DNA of 64,000 nt from Methanosarcina sp. Lineage in GTDB: Archaea > Halobacteriota > Methanosarcinia > Methanosarcinales > Methanosarcinaceae. A program made the position numbers and the translations under genes. The notes beneath the pieces were generated by a model. It was not told the origin of the DNA, searched no databases, and saw only the letters and a list, made by a program, of their open reading frames with translations. Shown piece by piece: positions 1-64,000 of the stretch. Every line of letters begins with the position of its first letter. Within the stretch, counting starts at the first letter, position 1. The stretch covers positions 1 through 64,000 of the forward strand of contig NZ_JAQUVZ010000007.1 of assembly GCF_028693135.1 (NCBI RefSeq), written 5' to 3'.

Positions 1-298
1 GCATACTATTATTTAAAAGTTTCGATTTGTGCCAGATGTAGAGGCAAATTCATGCGCATGCACGCATGAAGTGAAAAGACTTAAGGAAAGGGAAAAGAGT
101 TATGCGCTTAAAAATTGGGAAGTAAGGCTATAAAGCTTTTTATCTGTAAAGAAGAGGGGTTTTAAGTTAATTTTGCCTTAAAGGAATATTCAACATATTT
201 TTATATGAAGCTAATATATTCTTTTAGATATAACTGTAACAGAGGCAGGATACATTACAACTTTTAAGGGGAAAAAGGTAGTAATCGAGCCCTATAAT

Positions 299-625
299 GT
301 GATACTCTGGGCAGCTATAACTAGTGTTCTCTATTTGATTAGCCTCAGTAACCACCTGCTCTTCCAGACTCTGGTAGAACTTTTCAGTGTGTATGTTGCA
401 TACGTGATATTTCTTATAGTGTGGAAATCAAGAGATCATCTGGAAAACCAGTATCTTCTGTTTATAGGGGTTGCTTACTTTTTTATCGGGAGTCTGGATC
501 TATTATATACACTTTCCTACGAAGGAATGGGTGTATTTCCTGATGAACAGATAGATGGCTGTATTGAACTTAACAGAGGCTAGGGGACAGAGTTTACGAT
601 CTGGTTTAACAATTCAGAAAACTGA
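299..625 (+). pseudogene. Remnant of a MASE3 sensor histidine kinase with large internal deletion
   Basis: From a GTG at 299 the reading frame gives about 80 residues that resemble the membrane-embedded MASE3 sensory domain of Methanosarcina histidine kinases (three hydrophobic segments, ending in a YEGMGVFP-type motif). It then jumps to IELNRG, meets an amber TAG at 581-583, and continues in the same frame as GTEFTIWFNNSEN up to TGA at 623-625. That last piece looks like the extreme C-terminus of a kinase ATPase domain. The natural reading is an in-frame internal deletion that removed the PAS and catalytic domains, so no kinase activity can remain. UAG can be decoded as pyrrolysine in this genus, so readthrough is conceivable but not shown. 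The family match is from memory of the motifs. Confidence 0.55.
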
Positions 626-838
626 TTTTGAAGCCCGAATTGCGCCTTCCTCGTGGATAAAACCCTGCGGGGGCTTCGGAATGTCTGCCTTGCAGAAAAC
701 CTGTACTACCTTGAGAAAGTGGGCATGAACCTCAAAAAGGTAAAAATCACCCTCCTGCTCCAAAGACTTCAAGAAGCAGCAGCAGTGAGGGCTGACTTTC
801 TTCCGGCATCGGGATAGTTTCATTTGCCTGAACATGGA

Positions 839-876
839 AAGCACCTGGAAGGAAAAATGAAAGGTGCTTTTTTCTT
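839..876 (+). terminator. Hairpin plus T-run
   Basis: AAGCACCT (839-846) pairs with AGGTGCTT (862-869) and is followed by a T-rich run. It ends a stretch (626-840) in which I recognise no gene; a short open stretch in the + direction may be a decayed gene end. Confidence 0.45.
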
Positions 877-1032
877 ATTTCTTTCCCTGAATCCCTTTGA
901 TATTTCCTTCCAGCTAAGTACTTTCCATCTAAGAGCTTTCCAGCTGTGGGCTTCTTTTTAAGGGCTTAATACTCTCCAATGTCTGTCCATCCCAGCTCTT
1001 TCATTTTCGAAGAATCGCTTTCTTTTACCTTC

Positions 1033-1173
1033 CCAACATAAAATTCCTCCCCACAGAGGTACCCAAGGTCGCAACTATCAACCCTCTGTATGTCAGAGAT
1101 CTCCAACATAAAATTCCTCCCCACAGAGGTACCCAAGGTCGCAACTATCAACCCTCTGTATGTCAGAGATCTC
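1033..1173. repeat. Perfect 70-bp tandem duplication inside a coding region
   Basis: Positions 1033-1102 recur exactly at 1103-1172, and the match runs one base further. The period of 70 is not a multiple of three, so the duplication shifts the frame of the minus-strand lipoprotein gene that contains it. Confidence 0.95.
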
Positions 1174-2148
1174 TATGCTGTAAACGGTCCCATAGTAAGC
1201 GGTTATCAGTTCTGGCTGGGTCGGAGCTTTAATAAACTGGATGTTCCCTTCTTCATACCACTGGTCCCAGGGAGTCTTTTCTTCAGATATCCTGTATTTC
1301 ATTTCTACAGTGTTTCCTTCTGCTCCTGAGGTTCCCGTAGCATTCTCAGTAATATCAGTCTCATCAGGCTCGATTTCAAGAGGCCCCTGGGTAATTTCGT
1401 TCCATTCTCCATCGATTACAGCAGACATTACTTTCCCCTCAGAAACAATGACTTCTATGCTGTGAGGGGTGAGAGCTTCGGTTACAATCCGGTCTGTCCG
1501 GTTTCCATAGCCACCGTGCCTGCTCGTAAATGTATAGTTCAGAAAATGCTGCTCCGGAAAGCTCTCAAGCACCTCATGGGCTTCCATTTCGAGGTCAAAG
1601 CCATCAAAACTATATGTGGGTGCAGCTTTTACCCAGGTTCTAGCTATCCTTTCCGCTTCTTCCGGAGAAGTGGACAGGGCGTAAGCCCGAAGTTCAACCA
1701 GTGCAGAATCGATTTTCTGGAGACCTTCAGGCATATATTCGGAAGAGTATGGGTCTACAATTACGGTTTTTTCACGGGCTTCCCCATTCAGGCTAATCTC
1801 GAGTGTTCCCACATCCGCGACTACAGGTTGCCCTTTCTGCGGGATATAGCGTTCTTCCATCTGAAGGAATCCGTTTTCTTCAAACAGGTTGGTAAGATCT
1901 CTGAAAGCACTTTCATTGAAGGGCTTTTCATATGTTTTCATGAATTTTCCTTCATTGTCCGAAGTTGTAAACACAACCGATGTGCTGTTTACGGTTAGCA
2001 CCTGCAGCTGCATTTCCGGGAGTGTGAACGCTCCGTATGTTTTGTGGGTTATAGTCGCATTCTCTGAGATCTCTGTCTGTTTCTCGGTACATCCGGCTAC
2101 AAAAGTCAACATTAATATCAGTAGTACAGGAATCGTTTTGTTAATCAA
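1093..2148 (-). CDS. Secreted lipoprotein, C-terminus altered by a frameshifting duplication
   Basis: A 351-residue protein with a lipoprotein signal peptide: hydrophobic stretch, then a VAGC lipobox-like motif near residue 20 followed by charged residues. I do not recognise the mature domain. The start is a TTG at 2148 preceded by GGAGG, a strong ribosome-binding site. Reading through the 70-bp duplication shifts the frame, so the protein ends at 1093 with YVGDL. Another frame (966-1151) carries the probable ancestral end, in which the same YLCGEEFYVG segment continues as KVKESDSSKMKELG and ends in DIGEY. The undamaged gene therefore probably ran to about 966 and was about 19 residues longer after the repeat unit. 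Function unknown; extracytoplasmic location inferred. Confidence 0.7.
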   Translation of the reverse strand: MINKTIPVLLILMLTFVAGCTEKQTEISENATITHKTYGAFTLPEMQLQVLTVNSTSVVFTTSDNEGKFMKTYEKPFNESAFRDLTNLFEENGFLQMEERYIPQKGQPVVADVGTLEISLNGEAREKTVIVDPYSSEYMPEGLQKIDSALVELRAYALSTSPEEAERIARTWVKAAPTYSFDGFDLEMEAHEVLESFPEQHFLNYTFTSRHGGYGNRTDRIVTEALTPHSIEVIVSEGKVMSAVIDGEWNEITQGPLEIEPDETDITENATGTSGAEGNTVEMKYRISEEKTPWDQWYEEGNIQFIKAPTQPELITAYYGTVYSIEISDIQRVDSCDLGYLCGEEFYVGDL

Positions 2149-2210
2149 AATCCCCTCCTTACTTTATTCTCCTCAAAGCTCTACTTTCTGGGTTACTTTT
2201 TCACCTGAAA

Positions 2211-2345
2211 TTATTTCTGTAAAAAATCATTTATGTAAAAAATCGTTTCTGTAAAATCGTTTCTGTAAAATCGTTTCTGTAAAATCGTTTCTGTAAAATC
2301 ATTTATGTAAAAAATCGTTTCTGTAAAATCGTTTCTGTAATATAG
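2211..2345. repeat. Array of 14-bp-type repeats (AAATCGTTTCTGTA)
   Basis: At least six copies of AAATCGTTTCTGTA interleaved with variants (AAATCATTTATGTA) lie just upstream of the minus-strand lipoprotein gene, where its promoter should be. Copies are nearly identical, suggesting recent slippage. Confidence 0.85.
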
Positions 2346-2404
2346 TATTTTTTTCAAATATTTCTTTTTTGTTCCGGTCTCAGGTAATTAATGATCATTT
2401 ACGA

Positions 2405-2613
2405 AAATTGTCTTCATGCGTCTTCGGTTAAGCGAGGAATCGTGATAAATGACCTCCATTCCCACAACAGTTATCAAATATTTTTAAAAATTGAGAGGTG
2501 GAACCGGTATCGATTTCATGTAATCAGGCCAAAATTTAAGGTAGACTTCTAATGCAAAATCGATACTTTCAGGCAAGAAAATTCCTTAACCGAAGACTAA
2601 TGAAATTGTCTTC
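2405..2613. mobile_element. MITE-like palindromic element
   Basis: Two 20-bp arms, 2413-2432 and 2585-2604, are inverted copies with 18 of 20 matches (core GTCTTCGGTTAAG). They enclose about 150 bp without an ORF. An 11-bp direct repeat AAATTGTCTTC sits at both outer edges (2405-2415 and 2603-2613) and could be a target-site duplication. A second inverted pair around GTATCGATTT/AAATCGATAC lies inside. A non-autonomous transposable element is the likely explanation; a regulatory palindrome for the following gene is the alternative. Confidence 0.4.
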
Positions 2614-2778
2614 TATCTTTCTATCTTTTATTCCATCTTCTCTACTCTTCTGATTTTTCAGACTCGAGGTAACATTTATATCTATACATTAATGATTATA
2701 TCTGTACTCTATTTTTTGATATCTTCACACTATCGTATTGCTAAAAATGCTAATTTACTTTAGAAGGCGCAAAACCAT

Positions 2779-3588
2779 ATGAAATTACAGCTTGTTAATC
2801 TCCTTTTTTTTTCCGATAAAAGGAAAAATTTACTGTTACTGCTGTACGAAGGACCCCGAAATATTGATGAAATTCTTGATCTTCTTCAGGGTTCCCGAAT
2901 TTCCCTGCTTCCCCATCTCAAAAAATTAAAAGAAGAAGGTTTGATTGTTCAGAACGAAGATGTATATCAGCTTTCTATAATAGGTAATATACTAATTACG
3001 AAAGTCAGGCCTTTAATGGATGCGGCCAGTACACTTGAGGAAAATGATTCTTTCTGGAGCCACAGGAAACTGGATTCTATTCCTTTTCATCTGTTAAGAC
3101 GTATAGGGGAGCTTAAAGGAATCCAGCTTGTCGAACCCGGGCTTACTCACGGATTTGATCTGTTCCCTAAGATGATTAATCATTTTACCGGGTCTTCAAA
3201 GGTTATGCTCCTTTTTTCTTATTTTCACCCTCAGATCCCTTCTTTCTCCCTGGAGTTCGCAAAAAAAGATGTAAAGGTACAGCTTATCCTTAGCAGAGAT
3301 TCATTTGATAGGTTTTCAGGGGATTTCCGTGATACGGGGGAAGAAATCCTGGCGAAGAAAAACGCCACTATTTTTGTGCACGCAGGAAACCCGCTTGAAA
3401 TTCCTTCATTGATTGCTATTTCGGAAACTGCAGTATTGCTCGGGTTTTTCAATAAGAAAGGAAAGTTTGAAGGGCAGTACCTTCTTAGTTTTGAACCCCG
3501 CGCCCTTGCCTGGGGTAGAGAACTCTTTGAATATTACATTGAGAGGTCCGAAAAAGTCTGTTCAATGAATTATTCGGACTGCAGTTGA
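2779..3588 (+). CDS. FilR1-type winged-helix transcriptional regulator (DUF1724)
   Basis: 269 residues. The N-terminal 75 or so form a winged helix (RKNLLLLLYEGPRNIDEILDLL followed at a short distance by the recognition-helix-like ISLLPHLKKLKEEGLI). The rest matches the FilR1 middle/C-terminal domain (DUF1724) seen in methanogen regulators such as the Methanosarcina Msr family, which control methyltransferase expression. The family is known; the target and ligand of this member are not visible. ATG start with AAGG upstream. It stands alone, with the MITE-like palindrome in its upstream region. No methyltransferase gene of methanogenesis lies nearby. Confidence 0.8.
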   Translation: MKLQLVNLLFFSDKRKNLLLLLYEGPRNIDEILDLLQGSRISLLPHLKKLKEEGLIVQNEDVYQLSIIGNILITKVRPLMDAASTLEENDSFWSHRKLDSIPFHLLRRIGELKGIQLVEPGLTHGFDLFPKMINHFTGSSKVMLLFSYFHPQIPSFSLEFAKKDVKVQLILSRDSFDRFSGDFRDTGEEILAKKNATIFVHAGNPLEIPSLIAISETAVLLGFFNKKGKFEGQYLLSFEPRALAWGRELFEYYIERSEKVCSMNYSDCS

Positions 3589-3676
3589 TAGCCAGAAAGC
3601 TCCTTAAGGCCTGTAATCTAACTGGAATAAGAACCAGAAAATATATTTAAGTCCGGAACATGAGGCATCCAGTATT

Positions 3677-3720
3677 AACTATCTTTTATTCAACTATCTT
3701 TTATTCAACTATCTTTTATT
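3677..3720. repeat. 15-bp tandem repeat, three copies
   Basis: CAACTATCTTTTATT is repeated at 3691-3705 and 3706-3720, with a copy lacking its first base match at 3677-3690. The array ends about 25 bp before the next start codon, so copy number would alter the spacing of promoter and leader. Confidence 0.85.
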
Positions 3721-3745
3721 TCCAAGCGATTTTTCAGGTGTCTCA

Positions 3746-4408
3746 ATGAAACGAACCTCTAAGGAATGGAAAGTAAAACGGGCTGAATTCATTACAGGCA
3801 AAGCCTGTGCCTGGTGCGGCTCTTCTGAGCGCCTTTGTGTCCACACTCCCGGAGCCTTTTCTCCGGCAGAGGTCCGTTCCGGGATTTACAGTCTTGCTTA
3901 TACCAGATTCAGGGAAGTGTACAGACTAAAGTATCAGAAATTCGAACATGTACTGACCGGCAAACACCACCATAAAAGCCACCCTGCCTGGCACAAAGCC
4001 TCTACTGTACATAAAGCTGAGCCTGACCATACTGACCTTGAAGAGCAGTGTATCGAGGTGCTTGTTGAAGATACAGGAGAAGGAAACTTCAAACAGCTTT
4101 ATCATGAATGGCTTGAAGAAAACGGGATTAAAGAGCTAATTGAAGACGAAACCCGAAAAGCTGAGGAAGAATACGCGTCTCTGGAACATGCAATCGTGCT
4201 CTGCAAACGCTGTCACTTTGCAAGCCTGAAGGGTATGGAGCTCTGCCCGGTATGCAGAAAAAAGTATAAGTCTTCAAGGTATGAGACCTGCTTTGACTGT
4301 TTGCCCGATGAAAAAAAGAACGACTTTCTGGAAAGTCAAAAGGAAAAAGAGGAGTTTCCGAATAATTCGGAGCGTTTTCCTGATAAATCATTTACTGAAG
4401 AGCCATAG
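3746..4408 (+). CDS. Multi-zinc-finger protein with HNH-like cysteine pattern
   Basis: 220 residues; AGGTG lies 6 bases before the ATG. The N-terminus has CAWCGSSERLCVHTP and residues 152-160 have LCKRCHFASLKGM. A CxxC plus a later CxxCH with LKG is the spacing style of HNH nucleases, but here about 125 residues separate the pairs and the middle is rich in His, Glu and Lys. A second zinc ribbon follows (CPVCRKKY and CFDC). The C-terminus is highly charged and probably disordered. Nuclease function is only a suggestion; a zinc-binding nucleic-acid protein of unknown role is the safer statement. Confidence 0.65.
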   Translation: MKRTSKEWKVKRAEFITGKACAWCGSSERLCVHTPGAFSPAEVRSGIYSLAYTRFREVYRLKYQKFEHVLTGKHHHKSHPAWHKASTVHKAEPDHTDLEEQCIEVLVEDTGEGNFKQLYHEWLEENGIKELIEDETRKAEEEYASLEHAIVLCKRCHFASLKGMELCPVCRKKYKSSRYETCFDCLPDEKKNDFLESQKEKEEFPNNSERFPDKSFTEEP

Positions 4409-4505
4409 TTTTACTTTATGGCTTGGGGGCATGAATCCGGAACTGTTAAGGTTTTTTTCATAACAAGGTTCAAGGACAGGAATTAGGGAATATTTTCTGA
4501 TTTTT

Positions 4506-4718
4506 TCAGAAAAGAGCCCAGCCGCTTCCTCCACACGCCCTGCATGTTCCTGTGTCCAGGTTCCCTGACCCGCCGCAAAGTGGACATATTATTGCAGGCT
4601 GGGCAACTAGCACGTTCCCCTGTCCTCCGCAGGCTTCACAGATTCCACCTTCACTATTTCCGGTTCCGCCGCAAAGAGAGCATTTTTCCGGAGCATACTC
4701 TGTATCGATATAAAGCAT
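4506..4718 (-). CDS. Small DnaJ-type cysteine-rich zinc protein
   Basis: About 70 residues made almost entirely of four CxxCxGxG-type repeats (CSLCGGTG, CEACGGQG, CPLCGGSG, CRACGGSG). This is the pattern of the DnaJ zinc-binding domain, without a J domain or substrate-binding domain. The frame is open back to a GTG at 4745, but the ATG at 4718 is preceded by AAGGTGAT at good spacing, so I prefer the shorter form. Such free-standing domains may act as thiol or zinc chaperone modules; no specific role is visible. Confidence 0.65.
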   Translation of the reverse strand: MLYIDTEYAPEKCSLCGGTGNSEGGICEACGGQGNVLVAQPAIICPLCGGSGNLDTGTCRACGGSGWALF

Positions 4719-4867
4719 CCCATCACCTTCTTTATTTACAAGCACAGGGGTATTTTCCCGAGCAAAAGATTCTTTTAATACATCTTTTAGGCGTTCTGGA
4801 TTAAAAGATCTTGCAAAAAGATAAAACAGAAAGTATTATAACGTATTTGCCGGATTTCATTTTACAT

Positions 4868-6007
4868 TTATGTTCTATGTATTAAATCTTCGGTTTCTGT
4901 TAAAATCTGTGCTAACAGGGACTTTTTTATCTCGACTGCATCGTTAGGGCAAAGTTCCCTGCAGCAGTAACACAGGATGCATTTTTCCGGATTGATCCTG
5001 AAAGTTCCGTTTTCCAGCTGTTCTACAGCCCCGGGAGAACAGTTCAGATAGCAGGTCCCGCATCGAGTGCATTTTCTCTGGTTGATTCTGGGGTTAATAG
5101 TGTAATATTTGCCGAGGCTGCGCTTAAGGAAAGCAGGGGCTGTGCTGACTCCCCCGCTTGAAGGCTTGAATTTCTTTTTGACTTCTTTTAATGGTGTTCC
5201 GACCACCACAGGGCACTGGTTTCCGAACCCTTTCTTCAGGGCACCTGCTGTAGTGGGGATTTTGATAGGATCAAAACCAATCAGTTCTGCTGCAACAATA
5301 TCCAGGGAAACACAGTCCGGGCTTGCCAGAATTACACCTGAGTTTACAGGTTTTCCATGGGAAGGCCCATTTCCCTCCATGCCCCAAACTCCGTCCATGA
5401 CCGCAAAACCAGGCATGACGACAGAGTACACATCGGCAACGGCTTCTCCAAAAAGGTTCCGGTTTCCAAGAAGGTGTGTTTCTTTTCGGCATTTCAGGGG
5501 GAGGGCTCCGAAGAAATTCTTGACCGCGCCTGTATAATATGTAAGCTCATGGGTTTTGAGTTTCGGGAGGGATATTACAACATCGGCTTCAAGGACAGGG
5601 TTTGCAATGTACAATTTCTGAAACTGAAGCGGCTCTGGAACTTCTACCAGAGTAAAACCCGCAGTTTCAAAGTTCACAACCCTGGCTCCGGCTTTTCGGG
5701 CAGCTTCTTCTATGCCTGAAGCCTTCAGGGCTTTTGCTGTAGCTCCTGGTCTTGAGATCCCGGCTCCGTCTCCGACGACTGGCTTTCCTCCGGCACCGAG
5801 CACAAATTCACACATTGCTGCTACCACAGTGGGATGGGTAGTTGTGGCAGCTTCCGGTGGGCTGGCCGAAAGGATGTTTGGCTTGAGAAGTACGTGGTCT
5901 CCAGGATCAATTATGTTTTCAATGCCGCCCAGCAGGTCAAGAGCCCAGGCTATTGCTTCTTTTGTATCCGAATAATCAGGGCAGGAAACTATGGAGACTC
6001 TGTTCAT
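4868..6007 (-). CDS. DUF362 domain protein with two [4Fe-4S] clusters
   Basis: 379 residues. The first 300 match the DUF362 family (NRVSIVSCPDY start, GDGAGISRPG, LPKLKTH, TGAVKNFFGALP, MDGVWGMEGNGP). The C-terminal 60 carry two ferredoxin motifs, CTRCGTCYLNCSP and CILCYCCRELCP. DUF362 proteins are iron-sulfur proteins of unsettled function, often in redox or maturation contexts. The gene is monocistronic here. Cytoplasmic; redox role inferred from the clusters. Confidence 0.85.
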   Translation of the reverse strand: MNRVSIVSCPDYSDTKEAIAWALDLLGGIENIIDPGDHVLLKPNILSASPPEAATTTHPTVVAAMCEFVLGAGGKPVVGDGAGISRPGATAKALKASGIEEAARKAGARVVNFETAGFTLVEVPEPLQFQKLYIANPVLEADVVISLPKLKTHELTYYTGAVKNFFGALPLKCRKETHLLGNRNLFGEAVADVYSVVMPGFAVMDGVWGMEGNGPSHGKPVNSGVILASPDCVSLDIVAAELIGFDPIKIPTTAGALKKGFGNQCPVVVGTPLKEVKKKFKPSSGGVSTAPAFLKRSLGKYYTINPRINQRKCTRCGTCYLNCSPGAVEQLENGTFRINPEKCILCYCCRELCPNDAVEIKKSLLAQILTETEDLIHRT

Positions 6008-6054
6008 TGCTAAAAAGTAAATGGAAATAATTATTGAATTCTTTTCCGGTTTCA

Positions 6055-6124
6055 GTTTGTCATCTAGCTTTCAGTCTATAGTCCGTTTGTCATCTAGCTT
6101 TCAGTCTATAGTCCGTTTGTCATC
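6055..6124. repeat. 30-bp tandem repeat, 2.3 copies
   Basis: GTTTGTCATCTAGCTTTCAG plus ten further bases recurs with period 30 from 6055, 6085 and (partial) 6115. It lies between the convergent-side end of the regulator and the start region of the DUF362 gene. Confidence 0.9.
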
Positions 6125-6151
6125 TTAAATACTTTTTATATCTCCCGGTTT

Positions 6152-6559
6152 TTATCTATTTTTAAGGCCCATCATTGAATCTATTTCTTCAGCTATGCTT
6201 TCCAGTTCATCGAACATCCTTTCCGAGTCCTTTCGCATCTCCTTTACTGCAGCTTTCAGGCTGCCTCCCCTTAGATAAATCAGGCGTTTTTTCCTGTAAA
6301 GGAGTCCGGAGTCGTTGAGGTTCCTGAGATGGTGGTTGATTCTTGAGATTTTCATATCAAGGTCTTCAGCCAGGAATTCCGATGAACTGAGTTCTTCATT
6401 TGAAAGTTTTTCAAGCAGGCTGAAGATTATTTTGTTGGCTGTGTTTTCGGTATCCCTTCCTGAAGAAAAGCCAAAGCTATCACAGAACCATAAAAGGTCT
6501 TCTTCAAGGCTCTTTATCTGGGGTTTTTCAAGATTTCTGAGGATAATCTGCTGAACCAT
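6152..6559 (-). CDS. ArsR-like winged-helix regulator divergent from groES
   Basis: 135 residues. The helical N-terminus is followed by a winged helix (SSSEFLAEDLDMKISRINHH, then LRNLNDSGLLYRKKRLIYLR) and an amphipathic C-terminal helix likely used for dimerisation. It is transcribed away from groES with a 259-bp shared upstream region. That position makes it a candidate regulator of the chaperonin operon, as HSR1-type regulators are for heat-shock genes in other archaea. The link is inferred from position only. Confidence 0.7.
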   Translation of the reverse strand: MVQQIILRNLEKPQIKSLEEDLLWFCDSFGFSSGRDTENTANKIIFSLLEKLSNEELSSSEFLAEDLDMKISRINHHLRNLNDSGLLYRKKRLIYLRGGSLKAAVKEMRKDSERMFDELESIAEEIDSMMGLKNR

Positions 6560-6677
6560 CTGTTTATTATTTTGGAGATTCCTGTATATATATTTTATTT
6601 TAATTTGTAGATATCATTTCGATTTTTTTGCAATTATATTTATTTTACTTACAAATTTTCTCTGATTTGCTGGTAAT

Positions 6678-6706
6678 TTTTAAATAGAAGTTTTGCATTA
6701 TATGCA
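6678..6706 (+). promoter_or_regulatory. Candidate groES promoter with palindrome
   Basis: A TATA-like TTTTTAAATA is followed closely by the near-palindrome TGCATTATATGCA (6694-6706), about 115 bp before the groES start. It could be the site where the divergent regulator acts. Seen by eye only. Confidence 0.3.
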
Positions 6707-6818
6707 GATAGTTGGGCGTTTTACAGCTCAATACATTCATCGATTCCATGCTGACTTATAGCAACCAGTGAATGTGCAGCTAATATCAGGTCACTTACAT
6801 ATCAAGGAGGACTAAAGA

Positions 6819-7097
6819 GTGATTGTCAGACCTATTGGCGAACGAGTATTACTCAAGCACCAGAAGACAGAAGAAGTTACTAAAGGTGGGATCTATATCC
6901 CGGAGCCTGCAAGGCAGGAGAAAAAAGAAGGAATCGTTCTGGCTGTAGGGACCTTTAAAGATGGGAAAGAGCTCCCCCTTAAAAAAGGAGACCACGTAAT
7001 TTACGGGGGGTACCAGGCTGATGAGGTTGAAATAGATGATGAAAAATATATTTTTGTCGACTTCAAGGATATCATGGCAACAGTTGTTGAAGAATAA
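6819..7097 (+). CDS. groES: Group I co-chaperonin GroES
   Basis: 92 residues with the Cpn10 beta-barrel signatures: IVRPIGERVLLKH at the start, the mobile loop containing the GGIYIPE stretch, and the roof-loop region GDHVIYGGYQADEVEIDDEKY. It caps GroEL rings during ATP-driven protein folding in the cytoplasm. GTG start with a strong AAGGAGG at 6804-6810. groEL follows 125 bp later. Bacterial-type chaperonins are known in Methanosarcina, where they coexist with thermosomes and were acquired by transfer from bacteria. Confidence 0.95.
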   Translation: MIVRPIGERVLLKHQKTEEVTKGGIYIPEPARQEKKEGIVLAVGTFKDGKELPLKKGDHVIYGGYQADEVEIDDEKYIFVDFKDIMATVVEE

Positions 7098-7216
7098 TTC
7101 TTAATGAGGCCGTTTCTGAAAATATTGCATCAGGCACATCACAAATGTCAGGTAAATCACGACTTCGATAAATTATAGCTTAACTAAGTAAGAATATTCT
7201 ATCCTAATCCAGGTGA

Positions 7217-8833
<1,617 letters not shown>

Positions 8834-8840
8834 TTGCCGC

Positions 8841-8913
8841 TTTTTTCTTTTCTTTTTCCCTTTTTTCTTTTCTTTTTCCCTTTTTTCTTTTCTTTTTCCC
8901 TTTTTTCTTTTTC
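8841..8913. repeat. 20-bp T-rich tandem repeat after groEL
   Basis: TTTTTTCTTTTCTTTTTCCC occurs three times in a row (8841, 8861, 8881) with a partial fourth. On the + strand this gives a series of oligo-T tracts, which could act as a repeated archaeal transcription terminator for groES-groEL. The rest of 8914-9155 shows no gene. Confidence 0.85.
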
Positions 8914-9167
8914 CTGTTCTCATTATTACTTTTTCGAAATCACTTCAAAGCCCTTTTTCTTTTTCCTTTATTTTCAGTAAAGGTTGAAAACCTTTTTCTG
9001 TCATTAACACAATGTTTTTGGTAAAAGCGTAATTCTCAATATCCATAACTATTGATCTATAGTTAAACGGTTATGTGTCTCCCTGAATTATTCATAATCA
9101 ATCATAATCCTCCTAATCATCCGGTTCGTTTACTACAACCCCCCTTACCAGAAAGGTGAAAGTAAAA

Positions 9168-9995
9168 ATGCTTGAAGTTTACTGCGACTCTTCTTATAAT
9201 GAAGGTGAAGACTCTTACATCGGCTGCGTGGTGCTACGGGAAGGTGGGCAGATCCACCAGTCAACAACTAAAGTCCCGGGGCATCCTCGCAATAATCTTG
9301 ACTGTGAACTTGCAGCCCTCAATTTTGCCATATCCCTTGTCAGGATATTTTCTGAAGCCGATAGTGAAATAGTTGTTTATAACGATTCTACTGAAGCCGT
9401 AAAAGCTTTTCAGGGAAAGGCACAGGATGTTGAAAAGGAGTTTTCAGGGTCCAGAGTTAGCTTTGAATATATTCCCCGAGAGAAGATGAACCAGGCAGCT
9501 GCAGATAGCCTGTCTAAAAAGTTTCCTGTTTTCTTCTCGAGTACATCCACGTCTGATGTGGAATCTTTTTCGAGGCGGGAAGACGTTCTTTCAGATATCG
9601 CCCGGAATGGAAGAAATGTTTTTTATCTGGAGAAAGTTCCGGAAATGTCCACAAACAAAAAAACCTGCTACAGGTTGATAGTCCGCACAATGGAAAAGAT
9701 CCTTTCCGATGACCTGATTTATCCGGTAAAAAAAGGAGGTCCGGGCACTCAGGTAAAGGCTGCGGAAGAGATTAGAAAGGACCTTTCAAACCCTGAGGTA
9801 CTTTCTTCTCTGAAATCAAAGGGTGTCAGGCTCGAAAACTCCTACTTCTTGCTCACGGATGAGACCTGGGGACTTCGGGGGACGGACAGTCAGGCTTACT
9901 CCATTCTGCCTTCTTCCATTCCCCATAAGATCATATGTGACGAAGTAGACCGGTCACCTCAAAACCTTTTCAGAAGAGCAGAACGTTTCAGGTAA
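9168..9995 (+). CDS. RNase H-like protein with uncharacterised C-terminal domain
   Basis: 275 residues from the ATG at 9168, which has AGGTGA 8 bases upstream; an in-frame GTG at 9156 is the alternative. The first 125 residues show the RNase HI layout with all four acidic positions: EVYCDSSYN, NLDCELAALNFAI, VVYNDSTEAV and AAADSLSK. The remaining 150 residues match nothing I know. Hydrolysis of RNA in RNA-DNA hybrids is expected from the catalytic set, but the basic hybrid-binding surface was not checked. The gene stands alone. Confidence 0.7.
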   Translation: MLEVYCDSSYNEGEDSYIGCVVLREGGQIHQSTTKVPGHPRNNLDCELAALNFAISLVRIFSEADSEIVVYNDSTEAVKAFQGKAQDVEKEFSGSRVSFEYIPREKMNQAAADSLSKKFPVFFSSTSTSDVESFSRREDVLSDIARNGRNVFYLEKVPEMSTNKKTCYRLIVRTMEKILSDDLIYPVKKGGPGTQVKAAEEIRKDLSNPEVLSSLKSKGVRLENSYFLLTDETWGLRGTDSQAYSILPSSIPHKIICDEVDRSPQNLFRRAERFR

Positions 9996-10154
9996 TTTTT
10001 CCTGCATCCAACAGCCCATTACTTTACATTCGCAGCGTATTATTTTATATTCTATCTTCCCGAAACCCGCGGACCGGTGTTATATAAGTTAAAGTATTCT
10101 ACTCATAATATTTTTGTATCCAACCCTTAAACCCAGCTTAAACCCTGAGAATTC

Positions 10155-10838
10155 ATGAAACCCATAGATTACAAAACACAGATCTTGCTAACAGTTTTCG
10201 TCAGCTCTCTACTCCTCGGAAATCTCCTCGGGAGCAAGCTAATTGAGATCTTCGGAATCGTAACCTCGGTCGGCTTATTTGGATATCCGGTTACTTTTCT
10301 TATTACGGACATAGTAGAAGAGGTTAGGGGAAAAGAAGTCACAAAGATTTTCGTACACGCAGGTTTCCTTTCACTCTGTATTGCAGTCCTTTTCGTTTTT
10401 GTAAGTACAGGTCTGCCCCCCTCACCTTTGTATCCGCATAATGAAGCTTACAATTACGTTTTTTCAAATTCGCTGCGGCTCATTCTGGCAAGCATGATCG
10501 CTTTTGTTATAAGCCAGCACCATGACATCTGGGCCTTTAACTTCTGGAAGCAGAAGACAAATGGTAGACACCTCTGGCTCAGAAACAATCTTTCAACAAT
10601 TGTTTCCCAGCTGCTCGACTCTATTATTTTCATGTTTATCGCTTTCTATCGCGCAACTCCCGAACTGGGAGCAGTCCAGATCTTTTATATGATCATGCCT
10701 CTCTGGATCCTTAAAGTGATTTTTGCTCTCCTTGATACTCCTTTTGTGTATCTTGGGGTCAGGTGGCTTGCTTCTGAAAACATAAACGATGCCTCCAGTC
10801 CTGGGGAACGCAAAGAGGCAGATCCGGTTAAAGTTTAA
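10155..10838 (+). CDS. Queuosine/archaeosine precursor transporter, YhhQ (VUT) family
   Basis: 227 residues, six hydrophobic segments. Family hallmarks are the start LLLGNLLGSKLIEIFG, the FLITDIVEEVRGKE motif and the central ISQHHDIWAFNFWKQKT with NNLSTIVSQLLDS. In bacteria YhhQ imports preQ0/preQ1. In archaea the same chemistry would supply archaeosine precursor, which is inference. The basic C-terminal 20 residues are probably cytoplasmic. No tRNA-guanine transglycosylase gene lies nearby. Confidence 0.85.
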   Translation: MKPIDYKTQILLTVFVSSLLLGNLLGSKLIEIFGIVTSVGLFGYPVTFLITDIVEEVRGKEVTKIFVHAGFLSLCIAVLFVFVSTGLPPSPLYPHNEAYNYVFSNSLRLILASMIAFVISQHHDIWAFNFWKQKTNGRHLWLRNNLSTIVSQLLDSIIFMFIAFYRATPELGAVQIFYMIMPLWILKVIFALLDTPFVYLGVRWLASENINDASSPGERKEADPVKV

Positions 10839-10898
10839 AAAAAGCGCGGCTCCTGAAATAAGGTTCGATTCAGGAATGGCTCTGAAATCTATTTCTGG

Positions 10899-10940
10899 GA
10901 CTAAATACTAATGCTTATGGACTAAATACTAATGCTTATG
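10899..10940. repeat. 21-bp tandem duplication
   Basis: GACTAAATACTAATGCTTATG occurs twice in succession at 10899-10919 and 10920-10940, just before the next gene. Each copy carries an ATG; the first is closed at once by a stop. Confidence 0.9.
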
Positions 10941-10976
10941 GGCATCTCCGTCCTATACATTATGGGGATGCTAATT

Positions 10977-11621
10977 ATGGTAGAACATTCTGAGCCCGAA
11001 ATACGGAAGGTTAAGGCCGAAATCCAGGGTAATGCGGAAAATTCTGAAAAAGATTACGAAAGAAAGGCTGAAGAGCAGGGTAAATCAGGTAAAGAGATTG
11101 GTACTCAATACACAGGAGTTCCCTCCGAAGAATTCTGTATCTCCTGCCTTAATATGCCCGACGAACAGCGTAAGAACATGATTCTGGAGATCCAGCAGGT
11201 AGCTGAAAAGATTTTGAAATCCCATGGAGTTATTAAAGAACCTGATGACCTTTTAAAGGGGGAATGGTTTCTCAAACTTCAAAAACGGGGGTTTGAAAAG
11301 AAACTGGTTCTTGCAAAATCGGGAGAAGAGATCTTTATAGGTTTTTATATCTATCAGGAAGAGGCTCCTGTTCCTGATCCAAACCTTGTTTTGCTTTCTC
11401 AATACGGGCTATGGTACCCGCAAAGAATAGAGGAAAAATTTGAAGAAACCGTCGCTTCTTTCTTTACGGGGGCTTATGGGGATTACGATTTTCTCAATGT
11501 TGTCCCAGAAAACGTTGAAAAATTCCAGGCATGTCAGCGTGATTTTGTAAAAACGCTTGAAGACCAGGGCTGGGATGGGCCGGATGTGGAGGTAGTTGAT
11601 AGAATTATGCCGAAAGATTAA
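10977..11621 (+). CDS. Hypothetical protein
   Basis: About 214 residues if started at the ATG at 10977, which has GGGGAT about 8 bases upstream. The frame is open from 10932, and that longer start would lie inside a 21-bp duplication. The N-terminal third is charged and low in complexity (many Glu and Lys). It is followed by EEFCISCLNMPDEQ and a folded-looking region with YGLWYPQRIEEKFEET and a C-terminus ending in DRIMPKD. No domain recognised; probably soluble. The two cysteines CISC could bind metal but are a single pair. Confidence 0.6.
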   Translation: MVEHSEPEIRKVKAEIQGNAENSEKDYERKAEEQGKSGKEIGTQYTGVPSEEFCISCLNMPDEQRKNMILEIQQVAEKILKSHGVIKEPDDLLKGEWFLKLQKRGFEKKLVLAKSGEEIFIGFYIYQEEAPVPDPNLVLLSQYGLWYPQRIEEKFEETVASFFTGAYGDYDFLNVVPENVEKFQACQRDFVKTLEDQGWDGPDVEVVDRIMPKD

Positions 11622-11913
11622 GTTTCTGTGGACTGTCTCTCCCTAACCCCTTTCGCCTGCAGGCTCAGAGGGTTAAGGAAGGGTTTTTCTCGCCTTAGAC
11701 AGATAATATCTATTCAATTCAGAGAGTTAACTTTTTTCTTGTTAAACTCATTCCAGGATTAATTTTTCTTTTATGTTCCTTTGTTTTGACTGTTTGTTTT
11801 TCCCACAGAATATTTAAATATTGAAAGCATACGCAGTTTCAGGTACATACCCATTGATATTTCTTACTTTTATCGAGTGGCTTTTATATTAATCACTTTT
11901 CAGAAGGTTCTTT

Positions 11914-13101
11914 ATGTTTTCGATAAATTCCGATTGCATCCTATCAAAAAAATCTGAAGATATCCCCCCTTTCTATGTGATGGAAGTACTGGAAAGTGCC
12001 AAAGCTCTGGAAGCTCAGGGGATACATATAATCCACCTGGAGGTCGGAGAACCTGATTTTCCTACTGCTCCCCATATCTGTGAGGCCGCCTGTAATGCGA
12101 TTGGTCTGGGACTTACAAAGTACACTCACAGCCAGGGACTCCCTGCTCTCAGAGAGGCAATAGTTGAGGCTTATCATCAGAAGTTTGGAGTTGACTTGGA
12201 CCCTAATCAGATTATTATTACTTCCGGGACAAGCCCTGGTCTCCTGATTGTTTTTATGGCTTTGCTTGAAAAGAGGGATGAAGTAATTATGTCGAACCCT
12301 CACTACGCCTGCTATCCAAATTTCGTAAAGTATCTGGGCGGGACCCCTATTTTTGTCTATACGAGCGAGACAAACGGCTTTGTCCTTGAACCCGAAACAG
12401 TAAGGCAGTGCCTGAGTCCGAATACCAAAGCTATCCTCATTAATAGTCCCTCAAATCCCGGGGGGCATGTTATGTCTCCTGAAAGTTTGCAGGACCTTGC
12501 TGCAATAGCGGATGAAAAAGGAATTCCTATTGTTTCGGACGAAATCTACCAGGGCCTGATCTATAGCGGAGAAGAACACAGTATCCTGGAATATACTAAA
12601 AATGCCTTCGTCCTGAACGGTTTTTCCAAACTGTATGCAATGACCGGCTGGAGACTTGGCTATATTATCTGCCCTCCTGATTGTGTACGCGCGATTCAGA
12701 AAATTCACCAGAACTTCTTTATCTGCGCTAACTCCTTTGTCCAGGAAGCAGGCATTGCAGCCCTGAAAGGTTCCCAGGAACACGTTGCTGAGATGGTCCG
12801 GATTTATAATATGCGTCGCCAGTACATGCTTAAAAGGCTTCTTGGCATGGGGCTCGAAGTTCGTAGAGAGCCAATGGGGGCTTTTTATGTCCTTGCTGAT
12901 GCCCGCAAGTTCTGCAGTGATTCTCTTAAACTGAGCCGCAGGATCCTCAATAAGGCAGGCGTGGCAGTAACTCCCGGCATAGACTTCGGAAACGGGGCAG
13001 AAGGTTACCTGCGTTTTTCCTACGCTAACAGCCTTGAAAACATTGCAGAAGGCATGGACCGTCTGGAGGCTTTTCTTGAAAAAGAATTTGAAGGTGAATG
13101 A
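11914..13101 (+). CDS. Class I PLP-dependent aminotransferase (AspC-like)
   Basis: 395 residues, normal length. It has EVGEPDFPTAP near the N-terminus, TSGTSPGLL for the phosphate region, INSPSNPGG, the aspartate in VSDEIYQGL, and the PLP lysine in GFSKLYAMTGWRLGY. It transfers amino groups between amino acids and 2-oxoacids; the substrate (aspartate, or an aromatic or branched amino acid) cannot be settled by eye. ATG with AAGG upstream. The gene is isolated. Confidence 0.9.
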   Translation: MFSINSDCILSKKSEDIPPFYVMEVLESAKALEAQGIHIIHLEVGEPDFPTAPHICEAACNAIGLGLTKYTHSQGLPALREAIVEAYHQKFGVDLDPNQIIITSGTSPGLLIVFMALLEKRDEVIMSNPHYACYPNFVKYLGGTPIFVYTSETNGFVLEPETVRQCLSPNTKAILINSPSNPGGHVMSPESLQDLAAIADEKGIPIVSDEIYQGLIYSGEEHSILEYTKNAFVLNGFSKLYAMTGWRLGYIICPPDCVRAIQKIHQNFFICANSFVQEAGIAALKGSQEHVAEMVRIYNMRRQYMLKRLLGMGLEVRREPMGAFYVLADARKFCSDSLKLSRRILNKAGVAVTPGIDFGNGAEGYLRFSYANSLENIAEGMDRLEAFLEKEFEGE

Positions 13102-13172
13102 TGAGAACTTCCAGAGTCAGTTCGTTTCTGCCTATTAATTTTTCGAATTAATTTTTCAAATTAATTTTTGTA

Positions 13173-13203
13173 TGAAAGTACTCTGATTTGAAAAGTACTT
13201 TCA
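13173..13203 (+). terminator. Hairpin downstream of the aminotransferase
   Basis: TGAAAGTACT (13173-13182) pairs with AGTACTTTCA (13194-13203), about 70 bp after the aminotransferase stop. The T-run after it is short. The rest of 13204-13624 contains no gene that I can support. Confidence 0.4.
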
Positions 13204-13624
13204 TTTCTTCGTGCCTGTTATTTGAAGAATTTCATTTACTGGACTACTGTTTTCTCTAAATCTGTAACAGGTTAGACTCGGAGGTCTCTATATATAAATA
13301 TTATAAAAAAGGGTGGTCCCTGATTAATTGGTTGGTATTATTCCAAAATGACCTTAAATGACATCTCAAGTTCTTTCTTTCCACTCGACGCGCTCCGCTT
13401 GAACCCACCAGCGTACCGTAAATATAAACGAAATAAGTAGCTGTGCTGGGGCTCGCATTCCAAAATATCAACCCTGGAGCAGGGGACAACCAAAAAAAGG
13501 ATATTATCAAAAAAGGATAGATCTCGAGAGCGTCGACGAGAATGTGGATGCTGGAATTAAAAAGTATTCATACAAAACTGAGACTGTTTTCCTGAAAAAC
13601 AAAATTAAAGAAAAGAAATAAAGG

Positions 13625-13817
13625 TGGGGCTGGTGAGATTCGAACTCACGATCGACGGGTATCTCCGAACAACTGCTTTCACAGTTTTTCTGGTGAGCAT
13701 CTATCAGTGCTCCAACGGTTCCTCATTGTCCTGCCCCGTCGGGAAAGACTCGGTAGACCCGTTGTTCATCATTTATCCGCTGGAGCCCATCGCCATGCCG
13801 GGCTAGGCCACAGCCCC
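13625..13817 (-). tRNA. trpT: tRNA-Trp (CCA) with a 119-nt intron
   Basis: The 5' acceptor GGGGCTG (13817-13811) pairs with CAGCCCC before discriminator A at 13625. The T-arm GTGAGTTCGAATCTCAC is intact. The anticodon stem ATGGG/CCCGT encloses CTCCAGA with anticodon CCA. Exon 1 is 13817-13780, exon 2 is 13660-13625, and the intron 13779-13661 lies after G37, the usual archaeal position 37/38. CCA is not encoded. Confidence 0.95.
13661..13779 (-). ncRNA. Intron-borne C/D box guide RNA of pre-tRNA-Trp
   Basis: Read on the minus strand, the intron holds box C ATGATGA, a D'-like CCGA, a C'-like AATGAGGA and box D CTGA. The guide before box D, TGGAGC, pairs with the anticodon-loop GCTCCA and places C34 at the fifth base from the box. 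The guide before D', ACGGGTCT, pairs with AGACCCGT, which spans the exon junction, and places nucleotide 39 at the fifth base. This matches the established haloarchaeal system of 2'-O-methylation at 34 and 39. Confidence 0.85.
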
Positions 13818-13924
13818 TTAATGAAGGTTAACAAGGATACTGACATATCTTTTCTCTTTTAAATAGTTAACGGCAAGAAATAATGTTTTCGAGAAAATAT
13901 TTCTAAAAGATTACTATTTCTTCC

Positions 13925-14074
13925 TCAGTACATAAACAGGAAATAGATTATTCCTGCAAGGACTGCGAGCACAAATATCGTAAATGATATGTAGCCAATC
14001 AGGCGAACTGCAAAGTCATATACACTTACTTCGCCTGTCCATTTGCCTGTTCTGCGACGGTCAAAGTATTTCAT
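13925..14074 (-). CDS. Small single-pass membrane protein
   Basis: A 49-residue ORF: a basic N-terminus (MKYFDRRRTGKWTGE) followed by a long hydrophobic helix ending in IIYFLFMY. The frame is open upstream to a TAG about 16 codons before, with TTG and CTG codons and a GGGAG at plausible distance, so the true start may be up to 13 residues earlier. Basic-then-hydrophobic architecture supports a real small membrane protein. No function can be assigned. Confidence 0.5.
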   Translation of the reverse strand: MKYFDRRRTGKWTGEVSVYDFAVRLIGYISFTIFVLAVLAGIIYFLFMY

Positions 14075-14307
14075 CCATTTCTTGTCTAATTTCAAAGGTT
14101 TCAGGGCTCCCTTTTCAATTTTGTTCTATATCAGGGGTTTCACAAATAAAGTTGTTTATCTTACTTCCTGAGGTTTTGGGAAGTACGATTGCATAAAAGC
14201 CATAGAATCAAAGGAACATGAAGATCGAATTCCTGATCTGCTTGATTTCCTTATGAATACGAAAGAGGGTTAATAATGGCTTCAATTTGTTTTTAAAGCC
14301 ATGCTAA

Positions 14308-14348
14308 CAAAAAAGTAAATTGAGAGCCTTTTTTATCGGTCGGCTCTC
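14308..14348 (-). terminator. Hairpin downstream of rubrerythrin
   Basis: GAGAGCC (14322-14328) pairs with GGCTCTC (14342-14348). On the minus strand the stem is followed after 7 bases by a T-run. A stretch at about 14188-14273 (+ strand) has a short open end (IPDLLDFLMNTKEG) that may be a gene scrap. Confidence 0.4.
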
Positions 14349-14396
14349 GCTGTGTGCCGATGCCTGTTAGAAAAGTTATTGTCTTAATAGCGATTT

Positions 14397-14888
14397 TTAG
14401 TCAATTTTATTGAACTTGGATGCAGGTGCCCCACAAATTGGACAGTTTCCTTCAGGTTCACCTTCCATAGTATGTCCGCAGACACTGCAAACGTAATAAT
14501 CAACCTCTTTATTATTTCCAATTTCTGCCAGGGCTTTTTCATATAGGCTAGCATGGATCCTTTCTACTTTATTTGCCACTTCAAAGCTCCAGAGAGCCCT
14601 GTTGTCCCCCTCTTTCTTTGCCTCCTCTATAAACTCGGGATACATTGTCTCAAATTCGTATGTTTCGCCGTTAACTGCCTCTTTCAAGTTGTCCATTGTG
14701 GTTCCAATTCCACCCATACGCTGAAGGTGATTGAAAGCATGGACTGTTTCTGCAGCAGCAGCGGCTCTAAAGAGTTTAGCTATCTGATGATACCCTTCTT
14801 CATCTGCTTTTTTCGCAAAGGCTAGGTATGTCCTGTTTGCCATCGATTCGCCGGTAAATGCAGCTTTAAGATTATCCTTAGAACTCAT
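14397..14888 (-). CDS. rbr: Rubrerythrin
   Basis: 163 residues. A ferritin-like four-helix domain carries the diiron ligands (FTGESMANRTYLAFAKKADEEG, then AAAAETVHAFNH, and EVANKVERIHASLYE). A C-terminal rubredoxin-like domain follows, with CSVCGHTMEG and CPICGAP. Rubrerythrins reduce hydrogen peroxide with electrons from the rubredoxin centre and protect strict anaerobes. Full length. GGGGA precedes the ATG. Confidence 0.95.
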   Translation of the reverse strand: MSSKDNLKAAFTGESMANRTYLAFAKKADEEGYHQIAKLFRAAAAAETVHAFNHLQRMGGIGTTMDNLKEAVNGETYEFETMYPEFIEEAKKEGDNRALWSFEVANKVERIHASLYEKALAEIGNNKEVDYYVCSVCGHTMEGEPEGNCPICGAPASKFNKID

Positions 14889-15247
14889 GTATATCTCCCC
14901 TTAATTTGAAATCTTTTTTCACCCTATTTACTGTCATACATATTATTCTTAACGCCCATAATGTCTAACCTTAAAATAGGCTGCACTTTCTGGAACATCT
15001 TTACTTTAAAGGAGAGGAGCAGGCAGGTTTGTGGAAGCGCTTATTTTTTAATTCTTGAAACGGTTCCAGGTTAAGGAAAGTATTTATTCTGGCTGGCAGG
15101 CAAGGGCCCCGTGCAGCACAGGAAGAGAAAACTGAAAAATTTCCCAGGGGATTTCTGGATGGATTAACAAATAACAAATTAATCCGAAAACACCTGTTTT
15201 TCTAATTCTAAAAATAGGTTTTAATCGATTTTTTAATCCGAAATTTA

Positions 15248-15331
15248 CGCCCAGGGCAGGATTCGAACCTGCGCTCTCCCAAAGAAGAAACGGTTTTCGA
15301 GACCGTCGCCCTACCGCTAGACTACCTGGGC
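15248..15331 (-). tRNA. tRNA-Ser (CGA)
   Basis: Acceptor GCCCAGG (15331-15325) pairs with CCTGGGC before discriminator G at 15248. The anticodon arm ACGGT-CTCGAAA-ACCGT gives anticodon CGA. A long variable arm and the T-arm GCAGGTTCGAATCCTGC complete a class II tRNA of 84 nt. No intron and no encoded CCA. Confidence 0.95.
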
Positions 15332-15366
15332 ATTTTGCCTTAAGAACGTTTTAGATTAGCCTTAAG

Positions 15367-15460
15367 TTAGCTTAAATGTTAGATTAATGTTAGCTTAAAT
15401 GTTAGATTAATGTTAGATTAATGTTAGCTTAAATGTTAGATTAATGTTAGCTTAAAAGTT
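15367..15460. repeat. Interleaved 11/12-bp repeat array
   Basis: Eight units built from TTAGCTTAAATG and TTAGATTAATG alternate between tRNA-Ser and endoQ. The order is not strictly regular, which points to repeated slippage. Confidence 0.85.
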
Positions 15461-15574
15461 AAATGGATTTTAAGTAATGGGGAAGTTTCCGGGCTGTGCC
15501 CGACGTTTCTGGTGCAGAGTTAAGTGAATACACTTTCTATCTTATATATTTTCTTCTCCGCGGGCTCCAGAATT

Positions 15575-16978
15575 TTAAAAATCAAAAAGTGACCTCTGAC
15601 CTGCAGGCTTTTCTGGATTTTCTTCCTCTGGTTCCTTTGTTCCTGTTCCTGCTGTTTTTTCTCTCTCAGTTTCTACTGTTTCGACCGATTTTTTTATTTC
15701 AAGGTCCGAAAAAGATATCTGAGTTCTGGGCTTCCCAGTCTCTCTTTTTGTTATTTTTGAGGATTTTTTCTTTTCTTCCACTCTTTTTTCTGCAGGTCCA
15801 GGCTTTTCTGCTTTCAGGGATCCGGGCAGTTCGAGCCAGCCGTACTGGCCGCCTCCGCCGGGGTGGATTATAACATCGCCTTTCCTGAAGGCAAGAATTG
15901 CGCTTACTACCCTGTCATCCACGATTTTCAGAGCTTCAGGTTCTGCATAGATAAGGGCTTCAACCTCGTTTCCGAAATGCTTGACAATGGTTTCCCAGGC
16001 AGTCTTTACTCCTTTTGTCTGGACGCTTGCGTGGCCGAGTGCCATCTGTATGATCTCTGCAAGAGGAATCAGGTGAAGATAAGGAGGGCGGTAGTCAGGA
16101 TGTTCTGGCTCTTCAAAATCTGCAAGTTCATTGACCCGGTCAGCCACTCCTTTTTTAATAATGCCCCTGCATATAGGGCAGCGCCATCGGCTGGCTTCGG
16201 CTTCCGGCAGCGAATACTGAGTAAAGCATTTGATGCATGCAGATCGGTTGTACTTTCCTTCTTCAGGGAAAAAACCGACGTTCAGAGTAGCCCCGTATCC
16301 CTGCTCCCTGAGAATGGCTTTTTTGATGCCCTCAAAAGTGATGTCCGGAACATTGAATTGAGTAAATTCCCTTGCCAGTTTGTTGGTATAAGGGGAATGG
16401 GCATCAGAGTTTGTAAGAAAGGTTAGTCGGTGCAGTTCCTCAATCCTATCCGCGTAATTACTGTCTGCACTCAGGCCAAGTTCTACAAAAGAAATGTAAT
16501 CTGTCATATCGCCATAGCAGCTTTCCAGGCTGTCGTGGTAGCCATAAAGAGCAGTCCACGGTGTGAAAGCATGACATGGGCCGATAAGAGCTCCAAGGTC
16601 TTTTGCAATCTCTGCAATTTCACAGCCATCCAGCTTAACTGATGGGCGCCCATCTGCTTCAAGGTTTCCGAAAGGGGCAATTCTTTCTGCCAGCTCTTCG
16701 GCTTTTGAAATAGAAGGTAAAATAAGAAGGTGGTGTACCCGGTCTATATCCTCAATCTCGGTAGTAGGGATAAAAATTGTATTTCCTATCCGGATTTCTT
16801 CGTCTGAAATAGCTATTTTTTTAATCTCTTCCAGCCACTTCGGATGAGTACAGTCCCCTGTACCGATAAGCTCCATCCCTTTTTTTGAGGCTTCACTCGC
16901 AATTGTGGGTAGTTCCATTTTCCTGGAACAAGCCATCGAATACTTCGAGTGGAGATGGAGGTCTGCATTGACTTTCAT
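15575..16978 (-). CDS. endoQ: DNA repair endonuclease EndoQ with C-terminal PIP box
   Basis: 467 residues. The N-terminal PHP phosphoesterase domain has ADLHLHSKYS, GTGDCTHP, PTTEIED, GPCHAFTPW and TNSDAHSPY metal-ligand motifs. A zinc finger follows (ACIKCFTQY, CPICRGI), then a helical domain ending with GDVIIHPGGGGQYG. EndoQ cuts DNA 5' of deaminated bases (uracil, hypoxanthine) and abasic sites. After about 60 low-complexity residues rich in Lys and Glu, the protein ends in QRSLFDF (461-467), a textbook PCNA-interaction motif. The gene is single, with the terminal tail longer than in Thermococcales enzymes. Confidence 0.9.
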   Translation of the reverse strand: MKVNADLHLHSKYSMACSRKMELPTIASEASKKGMELIGTGDCTHPKWLEEIKKIAISDEEIRIGNTIFIPTTEIEDIDRVHHLLILPSISKAEELAERIAPFGNLEADGRPSVKLDGCEIAEIAKDLGALIGPCHAFTPWTALYGYHDSLESCYGDMTDYISFVELGLSADSNYADRIEELHRLTFLTNSDAHSPYTNKLAREFTQFNVPDITFEGIKKAILREQGYGATLNVGFFPEEGKYNRSACIKCFTQYSLPEAEASRWRCPICRGIIKKGVADRVNELADFEEPEHPDYRPPYLHLIPLAEIIQMALGHASVQTKGVKTAWETIVKHFGNEVEALIYAEPEALKIVDDRVVSAILAFRKGDVIIHPGGGGQYGWLELPGSLKAEKPGPAEKRVEEKKKSSKITKRETGKPRTQISFSDLEIKKSVETVETEREKTAGTGTKEPEEENPEKPAGQRSLFDF

Positions 16979-17126
16979 AATCCTTCAGCAGGAAACCCCT
17001 GAGTCTTTAGCTAAGGGGAGGAATGCGTCAACTTCCCTATCCTGCTCTATTGAATTCGTTTTTTTATCTATGTAATGAGGGCGAATAAACCACCCTCCTT
17101 CTACCTGGAATTTTTTTTCTGTGTAT

Positions 17127-17897
17127 TTATCCTATGTAGCGCAGGTCTTCGTCCGTGGGTTTAACTTCAGGGAAGTTCTGCTGATCTTCTTTTTCTTTCA
17201 ACTTTTCGAGGATATTCTCCATTTCCTCTGCTTTTTTCTTAAGGGAGTCTGTGTTTACCTCGATCCCGAATATATTGCACAGCACCTTCAAAAGAGACTG
17301 GGCACTTTTTGGATCCATCAGGTATCCTGGTGTCATTCCCATAAGGCAGGCGGCATCTATGCTCCTCATCCCGCTGAAAGCCACAAGCAGGCCGGATGCA
17401 CCTACGATTCCTCCGCTTGGCTCCGATTCCCTGAACTCGATCCCGTATTTCTTAAGCTCTTCGATCAGTTCCGTGCTGTTGGCAACCCCAAGGACTGTCT
17501 CTTCATAGGTGAGTTTGCCTGTTGGGTAGCCTCCGAGGGTGTATATCCTGGATACTTTTAGTTCCTCTGCAATGTCCAGATAAAGAGAGCAGAGTTCGTA
17601 ATGTCCCTGTGAAGTAGTGCTCTGGTGGTCCCCTACAAGAAAAAGAACATCATTTTCGTTTGCTTTCCCCTGGTATATGGTGTTGCTTACCGGACGAACC
17701 GTGCAATCTTTATTGATAAGGACCTGGGGTGGAAAATGTGGAGAATAAACCTCCATAATCTTCTCAGCCTCAAGTTCGTCTACCAGATGTTCTGCCACCA
17801 GCTTGCCAACAAGCCCCACACCAGGAAGTCCGACTATCAGTATGGGGTTTTTGAGCTCAAGGTTTTCTTTCAGGCGGACAAGTGTACTTTGCTGCAT
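17127..17897 (-). CDS. PAC2-family protein (proteasome assembly chaperone-like)
   Basis: 256 residues from the ATG at 17897 (AAGGAT upstream); a longer open frame to 17996 would overlap the Nop10 gene and lacks support. PAC2/COG2047 features are NPILIVGLPGVGLVGKLVAEHL, FLVGDHQ, YTLGGYPTGK, ASGLLVAFSG and CLMGMTPGY. The C-terminal 40 residues are a charged coiled coil. Archaeal PAC2-like proteins are related to eukaryotic proteasome assembly chaperones; the role here is unproven. Last gene of the L44e operon, 10 bp after nop10. Confidence 0.85.
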   Translation of the reverse strand: MQQSTLVRLKENLELKNPILIVGLPGVGLVGKLVAEHLVDELEAEKIMEVYSPHFPPQVLINKDCTVRPVSNTIYQGKANENDVLFLVGDHQSTTSQGHYELCSLYLDIAEELKVSRIYTLGGYPTGKLTYEETVLGVANSTELIEELKKYGIEFRESEPSGGIVGASGLLVAFSGMRSIDAACLMGMTPGYLMDPKSAQSLLKVLCNIFGIEVNTDSLKKKAEEMENILEKLKEKEDQQNFPEVKPTDEDLRYIG

Positions 17898-17907
17898 AAA
17901 AAATCCC

Positions 17908-18063
17908 TTATCCTTTCTTTGCGAGTCTTCGGTACTTACCGTAAGGGTCCTTAGGAGAAAAGCGAGCCGGGATAGCGGGTAAGACTTCTCCCCCACAAGC
18001 CGGGCATTTTTCCCTCAAAGTGTACCTGCCGCAATTTTTACATTTGCGGATCTTTTGTCCCAA
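17908..18063 (-). CDS. nop10: Ribosome biogenesis protein Nop10
   Basis: 51 residues starting at a TTG right after the aIF2-alpha stop (7-bp gap). The sequence has the Nop10 pattern: GQKIRKCKNCGRYTL, a second pair CPACGG, then PARFSPKDPYGKYRRLAKK. Nop10 is the small zinc-binding subunit of H/ACA RNPs (with Cbf5, Gar1, L7Ae) that make pseudouridine in rRNA. GGCGTGAT at the stop of the upstream gene serves as ribosome-binding site. Easily missed because it is short and lacks ATG. Confidence 0.92.
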   Translation of the reverse strand: MGQKIRKCKNCGRYTLREKCPACGGEVLPAIPARFSPKDPYGKYRRLAKKG

Positions 18064-18069
18064 AGGTTA

Positions 18070-18882
18070 TCACGCCTTTGCCGATTCAATATGCCGTTTG
18101 AAAATCCCATGTCCGCCAAGTTTAGCAATGGTGTCCACTGCTGTCTGAGCGGATTTTTTAAGGACTGATTCGGCTTTCTTATAGTCAGGAGCTATTACCT
18201 TGATTCTATATCTCGGAGCCCCTGTGTAACTTACTTCGAGCTTGATATCTTCTCCATCAACATCACTGATGGAATTTGCAGCATGAAGGGATTGTTTTAT
18301 GATCTCTATGCCGTTTGGAAGATCGCAGGTCAGATCCACATACCCTGCGATATCCACAAAGGGTAGTTTGATATTTTCTCCTGCGATTTTGATTATGCTC
18401 TGTAAGTATTTCTTGTTGACTTTGAGCCCTTTAAAGGCGTTTTCCCCTTCGACAGCTGCTTCTTCGAAGGCAGAGTATGCACTTCCAAACTCTTCTACAA
18501 GTTTCTCATGCAGAGCCTGCAGGCCACTTTCATCGCCCTCGCTCTCGGTCTCTTCGGCCACGAACTGGAGCCACTTGGTGGCTTTCTGCTCATTCTTCCA
18601 GTCCTGAATCTTGGCCCGACGCTGGTGCTCATTTACGTCTTTCAACGAAAGGTCAATGTGGCCGCGGGAAGGGTCCACGTTCAGAACCTTGCAGACAATC
18701 TTCTGTCCTTCCCTTACGTAGTCCCTGACGTACTTGACCCAGCCTGCTTTTATTTCGGAGATATGGATGAAGCCTTCCCTTCCTCCGAATTCCTCAAGCT
18801 CGACGTAGGCTCCGAAATCAGTTACATTCTTCACCGTACAGACAACAAATTCTCCGATTTCAGGCCAGTTATCGTTTCCCAT
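18070..18882 (-). CDS. Translation initiation factor aIF2, alpha subunit
   Basis: 270 residues from the ATG at 18882 (in-frame GTG at 18891 is possible). The N-terminal S1-type OB fold has GEFVVCTVKNVTDFGAYVELEEFGGREGFIHISEI. It is followed by the helical domain (VNEHQRRAKIQDWKNEQKA) and the C-terminal alpha-beta domain that binds the gamma subunit. With aIF2 beta and gamma it brings initiator Met-tRNA to the small subunit. Between S27e and Nop10 in the conserved archaeal translation cluster. Confidence 0.95.
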   Translation of the reverse strand: MGNDNWPEIGEFVVCTVKNVTDFGAYVELEEFGGREGFIHISEIKAGWVKYVRDYVREGQKIVCKVLNVDPSRGHIDLSLKDVNEHQRRAKIQDWKNEQKATKWLQFVAEETESEGDESGLQALHEKLVEEFGSAYSAFEEAAVEGENAFKGLKVNKKYLQSIIKIAGENIKLPFVDIAGYVDLTCDLPNGIEIIKQSLHAANSISDVDGEDIKLEVSYTGAPRYRIKVIAPDYKKAESVLKKSAQTAVDTIAKLGGHGIFKRHIESAKA

Positions 18883-18954
18883 TCGTACCACTTCTCAATT
18901 TTTGTTCTCTATTATTCTATACTCTATTTCTGTTCAGTGCTTTTCCTGATCCAG

Positions 18955-19431
<477 letters not shown>

Positions 19432-19562
19432 TTACACCTTTTTTGATGATTATTGGTATTTCTGTTGTGTCCATTCCAGCTTTTGTGGAAAAGCACTGTT
19501 AAATATATTTATTGAATATACGTATGGCGTTACGTATGGCATTTTATTCCTGGGAATCTATT

Positions 19563-19608
19563 ATTTGGGAAGCTTTAATTGATGAATTTGGGAAGCTTTA
19601 ATTGATGA
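19563..19608. repeat. 23-bp tandem duplication
   Basis: Positions 19563-19585 repeat at 19586-19608 (core TTTGGGAAGCTTTAATTGAT). It lies in the 418-bp gap between the L44e operon and the GINS gene, which holds no other feature I can support besides an 11-12 bp repeat (ACGTATGGC) at about 19520. Confidence 0.8.
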
Positions 19609-19846
19609 GTTTGAAATCGTCTGGCCTCTTTTATCTCTATTTCCGGAGTGACTGTCTCCTATTAATGGTGAGGTCAGAGCACGCTAACAAGGTTAAGCTA
19701 CACAGATATAGCTACACATATATATACTAATACTATTACCTGAAGTGTTTTTCCTTCATAAGGCACGAATCTGTCGTTTACCGGGTCTCTGATGCGCCTG
19801 CCCACAACTGTTTTTCTGGCTAAAATAAGCTGCATGTCTCAAGGAG

Positions 19847-20572
19847 TCAATTCTTTTCGGAATTCTTTTCTCCGGAGTTTTTCTCTCCGACAGCAATCAG
19901 TTTTGCTGCTTTCCGCTTTATCAGCCCTGTTGCGTTCAGGTGCGGCAAAACAACCACATCTTCGGCATTGACCTTATAGTTCTGGCTGTCTGCTCCTGTG
20001 AAGGTAGGCAGGTCCTTCAGTATTCGGACAACAACGTATTTTTCGTTTATATCGTTTTTGCTCGACTCTGTCCCTGTGCCTTTCCTGTCTGCAGCCGCGG
20101 TTATTTCCCTGCCTGTCTTTGCTTCTGGATGAAGCACTTCAGGCGCTTGTTTTGTTGCCCAAACACAGGGCCAGACCGCAACCTTCCCGGAATCAGGATA
20201 AAGAATGGGACCCAAAAGCTCTACTTTTGCAGCTTCTATTCCCTGAAGCACAATGTCATACACCATTTTCTCCGCAGGAAGCAGCTTTTCGATATCCTTT
20301 GAAATAGGTTTATCAGTGTTAGATTGGATCGTTGCCCTGGTAATGACCTTTCCTATCCTTTTCATAAAGATAGTCTCAAGGTCCGAAAGCGCTCTTTCAT
20401 GCTCGTCATTGAGCATCTTTGATTCCGGAGAACGGGGATTATTAATCTTCCCTATCTCTTTCTCAAGCTCTCGGATGTATTTTTCAGCTTCCTGGTAAAA
20501 ATCAGCCTGAATCGTTTTCAATGTCTGGTTTTTTTCCTTATACAGTGTTTGGCTGATTTTTTCTATGTCCAT
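19847..20572 (-). CDS. Replication GINS complex subunit Gins51
   Basis: About 241 residues from the ATG at 20572, with AGAGGTG 9 bases upstream inside the end of priS. The N-terminal helical A domain (YQEAEKYIRELEKEIGKI through ERALSDLETIFMKRIGKVITRA) precedes a small C-terminal B domain (YVVVRILKDLPTFTGADSQ, then EDVVVLPHLNATGLI). This A-then-B order marks the Gins51 (Psf1/Sld5-like) type. GINS bridges MCM and primase/polymerase at the fork. Translationally coupled with priS. Confidence 0.85.
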   Translation of the reverse strand: MDIEKISQTLYKEKNQTLKTIQADFYQEAEKYIRELEKEIGKINNPRSPESKMLNDEHERALSDLETIFMKRIGKVITRATIQSNTDKPISKDIEKLLPAEKMVYDIVLQGIEAAKVELLGPILYPDSGKVAVWPCVWATKQAPEVLHPEAKTGREITAAADRKGTGTESSKNDINEKYVVVRILKDLPTFTGADSQNYKVNAEDVVVLPHLNATGLIKRKAAKLIAVGEKNSGEKNSEKN

Positions 20573-21782
20573 ACTCCGCAACACCTCTACAAATTAGATA
20601 TACGGCTGCATACTCCGGAACTTCCTGTATGCCTTCTTCTATTCTTAAATCCTTGCCCTTCAGCTGTACTGAGAAAGGCTTTGAAACGGTTATCTTTGTT
20701 GGTTTGTCGCTGAAGATAACTGCGTCATTGAGCGGATCAAACCTTTCCAGTTCGGATAAAGCAAGCTTCTTAACCAGCATCCCGGACCCGCCGTGCAGGG
20801 ACCCGGGTACGCGGATCAGGCGTTTGATGTCGGCAGTAACCGGTTCGTCAACACTGGCTCCGAACCTGTGCAGGAAATCTTCAACTGATTCCTGCATAAA
20901 ATATGCGGCAATCTCCTTAAAATTTCTTACGTCGAAGTCCAGCCTTCCCCTCTCAAGAATGTCATTTAAGCCATTTTCGCTGTTCGTAATATTAATCAGC
21001 TTTTTTATTGTTGTTTCCCCAACTTTCTCATGCCTGCGGAGTTCGGGAAACATCTTTGTCCTGTGCTTCTTTTCACACTCAGTTTTCATGTAGTCCGTAA
21101 GATAAAGCGCAATCCTCTTTCCCCATCCGGAATCGTATCCAACAAGCGTGCACTTCACAGGTACGTTCTTTATCCCTTTGAAAGCCTTTGATCCTGTCCC
21201 GAAATCTCCATCCATTGCAACTTCCTTGAAAAAGTACTTGAAATCAACGTCCCTCCCGCTGATATAATTCACGATTTCTCTTCTCTCTGAACTCCCAAGC
21301 TTCAGGACTTTCGGATTCGTAACGTGTAAATGATATCCTCTTCCCCCGGAAAATACCAGCTCAATTTCCTGCTCTGAAAATCCAAAATCGTCTAAAAGAA
21401 AATCTACGAGCTTAAGAGTCTCTTTTTTCACAAGCTCAAGCATATCAGCATAATTATTCGGGGCATTTGGCAGGTGGTCTGCATCAAGGTCAAAGATCAG
21501 TTCTGCCCCGAGCCAGTTTTTCTCATTCATCTTCCGCGCATCAGGATATTCATAATATGCAGTCGAATAGTAAACATGCGCAGGAGCCATTCCGTAAAGG
21601 TAATCAAGAGCTTCCCCCGGTGAACCGAAAGACTTGTGCCGATGCATCATTTTTTCCGGCATATCATCGTAAAAGATGAAAGCCCATTCCCGGTTGAGCA
21701 GGTGGTCCGGAATACCTATTTCAGCGGTTTTATAATAATTCTGAAAACAGGATTTCAAATAACGGGTGGTTCGGTTGTCCAT
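20538..21782 (-). CDS. priS: DNA primase small catalytic subunit PriS
   Basis: 414 residues. The catalytic acidic triad region is AELIFDLDADHL, followed by FSGGRGYHLHV with the nucleotide-binding Ser/His residues, and later VTADIKRLIRVPGSLHGGSG. It makes RNA/DNA primers together with PriL. The start ATG at 21782 fits family length. The 3' end overlaps the GINS gene by 35 bp, a coupling seen in other archaea. Confidence 0.95.
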   Translation of the reverse strand: MDNRTTRYLKSCFQNYYKTAEIGIPDHLLNREWAFIFYDDMPEKMMHRHKSFGSPGEALDYLYGMAPAHVYYSTAYYEYPDARKMNEKNWLGAELIFDLDADHLPNAPNNYADMLELVKKETLKLVDFLLDDFGFSEQEIELVFSGGRGYHLHVTNPKVLKLGSSERREIVNYISGRDVDFKYFFKEVAMDGDFGTGSKAFKGIKNVPVKCTLVGYDSGWGKRIALYLTDYMKTECEKKHRTKMFPELRRHEKVGETTIKKLINITNSENGLNDILERGRLDFDVRNFKEIAAYFMQESVEDFLHRFGASVDEPVTADIKRLIRVPGSLHGGSGMLVKKLALSELERFDPLNDAVIFSDKPTKITVSKPFSVQLKGKDLRIEEGIQEVPEYAAVYLICRGVAEYGHRKNQPNTV

Positions 21783-22186
21783 GGTTTTTGAGAATTTGGG
21801 TTTTTGAATCTTTTATTTAGAGTTTTGGGTTGGGATTTTCTATGATGGATTAACTCATATTTTACTTTTGTTTATATTATTTTTTTTAAATCAGTTTCTC
21901 CGCAAATTCAGATCTGAGTCAGAGGCTTCGAACCTGATGGAAAACCATTTGTTGTTATTGGGAAGGACTTGTTATAGTATATTATAAGGGGAAGGAATTT
22001 ATTCCGTACGAAAAACAGTTCATAGACAATAATACTAAATTGGCTAAGACGCCTGGAATTAAATTTCCTGTTAATATATATAATATGTCTATAATTGTTT
22101 CTGTTAATGTCTGTAAAATATCAGAAGAACTGTTGAAACTGACCACGGAATAACAACGGAATAAGAACTTTTGGGGGGAAGATCTT

Positions 22187-23002
22187 ATGGGAAGTAAAAT
22201 TAGCCTTAAAAATCACATTAACTCAGTTATATGCCATCTGAAAAAGGATGAAATTGAAGACTCATATGTTATGGCAAAGCCTGGAAACTTCACAAATCTT
22301 GAAACTTTGGCCAGCTCTTATTCGGGTATGGAATTTGTACTTATCCCGTCCGGAGAATTTGATATGGGGGCATCTTCCGAAGAAAAGGGCAGATCAGATT
22401 CCGAATCTTCGCTTCATAAAGTAACAATTAAAAATCCTTTTTACATGGGTAAGTATCCGGTTACTCAAAAACAATGGGAGAAGATAATGGGAAATAATCC
22501 TTCCCACTTCAAGGGTGAAGCCCGACCTGTTGAGATGGTTTCCTGGAATGAGGTCCAGGAATTTGTTAACAAATTGAATGCAGCAGAGGAAACTGATAAA
22601 TACCGTGTACCTTCAGAAGCCGAATGGGAATACGCCTGTAGAGCCGGCACACAAACAAGGTATTCATTTGGTGGCGATGAGTCAAAACTTAATGAGTATG
22701 CATGGTACGCTGAAAACTCAGGTAGTAAAACTCACTCGATTGGCCGGAAGAACCCGAATCTCTGGGGTCTTTACGACATGCATGGGAATGTCTGGGAATG
22801 GGTTCAGGATAAGTGGCAGGAAAACTACATCGTTTCTCCTCCAGATGGAAGCGTTTGGGAAGACGGGAACAGCTTCTATCGGGGTTCTCGTGGGGGCAGC
22901 TGGTACTGTGATACCAAATCCTGTCGTTCAGCTAGCCGTTTCGGGCGCGACCCTGAGAGCCTTTTCAGTAACCTGGGCTTTCGCCTGTTGAGGGAACTGT
23001 AA
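22187..23002 (+). CDS. Formylglycine-generating enzyme (SUMF1/FGE) family protein
   Basis: 271 residues. The FGE-sulfatase domain is clear: GMEFVLIPSGEFDMGA, PFYMGKYPVTQKQWEKIMG, PVEMVSWNEVQEF, RVPSEAEWEYACRAG, NLWGLYDMHGNVWEWV, GSRGGSWYCDTKSCRSASR and NLGFRLL. The two cysteines in GGSWYCDTKSC have the same five-residue spacing as the copper-binding pair of authentic FGE, so this member may be an active oxidase of a target cysteine. Most prokaryotic relatives without the pair have other roles. No sulfatase gene lies in the window. GGGGGGAAGATC precedes the ATG. Confidence 0.85.
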   Translation: MGSKISLKNHINSVICHLKKDEIEDSYVMAKPGNFTNLETLASSYSGMEFVLIPSGEFDMGASSEEKGRSDSESSLHKVTIKNPFYMGKYPVTQKQWEKIMGNNPSHFKGEARPVEMVSWNEVQEFVNKLNAAEETDKYRVPSEAEWEYACRAGTQTRYSFGGDESKLNEYAWYAENSGSKTHSIGRKNPNLWGLYDMHGNVWEWVQDKWQENYIVSPPDGSVWEDGNSFYRGSRGGSWYCDTKSCRSASRFGRDPESLFSNLGFRLLREL

Positions 23003-23246
23003 CCTTACTTCCTCCTTTTTAGGCGCATATATGCTTTCCCACAAATCTGTGATGGCAGATGATTGCGGTTTAGAGATCCTACTTTGCATCTGATGTGCTT
23101 AAGTTTAGGTGCATGAGCCGGAATCAGGCGACATTAATGCGCTTAAAAATACAGAACTAAGGCTCCAATCCCTTTTTTTCTTCTCATCCGAACCACTTTC
23201 AGAATTTCTCCAATAACTGCCGCCAACAATAAGTCCTCTTGAGCGA

Positions 23247-23363
23247 AGCGAAAAGGACCGCGTACTCCCGAGGCGCAATTCGGGCAGCGAAAAGGACCGC
23301 GTACTCCCGAGGCGCAATTCGGGCAGCGAAAAGGACCGCGTACTCCCGAGGCGCAACTCGGGC
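23247..23363. repeat. 39-bp GC-rich tandem repeat, three copies
   Basis: Units start at 23247, 23286 and 23325 with period 39. Each contains GAAAAGGACCGCGTACTCCC and GAGGCGCAATTCGGGC. The GC content stands out against the AT-rich flanks. It lies 60-180 bp upstream of rqcH. Confidence 0.95.
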
Positions 23364-23425
23364 GCCGAAGCTCTAATCGGTCTAGACAATAGACTTATAC
23401 CTGAATCCTCTATTATATCCACTTC

Positions 23426-25945
23426 ATGAAACAGGATATGTCAAGTGCCGACGTTGCTGCAGTTGTTGCCGAGCTGTCAGGGGGCTCGAAGTCCATTCTT
23501 GATTCGAAGATCGGGAAAATCTACCAGCCCGCAAGTGGGGAAATTCGCATCAACCTTTACGTTTTTCATAAGGGCAGGGATAACCTGTTCATTGAGGCCG
23601 GGAAGCGTATCCATTTAAGTAAACACTTCAAGGAAAGTCCCACGCTTCCTCAGGCTTTCCCCATGCTCCTCAGGAAATACCTGGCGGGGGGCAGGATCGT
23701 ATCCGTGGAGCAGCACGACTTTGACAGGATCGTGAAGATCGGGATTGAGAGAGGGGGGATCAGAAACACCCTCATTGTGGAGCTGTTCGCTCGGGGAAAC
23801 GTCCTGATTGTGGATTCTGAAAACAAAATTATCCTGCCAATGAACCCCGTGACTATGAAGGACCGCAGGTTGAGGAGCGGGGAGATTTATGAGCTTCCAG
23901 AGGCACAGTTGAGCCCTGTGGAGGCTAAGGTTTCGGACCTTCTTGATGCGTTTTCAAAATCAACGGCTGATATCGTCCGGACTATTGCCACGAGATTCAA
24001 CCTTGGAGGGGTCCTGGCAGAAGAAGCCTGTGCACGTGCAGGGATTGATAAGTCTAAACCTGCAAAAGAAGCCACTGTAGAGGATGCGGAAGGGCTCCGG
24101 GAGGCGCTGCAAGATCTCTTTTCTCCGCTGTTCAGGGAAAGGGCTGCAGGCAAAGGTGAGATAAAGGCTGAATCAGAAACCGGTGCCGAAACTGAAGCTG
24201 GAATTGAAACTGAAGCTGGAATTGAAACTGAAGCCGAGGTTGGAACTGAAACTGGAATTGAATCTGAAGCCGAGGCTGAAATCGAAGCCGGCAATGAAAT
24301 ACAGGTTGAAGAAGTTATAACTCAAGCTGGAAGTGAAGGTCAGGTTCCGGGACTCCGACCTCAGCATATAAAGATGGAAATCAACGGGAAGATAGAACCC
24401 TTCGATGTGGTACCTTTTGACCTCTCCCGTTATTCTGAATACGAAAAAGAATATTTTGATTCATTTAATACGGCACTTGACGAGTTTTTCGGGAAAAAAT
24501 CACTGGAACAGGTTGCAGAGGTAAAGGAAGCCGAAAAAAAGGAGAAAAACCTTGGCGTTTACGAAAGGCGGCTTCTCCAACAGGAAGGGAGCCTTGCAAA
24601 GTTCGAAAAAGAAATCGAGAAAAATAACATTCTTGCAGAGATAGTCTACGCCAATTACCAGATTATCGAAGAGCTCTTCTCCGTACTCAACGGCGCAAGG
24701 GCGAAAGGCTATTCCTGGGATGAAATCCGTTCTATCCTTAAGCAGGCTAAAAAGGCCGTGCCTGCTGCACAAATGATCACAAATATTGACCAGAAGACCG
24801 GGACTGTAACGGTTGAGCTTGATGGTAAAAGTGTCAACCTTGATATCCGGAAGACAGTGCCTCAGAACGCCCAGGAATATTACGAAAAGGTCAAAAAGTT
24901 TACTAAAAAGAGAGATGGGGCTATCAGGGCTATTGAGGACACCAGAAAGGCTATGGCAAAAAAGGCGGCTGCAAAGGTTGCAAAGGCAGGGAGGAAGCTG
25001 CTGGCGTCCCGGAAAAAACACTGGTACGACCGTTTCAGATGGTTTGTGTCCTCAGACGGTTTCCTGGTTGTAGGAGGCAGGGATGCCGACACTAACGAGG
25101 AAGTTTTTAAAAAATACATGGAAAAAAGAGATATCGTCTTCCATACACAGGCACCGGGCGCTCCTCTTACAGTTATTAAAACCGGAGGAGAGGAGGTCCC
25201 GGAGTCTACCCTTCGGGAAGTCGCACAGTTTGCAGTTTCGTATTCCAGCCTCTGGAAATCCGGACAGTTCAGTGGGGACTGCTACTGGATTAAAGCCGAA
25301 CAGGTCACAAAGACTCCTGAGTCAGGAGAGTACATTAAAAAGGGGGCATTTATTATCCGCGGGGAGCGCAATTACTTCAAAGACGTACCTCTTGGGGTTG
25401 CAGTCGGGCTTGAGCTGAAAGGGGAGACGAGGGTCATAGGTGGGCCTGTTTCTGCAATCCGGAAGCATGGGGACTATATCCTTGAACTTACTCCGGGAAA
25501 ATTCAATCAGAATGATATCTCGAAAAAAATCTACCGGACTTATGCGGATGAGCTTGGTGATCCTCGTTTTGTAAAACAGATCGCATCCCCTGACCTGGTA
25601 GCTATGATGATCCCTGCGGGGGAGTCAGACCTCAGGAACCAGAAACCCGGACGAAAAGGTCAGGGAACCGAGCCTGACGGGAAAGAATACGGAATTCGGG
25701 AAGTCGAAGACAGACCTGAGGGCAGTGGGGACGAATCTGAAGAGGAATTTGGAGAAGAATCCGAAGATGAATTCGGAGAAGAATTCGGAGAAGAAACCGG
25801 AGAAGAAACCGGAGAAGAAGTCGAAGAGGAATGCGGAGAAGAAGCCGAAGGTAGTATTGAAGTGGAAATTGAAAAGGAGACCCGAGAGGAAAGTGAAGAG
25901 GGAAGTGAAGAGAAAATTGAAATGCATGGAGTGAAAAAGGTATGA
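23426..25945 (+). CDS. rqcH: Ribosome quality control factor RqcH (NFACT/NEMF family)
   Basis: 839 residues. The NFACT-N domain occupies roughly 1-210 (LYQ-type GKIYQPASGEIRINLYV, FIEAGKRIHLS, FPMLLRKYLAGGRI). A coiled coil spans about 360-520. The NFACT-R region holds KKHWYDRFRWFVSSDGFLVV and GGRDADTNEEV. RqcH/Rqc2/NEMF binds split 60S/50S subunits with stalled peptidyl-tRNA and recruits tRNA-Ala for C-terminal tailing. Two acidic low-complexity insertions (about 245-300 and 765-835, mostly Glu with Thr, Gly, Ser) make it longer than usual. Its stop overlaps the pelA start by 4 bp. Confidence 0.93.
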   Translation: MKQDMSSADVAAVVAELSGGSKSILDSKIGKIYQPASGEIRINLYVFHKGRDNLFIEAGKRIHLSKHFKESPTLPQAFPMLLRKYLAGGRIVSVEQHDFDRIVKIGIERGGIRNTLIVELFARGNVLIVDSENKIILPMNPVTMKDRRLRSGEIYELPEAQLSPVEAKVSDLLDAFSKSTADIVRTIATRFNLGGVLAEEACARAGIDKSKPAKEATVEDAEGLREALQDLFSPLFRERAAGKGEIKAESETGAETEAGIETEAGIETEAEVGTETGIESEAEAEIEAGNEIQVEEVITQAGSEGQVPGLRPQHIKMEINGKIEPFDVVPFDLSRYSEYEKEYFDSFNTALDEFFGKKSLEQVAEVKEAEKKEKNLGVYERRLLQQEGSLAKFEKEIEKNNILAEIVYANYQIIEELFSVLNGARAKGYSWDEIRSILKQAKKAVPAAQMITNIDQKTGTVTVELDGKSVNLDIRKTVPQNAQEYYEKVKKFTKKRDGAIRAIEDTRKAMAKKAAAKVAKAGRKLLASRKKHWYDRFRWFVSSDGFLVVGGRDADTNEEVFKKYMEKRDIVFHTQAPGAPLTVIKTGGEEVPESTLREVAQFAVSYSSLWKSGQFSGDCYWIKAEQVTKTPESGEYIKKGAFIIRGERNYFKDVPLGVAVGLELKGETRVIGGPVSAIRKHGDYILELTPGKFNQNDISKKIYRTYADELGDPRFVKQIASPDLVAMMIPAGESDLRNQKPGRKGQGTEPDGKEYGIREVEDRPEGSGDESEEEFGEESEDEFGEEFGEETGEETGEEVEEECGEEAEGSIEVEIEKETREESEEGSEEKIEMHGVKKV

Positions 25946-26994
25946 GGGTTACGCACCGCTTTCTGAAAGGCAGGGAAGGGGAAATTGCCGTAACAGCCGA
26001 AACCCTTGATGACCTCTGGCACCTGAAATACATAATTGAAAAAGGGGACATGGTCTTTGCCCTGACCAAACGGAAAGCCGATAGCGCAAGCGACAAACTC
26101 CGCCCGGAAAAAGTAGAGAAAGTAAAGGTCAGGCTTGGGATCAGGGTTGAGGAACTGGAGTTCCATAAATTCGCGAACAGGCTGCGAATACACGGGCCGA
26201 TAGAGCAGGGGATGGACACCGGCTCCTATCACACTCTTAATGTTGAAATAGGGACTAACATTTCCATCGTCAAGGAGCACTGGAAAAATGACCAGTTTCA
26301 GCGCATCCAGGATGCCGAAGAGGCCGGAAAACGTCCCAAAGTTGTTCTTGTGGCAGTCGAAGAGGGTGACGCAGACATTGGTTTTGTGCGCCACTACGGA
26401 ATTGAGATATATTCCCATATCCGGCAGTCTTCGGGGAAGCGAGAGACCGGGCTCAGGAATGTATTTTTCAGTGAAATTGTTGAACAGCTCAGGCATGCGG
26501 TTCCCGAGGACGCCTCTATAGTGATTGCAGGCCCCGGGTTTACCAAAGAAGATTTCCTGAAGTATTTCCATGACGTTGAGCCTGATATGGCTTCAAAGGC
26601 GCTGACTGAAGACACTTCCATGATAGGGATGTCCGGCTTTCAGGAAGTACTCCGCAGGGGAGCTGTGGACCGAATCATGCAGGAGTCCCGTATAGCTCGG
26701 GAATCCTCTCTCATGGAAGACCTCATTAAGGAGATCTCAATGGATGGGAAAGCCGCTTATGGTTTTGCGGATGTAAAAAATGCTCTTGGGTACGGGGCTG
26801 TCGAAACCCTGCTAATTGCTGATGAAACCCTGCGGGAAGGGCGGGAAAAAGGGGAAAATATCGATAAACTCCTTATGGAGGTTGAGAAGGCACAGGGAAA
26901 GGTCGTTGTATTCAGCACGACCTTTGAGCCCGGGGAAAAGCTTCACAAACTGGGAGGAATTGCAGCTCTGCTCCGCTTCAAAGTAAAGGGCTGA
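25942..26994 (+). CDS. pelA: Pelota (Dom34) ribosome rescue factor
   Basis: 350 residues, full length. The N-terminal Sm-like domain has RVTHRFLKGREGEIAVTAETLDDLWHL and GDMVFALTKRK. The central domain has VVLVAVEEGDADIGFV, and the C-terminal eL30-like domain ends VVVFSTTFEPGEKLHKLGGIAALLRF. Archaeal Pelota works with aABCE1 and aEF1A to split stalled ribosomes. The ATGA overlap with rqcH means co-translation: one factor frees the subunits, the other processes the resulting large-subunit complex. Confidence 0.96.
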   Translation: MRVTHRFLKGREGEIAVTAETLDDLWHLKYIIEKGDMVFALTKRKADSASDKLRPEKVEKVKVRLGIRVEELEFHKFANRLRIHGPIEQGMDTGSYHTLNVEIGTNISIVKEHWKNDQFQRIQDAEEAGKRPKVVLVAVEEGDADIGFVRHYGIEIYSHIRQSSGKRETGLRNVFFSEIVEQLRHAVPEDASIVIAGPGFTKEDFLKYFHDVEPDMASKALTEDTSMIGMSGFQEVLRRGAVDRIMQESRIARESSLMEDLIKEISMDGKAAYGFADVKNALGYGAVETLLIADETLREGREKGENIDKLLMEVEKAQGKVVVFSTTFEPGEKLHKLGGIAALLRFKVKG

Positions 26995-27332
26995 GCAGGT
27001 ACAAGGTCTGCACTTTCAGCTTTTTAGTTTTTCTTATCTAACTATCTATTTGTTTTTACTTTTGTTTTTACTTTTGTTTGGTCCCGTTCTTTTTTATCTC
27101 TTATTTCCTTCTGCCCTCGTTTTTCCAGAAAACCGAAACTATTCATTTTATTTTATGTTTTTTATGTTTGGTTTATTATTATTTTTCTTTTTTTGGTTCA
27201 AATTAGTAAAATTTATTAACTACTATTCTTTATTTGTTGTTACTTTCTGCTGAATTTATAATAATATTTGCTTATAGTTTCCTTTTACGTATGGTTTGAT
27301 TAACAAAATTCTATAAATTGGTGGTGATGTTT

Positions 27333-29573
27333 ATGAATTTAGGTATCCAAAAAGCTTTGTCTTCACTTTTTGTTGCATTTGCAATCTTTTTGATGCTCCC
27401 GCCTTTAGGCCTTGCAGCTACGGCTATCAACGGGGCTCCTCTTGACACCAATGCAACCTCTTCCGATGGTTTTTGCTGGGATGCAACCACTTTTGGGGGC
27501 TTTTACTATTCAGCAAACAAACACAAGGATCTTGTGGCCTCTGAAAACTGGTTTGGAGAACGTCTTCAGTACATCGAAACCGATGACCAGTACGAACTTG
27601 GGAAAAACAACCCTGGAAACCATGTTATTGGTGAAGAGGAGCTTGTTTATTCTACAAGGCAGTTCCCCAACAAATACAAGGTTGTTTCTGAGCTTGGACT
27701 TGATGGCAGTACAACGCCTTCCGAACTTGGAGGGATGGTTTTCTACAAGATTCCCTGGTTTGGCAAACCTTATGTTGCTGTTGAAAACGATGCTACTCAG
27801 CTTGCAAACCTCGTAATCGACCAGGAAGGAAGCGATAAAAAAATACTTAAAGCCGGTGATGTCTGGGATCTCGGAAAAGGCTACTCTCTGACCGTGAACC
27901 AGGTTGATGTCGAAGGCAACAAGGTCTGGTTCTCCTTATCTAAAGACGGGGAAGAACTCGAATCCGGGATTGTTAATGCAGACGGGACTGTGGAAAGTCA
28001 GACCTTTACTGCAAAGGCAGATTTTGGGGACGGAAAAGATCAGCTCTACTTCATCACCTATGTTGACTCGGTTTTTGTGAGTGCTACCGATTCTTTTGCT
28101 GTCTTCAAATATACCTGGCTTATTGACAAAGATGACATCCTTATTATTAAAGAAGGGGATGAATACCAGGGCTTTGAGGTAAAGGAGGCTTCCGAAGATG
28201 AGCTTGTTCTCAAAAATACCGGTTCGATTACCTTGAATCTCGATAAGGATGTAAAGAATTACTTTACAGATTCCTGGTATTTCATGATTTCAGATGAAGG
28301 GAAGGGCAGTACTTCTCCTAACGGCTACGTTATTTGTCCTGTAAAAGAACTAAGCAAGCCTGGAAATTACACTTTGAGAGGTGTGCCTTTTGACACCGGT
28401 TTAACCTCCTCCGATGAGTTTTGCTGGGATCCGACCACTTTTGGAGGCCTTTATTATTCTATAAACAAACACAAGGATCTTGTGGCCTCTGAAAACTGGT
28501 TTGGAGAACGTCTTCAGTACATCGAAACCGATGGCCAGTGCGAACTTGGGAAAAACAACCCCGGAAACAATGTTATAGGTGAAGAGGAACTTGTTTATTC
28601 TACTAAGCAGTTCCCCAACAAATACAAGGTTGTTTCTGAGCTTGGACTTGATGGCAGTACAACGCCTTCCGAACTTGGAGGGATGGTTTTCTACAAGATT
28701 CCCTGGTTTGGCAAACCGTATGTTGCAGTTGAAAACGATGCTACCCAGCTTGCAAACCTCGTAATCGACCAGGACGGAAGCGATAAAAAAATACTTAAAG
28801 CCGGTGATGTCTGGGAACTCGGAAAAGGCTACTCTTTGACCGTGAACCAGGTTGATGTCGAGGGCAACAAGGTCTGGTTCTCCTTATCTAAAGAAGGGGA
28901 AGAACTCGAATCCGGAATTGTTAATGCAGACGGGACTGTGGAAAGTCAGACCTTTACTGCAAAGGCAGACTTTGGGGACGGAAAAGATCAGCTCTACTTC
29001 ATCACCTATGTTGACTCCGTTTTCGTAAGTTCATTTTATTCTTTTGCAGTCTTCAAGTATACCTGGTTAATCGACAAAGATAACATCCTGATTATTGAAA
29101 ATGGGGATGAATACCAGGGTTTTGAAGTAAAAGAAGCTTCTGAAAACGGTATTGTCCTCAAAAATTCCGATTCGATTACCCTGAACCTTGATAAGGATAA
29201 AAATAATTACTTTACCGACTCCTGGTACTTCCAGACTTCAGATGAGGGAAAAGGCAGTACCTCTCCGAGCGGATACGTTATTTATCCTGCAACGGATGTT
29301 GTTATTGAAGCTGAAAAAGCCTCTGAATCCGCAGATAATTCTACAGAAGAGGCTAACGTAGCAGATGCGGCTCCGGGTTCAAACGAGTCTAAAAACGTCT
29401 CCCCAGATTACAGGGCAGCTCCGTCATCCTCTTCCAAAATTGCGGGCTCTGAAGATAGCGAAAGTTACCCTGAGGGAGCCACCGAGGAAAGCTCCGTAAA
29501 ACTTCCGGGCTTTGGAATAATTTCCGGGATTAGCGGGGTTATGATATGTCTGTTGCTTAGAAGAAAGAGGTAA
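27333..29573 (+). CDS. S-layer protein with two DUF1608 domains and PGF-CTERM anchor
   Basis: 746 residues from the ATG at 27333, with GGTGGTGAT 5 bases upstream. A signal peptide (LSSLFVAFAIFLMLPPLGLA-type core) leads into two tandem S-layer DUF1608 domains of about 316 residues each. Then follows a Ser/Thr/Glu-rich linker and the C-terminal LPGFGIISGISGVM membrane segment with LLRRKR, a PGF-CTERM-type sorting signal. Exported and anchored outside the membrane. The central part of both domains is almost identical in DNA, with divergence at the ends. May be the main or an accessory surface protein. Confidence 0.9.
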   Translation: MNLGIQKALSSLFVAFAIFLMLPPLGLAATAINGAPLDTNATSSDGFCWDATTFGGFYYSANKHKDLVASENWFGERLQYIETDDQYELGKNNPGNHVIGEEELVYSTRQFPNKYKVVSELGLDGSTTPSELGGMVFYKIPWFGKPYVAVENDATQLANLVIDQEGSDKKILKAGDVWDLGKGYSLTVNQVDVEGNKVWFSLSKDGEELESGIVNADGTVESQTFTAKADFGDGKDQLYFITYVDSVFVSATDSFAVFKYTWLIDKDDILIIKEGDEYQGFEVKEASEDELVLKNTGSITLNLDKDVKNYFTDSWYFMISDEGKGSTSPNGYVICPVKELSKPGNYTLRGVPFDTGLTSSDEFCWDPTTFGGLYYSINKHKDLVASENWFGERLQYIETDGQCELGKNNPGNNVIGEEELVYSTKQFPNKYKVVSELGLDGSTTPSELGGMVFYKIPWFGKPYVAVENDATQLANLVIDQDGSDKKILKAGDVWELGKGYSLTVNQVDVEGNKVWFSLSKEGEELESGIVNADGTVESQTFTAKADFGDGKDQLYFITYVDSVFVSSFYSFAVFKYTWLIDKDNILIIENGDEYQGFEVKEASENGIVLKNSDSITLNLDKDKNNYFTDSWYFQTSDEGKGSTSPSGYVIYPATDVVIEAEKASESADNSTEEANVADAAPGSNESKNVSPDYRAAPSSSSKIAGSEDSESYPEGATEESSVKLPGFGIISGISGVMICLLLRRKR
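27521..29025. repeat. 948-bp direct repeat within the S-layer gene
   Basis: The DNA from about 27521 to 28077 recurs from about 28469 to 29025 with only scattered, mostly silent differences. The parts of each domain after this segment differ much more. Confidence 0.85.
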
Positions 29574-29951
29574 CCTGTTATTATTCTGTGAGAAATAGAG
29601 AGTTATTCTCCTGGAGTTTTGTTCTCTTTGAGAATTATCTCTCAATATCTTTTTTATTTGGTTCTTTTCTGTTTTTTCTGCTTTTTTTGGCTGATTGCCA
29701 GAAAGGCTGGCGTAGGAGTTTCTGCCTGCCTGTGGCTTGAAAACGGTTTAGGGGTGAAGGTAAGTATTCTATCATTCCCAGGGGCATTTTTTCAGTATAA
29801 TTATCTTTCTTAATTGCGGCACTGGTTTACAGGTATTTTTTTTCTCACATCGCAGACTGGTCCAGTCCCTTTGCAGCCCAGGAAGAAATATCTGAAAAAT
29901 TCTATCCTTGATTCCGGAATGATCAACCAATTAATCGGGAACTGCTTTTTT

Positions 29952-30671
29952 TCAGATAAGGAGAAGGGCAATAAATCCGCTTAAGAATATTCCATCAAAG
30001 GTCCCTGCCCCTCCGATGCTTGCAACAGGAGCTCCGAGATTCTTGATTTTTCCCAGATTAAACAGGTCAGCTCCTATAAGAGTCCCAAGCACTCCTCCTG
30101 TATAAGCAATAATAACACGGCACTGCTCAGCAGGGCAGCCAGGGATATGGATAACCGAAGTAAGCAGGATTGCAGTAAGGGCAGCTGTCAGGGGCGGGAC
30201 CAGAGCCGGAGTTGCAATTCCTATTCCCCGAATTGGCTTCGCTACGGAATAGGTTATGGCTGCAACAACCGCTACACCAATTCCTGCAAAAAGGAGGGAA
30301 GAAGGGAATTGTGTCAGAAGATAGGTGGAAATAAGGACCGGAATAACTGCCCCTCCTACATTGATGGCAAGTACTGTTTCATTTCTAACCCTCTGCAGGA
30401 TAGGAACCCTGTAGGAAATCCCAAAGACCTTTACATAATTTTCCTTGACAGCAGGAACCTCAGACCTCAGGGTTGTCAGTGGGATATTGATCCCGCTTCC
30501 AAGGAGGGACAGGAGCAGGATTAAAAGCGCGTCTTCTGCGGAAAATCCTATTTTCATGAATGTAGAAACAATAACTCCCAGAAACAGAGATCCAAGCCCG
30601 AAGACCATAATGAGAATCAAAAGGAAAAGGAATTTCAGGCTGAAAGGCATGTAGAAGATCTGTCTGCTCAT
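29952..30671 (-). CDS. DUF1614 multi-pass membrane protein
   Basis: 239 residues with six or seven hydrophobic segments. The family's conserved stretches are LGSGINIPLTTL, NVGGAVIPVLIS, TPALVPPLTAAL and the C-terminal ASIGGAGTFDGIFLSG. GAGTGAT-like signal GAGTGATT lies 4 bases before the ATG. DUF1614 function is unknown. It is encoded 149 bp downstream of dacZ on the same strand and may be co-transcribed. The 29574-29951 gap holds nothing I can support. Confidence 0.8.
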   Translation of the reverse strand: MSRQIFYMPFSLKFLFLLILIMVFGLGSLFLGVIVSTFMKIGFSAEDALLILLLSLLGSGINIPLTTLRSEVPAVKENYVKVFGISYRVPILQRVRNETVLAINVGGAVIPVLISTYLLTQFPSSLLFAGIGVAVVAAITYSVAKPIRGIGIATPALVPPLTAALTAILLTSVIHIPGCPAEQCRVIIAYTGGVLGTLIGADLFNLGKIKNLGAPVASIGGAGTFDGIFLSGFIALLLI

Positions 30672-30820
30672 GGAATCACTCGCTGTTCTCCGGGCTTCTG
30701 CATATTAAGAGGTATGTACATTCTCTTTATTAATGAGTATCCGTTTTCATTCGAATTTCCATATCTGCACCGGAGGACTCCAAAAACCGCGAAGAGCCAA
30801 CATTTTCTCTGCATTCCTGG

Positions 30821-31705
30821 TCAGATGTATCTGGCAGCAGGCTGTAAGGATTCCATACAGATGGTCTCTTTTGCATCTTTATATACTCTGAGGACTCCGC
30901 CTGACTCTGATATTGTAACTGAGATTGCTACCGTATCCCTGCTGATGGCGGCTGCTGAGACATGCCGTCCTCCCAGCCCTTTATCAATATCAATATTTTT
31001 CCCGTCCACGTCAAGGTATCGTCCTGCTGCATGGATAAAGCCTGTCTCATCTATCACAAAAACTCCGTCAAGCTGGGAAAATTCCTTTATGGATTCCCAG
31101 TTTTTCTTGTCAAGGATGTTTCTGTGAGCTTCTTCATGGCCTGCATAAGGGTTAAGAATTATCTGATGAGAGCGTTTCAGGACTTCTTCGGAATCGCCTA
31201 CAATAAAAGCAGCTCCTATTTTTTTCCCTTCCCTGCCTGTAAGGGCGATATCAAAAGCAATTTTCAGAACTGCATTCATGACTTCAGGCTTGACCCTCTC
31301 TTCACATTCTTTCATTGCTTTTATCAGAGGGTTTTCATCGAGGCTGTGGACTATAATAGAACTGGAACCGCGAGTTTCGACAACACCAACGACAGTCCCG
31401 CATTTGGGCCCCCCAAGCACGTACTCTATGGCTGTGGCATGTTGCAGGTGGTCGTAGTTTCCCGAAGCTTCCCGGTTGAGCTGGTCGCTGAGTTCTTTTG
31501 CAGGACTTTTTCCTTCTTTGCCGGTTGCTACGAGGTGATCTATTATGCTTTTCGGGCGCATGGCTATATAATAAACCGGGACTTCTCCGGTCTCGATCCC
31601 CTCAAAGCTAAGGTCTCCTGAGACCATAATTGCGGCAGCACCAAGTTTCTGGGCAATATCGGCTGCCGCTTCTGCAATTATACGTGCTCTGTCTATGTCG
31701 TTCAC
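30821..31705 (-). CDS. dacZ: Diadenylate cyclase DacZ (c-di-AMP synthase)
   Basis: 294 residues with the DisA_N (DAC) domain in the C-terminal half. The DGA motif is LDGVFVIDETGFIHAAG, and the following GGRHVSAAAISRDTVAISVTISESGG is the RHx active-site region. The N-terminal half (AAADIAQKLGAAAIMVSGD and so on) fits archaeal DacZ. It condenses two ATP into c-di-AMP, a second messenger in osmotic and potassium control. GTG start with AAGGGG overlapping closely. The 426-bp gap upstream (31706-32131) is AT-rich with no gene seen. Confidence 0.9.
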   Translation of the reverse strand: MNDIDRARIIAEAAADIAQKLGAAAIMVSGDLSFEGIETGEVPVYYIAMRPKSIIDHLVATGKEGKSPAKELSDQLNREASGNYDHLQHATAIEYVLGGPKCGTVVGVVETRGSSSIIVHSLDENPLIKAMKECEERVKPEVMNAVLKIAFDIALTGREGKKIGAAFIVGDSEEVLKRSHQIILNPYAGHEEAHRNILDKKNWESIKEFSQLDGVFVIDETGFIHAAGRYLDVDGKNIDIDKGLGGRHVSAAAISRDTVAISVTISESGGVLRVYKDAKETICMESLQPAARYI

Positions 31706-32131
31706 CCCTTTTTATTTTTATACAAATATTGTCAGTCCTGCTTTTTTGTTATAAGGTTAGTTTATATTTTTGCTGTTTGATCTTGAAGTTAATTATTATT
31801 TCTTTTAGTTGATGTTATTCTCCATAGGTTAACATTAGTTCTCAGAGTTAACATTAACGGTTATTGCATGCGTAACAGGCCTGTTTACTATGTGGTGTAA
31901 TATTTGATATATTATAATTGTTCTGTGCTTGCTCCTATTTTTTCTCGTTTCTCTGTTATTTTTCTCCTCAATTCCAGTTATTCATTTCGCTCACCTTTTT
32001 TAAATGTATTTCGGGTAATGCGGGTTTACAATTTTTTTCTGAAAACGGCATCCTGAATTAGATTTTCCTTAATGGTAAAGTGATAGAAACATTTTTCTGG
32101 TTATTTCTTCTAATTTATACTGGTGAAAGCT

Positions 32132-32677
32132 TTGATCAGGACATTTATAGCAGTGGAACTGGACCCGAGTTTCAGGGAAAAAATCCGCCAAATCCAGGAG
32201 AAATTTGCCGATTTTGAACTTAAGTTTGTTAACCCTGAAATCGTTCACATAACTCTGAAGTTTCTTGGTGATGTTGAGGAATCAATGGCTATCCCCCTGG
32301 CAGAAGCTCTTGATTCTCTTATTTGTGAATCTTTCGAAGCAAAAATTGAAGGCATCGGGGTTTTCCCAAAGTTGTCGAATCCTAAAGTGCTGTGGCTGGG
32401 GGCAAGAGGAAACTTCGAGACTCTTCATGATGATGTGGAAAACGTACTGAAACCTTTTAAATTCAAAGAGGATGAGAGGGCATTTACTGCTCATGCCACC
32501 CTTGCCAGGGTAAAATCCCTGAATAAAAATCAAAAAAATGCTTTTGCAGATGTTCTGAAAGAGTTAAAAGATACAAAAATTGGCAGCATGCAGGTAAATA
32601 AAGTGCTTCTGAAGAAAAGCACTCTAACCCCCGACGGTCCTATTTATGAAACCCTGCATACGGCATACCTGGACTGA
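32132..32677 (+). CDS. thpR: RNA 2',3'-cyclic phosphodiesterase ThpR
   Basis: About 181 residues. The two HxTx motifs, HITLKFLGDV and HATLARVKS, are the catalytic histidines of the 2H phosphoesterase family, which opens 2',3'-cyclic phosphates on RNA ends. I prefer the TTG at 32132 because TGGTGA lies 5 bases upstream and the protein then starts MIRTFIAVEL as in relatives. A GTG at 32123 is the alternative. Monocistronic. Confidence 0.9.
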   Translation: MIRTFIAVELDPSFREKIRQIQEKFADFELKFVNPEIVHITLKFLGDVEESMAIPLAEALDSLICESFEAKIEGIGVFPKLSNPKVLWLGARGNFETLHDDVENVLKPFKFKEDERAFTAHATLARVKSLNKNQKNAFADVLKELKDTKIGSMQVNKVLLKKSTLTPDGPIYETLHTAYLD

Positions 32678-32769
32678 CAGGTCTTCTTGCGCTGGACTGT
32701 ATACGTCCTCAACCCCCTGATCAGTTCCTTTTGTGTATCTTAACTACAACATCTCACACTGGTCTGTCC

Positions 32770-33795
32770 TCAGCTATAGCCTTCTGCTTCATATTCTCTG
32801 AATCCGCTTGAATACACAAGCCTGTGGTCTTCGGTTATTATAAGGCATTCAACACCTTCGAGATTTTCTATCATTTCAAGCCCTTCTTCTTCTCCCATCA
32901 CGAAGACTGCAGTTGCAAAAGCATCGGCATCAATAGCGTTTCTGGCAATTACCGTGCCGCTAATAATGCCTTCTGAAGGATATCCTGTTCTCGGGTCCGA
33001 GATGTGGGACACTCTTGCCGACTCGTTAAAGTAACGTTCGTAGTTTCCACTTGTTGCTACTGCAACATCATGAGCTTCAATTGAAGTAACATATTGTTCG
33101 CTTCTGTCAGGGTTCTGAAGGCCTACCATCCAGGATGTGCCATCGGGCTTCTGACCTATGTATCTCCCGTCTCCTCCCGCATTTACAAAAGCGTTTTCAA
33201 TCCCATTCTCCTGCAAAGACTCGATTGCTTTATCAACTGCGTAGCCCTTTGCAATTCCTCCCAGGGCTACTTTCATCCCGGGTTTCAGGCTTACATCCCC
33301 ATCTTCGGTGCTTATTTCCGAGTAGTTTACGAGTTTGAGAGTTTCATTCAGTTCATCTGCAGTTGGAGGTTTCTGCGATCCTTCAGGGAGGAATTTACTC
33401 TTCCAGAGGTCAAGTACTGGCTGGATGGTGATATCAAAGGCTCCTCCGCTTTTCTCTGAATAGTACTTTGACTGCTCCAGCACGTGGACAAAGGAAGGGT
33501 CAGCATTTTCAACTTCTCCTTTTGTATTCAGGATATTAAGCTGACTGTCTTCTTTTGAAGGGCTCATAAGAGCGTCAATTTTGTATATTTCACTAAATGC
33601 ATCATCTATTGCCTTCAAAGCCTCACTTTCATTCGAAGCGTATACAGCTATCGTAACTGTAGTATCCATAGTGCTTCTTGTTTCTTGAAACTCCTGAAGT
33701 TCTCTATCCTCTTCAGGCTCAGGCTGTACACAGCCTGATACTAATATAGATATAATCAGTAAAAACGAAAATAGTATTTTGTATTTTGAATCCAT
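32770..33795 (-). CDS. apbE: FAD:protein FMN transferase ApbE (lipoprotein)
   Basis: 341 residues. A lipoprotein signal (IISILVSGC) anchors it outside the membrane. ApbE motifs are STMDTTVTIAVY, SGGAFDITIQPVLDLW, ALGGIAKGYAVDKA, NAGGDGRYIG and the metal-binding HISDPRTGYP and IDADAFATAVFVMG. ApbE attaches FMN to Thr/Ser of NqrB/C- and RnfD/G-type subunits. It lies next to, and divergent from, the mmcA-rnf operon, so RnfG and possibly RnfD are the obvious substrates. Confidence 0.93.
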   Translation of the reverse strand: MDSKYKILFSFLLIISILVSGCVQPEPEEDRELQEFQETRSTMDTTVTIAVYASNESEALKAIDDAFSEIYKIDALMSPSKEDSQLNILNTKGEVENADPSFVHVLEQSKYYSEKSGGAFDITIQPVLDLWKSKFLPEGSQKPPTADELNETLKLVNYSEISTEDGDVSLKPGMKVALGGIAKGYAVDKAIESLQENGIENAFVNAGGDGRYIGQKPDGTSWMVGLQNPDRSEQYVTSIEAHDVAVATSGNYERYFNESARVSHISDPRTGYPSEGIISGTVIARNAIDADAFATAVFVMGEEEGLEMIENLEGVECLIITEDHRLVYSSGFREYEAEGYS

Positions 33796-33887
33796 GCTCT
33801 ATCAATTTTTCCTTCTTGTTTTTTAATTTTGGGTTATTTTTATTATTCGATCCAGATGTTTCTTTTACGAAAGTCGAAGGCAGAAGG

Positions 33888-33907
33888 CCTGTTACTTTAG
33901 TGGCGGG
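33888..33907 (+). repeat. IS605-type right-end hairpin (solo)
   Basis: CCTGTTACT and AGTGGCGGG pair over 9 bp around a TT loop, preceded by GAAGG. It is a diverged copy of the hairpin at 34102 with compensating pairs. No tnpB ORF accompanies it. Confidence 0.45.
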
Positions 33908-34039
33908 ATGAATGCCGTCAACGTCCCATATTTTCGCTATCTTCTAACCTCTAAATACTATTCTGTCCTATACTATGTACTGAATTCCTAAGCGATAACC
34001 AAGCCAGGGAAACCAGAACCAATTTGATCTTTCTTCACC

Positions 34040-34127
34040 TCTGGAACAGAGGGTAGAGCCTGTGGACTTATGAACGGTAGTTTGAGGTATGAAGCAGGAA
34101 GCCCGTTACTTCAGTGATGGGTAGTTC
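34040..34127 (+). pseudogene. tnpB C-terminal tail with right-end hairpin
   Basis: The frame from 34040 reads GTEGRACGLMNGSLRYEAGSPLLQ and stops at 34115-34117. This GRACG...EAGSP tail is typical of IS605-family TnpB. The stop lies inside a 9-bp hairpin, CCCGTTACT/AGTGATGGG (34102-34121), followed by TAGTTCAC. The same end occurs at 63.7 kb. In intact elements this region is both the transposon right end and the 3' part of the guide (omega) RNA. The rest of the gene is gone. Confidence 0.6.
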
Positions 34128-35149
34128 ACTGGATCGGGGTAAAAATGAAATTGAAGGTGAAATTTGATTTTTATTCACTTCTTTGAGTACTTTTTTATTT
34201 TCAATGTTTTTTCATCTATTTTTTAACTCTGTCTTCTTATGTTCTATTTTTTGGTTTTTCTTTGTTGCCTCTTTTTATTGATATAAGACCTTTTATGTTC
34301 TTCCGATATTTCTTTCATTCTTTTTTTCTTTATCTTTTTAGTTGCTGCATTTATTCCTTGCTCTATGCGGAGCGTTCTATATTTATTCACTTTGATTTTC
34401 TGCTAGATTCATGATTAATGGTTAATAAATAATTAATTGTTAATTACTCTTATACGTTTATTAAATTTAATATATTTTATATGTTATACTATTTTTAAGG
34501 GGTTTATTCCTTTTCTTTGAAGGTTTTAATCGGATTCTTTTGCCAGGTTGGTTGAGATCTTCTGCAGGATTTTTAATGTATAATCATGTATATTTTCTCT
34601 GGAAAAATATATATATTAAGAATGTGTAAGTTTTTCCTTATATTTCAAATATTTTATATATTTGACCAATATATACAACCTACTATATATAAAGTATATA
34701 TTTTTATTACTTTATACAATTTGGGTCAATTCCCTCAAACTTATTTCGAAAGAAATAAGTATTACCTCACGCAAACATTTTTCGTTGAAGTGAAATTTAG
34801 CTTTGTTTTTCGGAGTAAAATGGCTATCTAAAGCAAGGACAGGAAAAAGCCGGTGATCAAAAAGCCTTCAGGGGAATCAATTATGCCAAAAAGAGCTAGG
34901 CTAGCCGTTCATGTCAGTTCCTTCTCGCTTCAGTTTTCCGTTTATTGATTTTCTTTCGATCTCTAGACGATGCCACTGGAGGTCTGGAAGGGGCGGCAGT
35001 GTATCCCCTGGATGTGTACGATTCAGCCGTAAATATCCTTCAATCTCATTCATTACTCAATAATAAGCTTCAAGTTGTTGAAATTTGAACTTTGTTTCTT
35101 TCCAAGCATGAACATAACAACGTGAACAAAAAAAGAGAATGTGGTCGTT
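34128..35149 (+). promoter_or_regulatory. Long AT-rich upstream region of the mmcA-rnf operon
   Basis: About 1 kb without a credible gene. From 34420 to 34720 it is extremely AT-rich, with several TATA-like runs (for example AAAATATATATATTAAG near 34603). The last 250 bp are more mixed in composition. It should contain the operon promoter and perhaps a long leader; the exact start cannot be placed by eye. Confidence 0.4.
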
Positions 35150-36649
35150 ATGAATAGGTTAAATCTGTTGGTGTCGGGAGTCGCTGTGCTGCTTCTCGTG
35201 GCTGCTGGTGCCTATTCTTCTCTTGGCTATGCAGGGAATGATCAAATTGCATCCCACTACATGACCAAGGGAGAATGGTCCGATACGGTCTGCGGAGGCT
35301 GTCACTTCGATGTCTACGAAAATGTCAATCATTCTTATCATGTACAGGTAGATATGGATCGATGGTCTCCCCTCACAAATTTTGATATTGAAACATCCGG
35401 AGAAGAGGAATGGGTCAAAGAATTCGGGAAGTACCATCCTGGTGGAGGTCCGCTTGCAGAATATGGTGTTGGCGTTGACTGTATGATGTGCCATGAGCAG
35501 CATGGTCTCTACGATTTCGAAGCCCGTGCCGAGAAAATTGAAAAGGGAGAATACAATGATGCAAACAGTGCAGCCATGGTAAAGTCCAGCCTTGCTGCAA
35601 GAACCAGTCCTATACAGTTTTTTGTCTACAATGCTAACCTGCTTACCCCCTATCCCTTGCTGATCGTTTTCCACGATGATGTAAATGGGGCTCCTATGGA
35701 ATCTTCCTGTGCCGAGAAATGTCACATCACCGATGTGGAAACGAGGGCTGTAGCCTGGGGCAGTGAGGAAACCTATGCAGAGTCAGATGCTCATGCCGCA
35801 AATGGCGTTGAATGTACGGAATGCCACCACACTGAAGGTTTCATCATAACCTCGGATCACCAGATAGGACGTGGAAACACTTCTGATTCCCCCGACCTTC
35901 CGGAGAGCCACTACGATGATACCATGCGCAGTTGTGATGACGCTGCGTGCCATGCAGGTATCTCTCACGGTCCATTTGCTGACTCTCACATGGAATTCCT
36001 TGCCTGTGAAGCCTGTCACATCCCTGAGCTTCCGGGAGGAGACCTACCGGGCGGCAAGCCACTTGAATCTTTCAGCTGGCAGAATGGAGAACGTGAAGAT
36101 GTTTACCGGGAAGCAGACTTCCAGCCTGCCCTTGCCTGGTACAACGGAACCTTCGGCGATGTCCTGCCAAGCGTGGATACAAGGAATGACACAGGTGTAA
36201 TGCTTACCCCGTTCAACAATATTACTGGAACCTGGTGGGACGCAGGTACTGACTCTGAAGTGCTTGCAAATCCGGACACAAGCATCTCCACTGGAGACCC
36301 GATCCCTGAACAGTATGTGAAGGCAGCGGATTCCAACGGTGATGGTGAAGTAACAGTGAACGAAATGCAGGCTTACGATGCCAACGGAGACGGAAAGCCC
36401 GATTATCCGAATGCGGTCCTGAGGACAGTGGAACTTTATTATCAGGTCGCTCATAGCATTGTCAGCAAAGATGTGGGAATTTCTTCTCCTCTGACCTGCA
36501 GGGACTGCCATGGAAGCAAAGCCGTTATTGACTGGACATCTATAGGTTATGTAGAGGATCCGGGAGGAGACTCAGCAGCCGCAAAAAGCATCGCTGTTAC
36601 CTATCCCAGGCCGAAACCTGTAGAGGTTGAAACGAAACCTGCACTGTAA
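35150..36649 (+). CDS. mmcA: Heptaheme cytochrome c MmcA
   Basis: 499 residues from the ATG at 35150 (GTG at 35141 is possible). Signal peptide with a long hydrophobic core ending GYAGNDQ. Seven heme-binding motifs can be counted: CGGCH, CMMCH, CTECH, CEACH and CRDCH of standard spacing, CAEKCH with one extra residue, and CDDAACH with two. Many further His residues can act as distal ligands. In M. acetivorans this protein is part of the Rnf electron path to methanophenazine and can support extracellular electron transfer. rnfC follows 14 bp later. Confidence 0.95.
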   Translation: MNRLNLLVSGVAVLLLVAAGAYSSLGYAGNDQIASHYMTKGEWSDTVCGGCHFDVYENVNHSYHVQVDMDRWSPLTNFDIETSGEEEWVKEFGKYHPGGGPLAEYGVGVDCMMCHEQHGLYDFEARAEKIEKGEYNDANSAAMVKSSLAARTSPIQFFVYNANLLTPYPLLIVFHDDVNGAPMESSCAEKCHITDVETRAVAWGSEETYAESDAHAANGVECTECHHTEGFIITSDHQIGRGNTSDSPDLPESHYDDTMRSCDDAACHAGISHGPFADSHMEFLACEACHIPELPGGDLPGGKPLESFSWQNGEREDVYREADFQPALAWYNGTFGDVLPSVDTRNDTGVMLTPFNNITGTWWDAGTDSEVLANPDTSISTGDPIPEQYVKAADSNGDGEVTVNEMQAYDANGDGKPDYPNAVLRTVELYYQVAHSIVSKDVGISSPLTCRDCHGSKAVIDWTSIGYVEDPGGDSAAAKSIAVTYPRPKPVEVETKPAL

Positions 36650-36663
36650 GGAGGCAGCAAACC

Positions 36664-37977
36664 TTGAGTGACGTTAGTAGACTTGATAAACTGCCTGAAA
36701 AGGTGATTATACCCATGAGGCAGCACGACGGAATTGCTTGTGCTCCTCTGGTAAAGAAAGGTGAAGAGGTTCTCGTCGGCCAGAAGCTGGGGGAATGCGA
36801 GGGCAGTGACCTCGCTTATGTCCATTCCCCCTTCTGTGGGACCGTGGAATCAATTGGGTTGATGCCAAATCCCACCGGAAAGAGAATCCTCAGTGTTGTG
36901 CTCACACCTTCAGAGTGTACACAATCGGTTGAGTTCGTTCCTGAAAAGAATGCATCTCCGTCAAGGTTAATTCAGATAATCAAGGAAGCGGGAATTGTTG
37001 AGTATTACGAAAAGCCCACATACCTTGCCCTGAAGCCTGGAAAGAGGATCGATACTCTGCTCATGAATGCAACCTTCCCCCTGATTACCCGTGCTTACCT
37101 GAATTCCCTTGACAAGGTCCTCAAAGGGTTCAGTCTTATGCTTGACGCAAGTGGGATATCGAGGGGAGTAATTGTTGTCCGGGCAGATGACAAGGAGTCC
37201 ATAAAAGCCTTCAAAGGTGCTGTAGTTGATGGAAAACCCCTCACTATTGCCCCGATCATCGGGAAGAGGCATGCTGATTACTACCTTGAAGATCTTGATG
37301 ACCGGATCATCGTGGTTGCAGCAGGCAAAATAACCTATACCCCAACGATGATGAACCTGCTCTCAGCTGATGTGATGGGCAGGAAGATCTCCCTGGGACG
37401 CGAACCCTCAGATGTGCATGTGGTAGTATGCGGAGTAAAATCTGCCAAAGCAGTATACGATGCCATTTATGAAGGTAAGCCTTACCTTGAAAACGCAGTA
37501 ACGGTTACAGGAGCTGTCAACAAGCCCGGGACCGTATTTGTCAGGTTCGGAACTCCTATAAAGGACGTAATTGATGCCTGCGGAGGTTACAAGGGTGAAC
37601 CTGGAAAGGTTATTGTTAACGGATCCAGGGTTGGAGTAGCCATTTATACGGATGAGGCGCCGGTGGTTAAGAACACCACTGGAATTGTTGTCCAGACCAA
37701 AGCAGAAGTCCTGCAGGATGATACGACTGCCTGTATCCACTGCGCCCGCTGTGTTGACGTCTGTCCTATGAACCTGCTCCCGACCAGGATTGCATCCTAT
37801 TCGGACATAGGAAATTACGAGGAATGTGGGCAGCTGTACGCTATGAACTGCATTGAGTGCGGGGCATGTGCGGTAGTCTGTCCCTCAAAGAGACATCTTG
37901 TGCAATTGATCAAATACTCAAAACTTCAGATCCACAACATATATGCCGCTGAAGCTATGGGGGAGGCGACTAAATAA
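36664..37977 (+). CDS. rnfC: Rnf complex subunit C (NADH-dehydrogenase-51K-like, 2x[4Fe-4S])
   Basis: 437 residues, TTG start with GGAGG upstream. An N-terminal barrel-sandwich segment (APLVKKGEEVLVGQKLG), the FMN/soluble-domain region, an SLBB segment (VTGAVNKPGTVFVRFG), and two ferredoxin clusters (CIHCARCVDVCP, CIECGACAVVCP) follow in order. It feeds electrons, in methanogens probably from ferredoxin, into the membrane complex. Shorter than bacterial RnfC because the long Ala/Lys C-terminal tail is missing. The stop abuts the rnfD ATG. Confidence 0.94.
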   Translation: MSDVSRLDKLPEKVIIPMRQHDGIACAPLVKKGEEVLVGQKLGECEGSDLAYVHSPFCGTVESIGLMPNPTGKRILSVVLTPSECTQSVEFVPEKNASPSRLIQIIKEAGIVEYYEKPTYLALKPGKRIDTLLMNATFPLITRAYLNSLDKVLKGFSLMLDASGISRGVIVVRADDKESIKAFKGAVVDGKPLTIAPIIGKRHADYYLEDLDDRIIVVAAGKITYTPTMMNLLSADVMGRKISLGREPSDVHVVVCGVKSAKAVYDAIYEGKPYLENAVTVTGAVNKPGTVFVRFGTPIKDVIDACGGYKGEPGKVIVNGSRVGVAIYTDEAPVVKNTTGIVVQTKAEVLQDDTTACIHCARCVDVCPMNLLPTRIASYSDIGNYEECGQLYAMNCIECGACAVVCPSKRHLVQLIKYSKLQIHNIYAAEAMGEATK

Positions 37978-38835
37978 ATGGCCTTTATGGTATCCCCACC
38001 TCCTCATATAAAGGAAGGTGTATCGATTAAGAAATTAATGTGGAGCAGATTCATTGTTCTTCTCCCGTTATGTTTAGCTTCGATTTACTTATTTGGATTC
38101 CCTGCTCTCGGTAATCTTGTTGCCGGAGTGCTGGGTGCAGTTTTTATCGAACTGGCAATCCAAAAGGCTTTCAAACAGAAAGTCACAATCGGTGACGGAA
38201 ATGCAGCCTATATGGGACTGCTGATCGCACTGATGGTCCCACCCTCAGTCCCCTTCTGGCTGCCCTTTATCGGAGCAGTCTTCGGGATAGGGGTTGTAAA
38301 GCATGCTTTTGGGGGGCTCGGCTCTTATATGTTCCACCCCGCACTGGCTACCTGGGTCTTTTTGAAGCTTTCCTGGGCTTCACTGATGGTTCCGACCTCA
38401 GTTCCCCAGCTTGGTTCTCTCTCAGACCTTATCCTCGAGACCGGAGCCGGGTTCATAGCAGATGCATCCCCCATAGCTATGATCGGTGTGCTGTACCTCA
38501 TTGCCAGAAGGTACATTGAGTGGAGAATTCCTCTCATGTATTTACTGACAACTATGGTGCTTGTCGTTTTACTCGGAGATCCCCTTTCTTACGTCTTTAC
38601 AGGGTCTTTCCTGCTTGGAGTGTTTTTCATTGCAACGGAAACCTCCACCTCTCCAATAACTAAGAATGGAAGACTTGTTTACGGGATTGCTTGTGGGCTC
38701 CTTACAGTAATTTACGGGTATTTCACTGGAAATTATATTGAGGGGACCTTCTATGGACTGCTGCTTGCAAACGCCATAGCTCCGATGATCGAACGCTCTA
38801 CCGTTCCAAAGCCTTTTGGAGGTGTTGAAGCGTGA
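37978..38835 (+). CDS. rnfD: Rnf complex subunit D
   Basis: 285 residues, about nine membrane helices, NqrB/RnfD family (GDGNAAYMGLLIALMVPP, AFGGLGSYMFHPALATWVFL, ATETSTSPITKNGRLVYG). The position where bacterial RnfD carries the flavinylated threonine in an SGATP-like motif appears here as ADASPIA, so the acceptor would be a serine if it is used. Membrane core of the ion-pumping complex. Confidence 0.92.
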   Translation: MAFMVSPPPHIKEGVSIKKLMWSRFIVLLPLCLASIYLFGFPALGNLVAGVLGAVFIELAIQKAFKQKVTIGDGNAAYMGLLIALMVPPSVPFWLPFIGAVFGIGVVKHAFGGLGSYMFHPALATWVFLKLSWASLMVPTSVPQLGSLSDLILETGAGFIADASPIAMIGVLYLIARRYIEWRIPLMYLLTTMVLVVLLGDPLSYVFTGSFLLGVFFIATETSTSPITKNGRLVYGIACGLLTVIYGYFTGNYIEGTFYGLLLANAIAPMIERSTVPKPFGGVEA

Positions 38836-39392
38836 AAAATACCCCGGCAAACATTATCATAAAAATGATTGTACTTTCAGCGCTTGCGGCTATACTTCTG
38901 GCAGCGACCTTTGTCCCTACCCAGGTGCAGTTGAAAGTGCTGCAGGAGGAACAGCAGAAACAGGCATTAAAAGCGGTTCTGCCTCAAGCTGCAGATTTCG
39001 AGCCGGTGACCGGAGATAAGGTAGATGCTGACGGAAATCCTGTGGTTCTGTATTTCCGTGGAGTCGACTCTTCCGGAAATATCGTAGGTTATGCCTTCCG
39101 GAATACTCAACCCGGTGCACAGGGCCTTGTTGAGGTTCTCGGTGGAGTAAGCTCGGACTTCAGCACCATAACAGGAATGGAAGTTATGTCCCACGCCGAA
39201 ACTCCGGGGCTTGGAGCAAAAATTATTGAGCCTGGGTTTAAGTCCCAATTCTTAAACCTGCCTGTTGCAGATCTGAGCCTGTCCAGTGCTGGTGGAAAAG
39301 TTGATGCCATTTCCGGTGCGACCATTTCCTCTACAACGGTGGTGAATGCTCTACACATTGGTATCGATGGTGTGAGAGCTAAGGAAGGGTGA
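38832..39392 (+). CDS. rnfG: Rnf complex subunit G (FMN-binding)
   Basis: 186 residues; GTG start overlapping the rnfD stop by 4 bp. One N-terminal membrane helix, then the extracytoplasmic FMN-binding domain. The motif DAISGATISSTTVVNAL contains the threonine to which ApbE attaches FMN. ETPGLGAKI is also typical. Electron carrier on the outer face, close to MmcA. Confidence 0.94.
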   Translation: MKNTPANIIIKMIVLSALAAILLAATFVPTQVQLKVLQEEQQKQALKAVLPQAADFEPVTGDKVDADGNPVVLYFRGVDSSGNIVGYAFRNTQPGAQGLVEVLGGVSSDFSTITGMEVMSHAETPGLGAKIIEPGFKSQFLNLPVADLSLSSAGGKVDAISGATISSTTVVNALHIGIDGVRAKEG

Positions 39393-39397
39393 TTCAT

Positions 39398-40033
39398 ATG
39401 GGTGATAATAGGAGTGTAGCAAGTGAATTTATGCGAGGAATTACCAAGGACAACCCCACATTTGGCCTCGTGTTAGGGCTCTGCCCTACGCTGGCTGTCA
39501 CCACTTCCGTTGAAAACGGGATTGGTATGGCTGCGGGGACCTTATTCGTCCTGGTCGGTTCAAATATGCTGGTATCATTACTTAGAAAAGAAATTCCTGA
39601 TTCAGTGAGAATTCCAATAGAACTAATTGTCATAGCGACTTTCGTTTCGATAGTGGATATGGGAATGGAAGCGTTTACACCTGATATATACGCAGCTTTA
39701 GGTGTATACATTCCCCTGATCGTGGTGAACTGTATTGTGATCGGACGTGCTGAAGCCTATGCCTTGAAGAATGGAGTCTTTTACTCGATAGTTGATGCAT
39801 TCGGTATAGGCACAGGGTTCCTGCTAGTACTAATGCTTCTTGGAGGTATCAGGGAGCTGCTGGGTACAGGCGGGATCAAGCTCTTTGGAGTTCAGTTAGT
39901 TGACTTTGTCTCCATGCTGGGGTACAACCCCATAGGTGTTATGACTCTGTCATCGGGAGCTTTCCTTACCATTGCGGTTCTGATGACTATAGTCAATTAC
40001 CGCAAGATTTTAAAGGCTATGAAAGGTGGTTAA
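39398..40033 (+). CDS. rnfE: Rnf complex subunit E
   Basis: 211 residues from the ATG at 39398 (GGGTGAT 4 bases upstream; GTG at 39389 is less likely). Six membrane helices of the RnfA/E-NqrD/E family, with GLCPTLAVTTSVENGIGM and IPLIVVNCIVIGRAEAYA. The conserved cysteines in GLCP and NCIVIG belong to the intramembrane iron-sulfur site formed with RnfA. Confidence 0.94.
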   Translation: MGDNRSVASEFMRGITKDNPTFGLVLGLCPTLAVTTSVENGIGMAAGTLFVLVGSNMLVSLLRKEIPDSVRIPIELIVIATFVSIVDMGMEAFTPDIYAALGVYIPLIVVNCIVIGRAEAYALKNGVFYSIVDAFGIGTGFLLVLMLLGGIRELLGTGGIKLFGVQLVDFVSMLGYNPIGVMTLSSGAFLTIAVLMTIVNYRKILKAMKGG

Positions 40034-40034
40034 A

Positions 40035-40625
40035 ATGGCAGACGCATCTTTATTTGCAATCTTTATGGATGGCGTGTTCCTGAAGAACTTCCTGGTGGTC
40101 CAGTTCCTGGGGCTCTGTTCCTTCGTGGGTGTCACAAAGGACGTAAAAAGTGCATCCGGGATGTCAGGGGCAGTTATCTTCGTTATAACGCTGTCAGCTT
40201 TCGTGTCCTACCTTCTGTACACGTTCATTCTGTTACCCTTGAGGCTTGAGTACCTGAACACTATTGCATTCATAATAGTGATTGCAGCGCTTGTGCAGCT
40301 GGTAGAGTTTATTGTCCGGAAGTTTATGCCACCACTGTACAGGTCACTTGGTATTTACCTGCCTCTGATCTCTACGAACTGTGCAGTGCTCGGCGCTGTG
40401 CTGCTTAATGTGATGAACGAATACACCTTCATCCAGAGTATTGTTTTCGGGATTGCTGCAGGGGTAGGATATACTGTTGCAATGCTCATTATGGCTTCCA
40501 TACGTGAGAGGAGTAACGTGCTCTATGTCCCAAAAGCAGTTGGTAGAGGGGTCACATACGCGTTCTTCATTGCACTGATCATGTCAATGTCCTTTGCTAA
40601 CTACTTCAAGGTGATTCCACTATGA
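40035..40625 (+). CDS. rnfA: Rnf complex subunit A
   Basis: 196 residues from the ATG at 40035 (AAAGGTGG upstream). Six helices; FLGLCSFVGVTKDVKSASGMSG and LPLISTNCAVLGAVLLN carry the paired cysteines that complete the intramembrane cluster with RnfE. Overlaps rnfB by 4 bp. Confidence 0.94.
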   Translation: MADASLFAIFMDGVFLKNFLVVQFLGLCSFVGVTKDVKSASGMSGAVIFVITLSAFVSYLLYTFILLPLRLEYLNTIAFIIVIAALVQLVEFIVRKFMPPLYRSLGIYLPLISTNCAVLGAVLLNVMNEYTFIQSIVFGIAAGVGYTVAMLIMASIRERSNVLYVPKAVGRGVTYAFFIALIMSMSFANYFKVIPL

Positions 40626-41425
40626 GTGACCTTACAACAGTCCTCATAAATACCGTTTCGGTACTTGTGGGACTTTGTATTGCTGTAGGCGCAATGCTGG
40701 TATTTGCCTCCAAGGTCTTTAAAGTGGAAACCAACCCTCTGGTCGATGAGGTTGCTTCCCTTCTCCCGGGAGCCAACTGTGGTGGATGCGGATTTGCCGG
40801 ATGTGCTTCCTGTGCTGAAGCTATTGTCTTAAGTGGCGCACCCATCAACAGTTGCCCTGTTGGAGGATATGACGTTGCAAAACAGATCGGCGTAGTTATG
40901 GGACAGGAAATTTCAGAGTCCGAAAAAGCTTTTCCCTTTGTCCGCTGTCAGGGTGGACAGGCTCATTGTACGACCCTTTATGACTATCATGGAGTGGAAA
41001 GCTGCAAAGCTGCCCTCATGCTCTGCGATTCCACGAAAGGTTGTACCTACGGTTGTATTGGCCTTGGGACCTGTGTCAAAGCCTGCCAGTTTGATGCCCT
41101 CTCCATGGGAGAAGACGGCTTCCCGGTTGTGAACAAGAACCTCTGTACAAGCTGTGGGAACTGCATTGCAGCCTGCCCTAACGGTATACTCACCTTTGCC
41201 AGGGACTCAGAGAAAGTTCATGTGCTCTGCCGCTCTCATGACAAGGGTAAGGACGTTAAGGCGGTCTGTGAAGTCGGCTGTATCGGCTGTAAGAAATGTG
41301 AAAAAGCATGTCCCGCAGAAGCTATAAAGGTCACCGACTTCCTGGCTGAAATCGACCAGGAAAAGTGTACCGGATGCGGGGCCTGTGTCGAAATCTGCCC
41401 GCAGAAGTCAATCGAGCTCCGGTAA
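40622..41425 (+). CDS. rnfB: Rnf complex subunit B (polyferredoxin)
   Basis: 267 residues. One N-terminal helix is followed by the Fe-S domain GANCGGCGFAGCASCAEAI. A cysteine-rich region and ferredoxin-type clusters come next (CTYGCIGLGTCVKACQ, CTSCGNCIAACP, CIGCKKCEKACP, CTGCGACVEICP). It is the likely docking site for reduced ferredoxin. Last core gene of the rnf set. Confidence 0.94.
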   Translation: MSDLTTVLINTVSVLVGLCIAVGAMLVFASKVFKVETNPLVDEVASLLPGANCGGCGFAGCASCAEAIVLSGAPINSCPVGGYDVAKQIGVVMGQEISESEKAFPFVRCQGGQAHCTTLYDYHGVESCKAALMLCDSTKGCTYGCIGLGTCVKACQFDALSMGEDGFPVVNKNLCTSCGNCIAACPNGILTFARDSEKVHVLCRSHDKGKDVKAVCEVGCIGCKKCEKACPAEAIKVTDFLAEIDQEKCTGCGACVEICPQKSIELR

Positions 41426-41475
41426 TCCGGGCTCTTTTTTTCTGACAGCCTTTAAAGACTAAAGAGGTGAAAACT

Positions 41476-41811
41476 ATGCCGTACAAAACTTTCCTTGGCT
41501 TGCCTGAAAATATCGTGGCAGCTCTTTGTTATCCTGTAGGCTGGCTCTCAGGCCTGTTCTTCCTGCTCCTTGAGCGCAAGAACAAGTTTGTCCGCTTCCA
41601 CGCTATGCAGTCGATCCTGCTCTTCATGCCGTTTGCTCTCTTCATCTTCCTGGTGGCATGGATCCCAACGATCGGCTGGATCATTGCAGATGGCGTTGGA
41701 ATGCCTGGACTGCTTCTCATCGTAATCCCGATGTACATGGCCTTCAGGGGCTCAAAGTTCAAAATCCCCATCATAGGAAAGATTGCCTACGATTTTGCCT
41801 ATGGCGAGTAA
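41476..41811 (+). CDS. Small membrane protein of the rnf operon (DUF4870-like)
   Basis: 111 residues from the ATG at 41476 with GAGGTGA upstream. Three hydrophobic helices; LLLERKNKFVRFHAMQSILLF is the DUF4870-type signature. It follows rnfB by 50 bp, before the operon terminator, so it is very probably co-transcribed. Its role in the complex (assembly or an extra subunit) is unknown. Confidence 0.85.
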   Translation: MPYKTFLGLPENIVAALCYPVGWLSGLFFLLLERKNKFVRFHAMQSILLFMPFALFIFLVAWIPTIGWIIADGVGMPGLLLIVIPMYMAFRGSKFKIPIIGKIAYDFAYGE

Positions 41812-41835
41812 ACAAACAGATTTACCTGAAAAACC

Positions 41836-41876
41836 GAATTGCTCCCCCAAAAGAGCAATTCAACCTTTTCTTTTTT
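41836..41876 (+). terminator. Intrinsic-type terminator of the rnf operon
   Basis: GAATTGCTC (41836-41844) pairs perfectly with GAGCAATTC (41853-41861) around CCCCCAAAA-type loop bases. A T-rich run ending in TTTTTT follows. Confidence 0.75.
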
Positions 41877-42062
41877 GACTGTTTTCTTGTTTCAGTCCTG
41901 AATTTTTTAGTTTTTTATTCCACCAGGAAAATTTCCCCACACAATGTGTCAATTATCGGACAATTAAATCCCTCTTATCTCCAATGAATTCCTCTGTCCT
42001 CTTATCTCTAATTTAATAACAGTCGTTTTGCACAAAAAATACATTCTCAACTTTCCGCTAAG

Positions 42063-43115
42063 TTATTCCTCTGAAACCGATTCGTACAGTTTTCTTCTCT
42101 CCGGAGGCATGGCTTCAAGATATTCTTTTGCTTCTTCGGGAGAGACTGCCCTGCGGGTCCCATCGGGTTCCTGTATGACCACACCGCTCTCTATGAGCAT
42201 TCTGTACCTTGCTTTTCTTACTTCCTTATTCGGGTGGCAGACGAAATGGCAGTTGGAACAAGTATATTCCATTCTATTTCCTGGAATCAGGCAAATAAAA
42301 AACCCACCCTTTATCTTCGGCCTTTCGCGGTAAGCTTCTATGGTACCGGGCAGAGCAGCAATGAACTCTTCATCCTTTGCAGGGATTTTAAAGCGCGCAG
42401 GAGACCAGGTGGACCACTTTCCGGAGGCGTTCAGACCTGTAAGTCCCCCGCAGACAAGGAAACAGCGGCTATTGCTTCTTCGCTTCCCGTAACTAAACTC
42501 CTTTCCTCCAAGGGTTACAGTGACTTTCTCAACCGGGTCCACGTATCCGGAGGAACAGACTGAAAGGCAGAGCTTGCATTCGTCACAGTAGTTTTCTTCC
42601 TCTGGCAGGGGGTCTGTCGGAACTAATTCCGCGTCAGTAACGACCGAGGCTAGGACAATCGCTGATCCGTATTCCTCTGTGATAATATTTCCTGAGTATC
42701 CCAAATACCCTATCCCGGAGCGGACCGCCAGATACCTGTGGGATATAGGTGGGTGCATGTCCAGTTGCCAGTTTTCAGTATCCATCCGGTAAACGAAATT
42801 TGCTCCCTGAGGGACAGCTTTGTACCCCATCTGCTGCAGGAACCCTGTCATTTCAAGGGCGATCCCGTTGGCAAGGGTGGTGGTTCGCACTTTATTAGTT
42901 TCAAGGGATTCATGGTCCTCTTTTTTAAAGTACGGGTCGATAAGACTCTGGTCAAAAGCCAGGGCAAAACAGATTGCCGATTTTGCTTCAGGCAGCACAT
43001 AGGTCAGGTCGGCAGAAGGGGGGCCGCCTGCAAGGGTTTCCGTGGTTACTATTCCCACTTTGAAGGCTCCAAGAGTCAGAGCCATCTCTTTGAGAGATTC
43101 GGTTAGTTCGTTCAT
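42063..43115 (-). CDS. QueG-like [4Fe-4S] protein (epoxyqueuosine reductase-related)
   Basis: 350 residues from the ATG at 43115. The N-terminal region (LGAFKVGIVTTETLAGGPPSADL) resembles the cobalamin-binding part of QueG-like proteins. Cluster motifs are CDECKLCLSVCSSG and CSNCHFVCHPNKE. The second set departs from the QueG CxxCxxCxxxCP pattern. Archaea do not make queuosine, so another reductase role is likely. Standalone gene. Confidence 0.65.
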   Translation of the reverse strand: MNELTESLKEMALTLGAFKVGIVTTETLAGGPPSADLTYVLPEAKSAICFALAFDQSLIDPYFKKEDHESLETNKVRTTTLANGIALEMTGFLQQMGYKAVPQGANFVYRMDTENWQLDMHPPISHRYLAVRSGIGYLGYSGNIITEEYGSAIVLASVVTDAELVPTDPLPEEENYCDECKLCLSVCSSGYVDPVEKVTVTLGGKEFSYGKRRSNSRCFLVCGGLTGLNASGKWSTWSPARFKIPAKDEEFIAALPGTIEAYRERPKIKGGFFICLIPGNRMEYTCSNCHFVCHPNKEVRKARYRMLIESGVVIQEPDGTRRAVSPEEAKEYLEAMPPERRKLYESVSEE

Positions 43116-43345
43116 TTTCCTATTCCTCTTCACACCAAAAAAGCTTAATTTCCAGAATAGTTTATGCAAGGTAATTCATATATACTTGATCGGCACTGGA
43201 GTGTACTTCCAAGACTCAGGTATAGTCCAATGACTTTGTTTCAGTTGTTTGGTTCAGTTATATGCTCTAACGGAACAGAGCGGAAAATGGGAATAAAATG
43301 GAGAAAAAAGGAAACGAAACTGAAAAAAGTGAATGCTGGGGTTTT

Positions 43346-44191
43346 TTACGCAATCACTACCCCATATTTCGCAAACACCTGTGCAAATGCCTGCCTTAGC
43401 TCTTCTGCCACCTTTCTGGTTTTCTCCTCATCTTTAAGGCTTGCGGCGTTTCCAAGTTCTGTGATTTTTAGCTCTACAGCCTGCAGGCTGGCTTCGTAGT
43501 TTTCGTCCGCACTTTCTGGAGGTTCGGCATTACTTACGCCTTCCCACTTTGCTTCAAGTTCGGGAATGAGAGCCACAACTGCAGCAGTATCGTTTTTATC
43601 TGCGTCCTCAATTGCAATTTCCATCAGGGTGTGGAAGTCTGTCATGCGGTCTCCTACCAGGTCGACCCCGTTTCTCCTGTGCAGTTCGAGGAAAAGGTCT
43701 CGCATGGGTTCGAGGGCTGTGTGTGAAGCATCGATGTTATTTTCCAGCAATTTTTCCTGTGAATCTACTGAAATTGCCAGGGCTCCATCAACGGTTTCAG
43801 GCCATTTTTCATCAGCTGCATAAATCGCAGGTGGGTTTTCCGTATAGCCTTCACTTACTGCGGTAAGGTCTTCGACAAGCCCGGAAAGAGCAGCTGAGGA
43901 TGCGTTATAGTCCTTTTTGCTGGTTGAAACCAGAGCTTTAACATAATTTGAATTTGCTTTCTGCATCAAGGAGTTGAATTCAGCATCTCCGACATTTCCG
44001 GTTTCGATCTCGGTTTCAACCTCTCCTCCAGTTCCTTCTCCGGCGGTCCCTGCCTCAATTCCTGCTTCGGCTCCTTCTTCTTCTGCGGTGACGTTTTCTT
44101 TTCCGGAATCCGATGCACATCCGGCTCCGAAGATTACCAGGGCAAATGCAAGTAAAATTGATATCAATACTTTTACTTTCGTTTCTCTCAC
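43346..44191 (-). CDS. Lipoprotein with helical-bundle domain
   Basis: 281 residues. The signal FALVIFGAGCASDSGK has a clear lipobox with Cys near residue 25. An acidic, Gly/Glu/Ala-rich linker of about 40 residues leads to an all-helical domain with repeated ELE/LVEDL patterns (LMEIAIEDADKNDTAAVV, VELKITELGNAASL). Probably a membrane-anchored, externally exposed helical protein of unknown function; some resemblance to four-helix sensor modules is only structural impression. Confidence 0.7.
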   Translation of the reverse strand: MRETKVKVLISILLAFALVIFGAGCASDSGKENVTAEEEGAEAGIEAGTAGEGTGGEVETEIETGNVGDAEFNSLMQKANSNYVKALVSTSKKDYNASSAALSGLVEDLTAVSEGYTENPPAIYAADEKWPETVDGALAISVDSQEKLLENNIDASHTALEPMRDLFLELHRRNGVDLVGDRMTDFHTLMEIAIEDADKNDTAAVVALIPELEAKWEGVSNAEPPESADENYEASLQAVELKITELGNAASLKDEEKTRKVAEELRQAFAQVFAKYGVVIA

Positions 44192-44221
44192 CTCATTATC
44201 AATTTAACATATTTCTTCCAG

Positions 44222-44274
44222 TTTCGTTTTCTTTTGTTTCTTTTTCTTTTGTTTCTTTTTCTTTTGTTTCTTTT
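44222..44274. repeat. 18-bp T-rich tandem repeat
   Basis: TTTTCTTTTGTTTCTTTT-type units repeat with period 18 about 2.8 times, upstream of the lipoprotein gene on its non-template side. Confidence 0.75.
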
Positions 44275-44455
44275 ATATTCAGGGCTTTTTGTTCTAAATC
44301 CTGAGCTCTTTTTATGCTTCCCTTCTTATTTATCTCCGGTCCCGGGGTTTGACTTCTCAGGGTTCCCCTGTTTCGAAATGCGGTCGGCATGCCTTATATA
44401 TCGCAAACATTCGAAAGTTTAAATATTATCTTCTCTAATTAAGGTGCAAATATTA

Positions 44456-45460
44456 ATGGAGGACTCTAAGATTAAAGACGAGATCTGGATTGAAAAATAC
44501 AGGCCAGTCAGGCTGAATCAGGTAGCAGGGCAGAAGGAAACAATCGAGCGCCTGATGTCTTATGTGGCAACTAAAAACCTTCCCCACCTCCTCTTTTCCG
44601 GGCCTCCGGGTGTCGGGAAAACAGCTTCTGCAGTTTCAATTGCAAGGGAGCTTTTCGGGGAAGATTTATGGCGAGAAAATTTTACCGAACTCAATGCTTC
44701 CGATGAAAGGGGCATTGATGTAGTTAGAAATAAGATTAAAAACTTTGCAAAAACCGCCCCTATAGGCGGAGCTTCGTTCAAGATCATTTTCCTTGATGAA
44801 GCCGATGCCCTCACCTCGGATGCGCAGTCTGCACTCCGCAGGACCATGGAAAAATTCAGCAGCAATTGCCGTTTTATCCTCTCATGTAATTATTCCTCCA
44901 AAATCATTGAGCCTATTCAGTCCAGGTGTGCAGTTTACAGGTTCAGGCGGCTTTCCGATGAAGCCATTAAAGAACGGCTTGAATACATTGCTAAAGACCA
45001 GGGTTTGTCCATTACCGAAGGCGGGTATGAAGCTCTGATTTATGTAGCTCAGGGAGATATGCGAAAAGCTGTCAATTCTCTTCAAGCTGCTGCCTTTATT
45101 GATACGGAAAACTCCATTTCCCGGGAAACCATTTACAGGACTACTGCAACCGCAAACCCTGACGAGATTAAGAACCTGATCGAGACCGCCCTGCGCGGAA
45201 ACTTCAGGATTGCCAGAAAAGAGCTTAACAGGTTACTCTATGAAGAAGGGCTTTCCGGAGAGGATATTGTGGGCCAGATCTACAGGGTGGTTTCTGAAAT
45301 GGATAACCTTATGGTTCTGGATCTCGGGCTTTCGGAAAGGGATATTGTCGCCCTTGTGGATGTCATCGGAGAGACCGATTTCAGGCTAACTGAAGGAGCC
45401 AGCGAAAAAATCCAGCTGGAAGCCTTACTTGCACATTTCGCTCTTTCAAGAGAAGACTGA
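44456..45460 (+). CDS. rfcS: Replication factor C small subunit
   Basis: 334 residues from the ATG at 44456 (AAGGTG upstream). AAA+ clamp-loader motifs: GPPGVGKT (Walker A, about residue 49), IIFLDEADAL (Walker B), CNYSSKIIEPIQSRC with the SRC arginine finger, and the C-terminal collar helices. Loads PCNA onto primed DNA with the large subunit. No intein. Confidence 0.96.
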   Translation: MEDSKIKDEIWIEKYRPVRLNQVAGQKETIERLMSYVATKNLPHLLFSGPPGVGKTASAVSIARELFGEDLWRENFTELNASDERGIDVVRNKIKNFAKTAPIGGASFKIIFLDEADALTSDAQSALRRTMEKFSSNCRFILSCNYSSKIIEPIQSRCAVYRFRRLSDEAIKERLEYIAKDQGLSITEGGYEALIYVAQGDMRKAVNSLQAAAFIDTENSISRETIYRTTATANPDEIKNLIETALRGNFRIARKELNRLLYEEGLSGEDIVGQIYRVVSEMDNLMVLDLGLSERDIVALVDVIGETDFRLTEGASEKIQLEALLAHFALSRED

Positions 45461-45591
45461 GGCTTCATAATTCCTTACAAACAGGTTTTGCCGCATGCTC
45501 TACATCCGGATCTCTGAAAGGCAGATGAAAAAGGCCTTAATGAAGCGAGCCTTTTTCTCTCAAAAGATTATAGTTATCACTCCTGATCATC

Positions 45592-46104
45592 ATGTCTGTT
45601 GAAAATTTATTGGTAGAAATGCTGGGGTCTGTGCCCCACTGGCTTGCAGTAATGGTTATAGGGGCTCTTCCGATCTCTGAACTGAGGGGTGCAATCCCTG
45701 TAGCCATGGGCATCTATGGAATGGGACCTTTTGAGGCTTATTTCCTTTCGGTGCTTGGAAACATTATTCCTGTGGTTCCCCTTTTGCTTTTCCTTGAGCC
45801 AGTCTCCGGGTACCTGAGGCGCTACCATATCTTCGATGTCTTTTTCACGTGGCTCTTTTCAAGGACCCGGCGCAACCACACAAAAAACTTTGAAAAATAT
45901 GGACTTCTTGCCCTGACCCTCTTCGTTGCCGTGCCTCTGCCAGTTACCGGTGCCTGGACAGGCTGTGCAGCTGCATTTGTATTCGGGATCAAGTTCAAGC
46001 ATTCACTGCCAGCAATCGTTGCAGGGGTAATGATAGCAGGAGTCATTGTAACTGTAGTCACAATGACGGGCATGGGCCTGGTTGACCTTATTTTCGGAGT
46101 TTGA
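45592..46104 (+). CDS. Putative small multidrug export protein (COG2426 family)
   Basis: 170 residues, four or five membrane helices. Family motifs are ALPISELRGAIPVAMGIYGM, FLSVLGNIIPVVPLLLFL, HTKNFEKYGLLALTLFVAVPLPVTGAWTG. Transport activity is by family name only. No clear ribosome-binding site, so possibly leaderless. The stop overlaps a perfect palindrome TGACCTGAGGTCA (46102-46114). Confidence 0.8.
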   Translation: MSVENLLVEMLGSVPHWLAVMVIGALPISELRGAIPVAMGIYGMGPFEAYFLSVLGNIIPVVPLLLFLEPVSGYLRRYHIFDVFFTWLFSRTRRNHTKNFEKYGLLALTLFVAVPLPVTGAWTGCAAAFVFGIKFKHSLPAIVAGVMIAGVIVTVVTMTGMGLVDLIFGV

Positions 46105-46276
46105 CCTGAGGTCAGGCTCTTCGAAATCTTCATATACCTTAAAAATATCAAATATATCATATACAGAACAAATATAAATTTCTCTTTATATTTGCAGCCA
46201 GTCCTGTTTCTACAGTTTCTTACGCGGTCTATTCCCGTTGTCTGGCAATTATCTAGAATTTTTGAGGTGATTTTTA

Positions 46277-46540
46277 ATGGCAAAGGCAGATAAGAAAAAC
46301 AAAAAAATAGTTCAGTCCGAAAAGTGTATTGGGTGCGGCATCTGTTATTCCGTTTGCCCTGTGAACGCAAAACTAATGAAAAAGGATGATTTTGATCCTG
46401 AGACTGCTGAACTTGCAATCCGGATCATCGATGGGATGGCAATTATCAGTGACGAAGTCTGCATCCGCTGCGGAGCCTGCTCAAAGATCTGCCCTGTGGA
46501 ATCTCTCACTATAGTTGAGCTTGAAGCCGCAACAGCATAA
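46277..46540 (+). CDS. 2[4Fe-4S] ferredoxin-type protein
   Basis: 87 residues. Clusters: CIGCGICYSVCP and CIRCGACSKICP, separated by about 30 residues with FDPETAELAIRIIDGMAIIS. Basic N-terminal tail (MAKADKKNKKIV). GAGGTGAT precedes the ATG. Electron carrier; the partner is not evident. Confidence 0.88.
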   Translation: MAKADKKNKKIVQSEKCIGCGICYSVCPVNAKLMKKDDFDPETAELAIRIIDGMAIISDEVCIRCGACSKICPVESLTIVELEAATA

Positions 46541-46562
46541 TCAGGATACGGTAAAAATAGGA

Positions 46563-46595
46563 AAAATGCTGTTTTTCAGCATTTTGTCTTTTTTA
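46563..46595 (+). terminator. Terminator of the ferredoxin gene
   Basis: AAAATGCTG (46563-46571) pairs with CAGCATTTT (46577-46585), followed by GTCTTTTTT. Confidence 0.7.
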
Positions 46596-46803
46596 GTTAT
46601 TTTTACCCATTACTGCAGGGTTCTTATTATTGAACTGGTATTTCAGAAAGCTGGAAATCCAGTTTCTTATAACCAGTTTCGATAACCAGTTTCTTACACT
46701 ATTTTTCTCTCATTGCCCATTTAAGCTGATTCTAAATGGGTTAAAGGCTGCGTACTTATGCCCTTGGAATCTGCATTTGCTTTTCAGGCAGATCTCTTTT
46801 TGT

Positions 46804-47013
46804 TTAAAGCATTTCTTTTGCCAGTTTTATATCTTCAGCTTTTACGGTTTTTCTGCCAGCGTGTTCTGCAAGTTTTATGGCTTCTTTTGAAATCTGAAGG
46901 CCATATTCTTCCAGGATTTCCGTAAGTGCCATTCCTGCACTTTCGCTCACTCTGTGAGCACCTGCTGTCCTTACTAAACGCTCAATTGGTGCGAACGGTA
47001 TCACTTTTGCCAT
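46804..47013 (-). CDS. Archaeal histone
   Basis: 69 residues forming a single histone fold: IPFAPIERLVRTAGAHRVSESAGMALTEIL, then KEAIKLAEHAGRKTVKAEDIKLA. The residues for DNA binding and dimer contact are in place. Packages DNA as HMf-like dimers. GGAG is 7 bases before the ATG. The 46630-46803 stretch on the other strand holds no convincing gene. Confidence 0.97.
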   Translation of the reverse strand: MAKVIPFAPIERLVRTAGAHRVSESAGMALTEILEEYGLQISKEAIKLAEHAGRKTVKAEDIKLAKEML

Positions 47014-47250
47014 ATATATTCTCCAAGATTCTTTTTATTAGTATAAATTCCTTCTAATCTCTGATTTTGTAATCAGATTCTATAAATACCTTTGCTTATA
47101 TCGGAGTTTTCTTCACTTCTTATTTAGCCTTTAATGCTCTTTTTCCCCTTTATTTACTTTGTAAAGCCCATTTACATCTTTTCTTATTTTAAATTATTCT
47201 GAATCTCTTTTTCGAAATCTTGATATTATATTATTAGAATCTAGTCAAAC

Positions 47251-48222
47251 ATGCTATTACAGGAACTCCTTGGCATCGATGAAGAGCTCTACCTTGTAGA
47301 AGAAAATTATACTACTCAGAGGACTCCTGAGCGTACGCTCAAGTATCTTGATGGAGTTCAAAATTTTCCGGGCACGGGAAGCATTCGGCTTATAAGGGTC
47401 AGGGAGGGGGAACACACGTTAGGATTGCTGTTTTTCAATTCTGCAGATGAAAACGTTCCCATAGATTTCTGGTCAGTATTTACCGGAGCCATTGCGTCAG
47501 CTTCCTTTAAAGCCAGATTTGAAGCCCTTGCAGACTCCATTCTTGCCCTCAACCCTCCTGAAAAGGATATTGAGCTCCCTTCCGAAACCTGGCGGAACGC
47601 AATAAATGAATATTACTCCCTTATGCTTGTTAGCCGGAACTTCTGTCCGGGCTGCTCTGTGAAACCTGAGTCCTACAAAAATGTTTTTTCGGAAAATCGT
47701 GTAAAGAGGGTCACAGAAATTTTTGAGCTTCTCCGAAAAAAAGGCTATTACCCTGAAGGCAGGCTCCTTGAGGTTTGCTGTGGAAACGGGATGTCAACGC
47801 TTGCACTCTACAGGCTAGGGCTGGACCCTCTGGCAATAGAAATCAATAAGTGTACTGTCTGTCAGGGGCTTGAGCAGCAGGTGTTGAACCCCCAAAGGGC
47901 TGTGGTAATGGATGCAACAGCTATTTCAAAATACTTTGATCCCGGCAGTTTTGATGCCGTAATGGGCTTTATGCTGGGGCTTGTCTATGAATTTAACAAG
48001 GAGCTCTGGACCGGCATTATGAGAGAGGCGGTCTCGGTTGCAGCTGATGGGGCTGTCCTGCTCTTTACCGTAAGCAGCAAACCCGAAATTGAAATTCTCG
48101 CCGACACTCTCCTTAAGGCAGGGGCCGAGGGAGAAATTGTGGATAACACGGATTCAGAAGGCACCTATGACCAGTGGCTCTTTGTTGGCCGAAAGCAAAA
48201 AAGTGTCTTTTCCGGACAATGA
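47251..48222 (+). CDS. SAM-dependent methyltransferase, class I
   Basis: 323 residues. An unfamiliar N-terminal domain of about 160 residues (with a CPGC pair, NFCPGCSV) precedes a Rossmann methyltransferase core. Core motifs are motif I LLEVCCGNGMSTLAL, the acidic LAIEINKC, and VVMDATAIS. Unusually Cys-Cys replaces Gly-x in motif I. No ribosome-binding site is evident; a TATA-like TTATATTATT lies about 25 bp upstream, fitting a leaderless transcript. Substrate unknown. Confidence 0.75.
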   Translation: MLLQELLGIDEELYLVEENYTTQRTPERTLKYLDGVQNFPGTGSIRLIRVREGEHTLGLLFFNSADENVPIDFWSVFTGAIASASFKARFEALADSILALNPPEKDIELPSETWRNAINEYYSLMLVSRNFCPGCSVKPESYKNVFSENRVKRVTEIFELLRKKGYYPEGRLLEVCCGNGMSTLALYRLGLDPLAIEINKCTVCQGLEQQVLNPQRAVVMDATAISKYFDPGSFDAVMGFMLGLVYEFNKELWTGIMREAVSVAADGAVLLFTVSSKPEIEILADTLLKAGAEGEIVDNTDSEGTYDQWLFVGRKQKSVFSGQ

Positions 48223-48320
48223 GCTTTCTTTTGTTTTACTCTTTTTCTTTCTTTTTTCCATCAGATTAAGAAGCTTCCTATTATTGTATTATCAGGTTAT
48301 CAAAAATGATCAAAATGTGA

Positions 48321-49556
48321 TCAAATATCTTCAAAAGATGTTATCAAACATCTCTTTGGGTGTAACCCTACACCCTCCACTCCGTCTGCAAATGCTTTTG
48401 GAGTTGCTTTCCTGATTATATTCAGAGCTCCATTGACGTCGGCGTTGATGATTATCCCAGTTGCAGATTTGAATAAACCCCGTTTGATTCGTCTGCCGAC
48501 ATATTTAGCTCTGTGTTCTACAGGTTCGTTATCAAGGAAACTACATTTTGATGTATGGCTCTCTTCTTGAAGAACAACTTCTATGTTGACTTCCTGAGCT
48601 TTGTACTGGATCATCTCAATTAACCTGGCCAGGGGAAGCTGAACAAATTTCTGGTTGGTTTTTCGTCCCATGTTAATTTCTTGCTTCCAGTTTTCGTTTT
48701 TGCCAATTATGATTGATTTGACATCGTTCTGGATAGCGTAGTTAACGATTCTACGACTAAGTTTGTGGAAATAATCCTTTATCATGTTATTTCGTTTGAA
48801 GTCGAGTTTTGCTAATTTGCTACCCCATTTAATTTTAGCCAGATTGTATACATGTTGAATCCTGGCCTTTTCCATGTTATAAAACTGATTAATGTTGTTT
48901 GCAGTATTACCCTTAACAACAATTGGTTTTGCACCAAAGTTATTTGCGATAGTTGCAATATTGCAAACGCCAGGATCAATTCCTAAAACTCGACTTGAGT
49001 TAATTTCATTCTCAGAAACGATTTTGTTGTATACAATCTCACACGTATACTTATTTGCATTTGGGATTACCCGTACTTCTCTCAAGTCCACGTCTACAAG
49101 TCTTGTTTTAAGCTCAAGATTTGCAGCTTTTGGGAATTTGAGTAATCCATCTACGATTTTACACTGCTGGTTTGTGAATACCAGGATGTGTTCTCCATCT
49201 TTGTGTTTGTATTTGGGCGGTTTAGGTCGTCCCAGAAATAATTCAGGGGATTTTGCGTATACTTTTAATGCTTTGAAGAATGATTTCCAGCTATTATCCA
49301 GTAGTTTAAGCACCTGTTGAGCAGTCTGTGCTGGCAATGCTCTGTATTGTTCTGTGTTTTTTAGCATTGAGTAAAGCTGTTTATACCAGATACCTTCACC
49401 TTTTTCACCAGTTTCCTGGTAAAGCTTATCATTTTCAAAGAATCTTTGTCGTATTATGTAGTTTGCACTATTAAACAGGTTTTTGGATGCGTGAGCTAGA
49501 CCTGAGATTGTTTCGGATTTAAATTGTATTTGCTCGGTTCTAGTCACTAATGCCAT
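48321..49556 (-). CDS. tnpB: TnpB family RNA-guided nuclease (IS605 OrfB), orphan
   Basis: 411 residues from the ATG at 49556 (GGAGAT 8 bases upstream; TTG at 49565 possible). The RuvC triad is VLGIDPGVCNIA, VVLQEESHTSKC and IINADVNGALN. The usual four-cysteine zinc finger between the last two is reduced to a single cysteine (TSKCSFLDNEP). The protein ends in FEDI. No tnpA neighbours it. TnpB proteins are guided by a right-end RNA to cut DNA. I could not find the GAAGCAGG-type right end after this gene, so the element's borders are undetermined. It sits about 100 bp from the methyltransferase gene. Confidence 0.85.
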   Translation of the reverse strand: MALVTRTEQIQFKSETISGLAHASKNLFNSANYIIRQRFFENDKLYQETGEKGEGIWYKQLYSMLKNTEQYRALPAQTAQQVLKLLDNSWKSFFKALKVYAKSPELFLGRPKPPKYKHKDGEHILVFTNQQCKIVDGLLKFPKAANLELKTRLVDVDLREVRVIPNANKYTCEIVYNKIVSENEINSSRVLGIDPGVCNIATIANNFGAKPIVVKGNTANNINQFYNMEKARIQHVYNLAKIKWGSKLAKLDFKRNNMIKDYFHKLSRRIVNYAIQNDVKSIIIGKNENWKQEINMGRKTNQKFVQLPLARLIEMIQYKAQEVNIEVVLQEESHTSKCSFLDNEPVEHRAKYVGRRIKRGLFKSATGIIINADVNGALNIIRKATPKAFADGVEGVGLHPKRCLITSFEDI

Positions 49557-49833
49557 TTTAGTCAATCTCCAGCTTTTATAGGAATATATTAATTGATACT
49601 ATCAGATGATTATATTAGTTACTGTTGTTACCATTTTTCATCACCATATTTTTCTGATCCGGGTGCTTCTTTTTGAGAAGAGTGTTCTCTAATGTTAACG
49701 GCAGCGAAAAGTATTTACTTGTTAACAATGGTATTATTAAAAATATTCTTCTCAACGCAAGACGTGTTGAGTTTTGCGGGTATATCTTTACTATTAATTT
49801 TTTCCTGCTAAATTAATGCGGTACCGGACATTC

Positions 49834-49867
49834 GGTTAATATTCGGTTATAATGTACCGAATTAACC
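49834..49867. promoter_or_regulatory. Imperfect palindrome upstream of pycB
   Basis: GGTTAATATTCGGT (49834-49847) and ACCGAATTAACC (49856-49867) are inverted copies apart from a 2-base insertion, about 190 bp before pycB. It is a candidate operator, possibly for BirA, which has a DNA-binding domain and is encoded in the same cluster. The remainder of 49566-50054 has no gene. Confidence 0.3.
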
Positions 49868-50054
49868 CCTCTCCAGGCAAATTGCAGGCTACTTCAATCA
49901 ACGATCAGAATATTAATATTCTTTGACCGAACCGAATCAAAAAACAAGCTCCTATTTATACTCAGGAAATTCCAGCTCAATCTCTCTGGAAAAGTCACGG
50001 ATGAGTATATCTCAATAAATTCTGTTTTTTTGATTCGATTTAAGAGGCTCATCC

Positions 50055-51767
50055 ATGCGTGTAAAAATTACTGAAACCGTCCTCCGGGATGCACACCAGT
50101 CCCTCCTGGCAACCAGGATGCGGACAAGGGACATGCTCGAAGTGGTTGAACAACTGGACCAGATTGGGTATCATTCCCTTGAGATGTGGGGAGGTGCCAC
50201 CTTCGACACCTGTATTCGCTACCTTAATGAAGATCCCTGGCAGCGCCTCAGGGACCTCAAGAAAAAGATGGTCAACACAGATGCTCAGATGCTGCTCCGC
50301 GGCCAGAACCTTGTAGGGTACAGGCACTATTCGGACGACGTTGTTGAAAAGTTCGTCACCAAAGCCTATGATAACGGCATTGACATTTTTCGGGTTTTTG
50401 ACGCGGTCAATGATGTCCGGAACATGGAACTTTCTGTTAAAGTGGCAAAAGGCCTGGGGGCCCATGTACAGGGTACGGTCTGCTACACCATAAGCCCTGT
50501 ACATACAGTAGAAAAGTATGTGGAGCTTGCAAAACAGCTTGAAGAGCTGGAATGTGACTCCCTCTGCATCAAGGATATGGCAGGGCTTCTCTCTCCCCAT
50601 GAGGCTACCAGTATAATCAGTGCCATGAAAAAAGAGATCTCAATTCCCATTTCTCTACACTGCCACTGCACTTCGGGAATGGCTCCGATGAGCTATATGG
50701 CAGCCTGTACTGTTGGGGTGGATGTTCTGGATACCGCACTCTCTCCTCTGGCCTGGGGGACATCCCAGCCTCCTACCGAGACCGTTGTTGCAGCTCTTAA
50801 GGGAACTCCCTATGATACAGGTCTTGACCTCGGAGCCTTTGAAGAGGTTGTCAGGTATTTCAAGGACCTGAAGGACAAGTACCGTGGGATTCTTGACCCA
50901 ATTTCCGAACAAATCGACACCAATGTCCTTATCTACCAAATTCCCGGAGGCATGCTCTCTAACCTGGTTTCCCAGTTAAAAGAGCAGAATGCCCTTGACA
51001 AGTATGCAGCTGTGCTTGAAGAGATGCCAAGAGTCCGAAAAGAGCTCGGGTATCCTCCTCTTGTAACTCCTACAAGCCAGATCGTAGGCACGCAGGCTGT
51101 GCTTAATGTGCTCATGGGAGAACGTTACAAGGTCATTCCAAAAGAGGTAAAGGATTATGTGCGCGGGCTCTACGGGCGCTCTCCTGCCCCAATCAGCCCT
51201 GAGATTATCGGAAAGATTATAGGCGACGAAGAGCCGATCCATTGTCGCCCTGCAGATCTTCTCAAGCCTGAGTATGAGAAGAGGAAAAAAGAAGCTGAGG
51301 AAATGGGCATTGCAAAATCCGAAGAAGACATCCTTACATACATCCTTTACCCGGCAATTGCTCCGAAGTTCCTTAAAGGGGAAATGGAAGAAGAATCCCT
51401 GGCAGTTATTACTCCTGCCCCTGCAGCTCCTCAGGAGTACACAATGCCTACTCATTTCAGAGTTGAGGTAGATGATGAGGTTTTCGAGGTCAAGATCGAG
51501 CCTCTTGGCGGGGTTTCCATCTCTGAGGCGTCCCCTAAAAAGCCCGAATCCATTAAAGGCGGAGTTACCTGCTCAATGCAGGGTATGGTGCTTTCCATAA
51601 AGGTCAAGGTCGAAGATGCCGTGAAGGAAGGAGATGTGGTTGCTGTCATCGAAGCCATGAAGATGGAAAATGCTGTCCATGCTCCACATTCGGGAACCGT
51701 TAAGGAAATTTTTGTTTCCGAAGGAGATACGGTTACTCCCGGTAACATAATACTGTCAATCGAGTGA
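50055..51767 (+). CDS. pycB: Pyruvate carboxylase subunit B (carboxyltransferase and biotin carrier)
   Basis: 570 residues. The TIM-barrel carboxyltransferase starts [21 protein letters not shown] and has [10 protein letters not shown], the metal-binding LHCHCTSGM and [22 protein letters not shown] linker follows, then the biotinyl domain with EAMKMENAV (biotin lysine near residue 536). It moves CO2 from biotin to pyruvate, giving oxaloacetate for the incomplete TCA route. ATG start. pycA begins 22 bp after the stop. Confidence 0.96.
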
Positions 51768-51789
51768 ATTGAGCAAGGTGGAATGTATT

Positions 51790-53271
51790 ATGTTCAAAAA
51801 AGTACTCGTTGCAAACCGTGGTGAAATAGCCATCAGAGTCATGCGTGCCTGCCGGGAGCTCGGTATTTCCACTGTAGCTGTCTGTTCGGAGGCTGACAAA
51901 AATGCCCTCTTTGCCAAGTATGCCGATGAGGCCTATCTGATAGGTCCTGCCCCTGCCAGCCAGAGTTACCTGAACATGGAAGCCATCATCGCAGTTGCAA
52001 AAAATACCGGAGCCAATGCAATCCATCCTGGCTACGGTTTTCTTTCTGAAAACCCTGTCTTTGCAAAACGCTGTGAAGAAGAGGGTATTATCTTCATAGG
52101 TCCTCCGAGCCATGTGATTGCCGAAATGGGGAGCAAAATAAGGGCAAGAAATCTGATGATGAAAGCCGGGGTCCCTGTAGTTCCGGGAACAAAAGATGCA
52201 GTTGAGGACGTTAACGAAGCCCTTGAGATGGCTGAAAAGATCGGTTATCCCGTCCTTATCAAGGCGTCTGCAGGAGGCGGCGGAATAGGGATGAAAGTCG
52301 TTCATTCCAGGGATGAGTTTGCCACAGCCCTGAATTCCACGCAGAAGATGGCAGGTTCGGCTTTCGGGGATTCGTCGGTATTTATTGAAAAGTACGTAGA
52401 AGAGCCCAGGCACATAGAGATACAGATTCTTGCCGACTCTTATGGTAATACGATTTATCTTTCGGACAGGGAATGTTCCATCCAGAGAAGGCACCAGAAG
52501 CTGATTGAAGAGGCTCCTTCCCCTATCATGACTCCCGAACTCAGGGCGCAGATGGGGGGGGCTGCCGTGAAGGTCGCAAAAGCGATTGGTTACGTAAACG
52601 CAGGCACTGTCGAGTTCCTTTACTCTAAAGGGAACTTCTATTTCCTTGAAGTCAATACCCGCCTGCAGGTGGAACATGGAATCACCGAAATGGTCACAGG
52701 GGTCGACATTGTGAGGGAACAGCTCAAGATTGCCTGGGGTGAAAAGCTCGAGCTTGAGCAGGAAGATATCGTTATTGACGGCCATGCAATCGAATGCAGG
52801 ATAAATGCTGAAGACCCCTTAAACGACTTTGCCCCGTCTCCAGGAAAGATCCGGAGATACCGTTCTGCCGGAGGCCCTGGGGTAAGGGTAGATAGCGGTG
52901 TGCACACGGGGTATACAATCTCCCCTTATTACGACTCCATGATTTCCAAGCTCTGCGTCTGGTCAAGAAAAAGAGAAGATGCCATTGCCAGGATGGAAAG
53001 GGCTCTTTACGAATACGTTGTCGTGGGAGTAAAAACCAACATTCCTTTCCATAAAGCTGTCATGAGGAATCCGGCATTTCGCAGAGGTGATATGACAACC
53101 GGTTTTATCGAAGAGCAGAATATCCTTGAAGCTGTGGAAGAGGTCGTTAAGGCTGATAGTGAAAAAGGGGCTACTCTGGCTTCGGCTCTGGAGGCAAAGG
53201 ATAAAAAGGTCGCAGCGATCACGGCTGCTGTACATGCCTATGTTAATATGGCCCAGAAAACACAGCGTTGA
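51790..53271 (+). CDS. pycA: Pyruvate carboxylase subunit A (biotin carboxylase)
   Basis: 493 residues from the ATG at 51790 (AAGGTGG upstream; TTG at 51769 is open). ATP-grasp biotin carboxylase: [65 protein letters not shown] and [16 protein letters not shown]. The usual PR(V/I)QVEH reads TRLQVEH here, which keeps the catalytic features. It carboxylates biotin on PycB with ATP and bicarbonate. Confidence 0.95.
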
Positions 53272-53387
53272 CTCGTTTACTCTCCGGAAAACCGTAAAGA
53301 GAAATTCCGGTCTGTTTAATATGAAACATATGTTTGGACTAAGACAATATATACGGTGGAACGTATACATTTGTATGGGGTGCGCGG

Positions 53388-54365
53388 ATGGGAGATAAAC
53401 GATCTCGAATTATTAAGGCACTTAAAGATGCACAGAAAACCCCCGTTTCCGGAGAGGAACTGGGGGCCAAGCTTGGAATTTCCAGGACGATGGTATGGAA
53501 ATACATCAAATCCCTCCAGGCTGACGGATATGAAATAGAATCGGCCCCGAAGAGGGGTTATGTTCTGAAATCAGTGCCTCAACTCCTGTACCCTGATGAG
53601 ATCCAGATGGGGCTCAAAACAACTCTTCTGGGACAGAAGATTCATTATTTCGAGGAAGTTAGCTCCACTAATAGTATTGCTAAAGAAATTGCAGCTTCCG
53701 AGGAAGAAGGATCTCTTGTTATCGCTGAGATACAGAAGGGAGGAAGGGGCCGCATGGGCAGGGAATGGGTCTCACCCCACGGCGGAATATGGATGTCTGT
53801 GATCCTGAAGCCCGGGATTCCTCTCAGGCACGCCTCAAGGCTGACCCTTGTTGCCGGGCTTGCAGTTGCAAATGTAATTCGCGATATGGGGCTTGATGCC
53901 CGCATCAAGTGGCCAAACGATGTCCGTATCAATGGGAAGAAAGTCTGTGGGATCCTTACCGAAGCAAAAGCTGAAGTGGATAGGGTGGATTATGTCGTTC
54001 TCGGGATCGGAATTAATGTAAATATGGATTTAAAGGATATTCCGGAGTCTTTCCGTGCTGGTTCGACCACTCTGAAAGTCGAGCTTGGAAGACATCTAAG
54101 AAGAGTTTCGTTCCTGCAGGATTTCCTCTTTGAGCTTGAGCAGCAGTATATAAGTTTCAAGACCCAGCCCTTTTCCCATATTCTCAATGAGTGGCTTGCT
54201 CTATCGGATACGATTGGTAGGGAGGTAAAGGTCACCACACCTTCCAGAATAATAGAAGGCAAGGCTGTTGGAGTAACTCCGGACGGAGCGCTTATAATCA
54301 GAAAGGCAGATGATACCAAAGAAGAAATTATTGCAGGTAGATGCATTTATGCACGTCCCAAATAA
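53388..54365 (+). CDS. birA: Biotin-protein ligase BirA with N-terminal HTH domain
   Basis: 325 residues. The N-terminal winged helix (RIIKALKDAQKTPVSGEELG then ISRTMVWKYIKSLQADGYEI) is followed by the ligase core with IQKGGRGRMGREWVSPHGGIW, IKWPNDVRINGKKVCGIL and GIGINVN, and a C-terminal SH3-like domain. It attaches biotin to PycB and may repress transcription. 116 bp after pycA; own TATA-like AATATATA is present upstream. Confidence 0.95.
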   Translation: MGDKRSRIIKALKDAQKTPVSGEELGAKLGISRTMVWKYIKSLQADGYEIESAPKRGYVLKSVPQLLYPDEIQMGLKTTLLGQKIHYFEEVSSTNSIAKEIAASEEEGSLVIAEIQKGGRGRMGREWVSPHGGIWMSVILKPGIPLRHASRLTLVAGLAVANVIRDMGLDARIKWPNDVRINGKKVCGILTEAKAEVDRVDYVVLGIGINVNMDLKDIPESFRAGSTTLKVELGRHLRRVSFLQDFLFELEQQYISFKTQPFSHILNEWLALSDTIGREVKVTTPSRIIEGKAVGVTPDGALIIRKADDTKEEIIAGRCIYARPK

Positions 54366-54984
54366 ACACGGAAGAAAATGCAGGACAGAAACAACTCTCC
54401 GACCTGCACTTTTTTTCACCCTTCTGGTCTTTTTTTTCTGTTCAGTTCTCTTCTGTTCAGTTCTCTTCTGTTCAGTCCTTCCTGTCTCTGCCAGTGCAGA
54501 TGAGGGTCAACTTCCCATTATTTTAATTGACGGGGACGAGATTTATGTGCAGTCAGGCGACTACTACACTTTCTTACAGGATTATCAGATTTACGTAAAG
54601 GGTGCTGATCCTGAGGGGAGCAGGGTATGGATCGAACTTCGTAGTGACGGGGTTTTCCTTGAAGATGCTATTGTCAGTGAGGGCGGCACTTTTGTATATT
54701 CTAATAACTCTACTGAGATTTTGAACCTCACAGTGGACACTATCTACGGTGGGGCAAATGGAGTACTTGTAAGGTTCTCTCCAGTGTATCAATATCTTAA
54801 TCCCAGGCTTCCCATGCCTCAGAAACCCGTGCCTACTCTTGCCAATAACTCTGATGACAACTCTTCTACCCCTACTGTGTTTGAAAACCAGGCAGAAGGT
54901 TTTGATATGCCTCTATTTCTTTTGAGCATTGGAGCCGTTTTTTTGGTAACTGGCTTTTTTGCAGGAGTATATAAAAAAAAGTGA
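54349..54984 (+). CDS. S-layer-related secreted protein with C-terminal anchor
   Basis: About 211 residues if started at the ATG at 54349, overlapping the birA end by 17 bp; 54310 is also open. A hydrophobic signal made of repeated FCSVL units ends at VSASADEG. The following 120 residues resemble part of a DUF1608 S-layer domain (VQSGDYYTFLQDYQIYVKG, VWIELRSDGVFLEDAIVSEG). After a Pro/Asn/Ser linker, one membrane helix and a KKK tail finish the protein. Exported, membrane-anchored; role unknown. Confidence 0.7.
   Translation: MHVPNKHGRKCRTETTLRPALFFTLLVFFFCSVLFCSVLFCSVLPVSASADEGQLPIILIDGDEIYVQSGDYYTFLQDYQIYVKGADPEGSRVWIELRSDGVFLEDAIVSEGGTFVYSNNSTEILNLTVDTIYGGANGVLVRFSPVYQYLNPRLPMPQKPVPTLANNSDDNSSTPTVFENQAEGFDMPLFLLSIGAVFLVTGFFAGVYKKK
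54435..54482. repeat. 15-bp repeat encoding the signal-peptide core
   Basis: TTCTGTTCAGTTCTC is repeated about three times in frame, encoding FCSVL units. Confidence 0.85.
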
Positions 54985-55203
54985 TTTAAGAAAAGTGATT
55001 TGTTGAATAGTTTTCAAACCTGTTTTAAATGTAAAAGTCAGACTCAAAAGTAAAAACTATGTATTTAAAGCAGAACCAGATTTCAAAATTGGGAACTGAA
55101 GTTTAAACTAGAGTTCCCGATGAAAAGATAAGTCTGAAATGTCTGAAACAGACTTTTTACAATCGGTTTTCAACCCTGATTTTTTGCTTTTATTTCTACC
55201 TTC

Positions 55204-56166
55204 TCAGTCTTTTGTAGAGAACTTTACATCTCCCTTTTCTATAAGGAGTTTAAGGTCTTCCAGGCTGAGGCGAGCATTTTTCTGCAATTTTTCGCGGGCA
55301 TCACTGTGCTTCTGGCTGACTTTATGCTCATCTTTCGTCAGTTGGAGGTCTTTTAGCCTGTCAAGGTCTAAAGAGAGTTCCTTTCGGCTGCCGGAGATGC
55401 TGTTCTTTAGGGGGTCTATTTTTTCTTTAATGGCATTTATGTTTGCAATTTTATCCGTAAGCTGGGCATGGTACATATTTGCTTCTTTTCGGATTTCGTC
55501 TGCTGCCTTGAAGTTTTCGAGCATTTCCAGGTGGCATGCCTGAGATTCGTCCGAAAGTTCCTGAATTTTTTCGTGGAACTCGTCCCCTTCTTTATGAATT
55601 CCTTTGGATTCTCTATAACTCTCCTGGATCTGTGCATGCAGCTCATTTGCCTTATTTGCAGCTTCAAGGCGTTTACTCAGGTCGCTTAACTTCTGGAGTA
55701 TCTTGATTTCTACTTCAAGGGGGAGTTCTTTATTATAAAAAGCATCCAGTTCAGCCTCATACGCCCTTGAGAGGGATTCTACGCTTCCATGAGAGAGTTT
55801 GTTGCATTCATCACGCTGTTCTTTGAGGTTCGCAATTCCTGAAAAAAGCTCCTGTGTTTTGGAATTTACGTCGCTCCTTTTCTCTTTATACTCTCCAATT
55901 TGCTTATTTATCTTGTCACGTTGGTCTCTAAGTGACTGTGCTTTTGCAACCCTTTCCTTAACCTGCTTGTTCAGAGAGTCTCTTTTTTCTTTCAATTCGT
56001 CTATATCGGTCCTGTTTATTTTCAGTTCCTTAAAAATCGATGCCAATTGCCTTTCACTTTTCTCTATCCTGCTCCTGAGCTCGTTTACCTTGCCCTTAAG
56101 CTCTCGTTCGTTAAGGTTTGAAAGGTCGGCCGTTGCAGTTTCTGCTGTTGAAACGTCGTTGTTCAT
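55204..56166 (-). CDS. Archaeal coiled-coil protein (COG1340 type)
   Basis: 320 residues, almost wholly coiled coil with heptads throughout (NELRSRIEKSERQLASIFKE, IGEYKEKRSDVNSKTQEL), rich in Lys and Glu. Matches the COG1340 style of uncharacterised archaeal coiled-coil proteins. Its start at 56166 lies 32 bp after the next coiled-coil gene's end, so they form a pair. No catalytic domain; a structural or tethering role is inferred. Confidence 0.75.
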   Translation of the reverse strand: MNNDVSTAETATADLSNLNERELKGKVNELRSRIEKSERQLASIFKELKINRTDIDELKEKRDSLNKQVKERVAKAQSLRDQRDKINKQIGEYKEKRSDVNSKTQELFSGIANLKEQRDECNKLSHGSVESLSRAYEAELDAFYNKELPLEVEIKILQKLSDLSKRLEAANKANELHAQIQESYRESKGIHKEGDEFHEKIQELSDESQACHLEMLENFKAADEIRKEANMYHAQLTDKIANINAIKEKIDPLKNSISGSRKELSLDLDRLKDLQLTKDEHKVSQKHSDAREKLQKNARLSLEDLKLLIEKGDVKFSTKD

Positions 56167-56197
56167 GTCTTACCACCCAAGTGTTTTCCGAAAACTG

Positions 56198-56821
56198 TTA
56201 TACTTTTTGTTTTTCCCAGTAACTCAGGGCTTCTTCGTGACTTTTTATTTTGCTGCTGAGCCATTTGTGCTGGGGTTTATCTTTGGAAATTTCACTGTTC
56301 TTGTTTCCATCATCCTCTTCAAGTTGTTTTTCAGACTCTGTTATCTTTTTTAATTCCAGGTTTGAGTTTCTAGCGTCCTCCAATCTGGCTCTGATTTGCA
56401 GGAGAATGCTTTCTTCAGCTCCCTTTTCCCTGATGAGTTCTTGCAGGTTTTCCATAAAAGAGTCTTCAAATGTCTGTTCCTCTTCGGGTTCGATCTGTCC
56501 TTTGAGTTTTTTAATATCTTCCTTTATTTTATCCGCAGTTACAGTATCCAGCTTTGGAAATAGCTCATTTTCGAGCAATCCCTCTGCCTGATGGTAATAT
56601 TGCTGGCGTTTTTCCTTCAGGACTTCTTTTCGCTCCGCCATACGGGTTCTGGAAATTTTGGTAGTTTTTGCATCTTCTTCTAACTGGTTCAGCCTGATGT
56701 CCAGTTCTTTAAACTCCTTTCGGTATTCTTCCAGAAACCTGTTGTGTTTTTCCACAACCCCGGAAATCAGTTCCCCTTCGGTCAGCATTTTGATCCCGGC
56801 TTCTTCAATATTTCCGCTCAC
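56198..56821 (-). CDS. Second coiled-coil protein, paired with the COG1340-type gene
   Basis: About 207 residues from a GTG at 56821 (CGTGAT close upstream). The frame is open to a GTG at 56920, and an ATG at 56788 is a third option. Predicted long helices (VEKHNRFLEEYRKEFKELDI, ARLEDARNSNLELKKITESE) and an acidic EPEEEQTFEDSF segment. It starts the two-gene unit. No recognised domain. Confidence 0.6.
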   Translation of the reverse strand: MSGNIEEAGIKMLTEGELISGVVEKHNRFLEEYRKEFKELDIRLNQLEEDAKTTKISRTRMAERKEVLKEKRQQYYHQAEGLLENELFPKLDTVTADKIKEDIKKLKGQIEPEEEQTFEDSFMENLQELIREKGAEESILLQIRARLEDARNSNLELKKITESEKQLEEDDGNKNSEISKDKPQHKWLSSKIKSHEEALSYWEKQKV

Positions 56822-56972
56822 AGTATCACGATTTTGTAATTTTATTTTGATAGGTTTTATTTTTATCCGGCTCTGGTAGGGCCAGCCCGGAAAATTAAAC
56901 CGGGAATTGCCGTATACCACTTTTTAGCCATTTACACAACCAGCGTGAGATATAAGAGTTTTAAGATTTTTT

Positions 56973-57263
56973 TCAAACTCTGAATATCTGAGCATGTGGT
57001 ACACCTTCGATCATGATTACAGAATCAGGATCGATAAGCCCGCACTTTATGGCGCATTTGATTGTTTTTTCCCCGAAGAGATTTGCAGTCATAGCTTCTT
57101 CCAGTACTTGCTGAAGTTCTTCCTCAGAGGCAAGCTCCCCTCCATAGAAAGCACTGCTAATCTCTACTACGGCGTTGCCATGTTTCAGGGTTTTTCCGAG
57201 CACTTCCTTATCACAGGCTGCAACAAGCCTGCGCCCTTCATTTTTATAAATCTTTAGATACAT
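56973..57263 (-). CDS. DUF424 family protein
   Basis: 96 residues. Characteristic pattern MYLKIYKNEGRRLVAACDKEVLGKTL, ISSAFYGGE, ANLFGEKTIKCAIKCGLIDP and a C-terminal IEGVPHAQIF. DUF424 is an archaea-wide family of unknown function, often near translation or replication genes. Here it lies downstream of mcm on the same strand with a 174-bp gap. Confidence 0.88.
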   Translation of the reverse strand: MYLKIYKNEGRRLVAACDKEVLGKTLKHGNAVVEISSAFYGGELASEEELQQVLEEAMTANLFGEKTIKCAIKCGLIDPDSVIMIEGVPHAQIFRV

Positions 57264-57437
57264 ATTTTCCCTTTTTAAGTAATACTTCGCCCTTTTAGTA
57301 TTTACAGGTTAACCATTTCGCTCTTTTAGTATTTACAGCTTAACCACCATTATTTTGTTTATGGGTAGTTTGCTCCTGCCTGAGGGACTTATGGTACGCA
57401 GCAACTTTTTCAGGCTATATGTCCTCTGTTTTTTAAC

Positions 57438-59543
57438 TTAATTAATTAACCTGATATGGCTCTGGTCAGGAGAAAGAATATCCCCTCTTTGTTTCATTTT
57501 CTTTATATATTCCTCTGCGTGTCCTCTGTCTATCCCGTGTTCGTTTTCAGCTTCTGCATAAACTTCTTCGAGAGGGGCTTTGGCACCGGTATGTCTCTCT
57601 GAGACCTTTTTTATTATGTCTTTAAGGAGTTTTATTTTATTTCTCTGGCTCATGCTTGTGCCTGAAGCAAGTACGTCTGCATCAAGAGCTCCAGTTTCAG
57701 GGTCAACACCCACGTTTTTAAGGCAATTCATGGTGATTCTTATAGTCCGTTTTGCATCTCCCAGAGTGACTATATTGCTCAGGCGTACTCTTGCGCTGGC
57801 TTCAGAGAGGCGAACCAGCGCCTCAAGTTGTCTTGCTGTCACGGGTACAGGCGTATTCTTGCCTTCTCCACTCTTCCGGATGTCTGTATAGAAGTTGATA
57901 AGGTACTGTCGTGCGTCTACTTCCATTACAGGGTACACATTTTTTCGTGCATATGCAACGTACTTCCGCATAATTTCCGCGTCTATCACAGGCTCGATTA
58001 TTTCCAGTTCTGCATCAACAAAACTTTCTGTGATCTTAGATCCGGGAAGTTTCTGCCTCTGTTCGGAGAGTTCTCCTGCATAATGCGCTTGAAGGATGTG
58101 GTTTGCAATCCTGCTGTCCAGGGCATGGTTTGGAGTGTCGAGCAAAACAAAGATGAGGTCAAAACGGGAAAGCAGTGCTGGAGGCATATTTATCTGTTCT
58201 GCGAGTCCCTCATATCGGTCAAAACGTCCGTATTTTGGGTTTGCAGCTCCGAGGAGAGCACAGCGAGACTTAAGAGTAGCAATAATCCCGGCTTTTGCAA
58301 TACTTATAGTCTGCTGTTCCATTGCCTCGTGCAAGGCGCTCTTATCCTCTGTCTTCATTTTGTCCATTTCGTCAACCGCAGCAATCCCCATGTCAGCCAT
58401 GACAAGGGCACCGCCTTCGATTGTCCATCTTCCGTCGTTCATATCGTCTTTAACGGCAGCAGCAGTCAAACCGCTAGCAGATGCACTTCTCCCTGATGTA
58501 AACACGCCTCTTGGCGAGAGTTTAACCACATAACGCAGCAGCTGGCTTTTTGCAATTCCAGGGTCGCCTACAAGCATCATATGGATATCGCCTCTTATCC
58601 TCGCCCCGTCAGGAAGGTTTTTCACAACTCCTGAAAAAAGCTGAAGGGCAAGGGCTTCTTTGATGTCTTCATATCCATAGATAGAGGGCGCAATGGACGC
58701 TATGATTTTTTCATAGATTGCAGGGTCACGGGAAAGTTCTAGGATCTGTTCCTCGTCTTCGGGAGTTATTTCAAGTTCGTCATAATCTTTGTCCAGGCGC
58801 TCGATAGAATTTGCTTCCAGCACCAGGTCATAGAATGTGGATTTCCCGTCTTTGAGGGTGCGCTGCCTTGATTTCAGGACTCCGTTAATGATAACGCGGT
58901 CTCCAGGGGTAACATTACCGGTAAGGTCGTCTTCGGCGTCCACTTCCAGGCTCTGCGGCTGCGACCCTCCTTTAAGGTTTTCCGGAGATTCCTGGATCTG
59001 AAGTTTCTGGGCATCTATAAAGGTGGAATCTTCAATCGCAACCTTAAAAGGCCCTTTTTTTCCGCAGGTCTCATTTTCACAGCCTGCAAAGGGCTCCTCG
59101 AACTTGAAACTGTTCTGTTCGACAATGGTAAGGTGCCCACATCTCATACACTGAAAGGCGGCTTGAGTAATCCTTGGCCTTACCTCTGTGGCTTTCCTTA
59201 TCATGCCTTCGATTGCAATAAACCGTGAGAGGTGTTTGCTTCTCAGTTCCCTTATAGGGACCCTGTTCGGGATTTTTATAATCCTTACATGAGCCTGCTC
59301 AAGGCTCTTTTCTACAGGAAGGTCAATTTCTTTCAGGGCAGCTTCAGCTGCAAATACAAGTTCTCCGGGGTGCTCAAGAAACTCTTTCGAAAGCTCCCTG
59401 TCAAACTTCTCGATATCTGTAAAGTCCACTCCAAGACTTCGCTGGTCCGGATATTCGTTTGCAAGCTGAAGGATCTCATTCCAGTAGTAATCTTTAAAAA
59501 ATCTTTTTAGTTTTTCGTCCCACTTGCTTTCTGTCTCGGTCAT
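57438..59543 (-). CDS. mcm: Replicative helicase MCM
   Basis: 701 residues, full length. N-terminal domain with the zinc ligands C132, C135, C155 and C160. Walker A is GDPGIAKS (326-333), Walker B is AAVDEMDKM, and the arginine finger is LLSRFDLIFV. A C-terminal winged helix (HAEEYIKKMKQRGDILSP) ends the protein. Unwinds DNA at the fork with GINS and Cdc45/RecJ. Single gene. Confidence 0.97.
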   Translation of the reverse strand: MTETESKWDEKLKRFFKDYYWNEILQLANEYPDQRSLGVDFTDIEKFDRELSKEFLEHPGELVFAAEAALKEIDLPVEKSLEQAHVRIIKIPNRVPIRELRSKHLSRFIAIEGMIRKATEVRPRITQAAFQCMRCGHLTIVEQNSFKFEEPFAGCENETCGKKGPFKVAIEDSTFIDAQKLQIQESPENLKGGSQPQSLEVDAEDDLTGNVTPGDRVIINGVLKSRQRTLKDGKSTFYDLVLEANSIERLDKDYDELEITPEDEEQILELSRDPAIYEKIIASIAPSIYGYEDIKEALALQLFSGVVKNLPDGARIRGDIHMMLVGDPGIAKSQLLRYVVKLSPRGVFTSGRSASASGLTAAAVKDDMNDGRWTIEGGALVMADMGIAAVDEMDKMKTEDKSALHEAMEQQTISIAKAGIIATLKSRCALLGAANPKYGRFDRYEGLAEQINMPPALLSRFDLIFVLLDTPNHALDSRIANHILQAHYAGELSEQRQKLPGSKITESFVDAELEIIEPVIDAEIMRKYVAYARKNVYPVMEVDARQYLINFYTDIRKSGEGKNTPVPVTARQLEALVRLSEASARVRLSNIVTLGDAKRTIRITMNCLKNVGVDPETGALDADVLASGTSMSQRNKIKLLKDIIKKVSERHTGAKAPLEEVYAEAENEHGIDRGHAEEYIKKMKQRGDILSPDQSHIRLIN

Positions 59544-59668
59544 GGCGTTCTCAAAAATACCTGGCTTTTATGTAAAATTTTTCCATCTTTATCCGGTCTC
59601 TGCTTAAAAACGGGCCTAAAAAAAGTTAAAAAACGTACAATAGATTCTGATGTAAAACAGATTTATTA

Positions 59669-60427
59669 TCATATGAACTTTTCTATGCTTTCCGAATCTT
59701 CTGCTTTCTGCAGGTTTTCAGCCTCTGCTGCAAATCCCATCATTCTCTCTGTTTTCCTCATTATACCCCTCAGAGTCTGGACCTCTCTTGGGGTCAGCCC
59801 GGCTCTTCCGAATATCCTCCTCAGCATCAGGGAAGTTTTGTCTTTTTTGTGAGCCGGATAGTCTATCTCCTCAAGCAGTTCATCTATATGCCCGTACATA
59901 AGCTGCAAGTCAAAGCCTTCAGCAAGCGGATTGCTTCCTCCCTCCAGTTCCGAAAGCTCGTAAAGCACAATTGCAATCGCATGAGAAAGATTCATTATTG
60001 GATAGATTTCTGAGGTCGGAACCGTAATGAGCATATCAAAGCCTTTGAGCTCGTCGTTTCTGAAGCCGCTATCTTCACGCCCGAAAAGGACCGCAATGGT
60101 GCCGCTATATTCTTTAATTTTTTCTTTGAATTCCCTTATAGTATAAAGAGGAAGGCGGATATGCTCTCCTCCCTTCAGGCTTGAGACTCCTGTGGTCCCT
60201 ACGAGCAGGTCTGCACCTCTTACGGCTTCTTCAAGGGTCGAGGTGATTCTGGCTCCTTCGAGTACATCCCTTGCGTGAGAAGACATTGCTCTTGCCTGCC
60301 CCTCGAGCTCACAGGGGTTTACCAGAACCATATCAGAATATCCAAAGTTTTTCATTGCTCTAGCAACCGATCCCACATTTCCCTGGTAAATGGGTTCCAC
60401 AAGCACTACGCGAATTTCAAGTGACAA
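59669..60427 (-). CDS. trmJ: tRNA 2'-O-methyltransferase TrmJ (SPOUT family)
   Basis: About 252 residues from the TTG at 60427 (AGGAT upstream); TTG at 60436 is the longer option. SPOUT motifs: VLVEPIYQGNVGSVARAMKNFG, VLFGREDSGFRNDEL and VPTSEIYPIMNLSHAIAIVLYEL. TrmJ methylates ribose 32 of tRNA. The C-terminal helical extension (MLRRIFGRAGLTPREVQTLRG) is typical. 30 bp after the ferredoxin gene, so likely co-transcribed. Confidence 0.92.
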   Translation of the reverse strand: MSLEIRVVLVEPIYQGNVGSVARAMKNFGYSDMVLVNPCELEGQARAMSSHARDVLEGARITSTLEEAVRGADLLVGTTGVSSLKGGEHIRLPLYTIREFKEKIKEYSGTIAVLFGREDSGFRNDELKGFDMLITVPTSEIYPIMNLSHAIAIVLYELSELEGGSNPLAEGFDLQLMYGHIDELLEEIDYPAHKKDKTSLMLRRIFGRAGLTPREVQTLRGIMRKTERMMGFAAEAENLQKAEDSESIEKFI

Positions 60428-60457
60428 ATTTCTCAATCCTGACTGTGTTTTTTAAAA

Positions 60458-60655
60458 TTAGTTTTCGAGGGTAATTGCATCTGCCATACAGACAGTCACA
60501 CACATTCTGCACCCCAGACAGTAAGAAGGGTCTTTCAGAACACAAATCTTTTTACCATTTTTTTCTTCTATGGAATAAATCCTCGGACCTTTAGGGCAGG
60601 CAGCCTTACATGCCCCGCAACCTGTACATTTCTCTTCATCAATATATATTTTCAT
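60458..60655 (-). CDS. Small 2[4Fe-4S] ferredoxin
   Basis: 65 residues with CTGCGACKAACP and CLGCRMCVTVCM. The second cluster lacks the usual final proline. Between them the KGPRIYSIEEKNGKKICVLK insertion is longer than in clostridial ferredoxins. Precedes trmJ. Confidence 0.9.
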   Translation of the reverse strand: MKIYIDEEKCTGCGACKAACPKGPRIYSIEEKNGKKICVLKDPSYCLGCRMCVTVCMADAITLEN

Positions 60656-60669
60656 ATTGAATGTTTTCC

Positions 60670-60752
60670 AATTTTTATTATTATCATTATTATTATCATT
60701 ATTATTATCATTATTATTATTATCATTATTATTATTATTTTTATTGTTATAT
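60670..60752. repeat. ATT-type microsatellite
   Basis: About 80 bp of TTATTATCATTA/ATT repeats directly upstream of the minus-strand ferredoxin gene, where its promoter should lie. Confidence 0.9.
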
Positions 60753-61009
60753 TTTTGTAATCACTCTTTACTTCTTATTTTTCTCTTTACATGTTGTAAT
60801 CTTTTTTGTCTTTATGTATATGCAGAACTCTTATTTATTCCCCTTAATATATTAGTGTTGAAGCTTGTATTCACATAAAAAAGTCGAATGTAGGGATTTA
60901 ATACAGCCAGAAATTTCTATTTTCCTGATCATAAGGAATCTTTAGTTTAAAATCCTATAATACGGTTAATTTATATGTATGATTATTTTAAAGGAGAAAT
61001 GGTGATTTT

Positions 61010-61393
61010 ATGGATCTTGAAAAGATTCTGAAAGATACTTTTGAAGGAGAGACCACGGAAGTTGGATGGTATCTGGCAATGTCTAAGGTTGCTGAACAGG
61101 AAGGGTTTGCAGATGTTGCAGTTTACCTTCGCCAGATAGCAATGGACGAAGCCTGGCATGCCACAGAAGTGGCTGAAATTATGGGACTGGTAAAAAGCTC
61201 GACGATTGAAAATCTTGAAATGATGCTTGAAGGGGAAAGCAAAGCCGAGGTCGAAAAAGCCAAAGCTGCAGAAATTGCCCGAAAGGAAGGCAATACCAGA
61301 GCTGCCCTTTTCTTTGAGAGGGCGTCCCTTGACGAAGCCAGGCATAAAGCAGGTCTCAGGGGCTTTCTGGAAAGGATAAAAAAGCAGCAGTAA
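61010..61393 (+). CDS. Ferritin-like rubrerythrin domain protein
   Basis: 127 residues. Diiron four-helix bundle with EGETTEVGWYLAMSKVAEQEG, MDEAWHATEVAEIMG, and EARHKAGLRG. The rubredoxin domain is absent, unlike in the rubrerythrin at 14.4 kb. Expected role is peroxide or oxygen detoxification. GGAGAAATGGTGAT precedes the ATG. Confidence 0.9.
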   Translation: MDLEKILKDTFEGETTEVGWYLAMSKVAEQEGFADVAVYLRQIAMDEAWHATEVAEIMGLVKSSTIENLEMMLEGESKAEVEKAKAAEIARKEGNTRAALFFERASLDEARHKAGLRGFLERIKKQQ

Positions 61394-61402
61394 AAACTAT
61401 AA

Positions 61403-61427
61403 AACGGATCTCTTGATCCGTTCTTTT
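61403..61427. terminator. Bidirectional terminator hairpin
   Basis: AACGGATC pairs with GATCCGTT (61403-61410 and 61415-61422). A T-run follows on the + strand and another on the minus strand, so it can serve both converging genes. Confidence 0.65.
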
Positions 61428-61443
61428 CCATTGTTTTGAAACC

Positions 61444-61842
61444 TTATTTGATTTCTGCTCTTATAGGTCCGGTACTGCTATTTACAATCTGCCAGATTCT
61501 TTTTGATAACTCTGAATACTGGGTTTTTGAGTCCCCCGTTTTCTGGAGGAAAGAATTTGCACCATTTTCTATTGCTCGGTACATAATTTCTTCTCCGAAT
61601 CCCGTAAATAGAATGAAAGGAATGTTGATTCTCTTATCACGGATAGTTCTTAGGAACGTGATACCATTCATAAAAGGCATATCATAGTCCGAGACTATTA
61701 CATCATAGGAATCTTTCTCTAACATCTTGAGAGCTTCTTTTGCAGAGTCCACAGTATCTGAAGGTATATCGTGGAAAACTTCTAAGAATGTCTTAGACAG
61801 CTCTAAACACGAGGGGTTGTCATCTACAATCAATACTTTCAT
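61444..61842 (-). CDS. Single-domain response regulator
   Basis: About 132 residues from the ATG at 61842 (GGAGA upstream); an open frame extends to 61938. Receiver domain: VLIVDDNPS, phospho-acceptor Asp in VIVSDYDMPFMNG, the Thr in LFTGFG and Lys in FLQKTGD. No output domain. No histidine kinase adjoins it. Probably relays a signal by protein contact. Confidence 0.92.
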   Translation of the reverse strand: MKVLIVDDNPSCLELSKTFLEVFHDIPSDTVDSAKEALKMLEKDSYDVIVSDYDMPFMNGITFLRTIRDKRINIPFILFTGFGEEIMYRAIENGANSFLQKTGDSKTQYSELSKRIWQIVNSSTGPIRAEIK

Positions 61843-62118
61843 TGGGGGATTCTCCATGCGGTTAAAACTCAATATTCTATGTACTGACCTCAATTCTGAG
61901 ATAATGTTCAAAAGTTTGTGACCGATCCTTAAATTCAATACTTTTTCACACTTATATTAAATTACTTAACCGAAAAATTGTCTCAAAGCAAAAAAGATGT
62001 TCAGATTAAAAATTTCAAAATTAGTATAGGGTTCTATGTTTATCCATTTTGTCGGATCAACCTTTAAAACTCTATTTTAGTTATTCACTTAACAAATTAA
62101 ATTCCAAACTGATAGAGT

Positions 62119-62317
62119 CTGTTCAATAGAGTCTGTTCAACATTGTTTAACATTATGTTTTGGATTCTACCAATGTCTGTTAATGTCCCCAGGCGATCCA
62201 GCCAAGACCTGCCAAACGCCTACTAAAAGCCCCTACAGAACGAGACTACAAAAATCTGATTACAGATACTTCAAAAATCTGATTACAGATACTTCAAAAA
62301 TCTGATTATCGAGACTT
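62119..62317. repeat. Short tandem repeats in an intergenic region
   Basis: AGAGTCTGTTCAA occurs twice at about 62119 and 62133. CAAAAATCTGATTACAGATA starts a 23-bp unit repeated at 62249, 62272 and (diverging) 62295. The wider 61939-62840 region shows no gene. Confidence 0.75.
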
Positions 62318-62840
62318 CGAGCTTAAAGAAAACCCTGTCCCGGACTTCTAATCTGTCTTTTAGCTGTCAGCCATGTATATACTCTCCTGCCCTGTAAGCT
62401 CAAAAGAAGAACAGGTAATAGATAAAGCTGCAAGATTGAATTAAATCCATTAGCAGATACTAAATCTGTATTGCGGTTAGTGGAATGGTTGATTGCCCCT
62501 TATATGGGTTTTTTCAGTCTCTTCTATAGGCACAGTAACTCAGTAATCACGCCGAATGTGCTTGATTTTGTATTTCAAGTGCGTAAGTCCTACTTAAAAA
62601 AAGAGCTATAGTAAGTTTGAAATTATAGTAAGCTTGAAATATTTTACTTCAAACTATTTTTTGCTTGAAAACAATTTTTTGTATAATTAATTTAATATAA
62701 TTTCTTCTATTAGTATGTGCTGGAGTTGGGAAATAAAATTGGGGATACAGTAGATTCAGCGCCTTTGGGCTTCTTCTTGCATTACATGCTCTGAAGATTC
62801 GTTATCAAGTTTAAAAATAAAAATTAAAGGGGTTTTATAA

Positions 62841-62981
62841 ATGGAACATCTAAAAACATGTCCAAAATGCAATGCTAAACTTAAATTGAGTGCAGATGGT
62901 GAGACTCAGTACTGTGTCATTTGTAAATACTGGACAAAACTAGGTACTGCAAGACTCGATTCAATAATGATTTACGCATGA
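62841..62981 (+). CDS. 46-residue zinc-ribbon-like protein
   Basis: ATG at 62841 with AAAGGGG 8 bases upstream. The protein begins MEHLKTCPKCNAKLKL and has a second pair CVICKYW, giving a CxxC-(14)-CxxC zinc ribbon, then ends IMIYA. Short, but signal, start and cysteine spacing agree. It may bind nucleic acid or protein; no function known. It stands alone between long non-coding stretches. Confidence 0.65.
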   Translation: MEHLKTCPKCNAKLKLSADGETQYCVICKYWTKLGTARLDSIMIYA

Positions 62982-63065
62982 GGAATCTGCAAGAAGAAGA
63001 GCGGGATTTTTTTTAATTTCCTGCCCTGCAAGCTCAAATGAAATAAAAGTGGTTTTCAGTCGAAT

Positions 63066-63086
63066 ACCCCTAGCTTGCTGCGGGGT
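63066..63086. repeat. Hairpin ACCCC-TAGC/GCTG-GGGGT
   Basis: A strong stem with TT loop and one bulged C, followed by GCGCCAGCGC. It may mark the left end of the decayed IS605-like element whose right end is at 63.7 kb. Confidence 0.4.
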
Positions 63087-63163
63087 GCGCCAGCGCAACT
63101 TTGATTTATGAACCACACTTTTCGTCCCTCTTTAATGGGTTTAAAATTAGCTCGATATCTAAT

Positions 63164-63233
63164 AACTTACTTATCTTAACTTACTTATCTTAACTTACTT
63201 ATCTTAACTTACTTATCTTAACTTACTTATCTT
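63164..63233. repeat. 14-bp tandem repeat, five perfect copies
   Basis: AACTTACTTATCTT repeats exactly five times without spacers. Confidence 0.95.
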
Positions 63234-63298
63234 ATTTTTCAATATCAATAGGTTTGAAACGAAAAAAAATTGTATTGAGTTATGCAATGATACAATTT

Positions 63299-63365
63299 AT
63301 CTCCCGAAGTGGGAAGACTCCTTCCTCGGACAATCCGGTAGAACCGGATCGGACAGGTGGGAGAT
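63299..63365 (+). ncRNA. Structured RNA candidate
   Basis: ATCTCCC (63299-63305) pairs with GGGAGAT (63359-63365). This encloses GGAAG/CTTCC (63312-63325) and ATCCGGT-AGA-ACCGGAT (63333-63349). An 8-bp inverted repeat AATTGTAT/ATACAATT lies directly before it. The nested stems make a stable three-way fold. It is not a tRNA. Either strand could be transcribed. Family not recognised. Confidence 0.4.
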
Positions 63366-63492
63366 GAGAGCGTCAACCTCTAATCTTATCGTTTTTTAAT
63401 TCTGAAAATCTATTTCAACTTTGCGGATAATATAATATTAGATTTTGCTGTCACCACTAACCTACCGCTTTCTAAGGTTCCCTTCATAACTT

Positions 63493-63760
63493 ATGCGAAA
63501 ACCAAGCGAAGGGAACTTAAGCATCAGGCAGTTGGATACCAGAGGCAAGAATCATCCTGAAGGGATCGGGATTAAGCCGTGGAAAGACGGTAGTCACAGA
63601 ACATCTCAAGTATATCACACTCATGTTTTCACCGTAGGGACAACGGGTAGAGCCTGTGGACTTGGAAAAAACGGCAACCACCAAGCATGAAGCAGGAAGC
63701 TCCGTCCTCAAAAACTTGAGCTATTAAGCGAAAGTTTTAGGGAGGGGTAGTTCACATTGT
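63493..63760 (+). pseudogene. Decayed tnpB tail with IS605 right end
   Basis: The frame from 63493 ends in VGTTGRACGLGKNGNHQA at 63690. The next frame continues KHEAGSSVLKNLSY, so a frameshift interrupts the usual GRACG...EAGS tail of TnpB. The DNA then forms a hairpin from CCTCAAAAACTT and AAAGTTTTAGGGAGG and ends GGGTAGTTCAC, as at 34.1 kb. The 5' part of the gene is missing. The following 63761-64000 shows no gene I can support. Confidence 0.55.
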
Positions 63761-64000
63761 TTCGAGCAATATATAATCTGGTCTGGCACTCTCTTTTACG
63801 GGTCCAGACGTTTAATCCCTCTAATCCGGAAGGGTGCCGGGTTATCGAGGTTCTGTAGTTATGGAGGGGGTCTAATTTCATGGGGCTAAAACGGGTTTAC
63901 ATATCCGTTTCTTTACGGGTCAAAGATATTGCTGGAAAATTTCAGCCTGTTCATTAATCTCAGTTTTTGCTCCGATGTCTGGACATTAGCTCAGGCTAAC

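Follow-up and report, generated by a model that had tools for sequence, protein, structure and literature searches.

How might two similar hairpins have come to lie in the 1.3-kb spacer between an apbE gene and a multihaem cytochrome gene of Methanosarcina? We considered this question for a window of 64,000 nucleotides (the whole stretch of DNA that was analysed) from a Methanosarcina sp. genome of 4.22 Mb in 89 contigs. A first-pass annotation had taken the hairpins for two solo right ends of IS605 elements, the second with a tnpB tail, in which pairing had been kept by compensating base changes after loss of the gene, and had suggested that these ends might be reused in rnf regulation. Both arm pairs (CCTGTTACT with AGTGGCGGG, and CCCGTTACT with AGTGATGGG) were found where they had been placed (Table 1). 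The tnpB tail was also confirmed. Positions 34035-34129 are an 82% match to the 3′ end of a tnpB element whose 421-aa frame is open, and the former stop codon of tnpB sits in the right arm of the second hairpin.

When the genome was searched with positions 33850-34160, 42 matches were obtained, among which are 14 full or nearly full copies, that of the window included. The 13 further copies of 33869-34129 match it at 94-98% in four cases and at approximately 81-86% in the remainder; PATE copy C56 is split by an insertion of ~230 bp, and PATE copy C54a carries an insertion inside its left hairpin. Among the copies aligned with their flanks, homology extends from just 3′ of TTTAC to TTCAC, and none is found outside. 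Because the copies share these limits, we deduced that the unit is 261 bp long and that the hairpins mark its left and its right end, respectively, rather than two right ends; its border lies at 34129, and not at 34127, where the annotation had closed. TTCAC forms the right end in all 14 copies of this genome. On the left, TTAC precedes 18 of the 21 element starts examined and TTTAC 15 of them (19 and 16, respectively, once L011 is moved by one base), the exceptions to TTAC being L083 and L023. Two other genomes also hold the element: G008 has eight long copies together with three partial or split ones, and G010 has two, in which the match lacks the first 28-41 bp.

Table 1. Features of the element, of its right end and of the neighbouring genes, in window coordinates.
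Feature	Position	Strand	Basis or remark
apbE	32770..33795	-	PF02424, E 4.4e-86; 73 bp separate the start codon from the element's left end
Target TTTAC at the left junction	33864..33868	+	In the empty site, would serve as the TAM as well
Complete non-autonomous IS200/IS605-type element (PATE), 261 bp	33869..34129	+	Copies, copies in two other genomes, empty site
Left-end hairpin (first hairpin)	33888..33907	+	CCTGTTACT-TT-AGTGGCGGG
13-nt remnant of tnpB RuvC-II codons	33992..34004	+	GCGATAACCAAGC; pattern GCGAWAACCARGC
Former 3′ end of tnpB, up to the stop codon	34035..34117	+	82% match to tnpB element L023; frame read from the sequence
Omega-RNA-like stem 1	34038..34052	+	Loop GAAC
Omega-RNA-like stem 2 around stem 3	34059..34098	+	34059-34063 with 34094-34098, around 34067-34075 with 34080-34087
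Right-end hairpin (second hairpin), omega-RNA-like stem 4	34102..34121	+	CCCGTTACT-TC-AGTGATGGG; loop -20 to -17; doubles as the end hairpin of IS605 type
GTTC, pseudoknot partner of the stem 1 loop	34124..34127	+	99.1% of cells paired
Predicted 16-nt guide, flank of the insertion	34130..34145	+	TGGATCGGGGTAAAAA; guide length from PMC8612924 (available text)
Multihaem cytochrome gene (mmcA-like)	35141..36649	+	TIGR04314, 874 bits
rnfC, after the cytochrome gene	starts 36664		NF041837 rnfC_Methano, 656 bits

To what kind of element does this unit belong? No ORF of at least 60 aa overlaps 33869-34129, a length too short for a transposase; near-terminal palindromes related to those of IS605-type elements are present at both ends; a short, fixed target adjoins the left end without target duplication, TTTTAC being present once in the empty site; and the dispersed copies have common limits together with an empty site, which was checked for the window copy. 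With regard to the palindromes, the left hairpin folds as RNA at -12.5 kcal/mol within a 36-nt stretch (z -2.55) and the right one at -16.3 kcal/mol within a 38-nt stretch (z -3.99); under DNA parameters neither is the predicted fold (left, z +0.89; right, z -1.29 via another pairing). In the accessible part of PMC3119063, the PATEs (palindrome-associated transposable elements) of Haloquadratum walsbyi are described as being of non-coding length, without terminal inverted repeats, and with near-terminal IS605-like palindromes, a short targeting sequence and no target duplication; in one type, a C-terminal portion of the parent's coding region is included, the palindromes are attacked by repeats of ~110 bp, and similar left and right hairpins are reported for IS605-type elements and PATEs alike. 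In all of the traits listed there the Methanosarcina element is like them, and it differs in its host, its sequences and its target TTTAC (PMC3119063, same part). The 261-bp element thus belongs to a known kind, PATEs as in Haloquadratum. We consider it highly probable that 33869-34129 is a gene-less IS200/IS605-type element that is mobilised by TnpA in trans; this judgement covers the element and its mobilisation, and the guide-RNA step discussed below is graded on its own.

The element seems to derive from a tnpA/tnpB element by internal deletion. Of this parent it retains the left end, a small tnpB remnant, and the final ~95 bp, made up of the tnpB terminus and the right end. Because the same gene-less body is present in other copies, we deduced that this copy came without the gene, and loss of the gene at the window locus is unlikely. 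The proposed compensating base changes between the two hairpins could not be upheld: pairs 3, 4 and 5 differ (T·G to C-G, G-C to G·T, and T·G to T-A), and because all three are altered on one side, via G·U, the number of pairs altered on both sides is zero. Unlike this comparison of left with right, comparisons between copies of the right end do contain two-sided changes.

The insertion is recent. A match to apbE at E<=1e-60 was found in nine of 30 genomes of the genus, its own included, and the element is absent from the apbE locus in all eight relatives with apbE (one 14-base chance match aside). The joined flanks align unbroken in four of these eight, and the sister species G011 (locus L066) has the precise empty site TTTTAC-TGGATCG, without duplication. 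This precise empty site in a sister species, together with the lack of the element in the eight relatives, shows that the element inserted here recently, with its right end ~1 kb from the cytochrome and rnf genes.

Relatives that still bear genes are present elsewhere in the genome. In C43 and C54, related left and right ends flank an open 421-aa TnpB frame with the Pfam domains OrfB_IS605, TNB and HTH; RuvC D/E/D and zinc-ribbon motifs are found in two 421-aa tnpB frames, and intact tnpB genes are present in trans. C43 is preceded by CCTAC, not TTTAC, and the left hairpin of C54 holds a ~115-bp repeat with inverted ends, to which we return below. A further element, C47, combines tnpA with tnpB. 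Its left end is close, as judged by eye, to the left ends of PATEs C50b and C56, the 21-nt hairpin at its right end recurs unchanged in PATEs C4 and C7, and C47 is the only tnpA element of the genome whose ends match PATEs. The frame of its tnpA (L025:2408-2797) stops at a TAA where an intact, 78%-identical relative in G013 has TAT (Tyr), a residue that we take to be the catalytic tyrosine of Y1 transposases. The left end of the G013 tnpA element is 83% like that of the PATE over 47 bp. The remaining two tnpA matches, C36 and C77, have open frames; at E<=1, neither locus matched the PATE ends (that of C36 being truncated at a contig end). The tnpB-only elements (C43 and C54) and the tnpA-tnpB element (C47) are like the PATE in having related ends and the same right-end fold, and unlike it in coding for TnpB (C47 also for TnpA) and in the sequence of stem 3, which in intact tnpB elements differs from that of the PATE.

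What has been retained in the right end? Its last ~92 nt can be arranged into stems 1-3, the reported right hairpin as stem 4, and a pseudoknot. In an alignment of 29 right ends from six genomes, in which gene-less and tnpB elements are combined, 98.4% of the 504 cells of stems 1-3 are paired, and two-sided changes occur at 10 of the 18 pairs; none of 500 shuffles, a control that leaves kinship in, reached so high a value, and sliding the partner reduced pairing to 44-56%. Stem 4 is paired in 103 of 112 cells over 14 distinct hairpins (one gap moved by hand), compared with a mean of 83.4 and a maximum of 99 in 2000 whole-arm shuffles; a two-base deletion in this hairpin of L094 speaks against complete pairing of the stem. 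Between the stem 1 loop (GAAC or GGAC) and the GUUC just before the guide, 99.1% of cells are paired, a pseudoknot that has little support from covariation because two of its four pairs are invariant and none is altered on both sides. In the window copy, a T in stem 3 gives a G·U pair. A search of Rfam yielded no match at E<=1 in 33000-35500.

The right ends were collected by a motif search that required GTAGTTCAC-like tails and were aligned as A1 (28 rows) and A3 (29 rows). Because the tail was required, copies without it (e.g., L085 and L088-L091) are outside both alignments. Among the right ends that the motif search did find, L015, L093, L094 and L099 and the duplicate loci L032 and L034 were left out of A1 and A3, and C54b, a row of A1, was dropped from A3 for an internal duplication.

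A covariance model of the right end gave 45 matches at E<=0.01 in its own genome, and matches at E<=0.001 in all 30 genomes of the genus, its own included. When the best 30 of the 45 were compared with seven TnpB sequences by tblastn, a tnpB match lay within ~700 bp in three cases and in none of the other 27; nine of the remaining 15 adjoin tnpB genes or fragments, as judged by position. Over all 45 right ends, 12 have tnpB beside them (fragments included) and 33 do not, a ratio to be read with the bias of the top matches towards gene-less copies, since the model was built mostly from PATEs. In the 27 gene-less right ends, 97.5% of the cells of stems 1-3 are paired and 12 of the 18 pairs show two-sided changes, in an alignment (A4) that was fitted to the model and so leans towards its pairing. 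Here, too, none of 500 shuffles was as high, and both shuffles and slid partners fell far below. By a simple motif rule, the pairing of the stem 1 loop with GTTC is complete in 20 of the 27; in the other seven it is partial or unread, and in three of those the model stops before the true end. The idea that pairing outlived the gene therefore stands at the level of the family, in these 27 gene-less right ends, although not as reuse for rnf. The covariation search that had been proposed for the hairpin gave a strong result across the family of right ends, and one that extends beyond that hairpin.

This arrangement bears a close resemblance to the omega-RNA of ISDra2, and our model of the right end had been built before it was compared with that structure. 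In the available part of PMC10097598, the solved ISDra2 omega-RNA has four stems; the 3′ strand of stem 2 occupies -35 to -32, positions -20 to -17 form a loop of sequence UUUA, and -5 to -3 pair with the stem 1 loop as a pseudoknot. The window copy has stems 1-4 in the same order and position as ISDra2, and the pseudoknot too: the 3′ strand of stem 2 spans -36 to -32, the loop likewise occupies -20 to -17, and -6 to -3 take part in the pseudoknot. As in ISDra2, the scaffold would consist of the tnpB 3′ end and the right end, the guide would come from the flank, and the TAM would equal the transposon target (PMC10097598 and PMC8612924, as far as accessible). The loop reads UUCA in the window copy and UUUA in both the old PATE subfamily and ISDra2 (PMC10097598, same part). 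Against the 116 nt of ISDra2, the scaffold here is ~92 nt long with a shorter stem 3, and because of this shorter stem its 5′ parts are nearer to the guide. Unlike ISDra2, the element is without tnpB, and its omega-RNA is predicted from sequence.

How might such an element move and persist? By its family, a Y1 transposase (TnpA) acting in trans would recognise both end hairpins and move the element as single-stranded DNA. The right end, if transcribed, would furnish the TnpB omega-RNA scaffold with the 16-nt flank TGGATCGGGGTAAAAA as its guide, and this role as a scaffold would be why its shape has been retained. In the model for ISDra2, TnpB is guided to the emptied site (PMC8612924, available text), a model that we apply here in trans: TnpB made elsewhere would cut the emptied donor site TTTAC-TGGATCG and so help the element to persist, and its own copy would be spared because TTCAC, not TTTAC, adjoins the guide. 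The guide fits the element's own ancestral empty site, and the one other place in the genome where TTTAC is followed by the first seven guide bases matches it at 7 of 16 positions. The structure would then be upheld by the needs of the element during its spread, and not by the host at the apbE locus, with the rnf genes as bystanders. We read the window element, on balance, as a substrate of TnpA in which a guide-RNA scaffold persists; to the guide-RNA step, by analogy an omega-RNA scaffold with its guide serving TnpB in trans, we give roughly even chances.

Three other explanations have to be set against this reading. According to the first-pass annotation, two independent solo right ends had degraded separately between apbE and rnf, a view that has the likeness of the two hairpins in its favour. 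Both ends co-occur in the same order in the aligned copies, however (the left hairpin of C54a being interrupted), and the first type of hairpin is also the left end of tnpB- and tnpA-bearing elements; the alignment of copies rules this view out, and we attach practically no credence to it. Might the host have adopted the element, or an RNA from it, as a regulator of apbE or of the cytochrome and rnf genes? RNA-guided regulators of TnpB origin are known as TldR. That such regulators exist (PMC13418256, accessible part), and that the left end lies so close to the start of apbE, speaks for this possibility. Against it are the lack of the element at this locus in eight of eight relatives, the distance of 1 kb to the start of the cytochrome gene, the location of 13 further copies elsewhere, and a guide that fits the ancestral empty site and otherwise finds only the TTTAC-plus-seven-base site with 7 of 16 matches. 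We therefore regard host adoption as very improbable and have rejected regulation of rnf, the role once suggested for these hairpins, and of apbE, in view of the recent insertion and of a search for TTTAC with the first seven guide bases in which no second guide target was found.

More serious is the possibility that the element is an ordinary PATE with a silent right end, in which the hairpins are kept as DNA for TnpA, what remains beyond them is residual tnpB, and no RNA is produced or used; this accepts the element as described and denies the RNA step alone, and we judge it somewhat short of an even prospect. End hairpins suffice for mobility, the core 13-mer is a tnpB remnant, and two-sided changes within the PATE family alone are found at 2 of 40 predicted pairs, a weak covariation; moreover, the stem 2-3 block is as variable as the rest within the young subfamily (0.042 vs 0.035-0.093 elsewhere, with the first 26 columns and the invariant tip excluded). 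The first 26 columns are unreliable because of inserted or unrelated sequence in L016, L082, L086 and L087. Yet stems 1-3 and the pseudoknot lie outside the end hairpin, and stems 1-3 are preserved in the 27 gene-less ends, with two-sided changes at 12 of their 18 pairs. Between the young and old PATE subfamilies, likewise, the stem 2-3 block differs by 4.7%, whereas the stem 1 block differs by 10% and the other blocks, from the left to the right hairpin, by ~10-39%. The last nine bases are invariant across the subfamilies, and within the old subfamily alone the stem 2-3 block is among the lowest, at 0.018. This comparison covers 11 young and 7 old copies and excludes L013 (a mosaic), L020, L022, L085 and L088-L091.

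The strongest covarying changes distinguish one family from another, and they may date from a time at which tnpB had not yet been lost. Constraint on the spreading lineages, with drift of single copies once inserted, is a reading that fits these patterns. Recombination is a live alternative for the low difference in the stem 2-3 block, because copy C4 switches from young to old there: this mosaic PATE (L013, G000:C4:14464-14725) has a body of the young type and a right-end hairpin of the old type, which suggests recombination between copies.

What had been reported as a regulatory curiosity is thus an ordinary mobile element, and the covariation shows that the omega-RNA fold is retained in full by IS605-type elements without a gene. 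Stand-alone omega-RNAs exist for IscB, and work on Geobacillus TnpB reportedly concerns PATEs. Our searches of the open literature brought up no paper recognised as dealing with Methanosarcina PATEs or with stand-alone TnpB guide RNAs from this genus. For the Haloquadratum PATEs, an omega-RNA fold with covariation in the right end is not discussed in the accessible part of PMC3119063, and in the available text of the literature consulted we met no description of such a fold in gene-less right ends. A concrete question can now be posed: is TnpB guided in trans by many gene-less elements? It is doubtful, in our view, that Methanosarcina genomes should harbour numerous mobile guide-RNA units without a gene, namely PATEs and their relatives with right ends that act as functional omega-RNAs and load TnpB supplied in trans by a few intact elements. 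If it were so, each insertion would program a guide against its own empty site, the non-autonomous elements would parasitise or share the homing system of TnpB, and the role of TnpB in transposon maintenance would have to be counted per element or as shared.

The 13-nt remnant within the element drew attention to a different candidate. The pattern GCGAWAACCARGC occurs 24 times in the genome and zero times when read backwards; by position, eight occurrences lie in tnpB matches and 16 in gene-less elements. A hairpin at this pattern was considered as a new conserved "core" RNA domain of PATEs and was rejected, the sequence being a remnant of tnpB RuvC-II codons. In 12 diverged tnpB genes (L023, L025, L035, L037 and others), nearly all have the codons GAA AAC CAA, with major-codon fractions of 0.91, 1.00 and 1.00 for the RuvC-II Glu, Asn and Gln, respectively, vs a mean of 0.62. 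A wider set of tnpB genes includes the variants GAG, GAC and AAT, and stems of at least 5 bp occur around 29% of random places in the window; because of these two observations, we make no claim for codon constraint or for a hairpin.

Further repeats accompany these elements. A repeat of ~115 bp, which has inverted ends AGGCTGTCCGACAATT and is flanked on either side by TTTA, interrupts IS605-type end hairpins at their apical TTTA loop; it was found at L024 ~1294-1413, L082 ~494-612, L086 ~235-355, L096 ~240-361 and L016 ~587-706, and it has 31 matches in the genome. It resembles the SMR-A repeats of Haloquadratum, which target PATE palindromes (PMC3119063, accessible part). For the 20 of its 31 matches that have loci, the flanks were joined, and 12 of the 20 fold at <=-8 kcal/mol vs 42 of 815 TTTA sites of the window; by a stricter ungapped count of arms, these sites were not above shuffles.

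At 63300-63760 (+), the window contains another gene-less element of this general kind, which is longer and terminates in GTAGTTCAC. Its right-end scaffold begins at 63623 (R1, 49.5 bits), and the tnpB remnant motif, at 63495-63507, lies within an 11-bp stem. The candidate of a known Rfam RNA at 63200-64000 was dismissed, as GEBRO alone was hit, with 12.5 bits against a gathering score of 284.7, which we took as chance. Another repeat family of ~400 bp, apparently gene-less as well, was seen at L025:1123-1168, L026:1179-1224, L027:1260-1305 and approximately ten more places; it has a related left end, CAGGAAGCCCTGTTGCTTTAGCGCAGGG, and in L027 its right end is TAGTTGAC.
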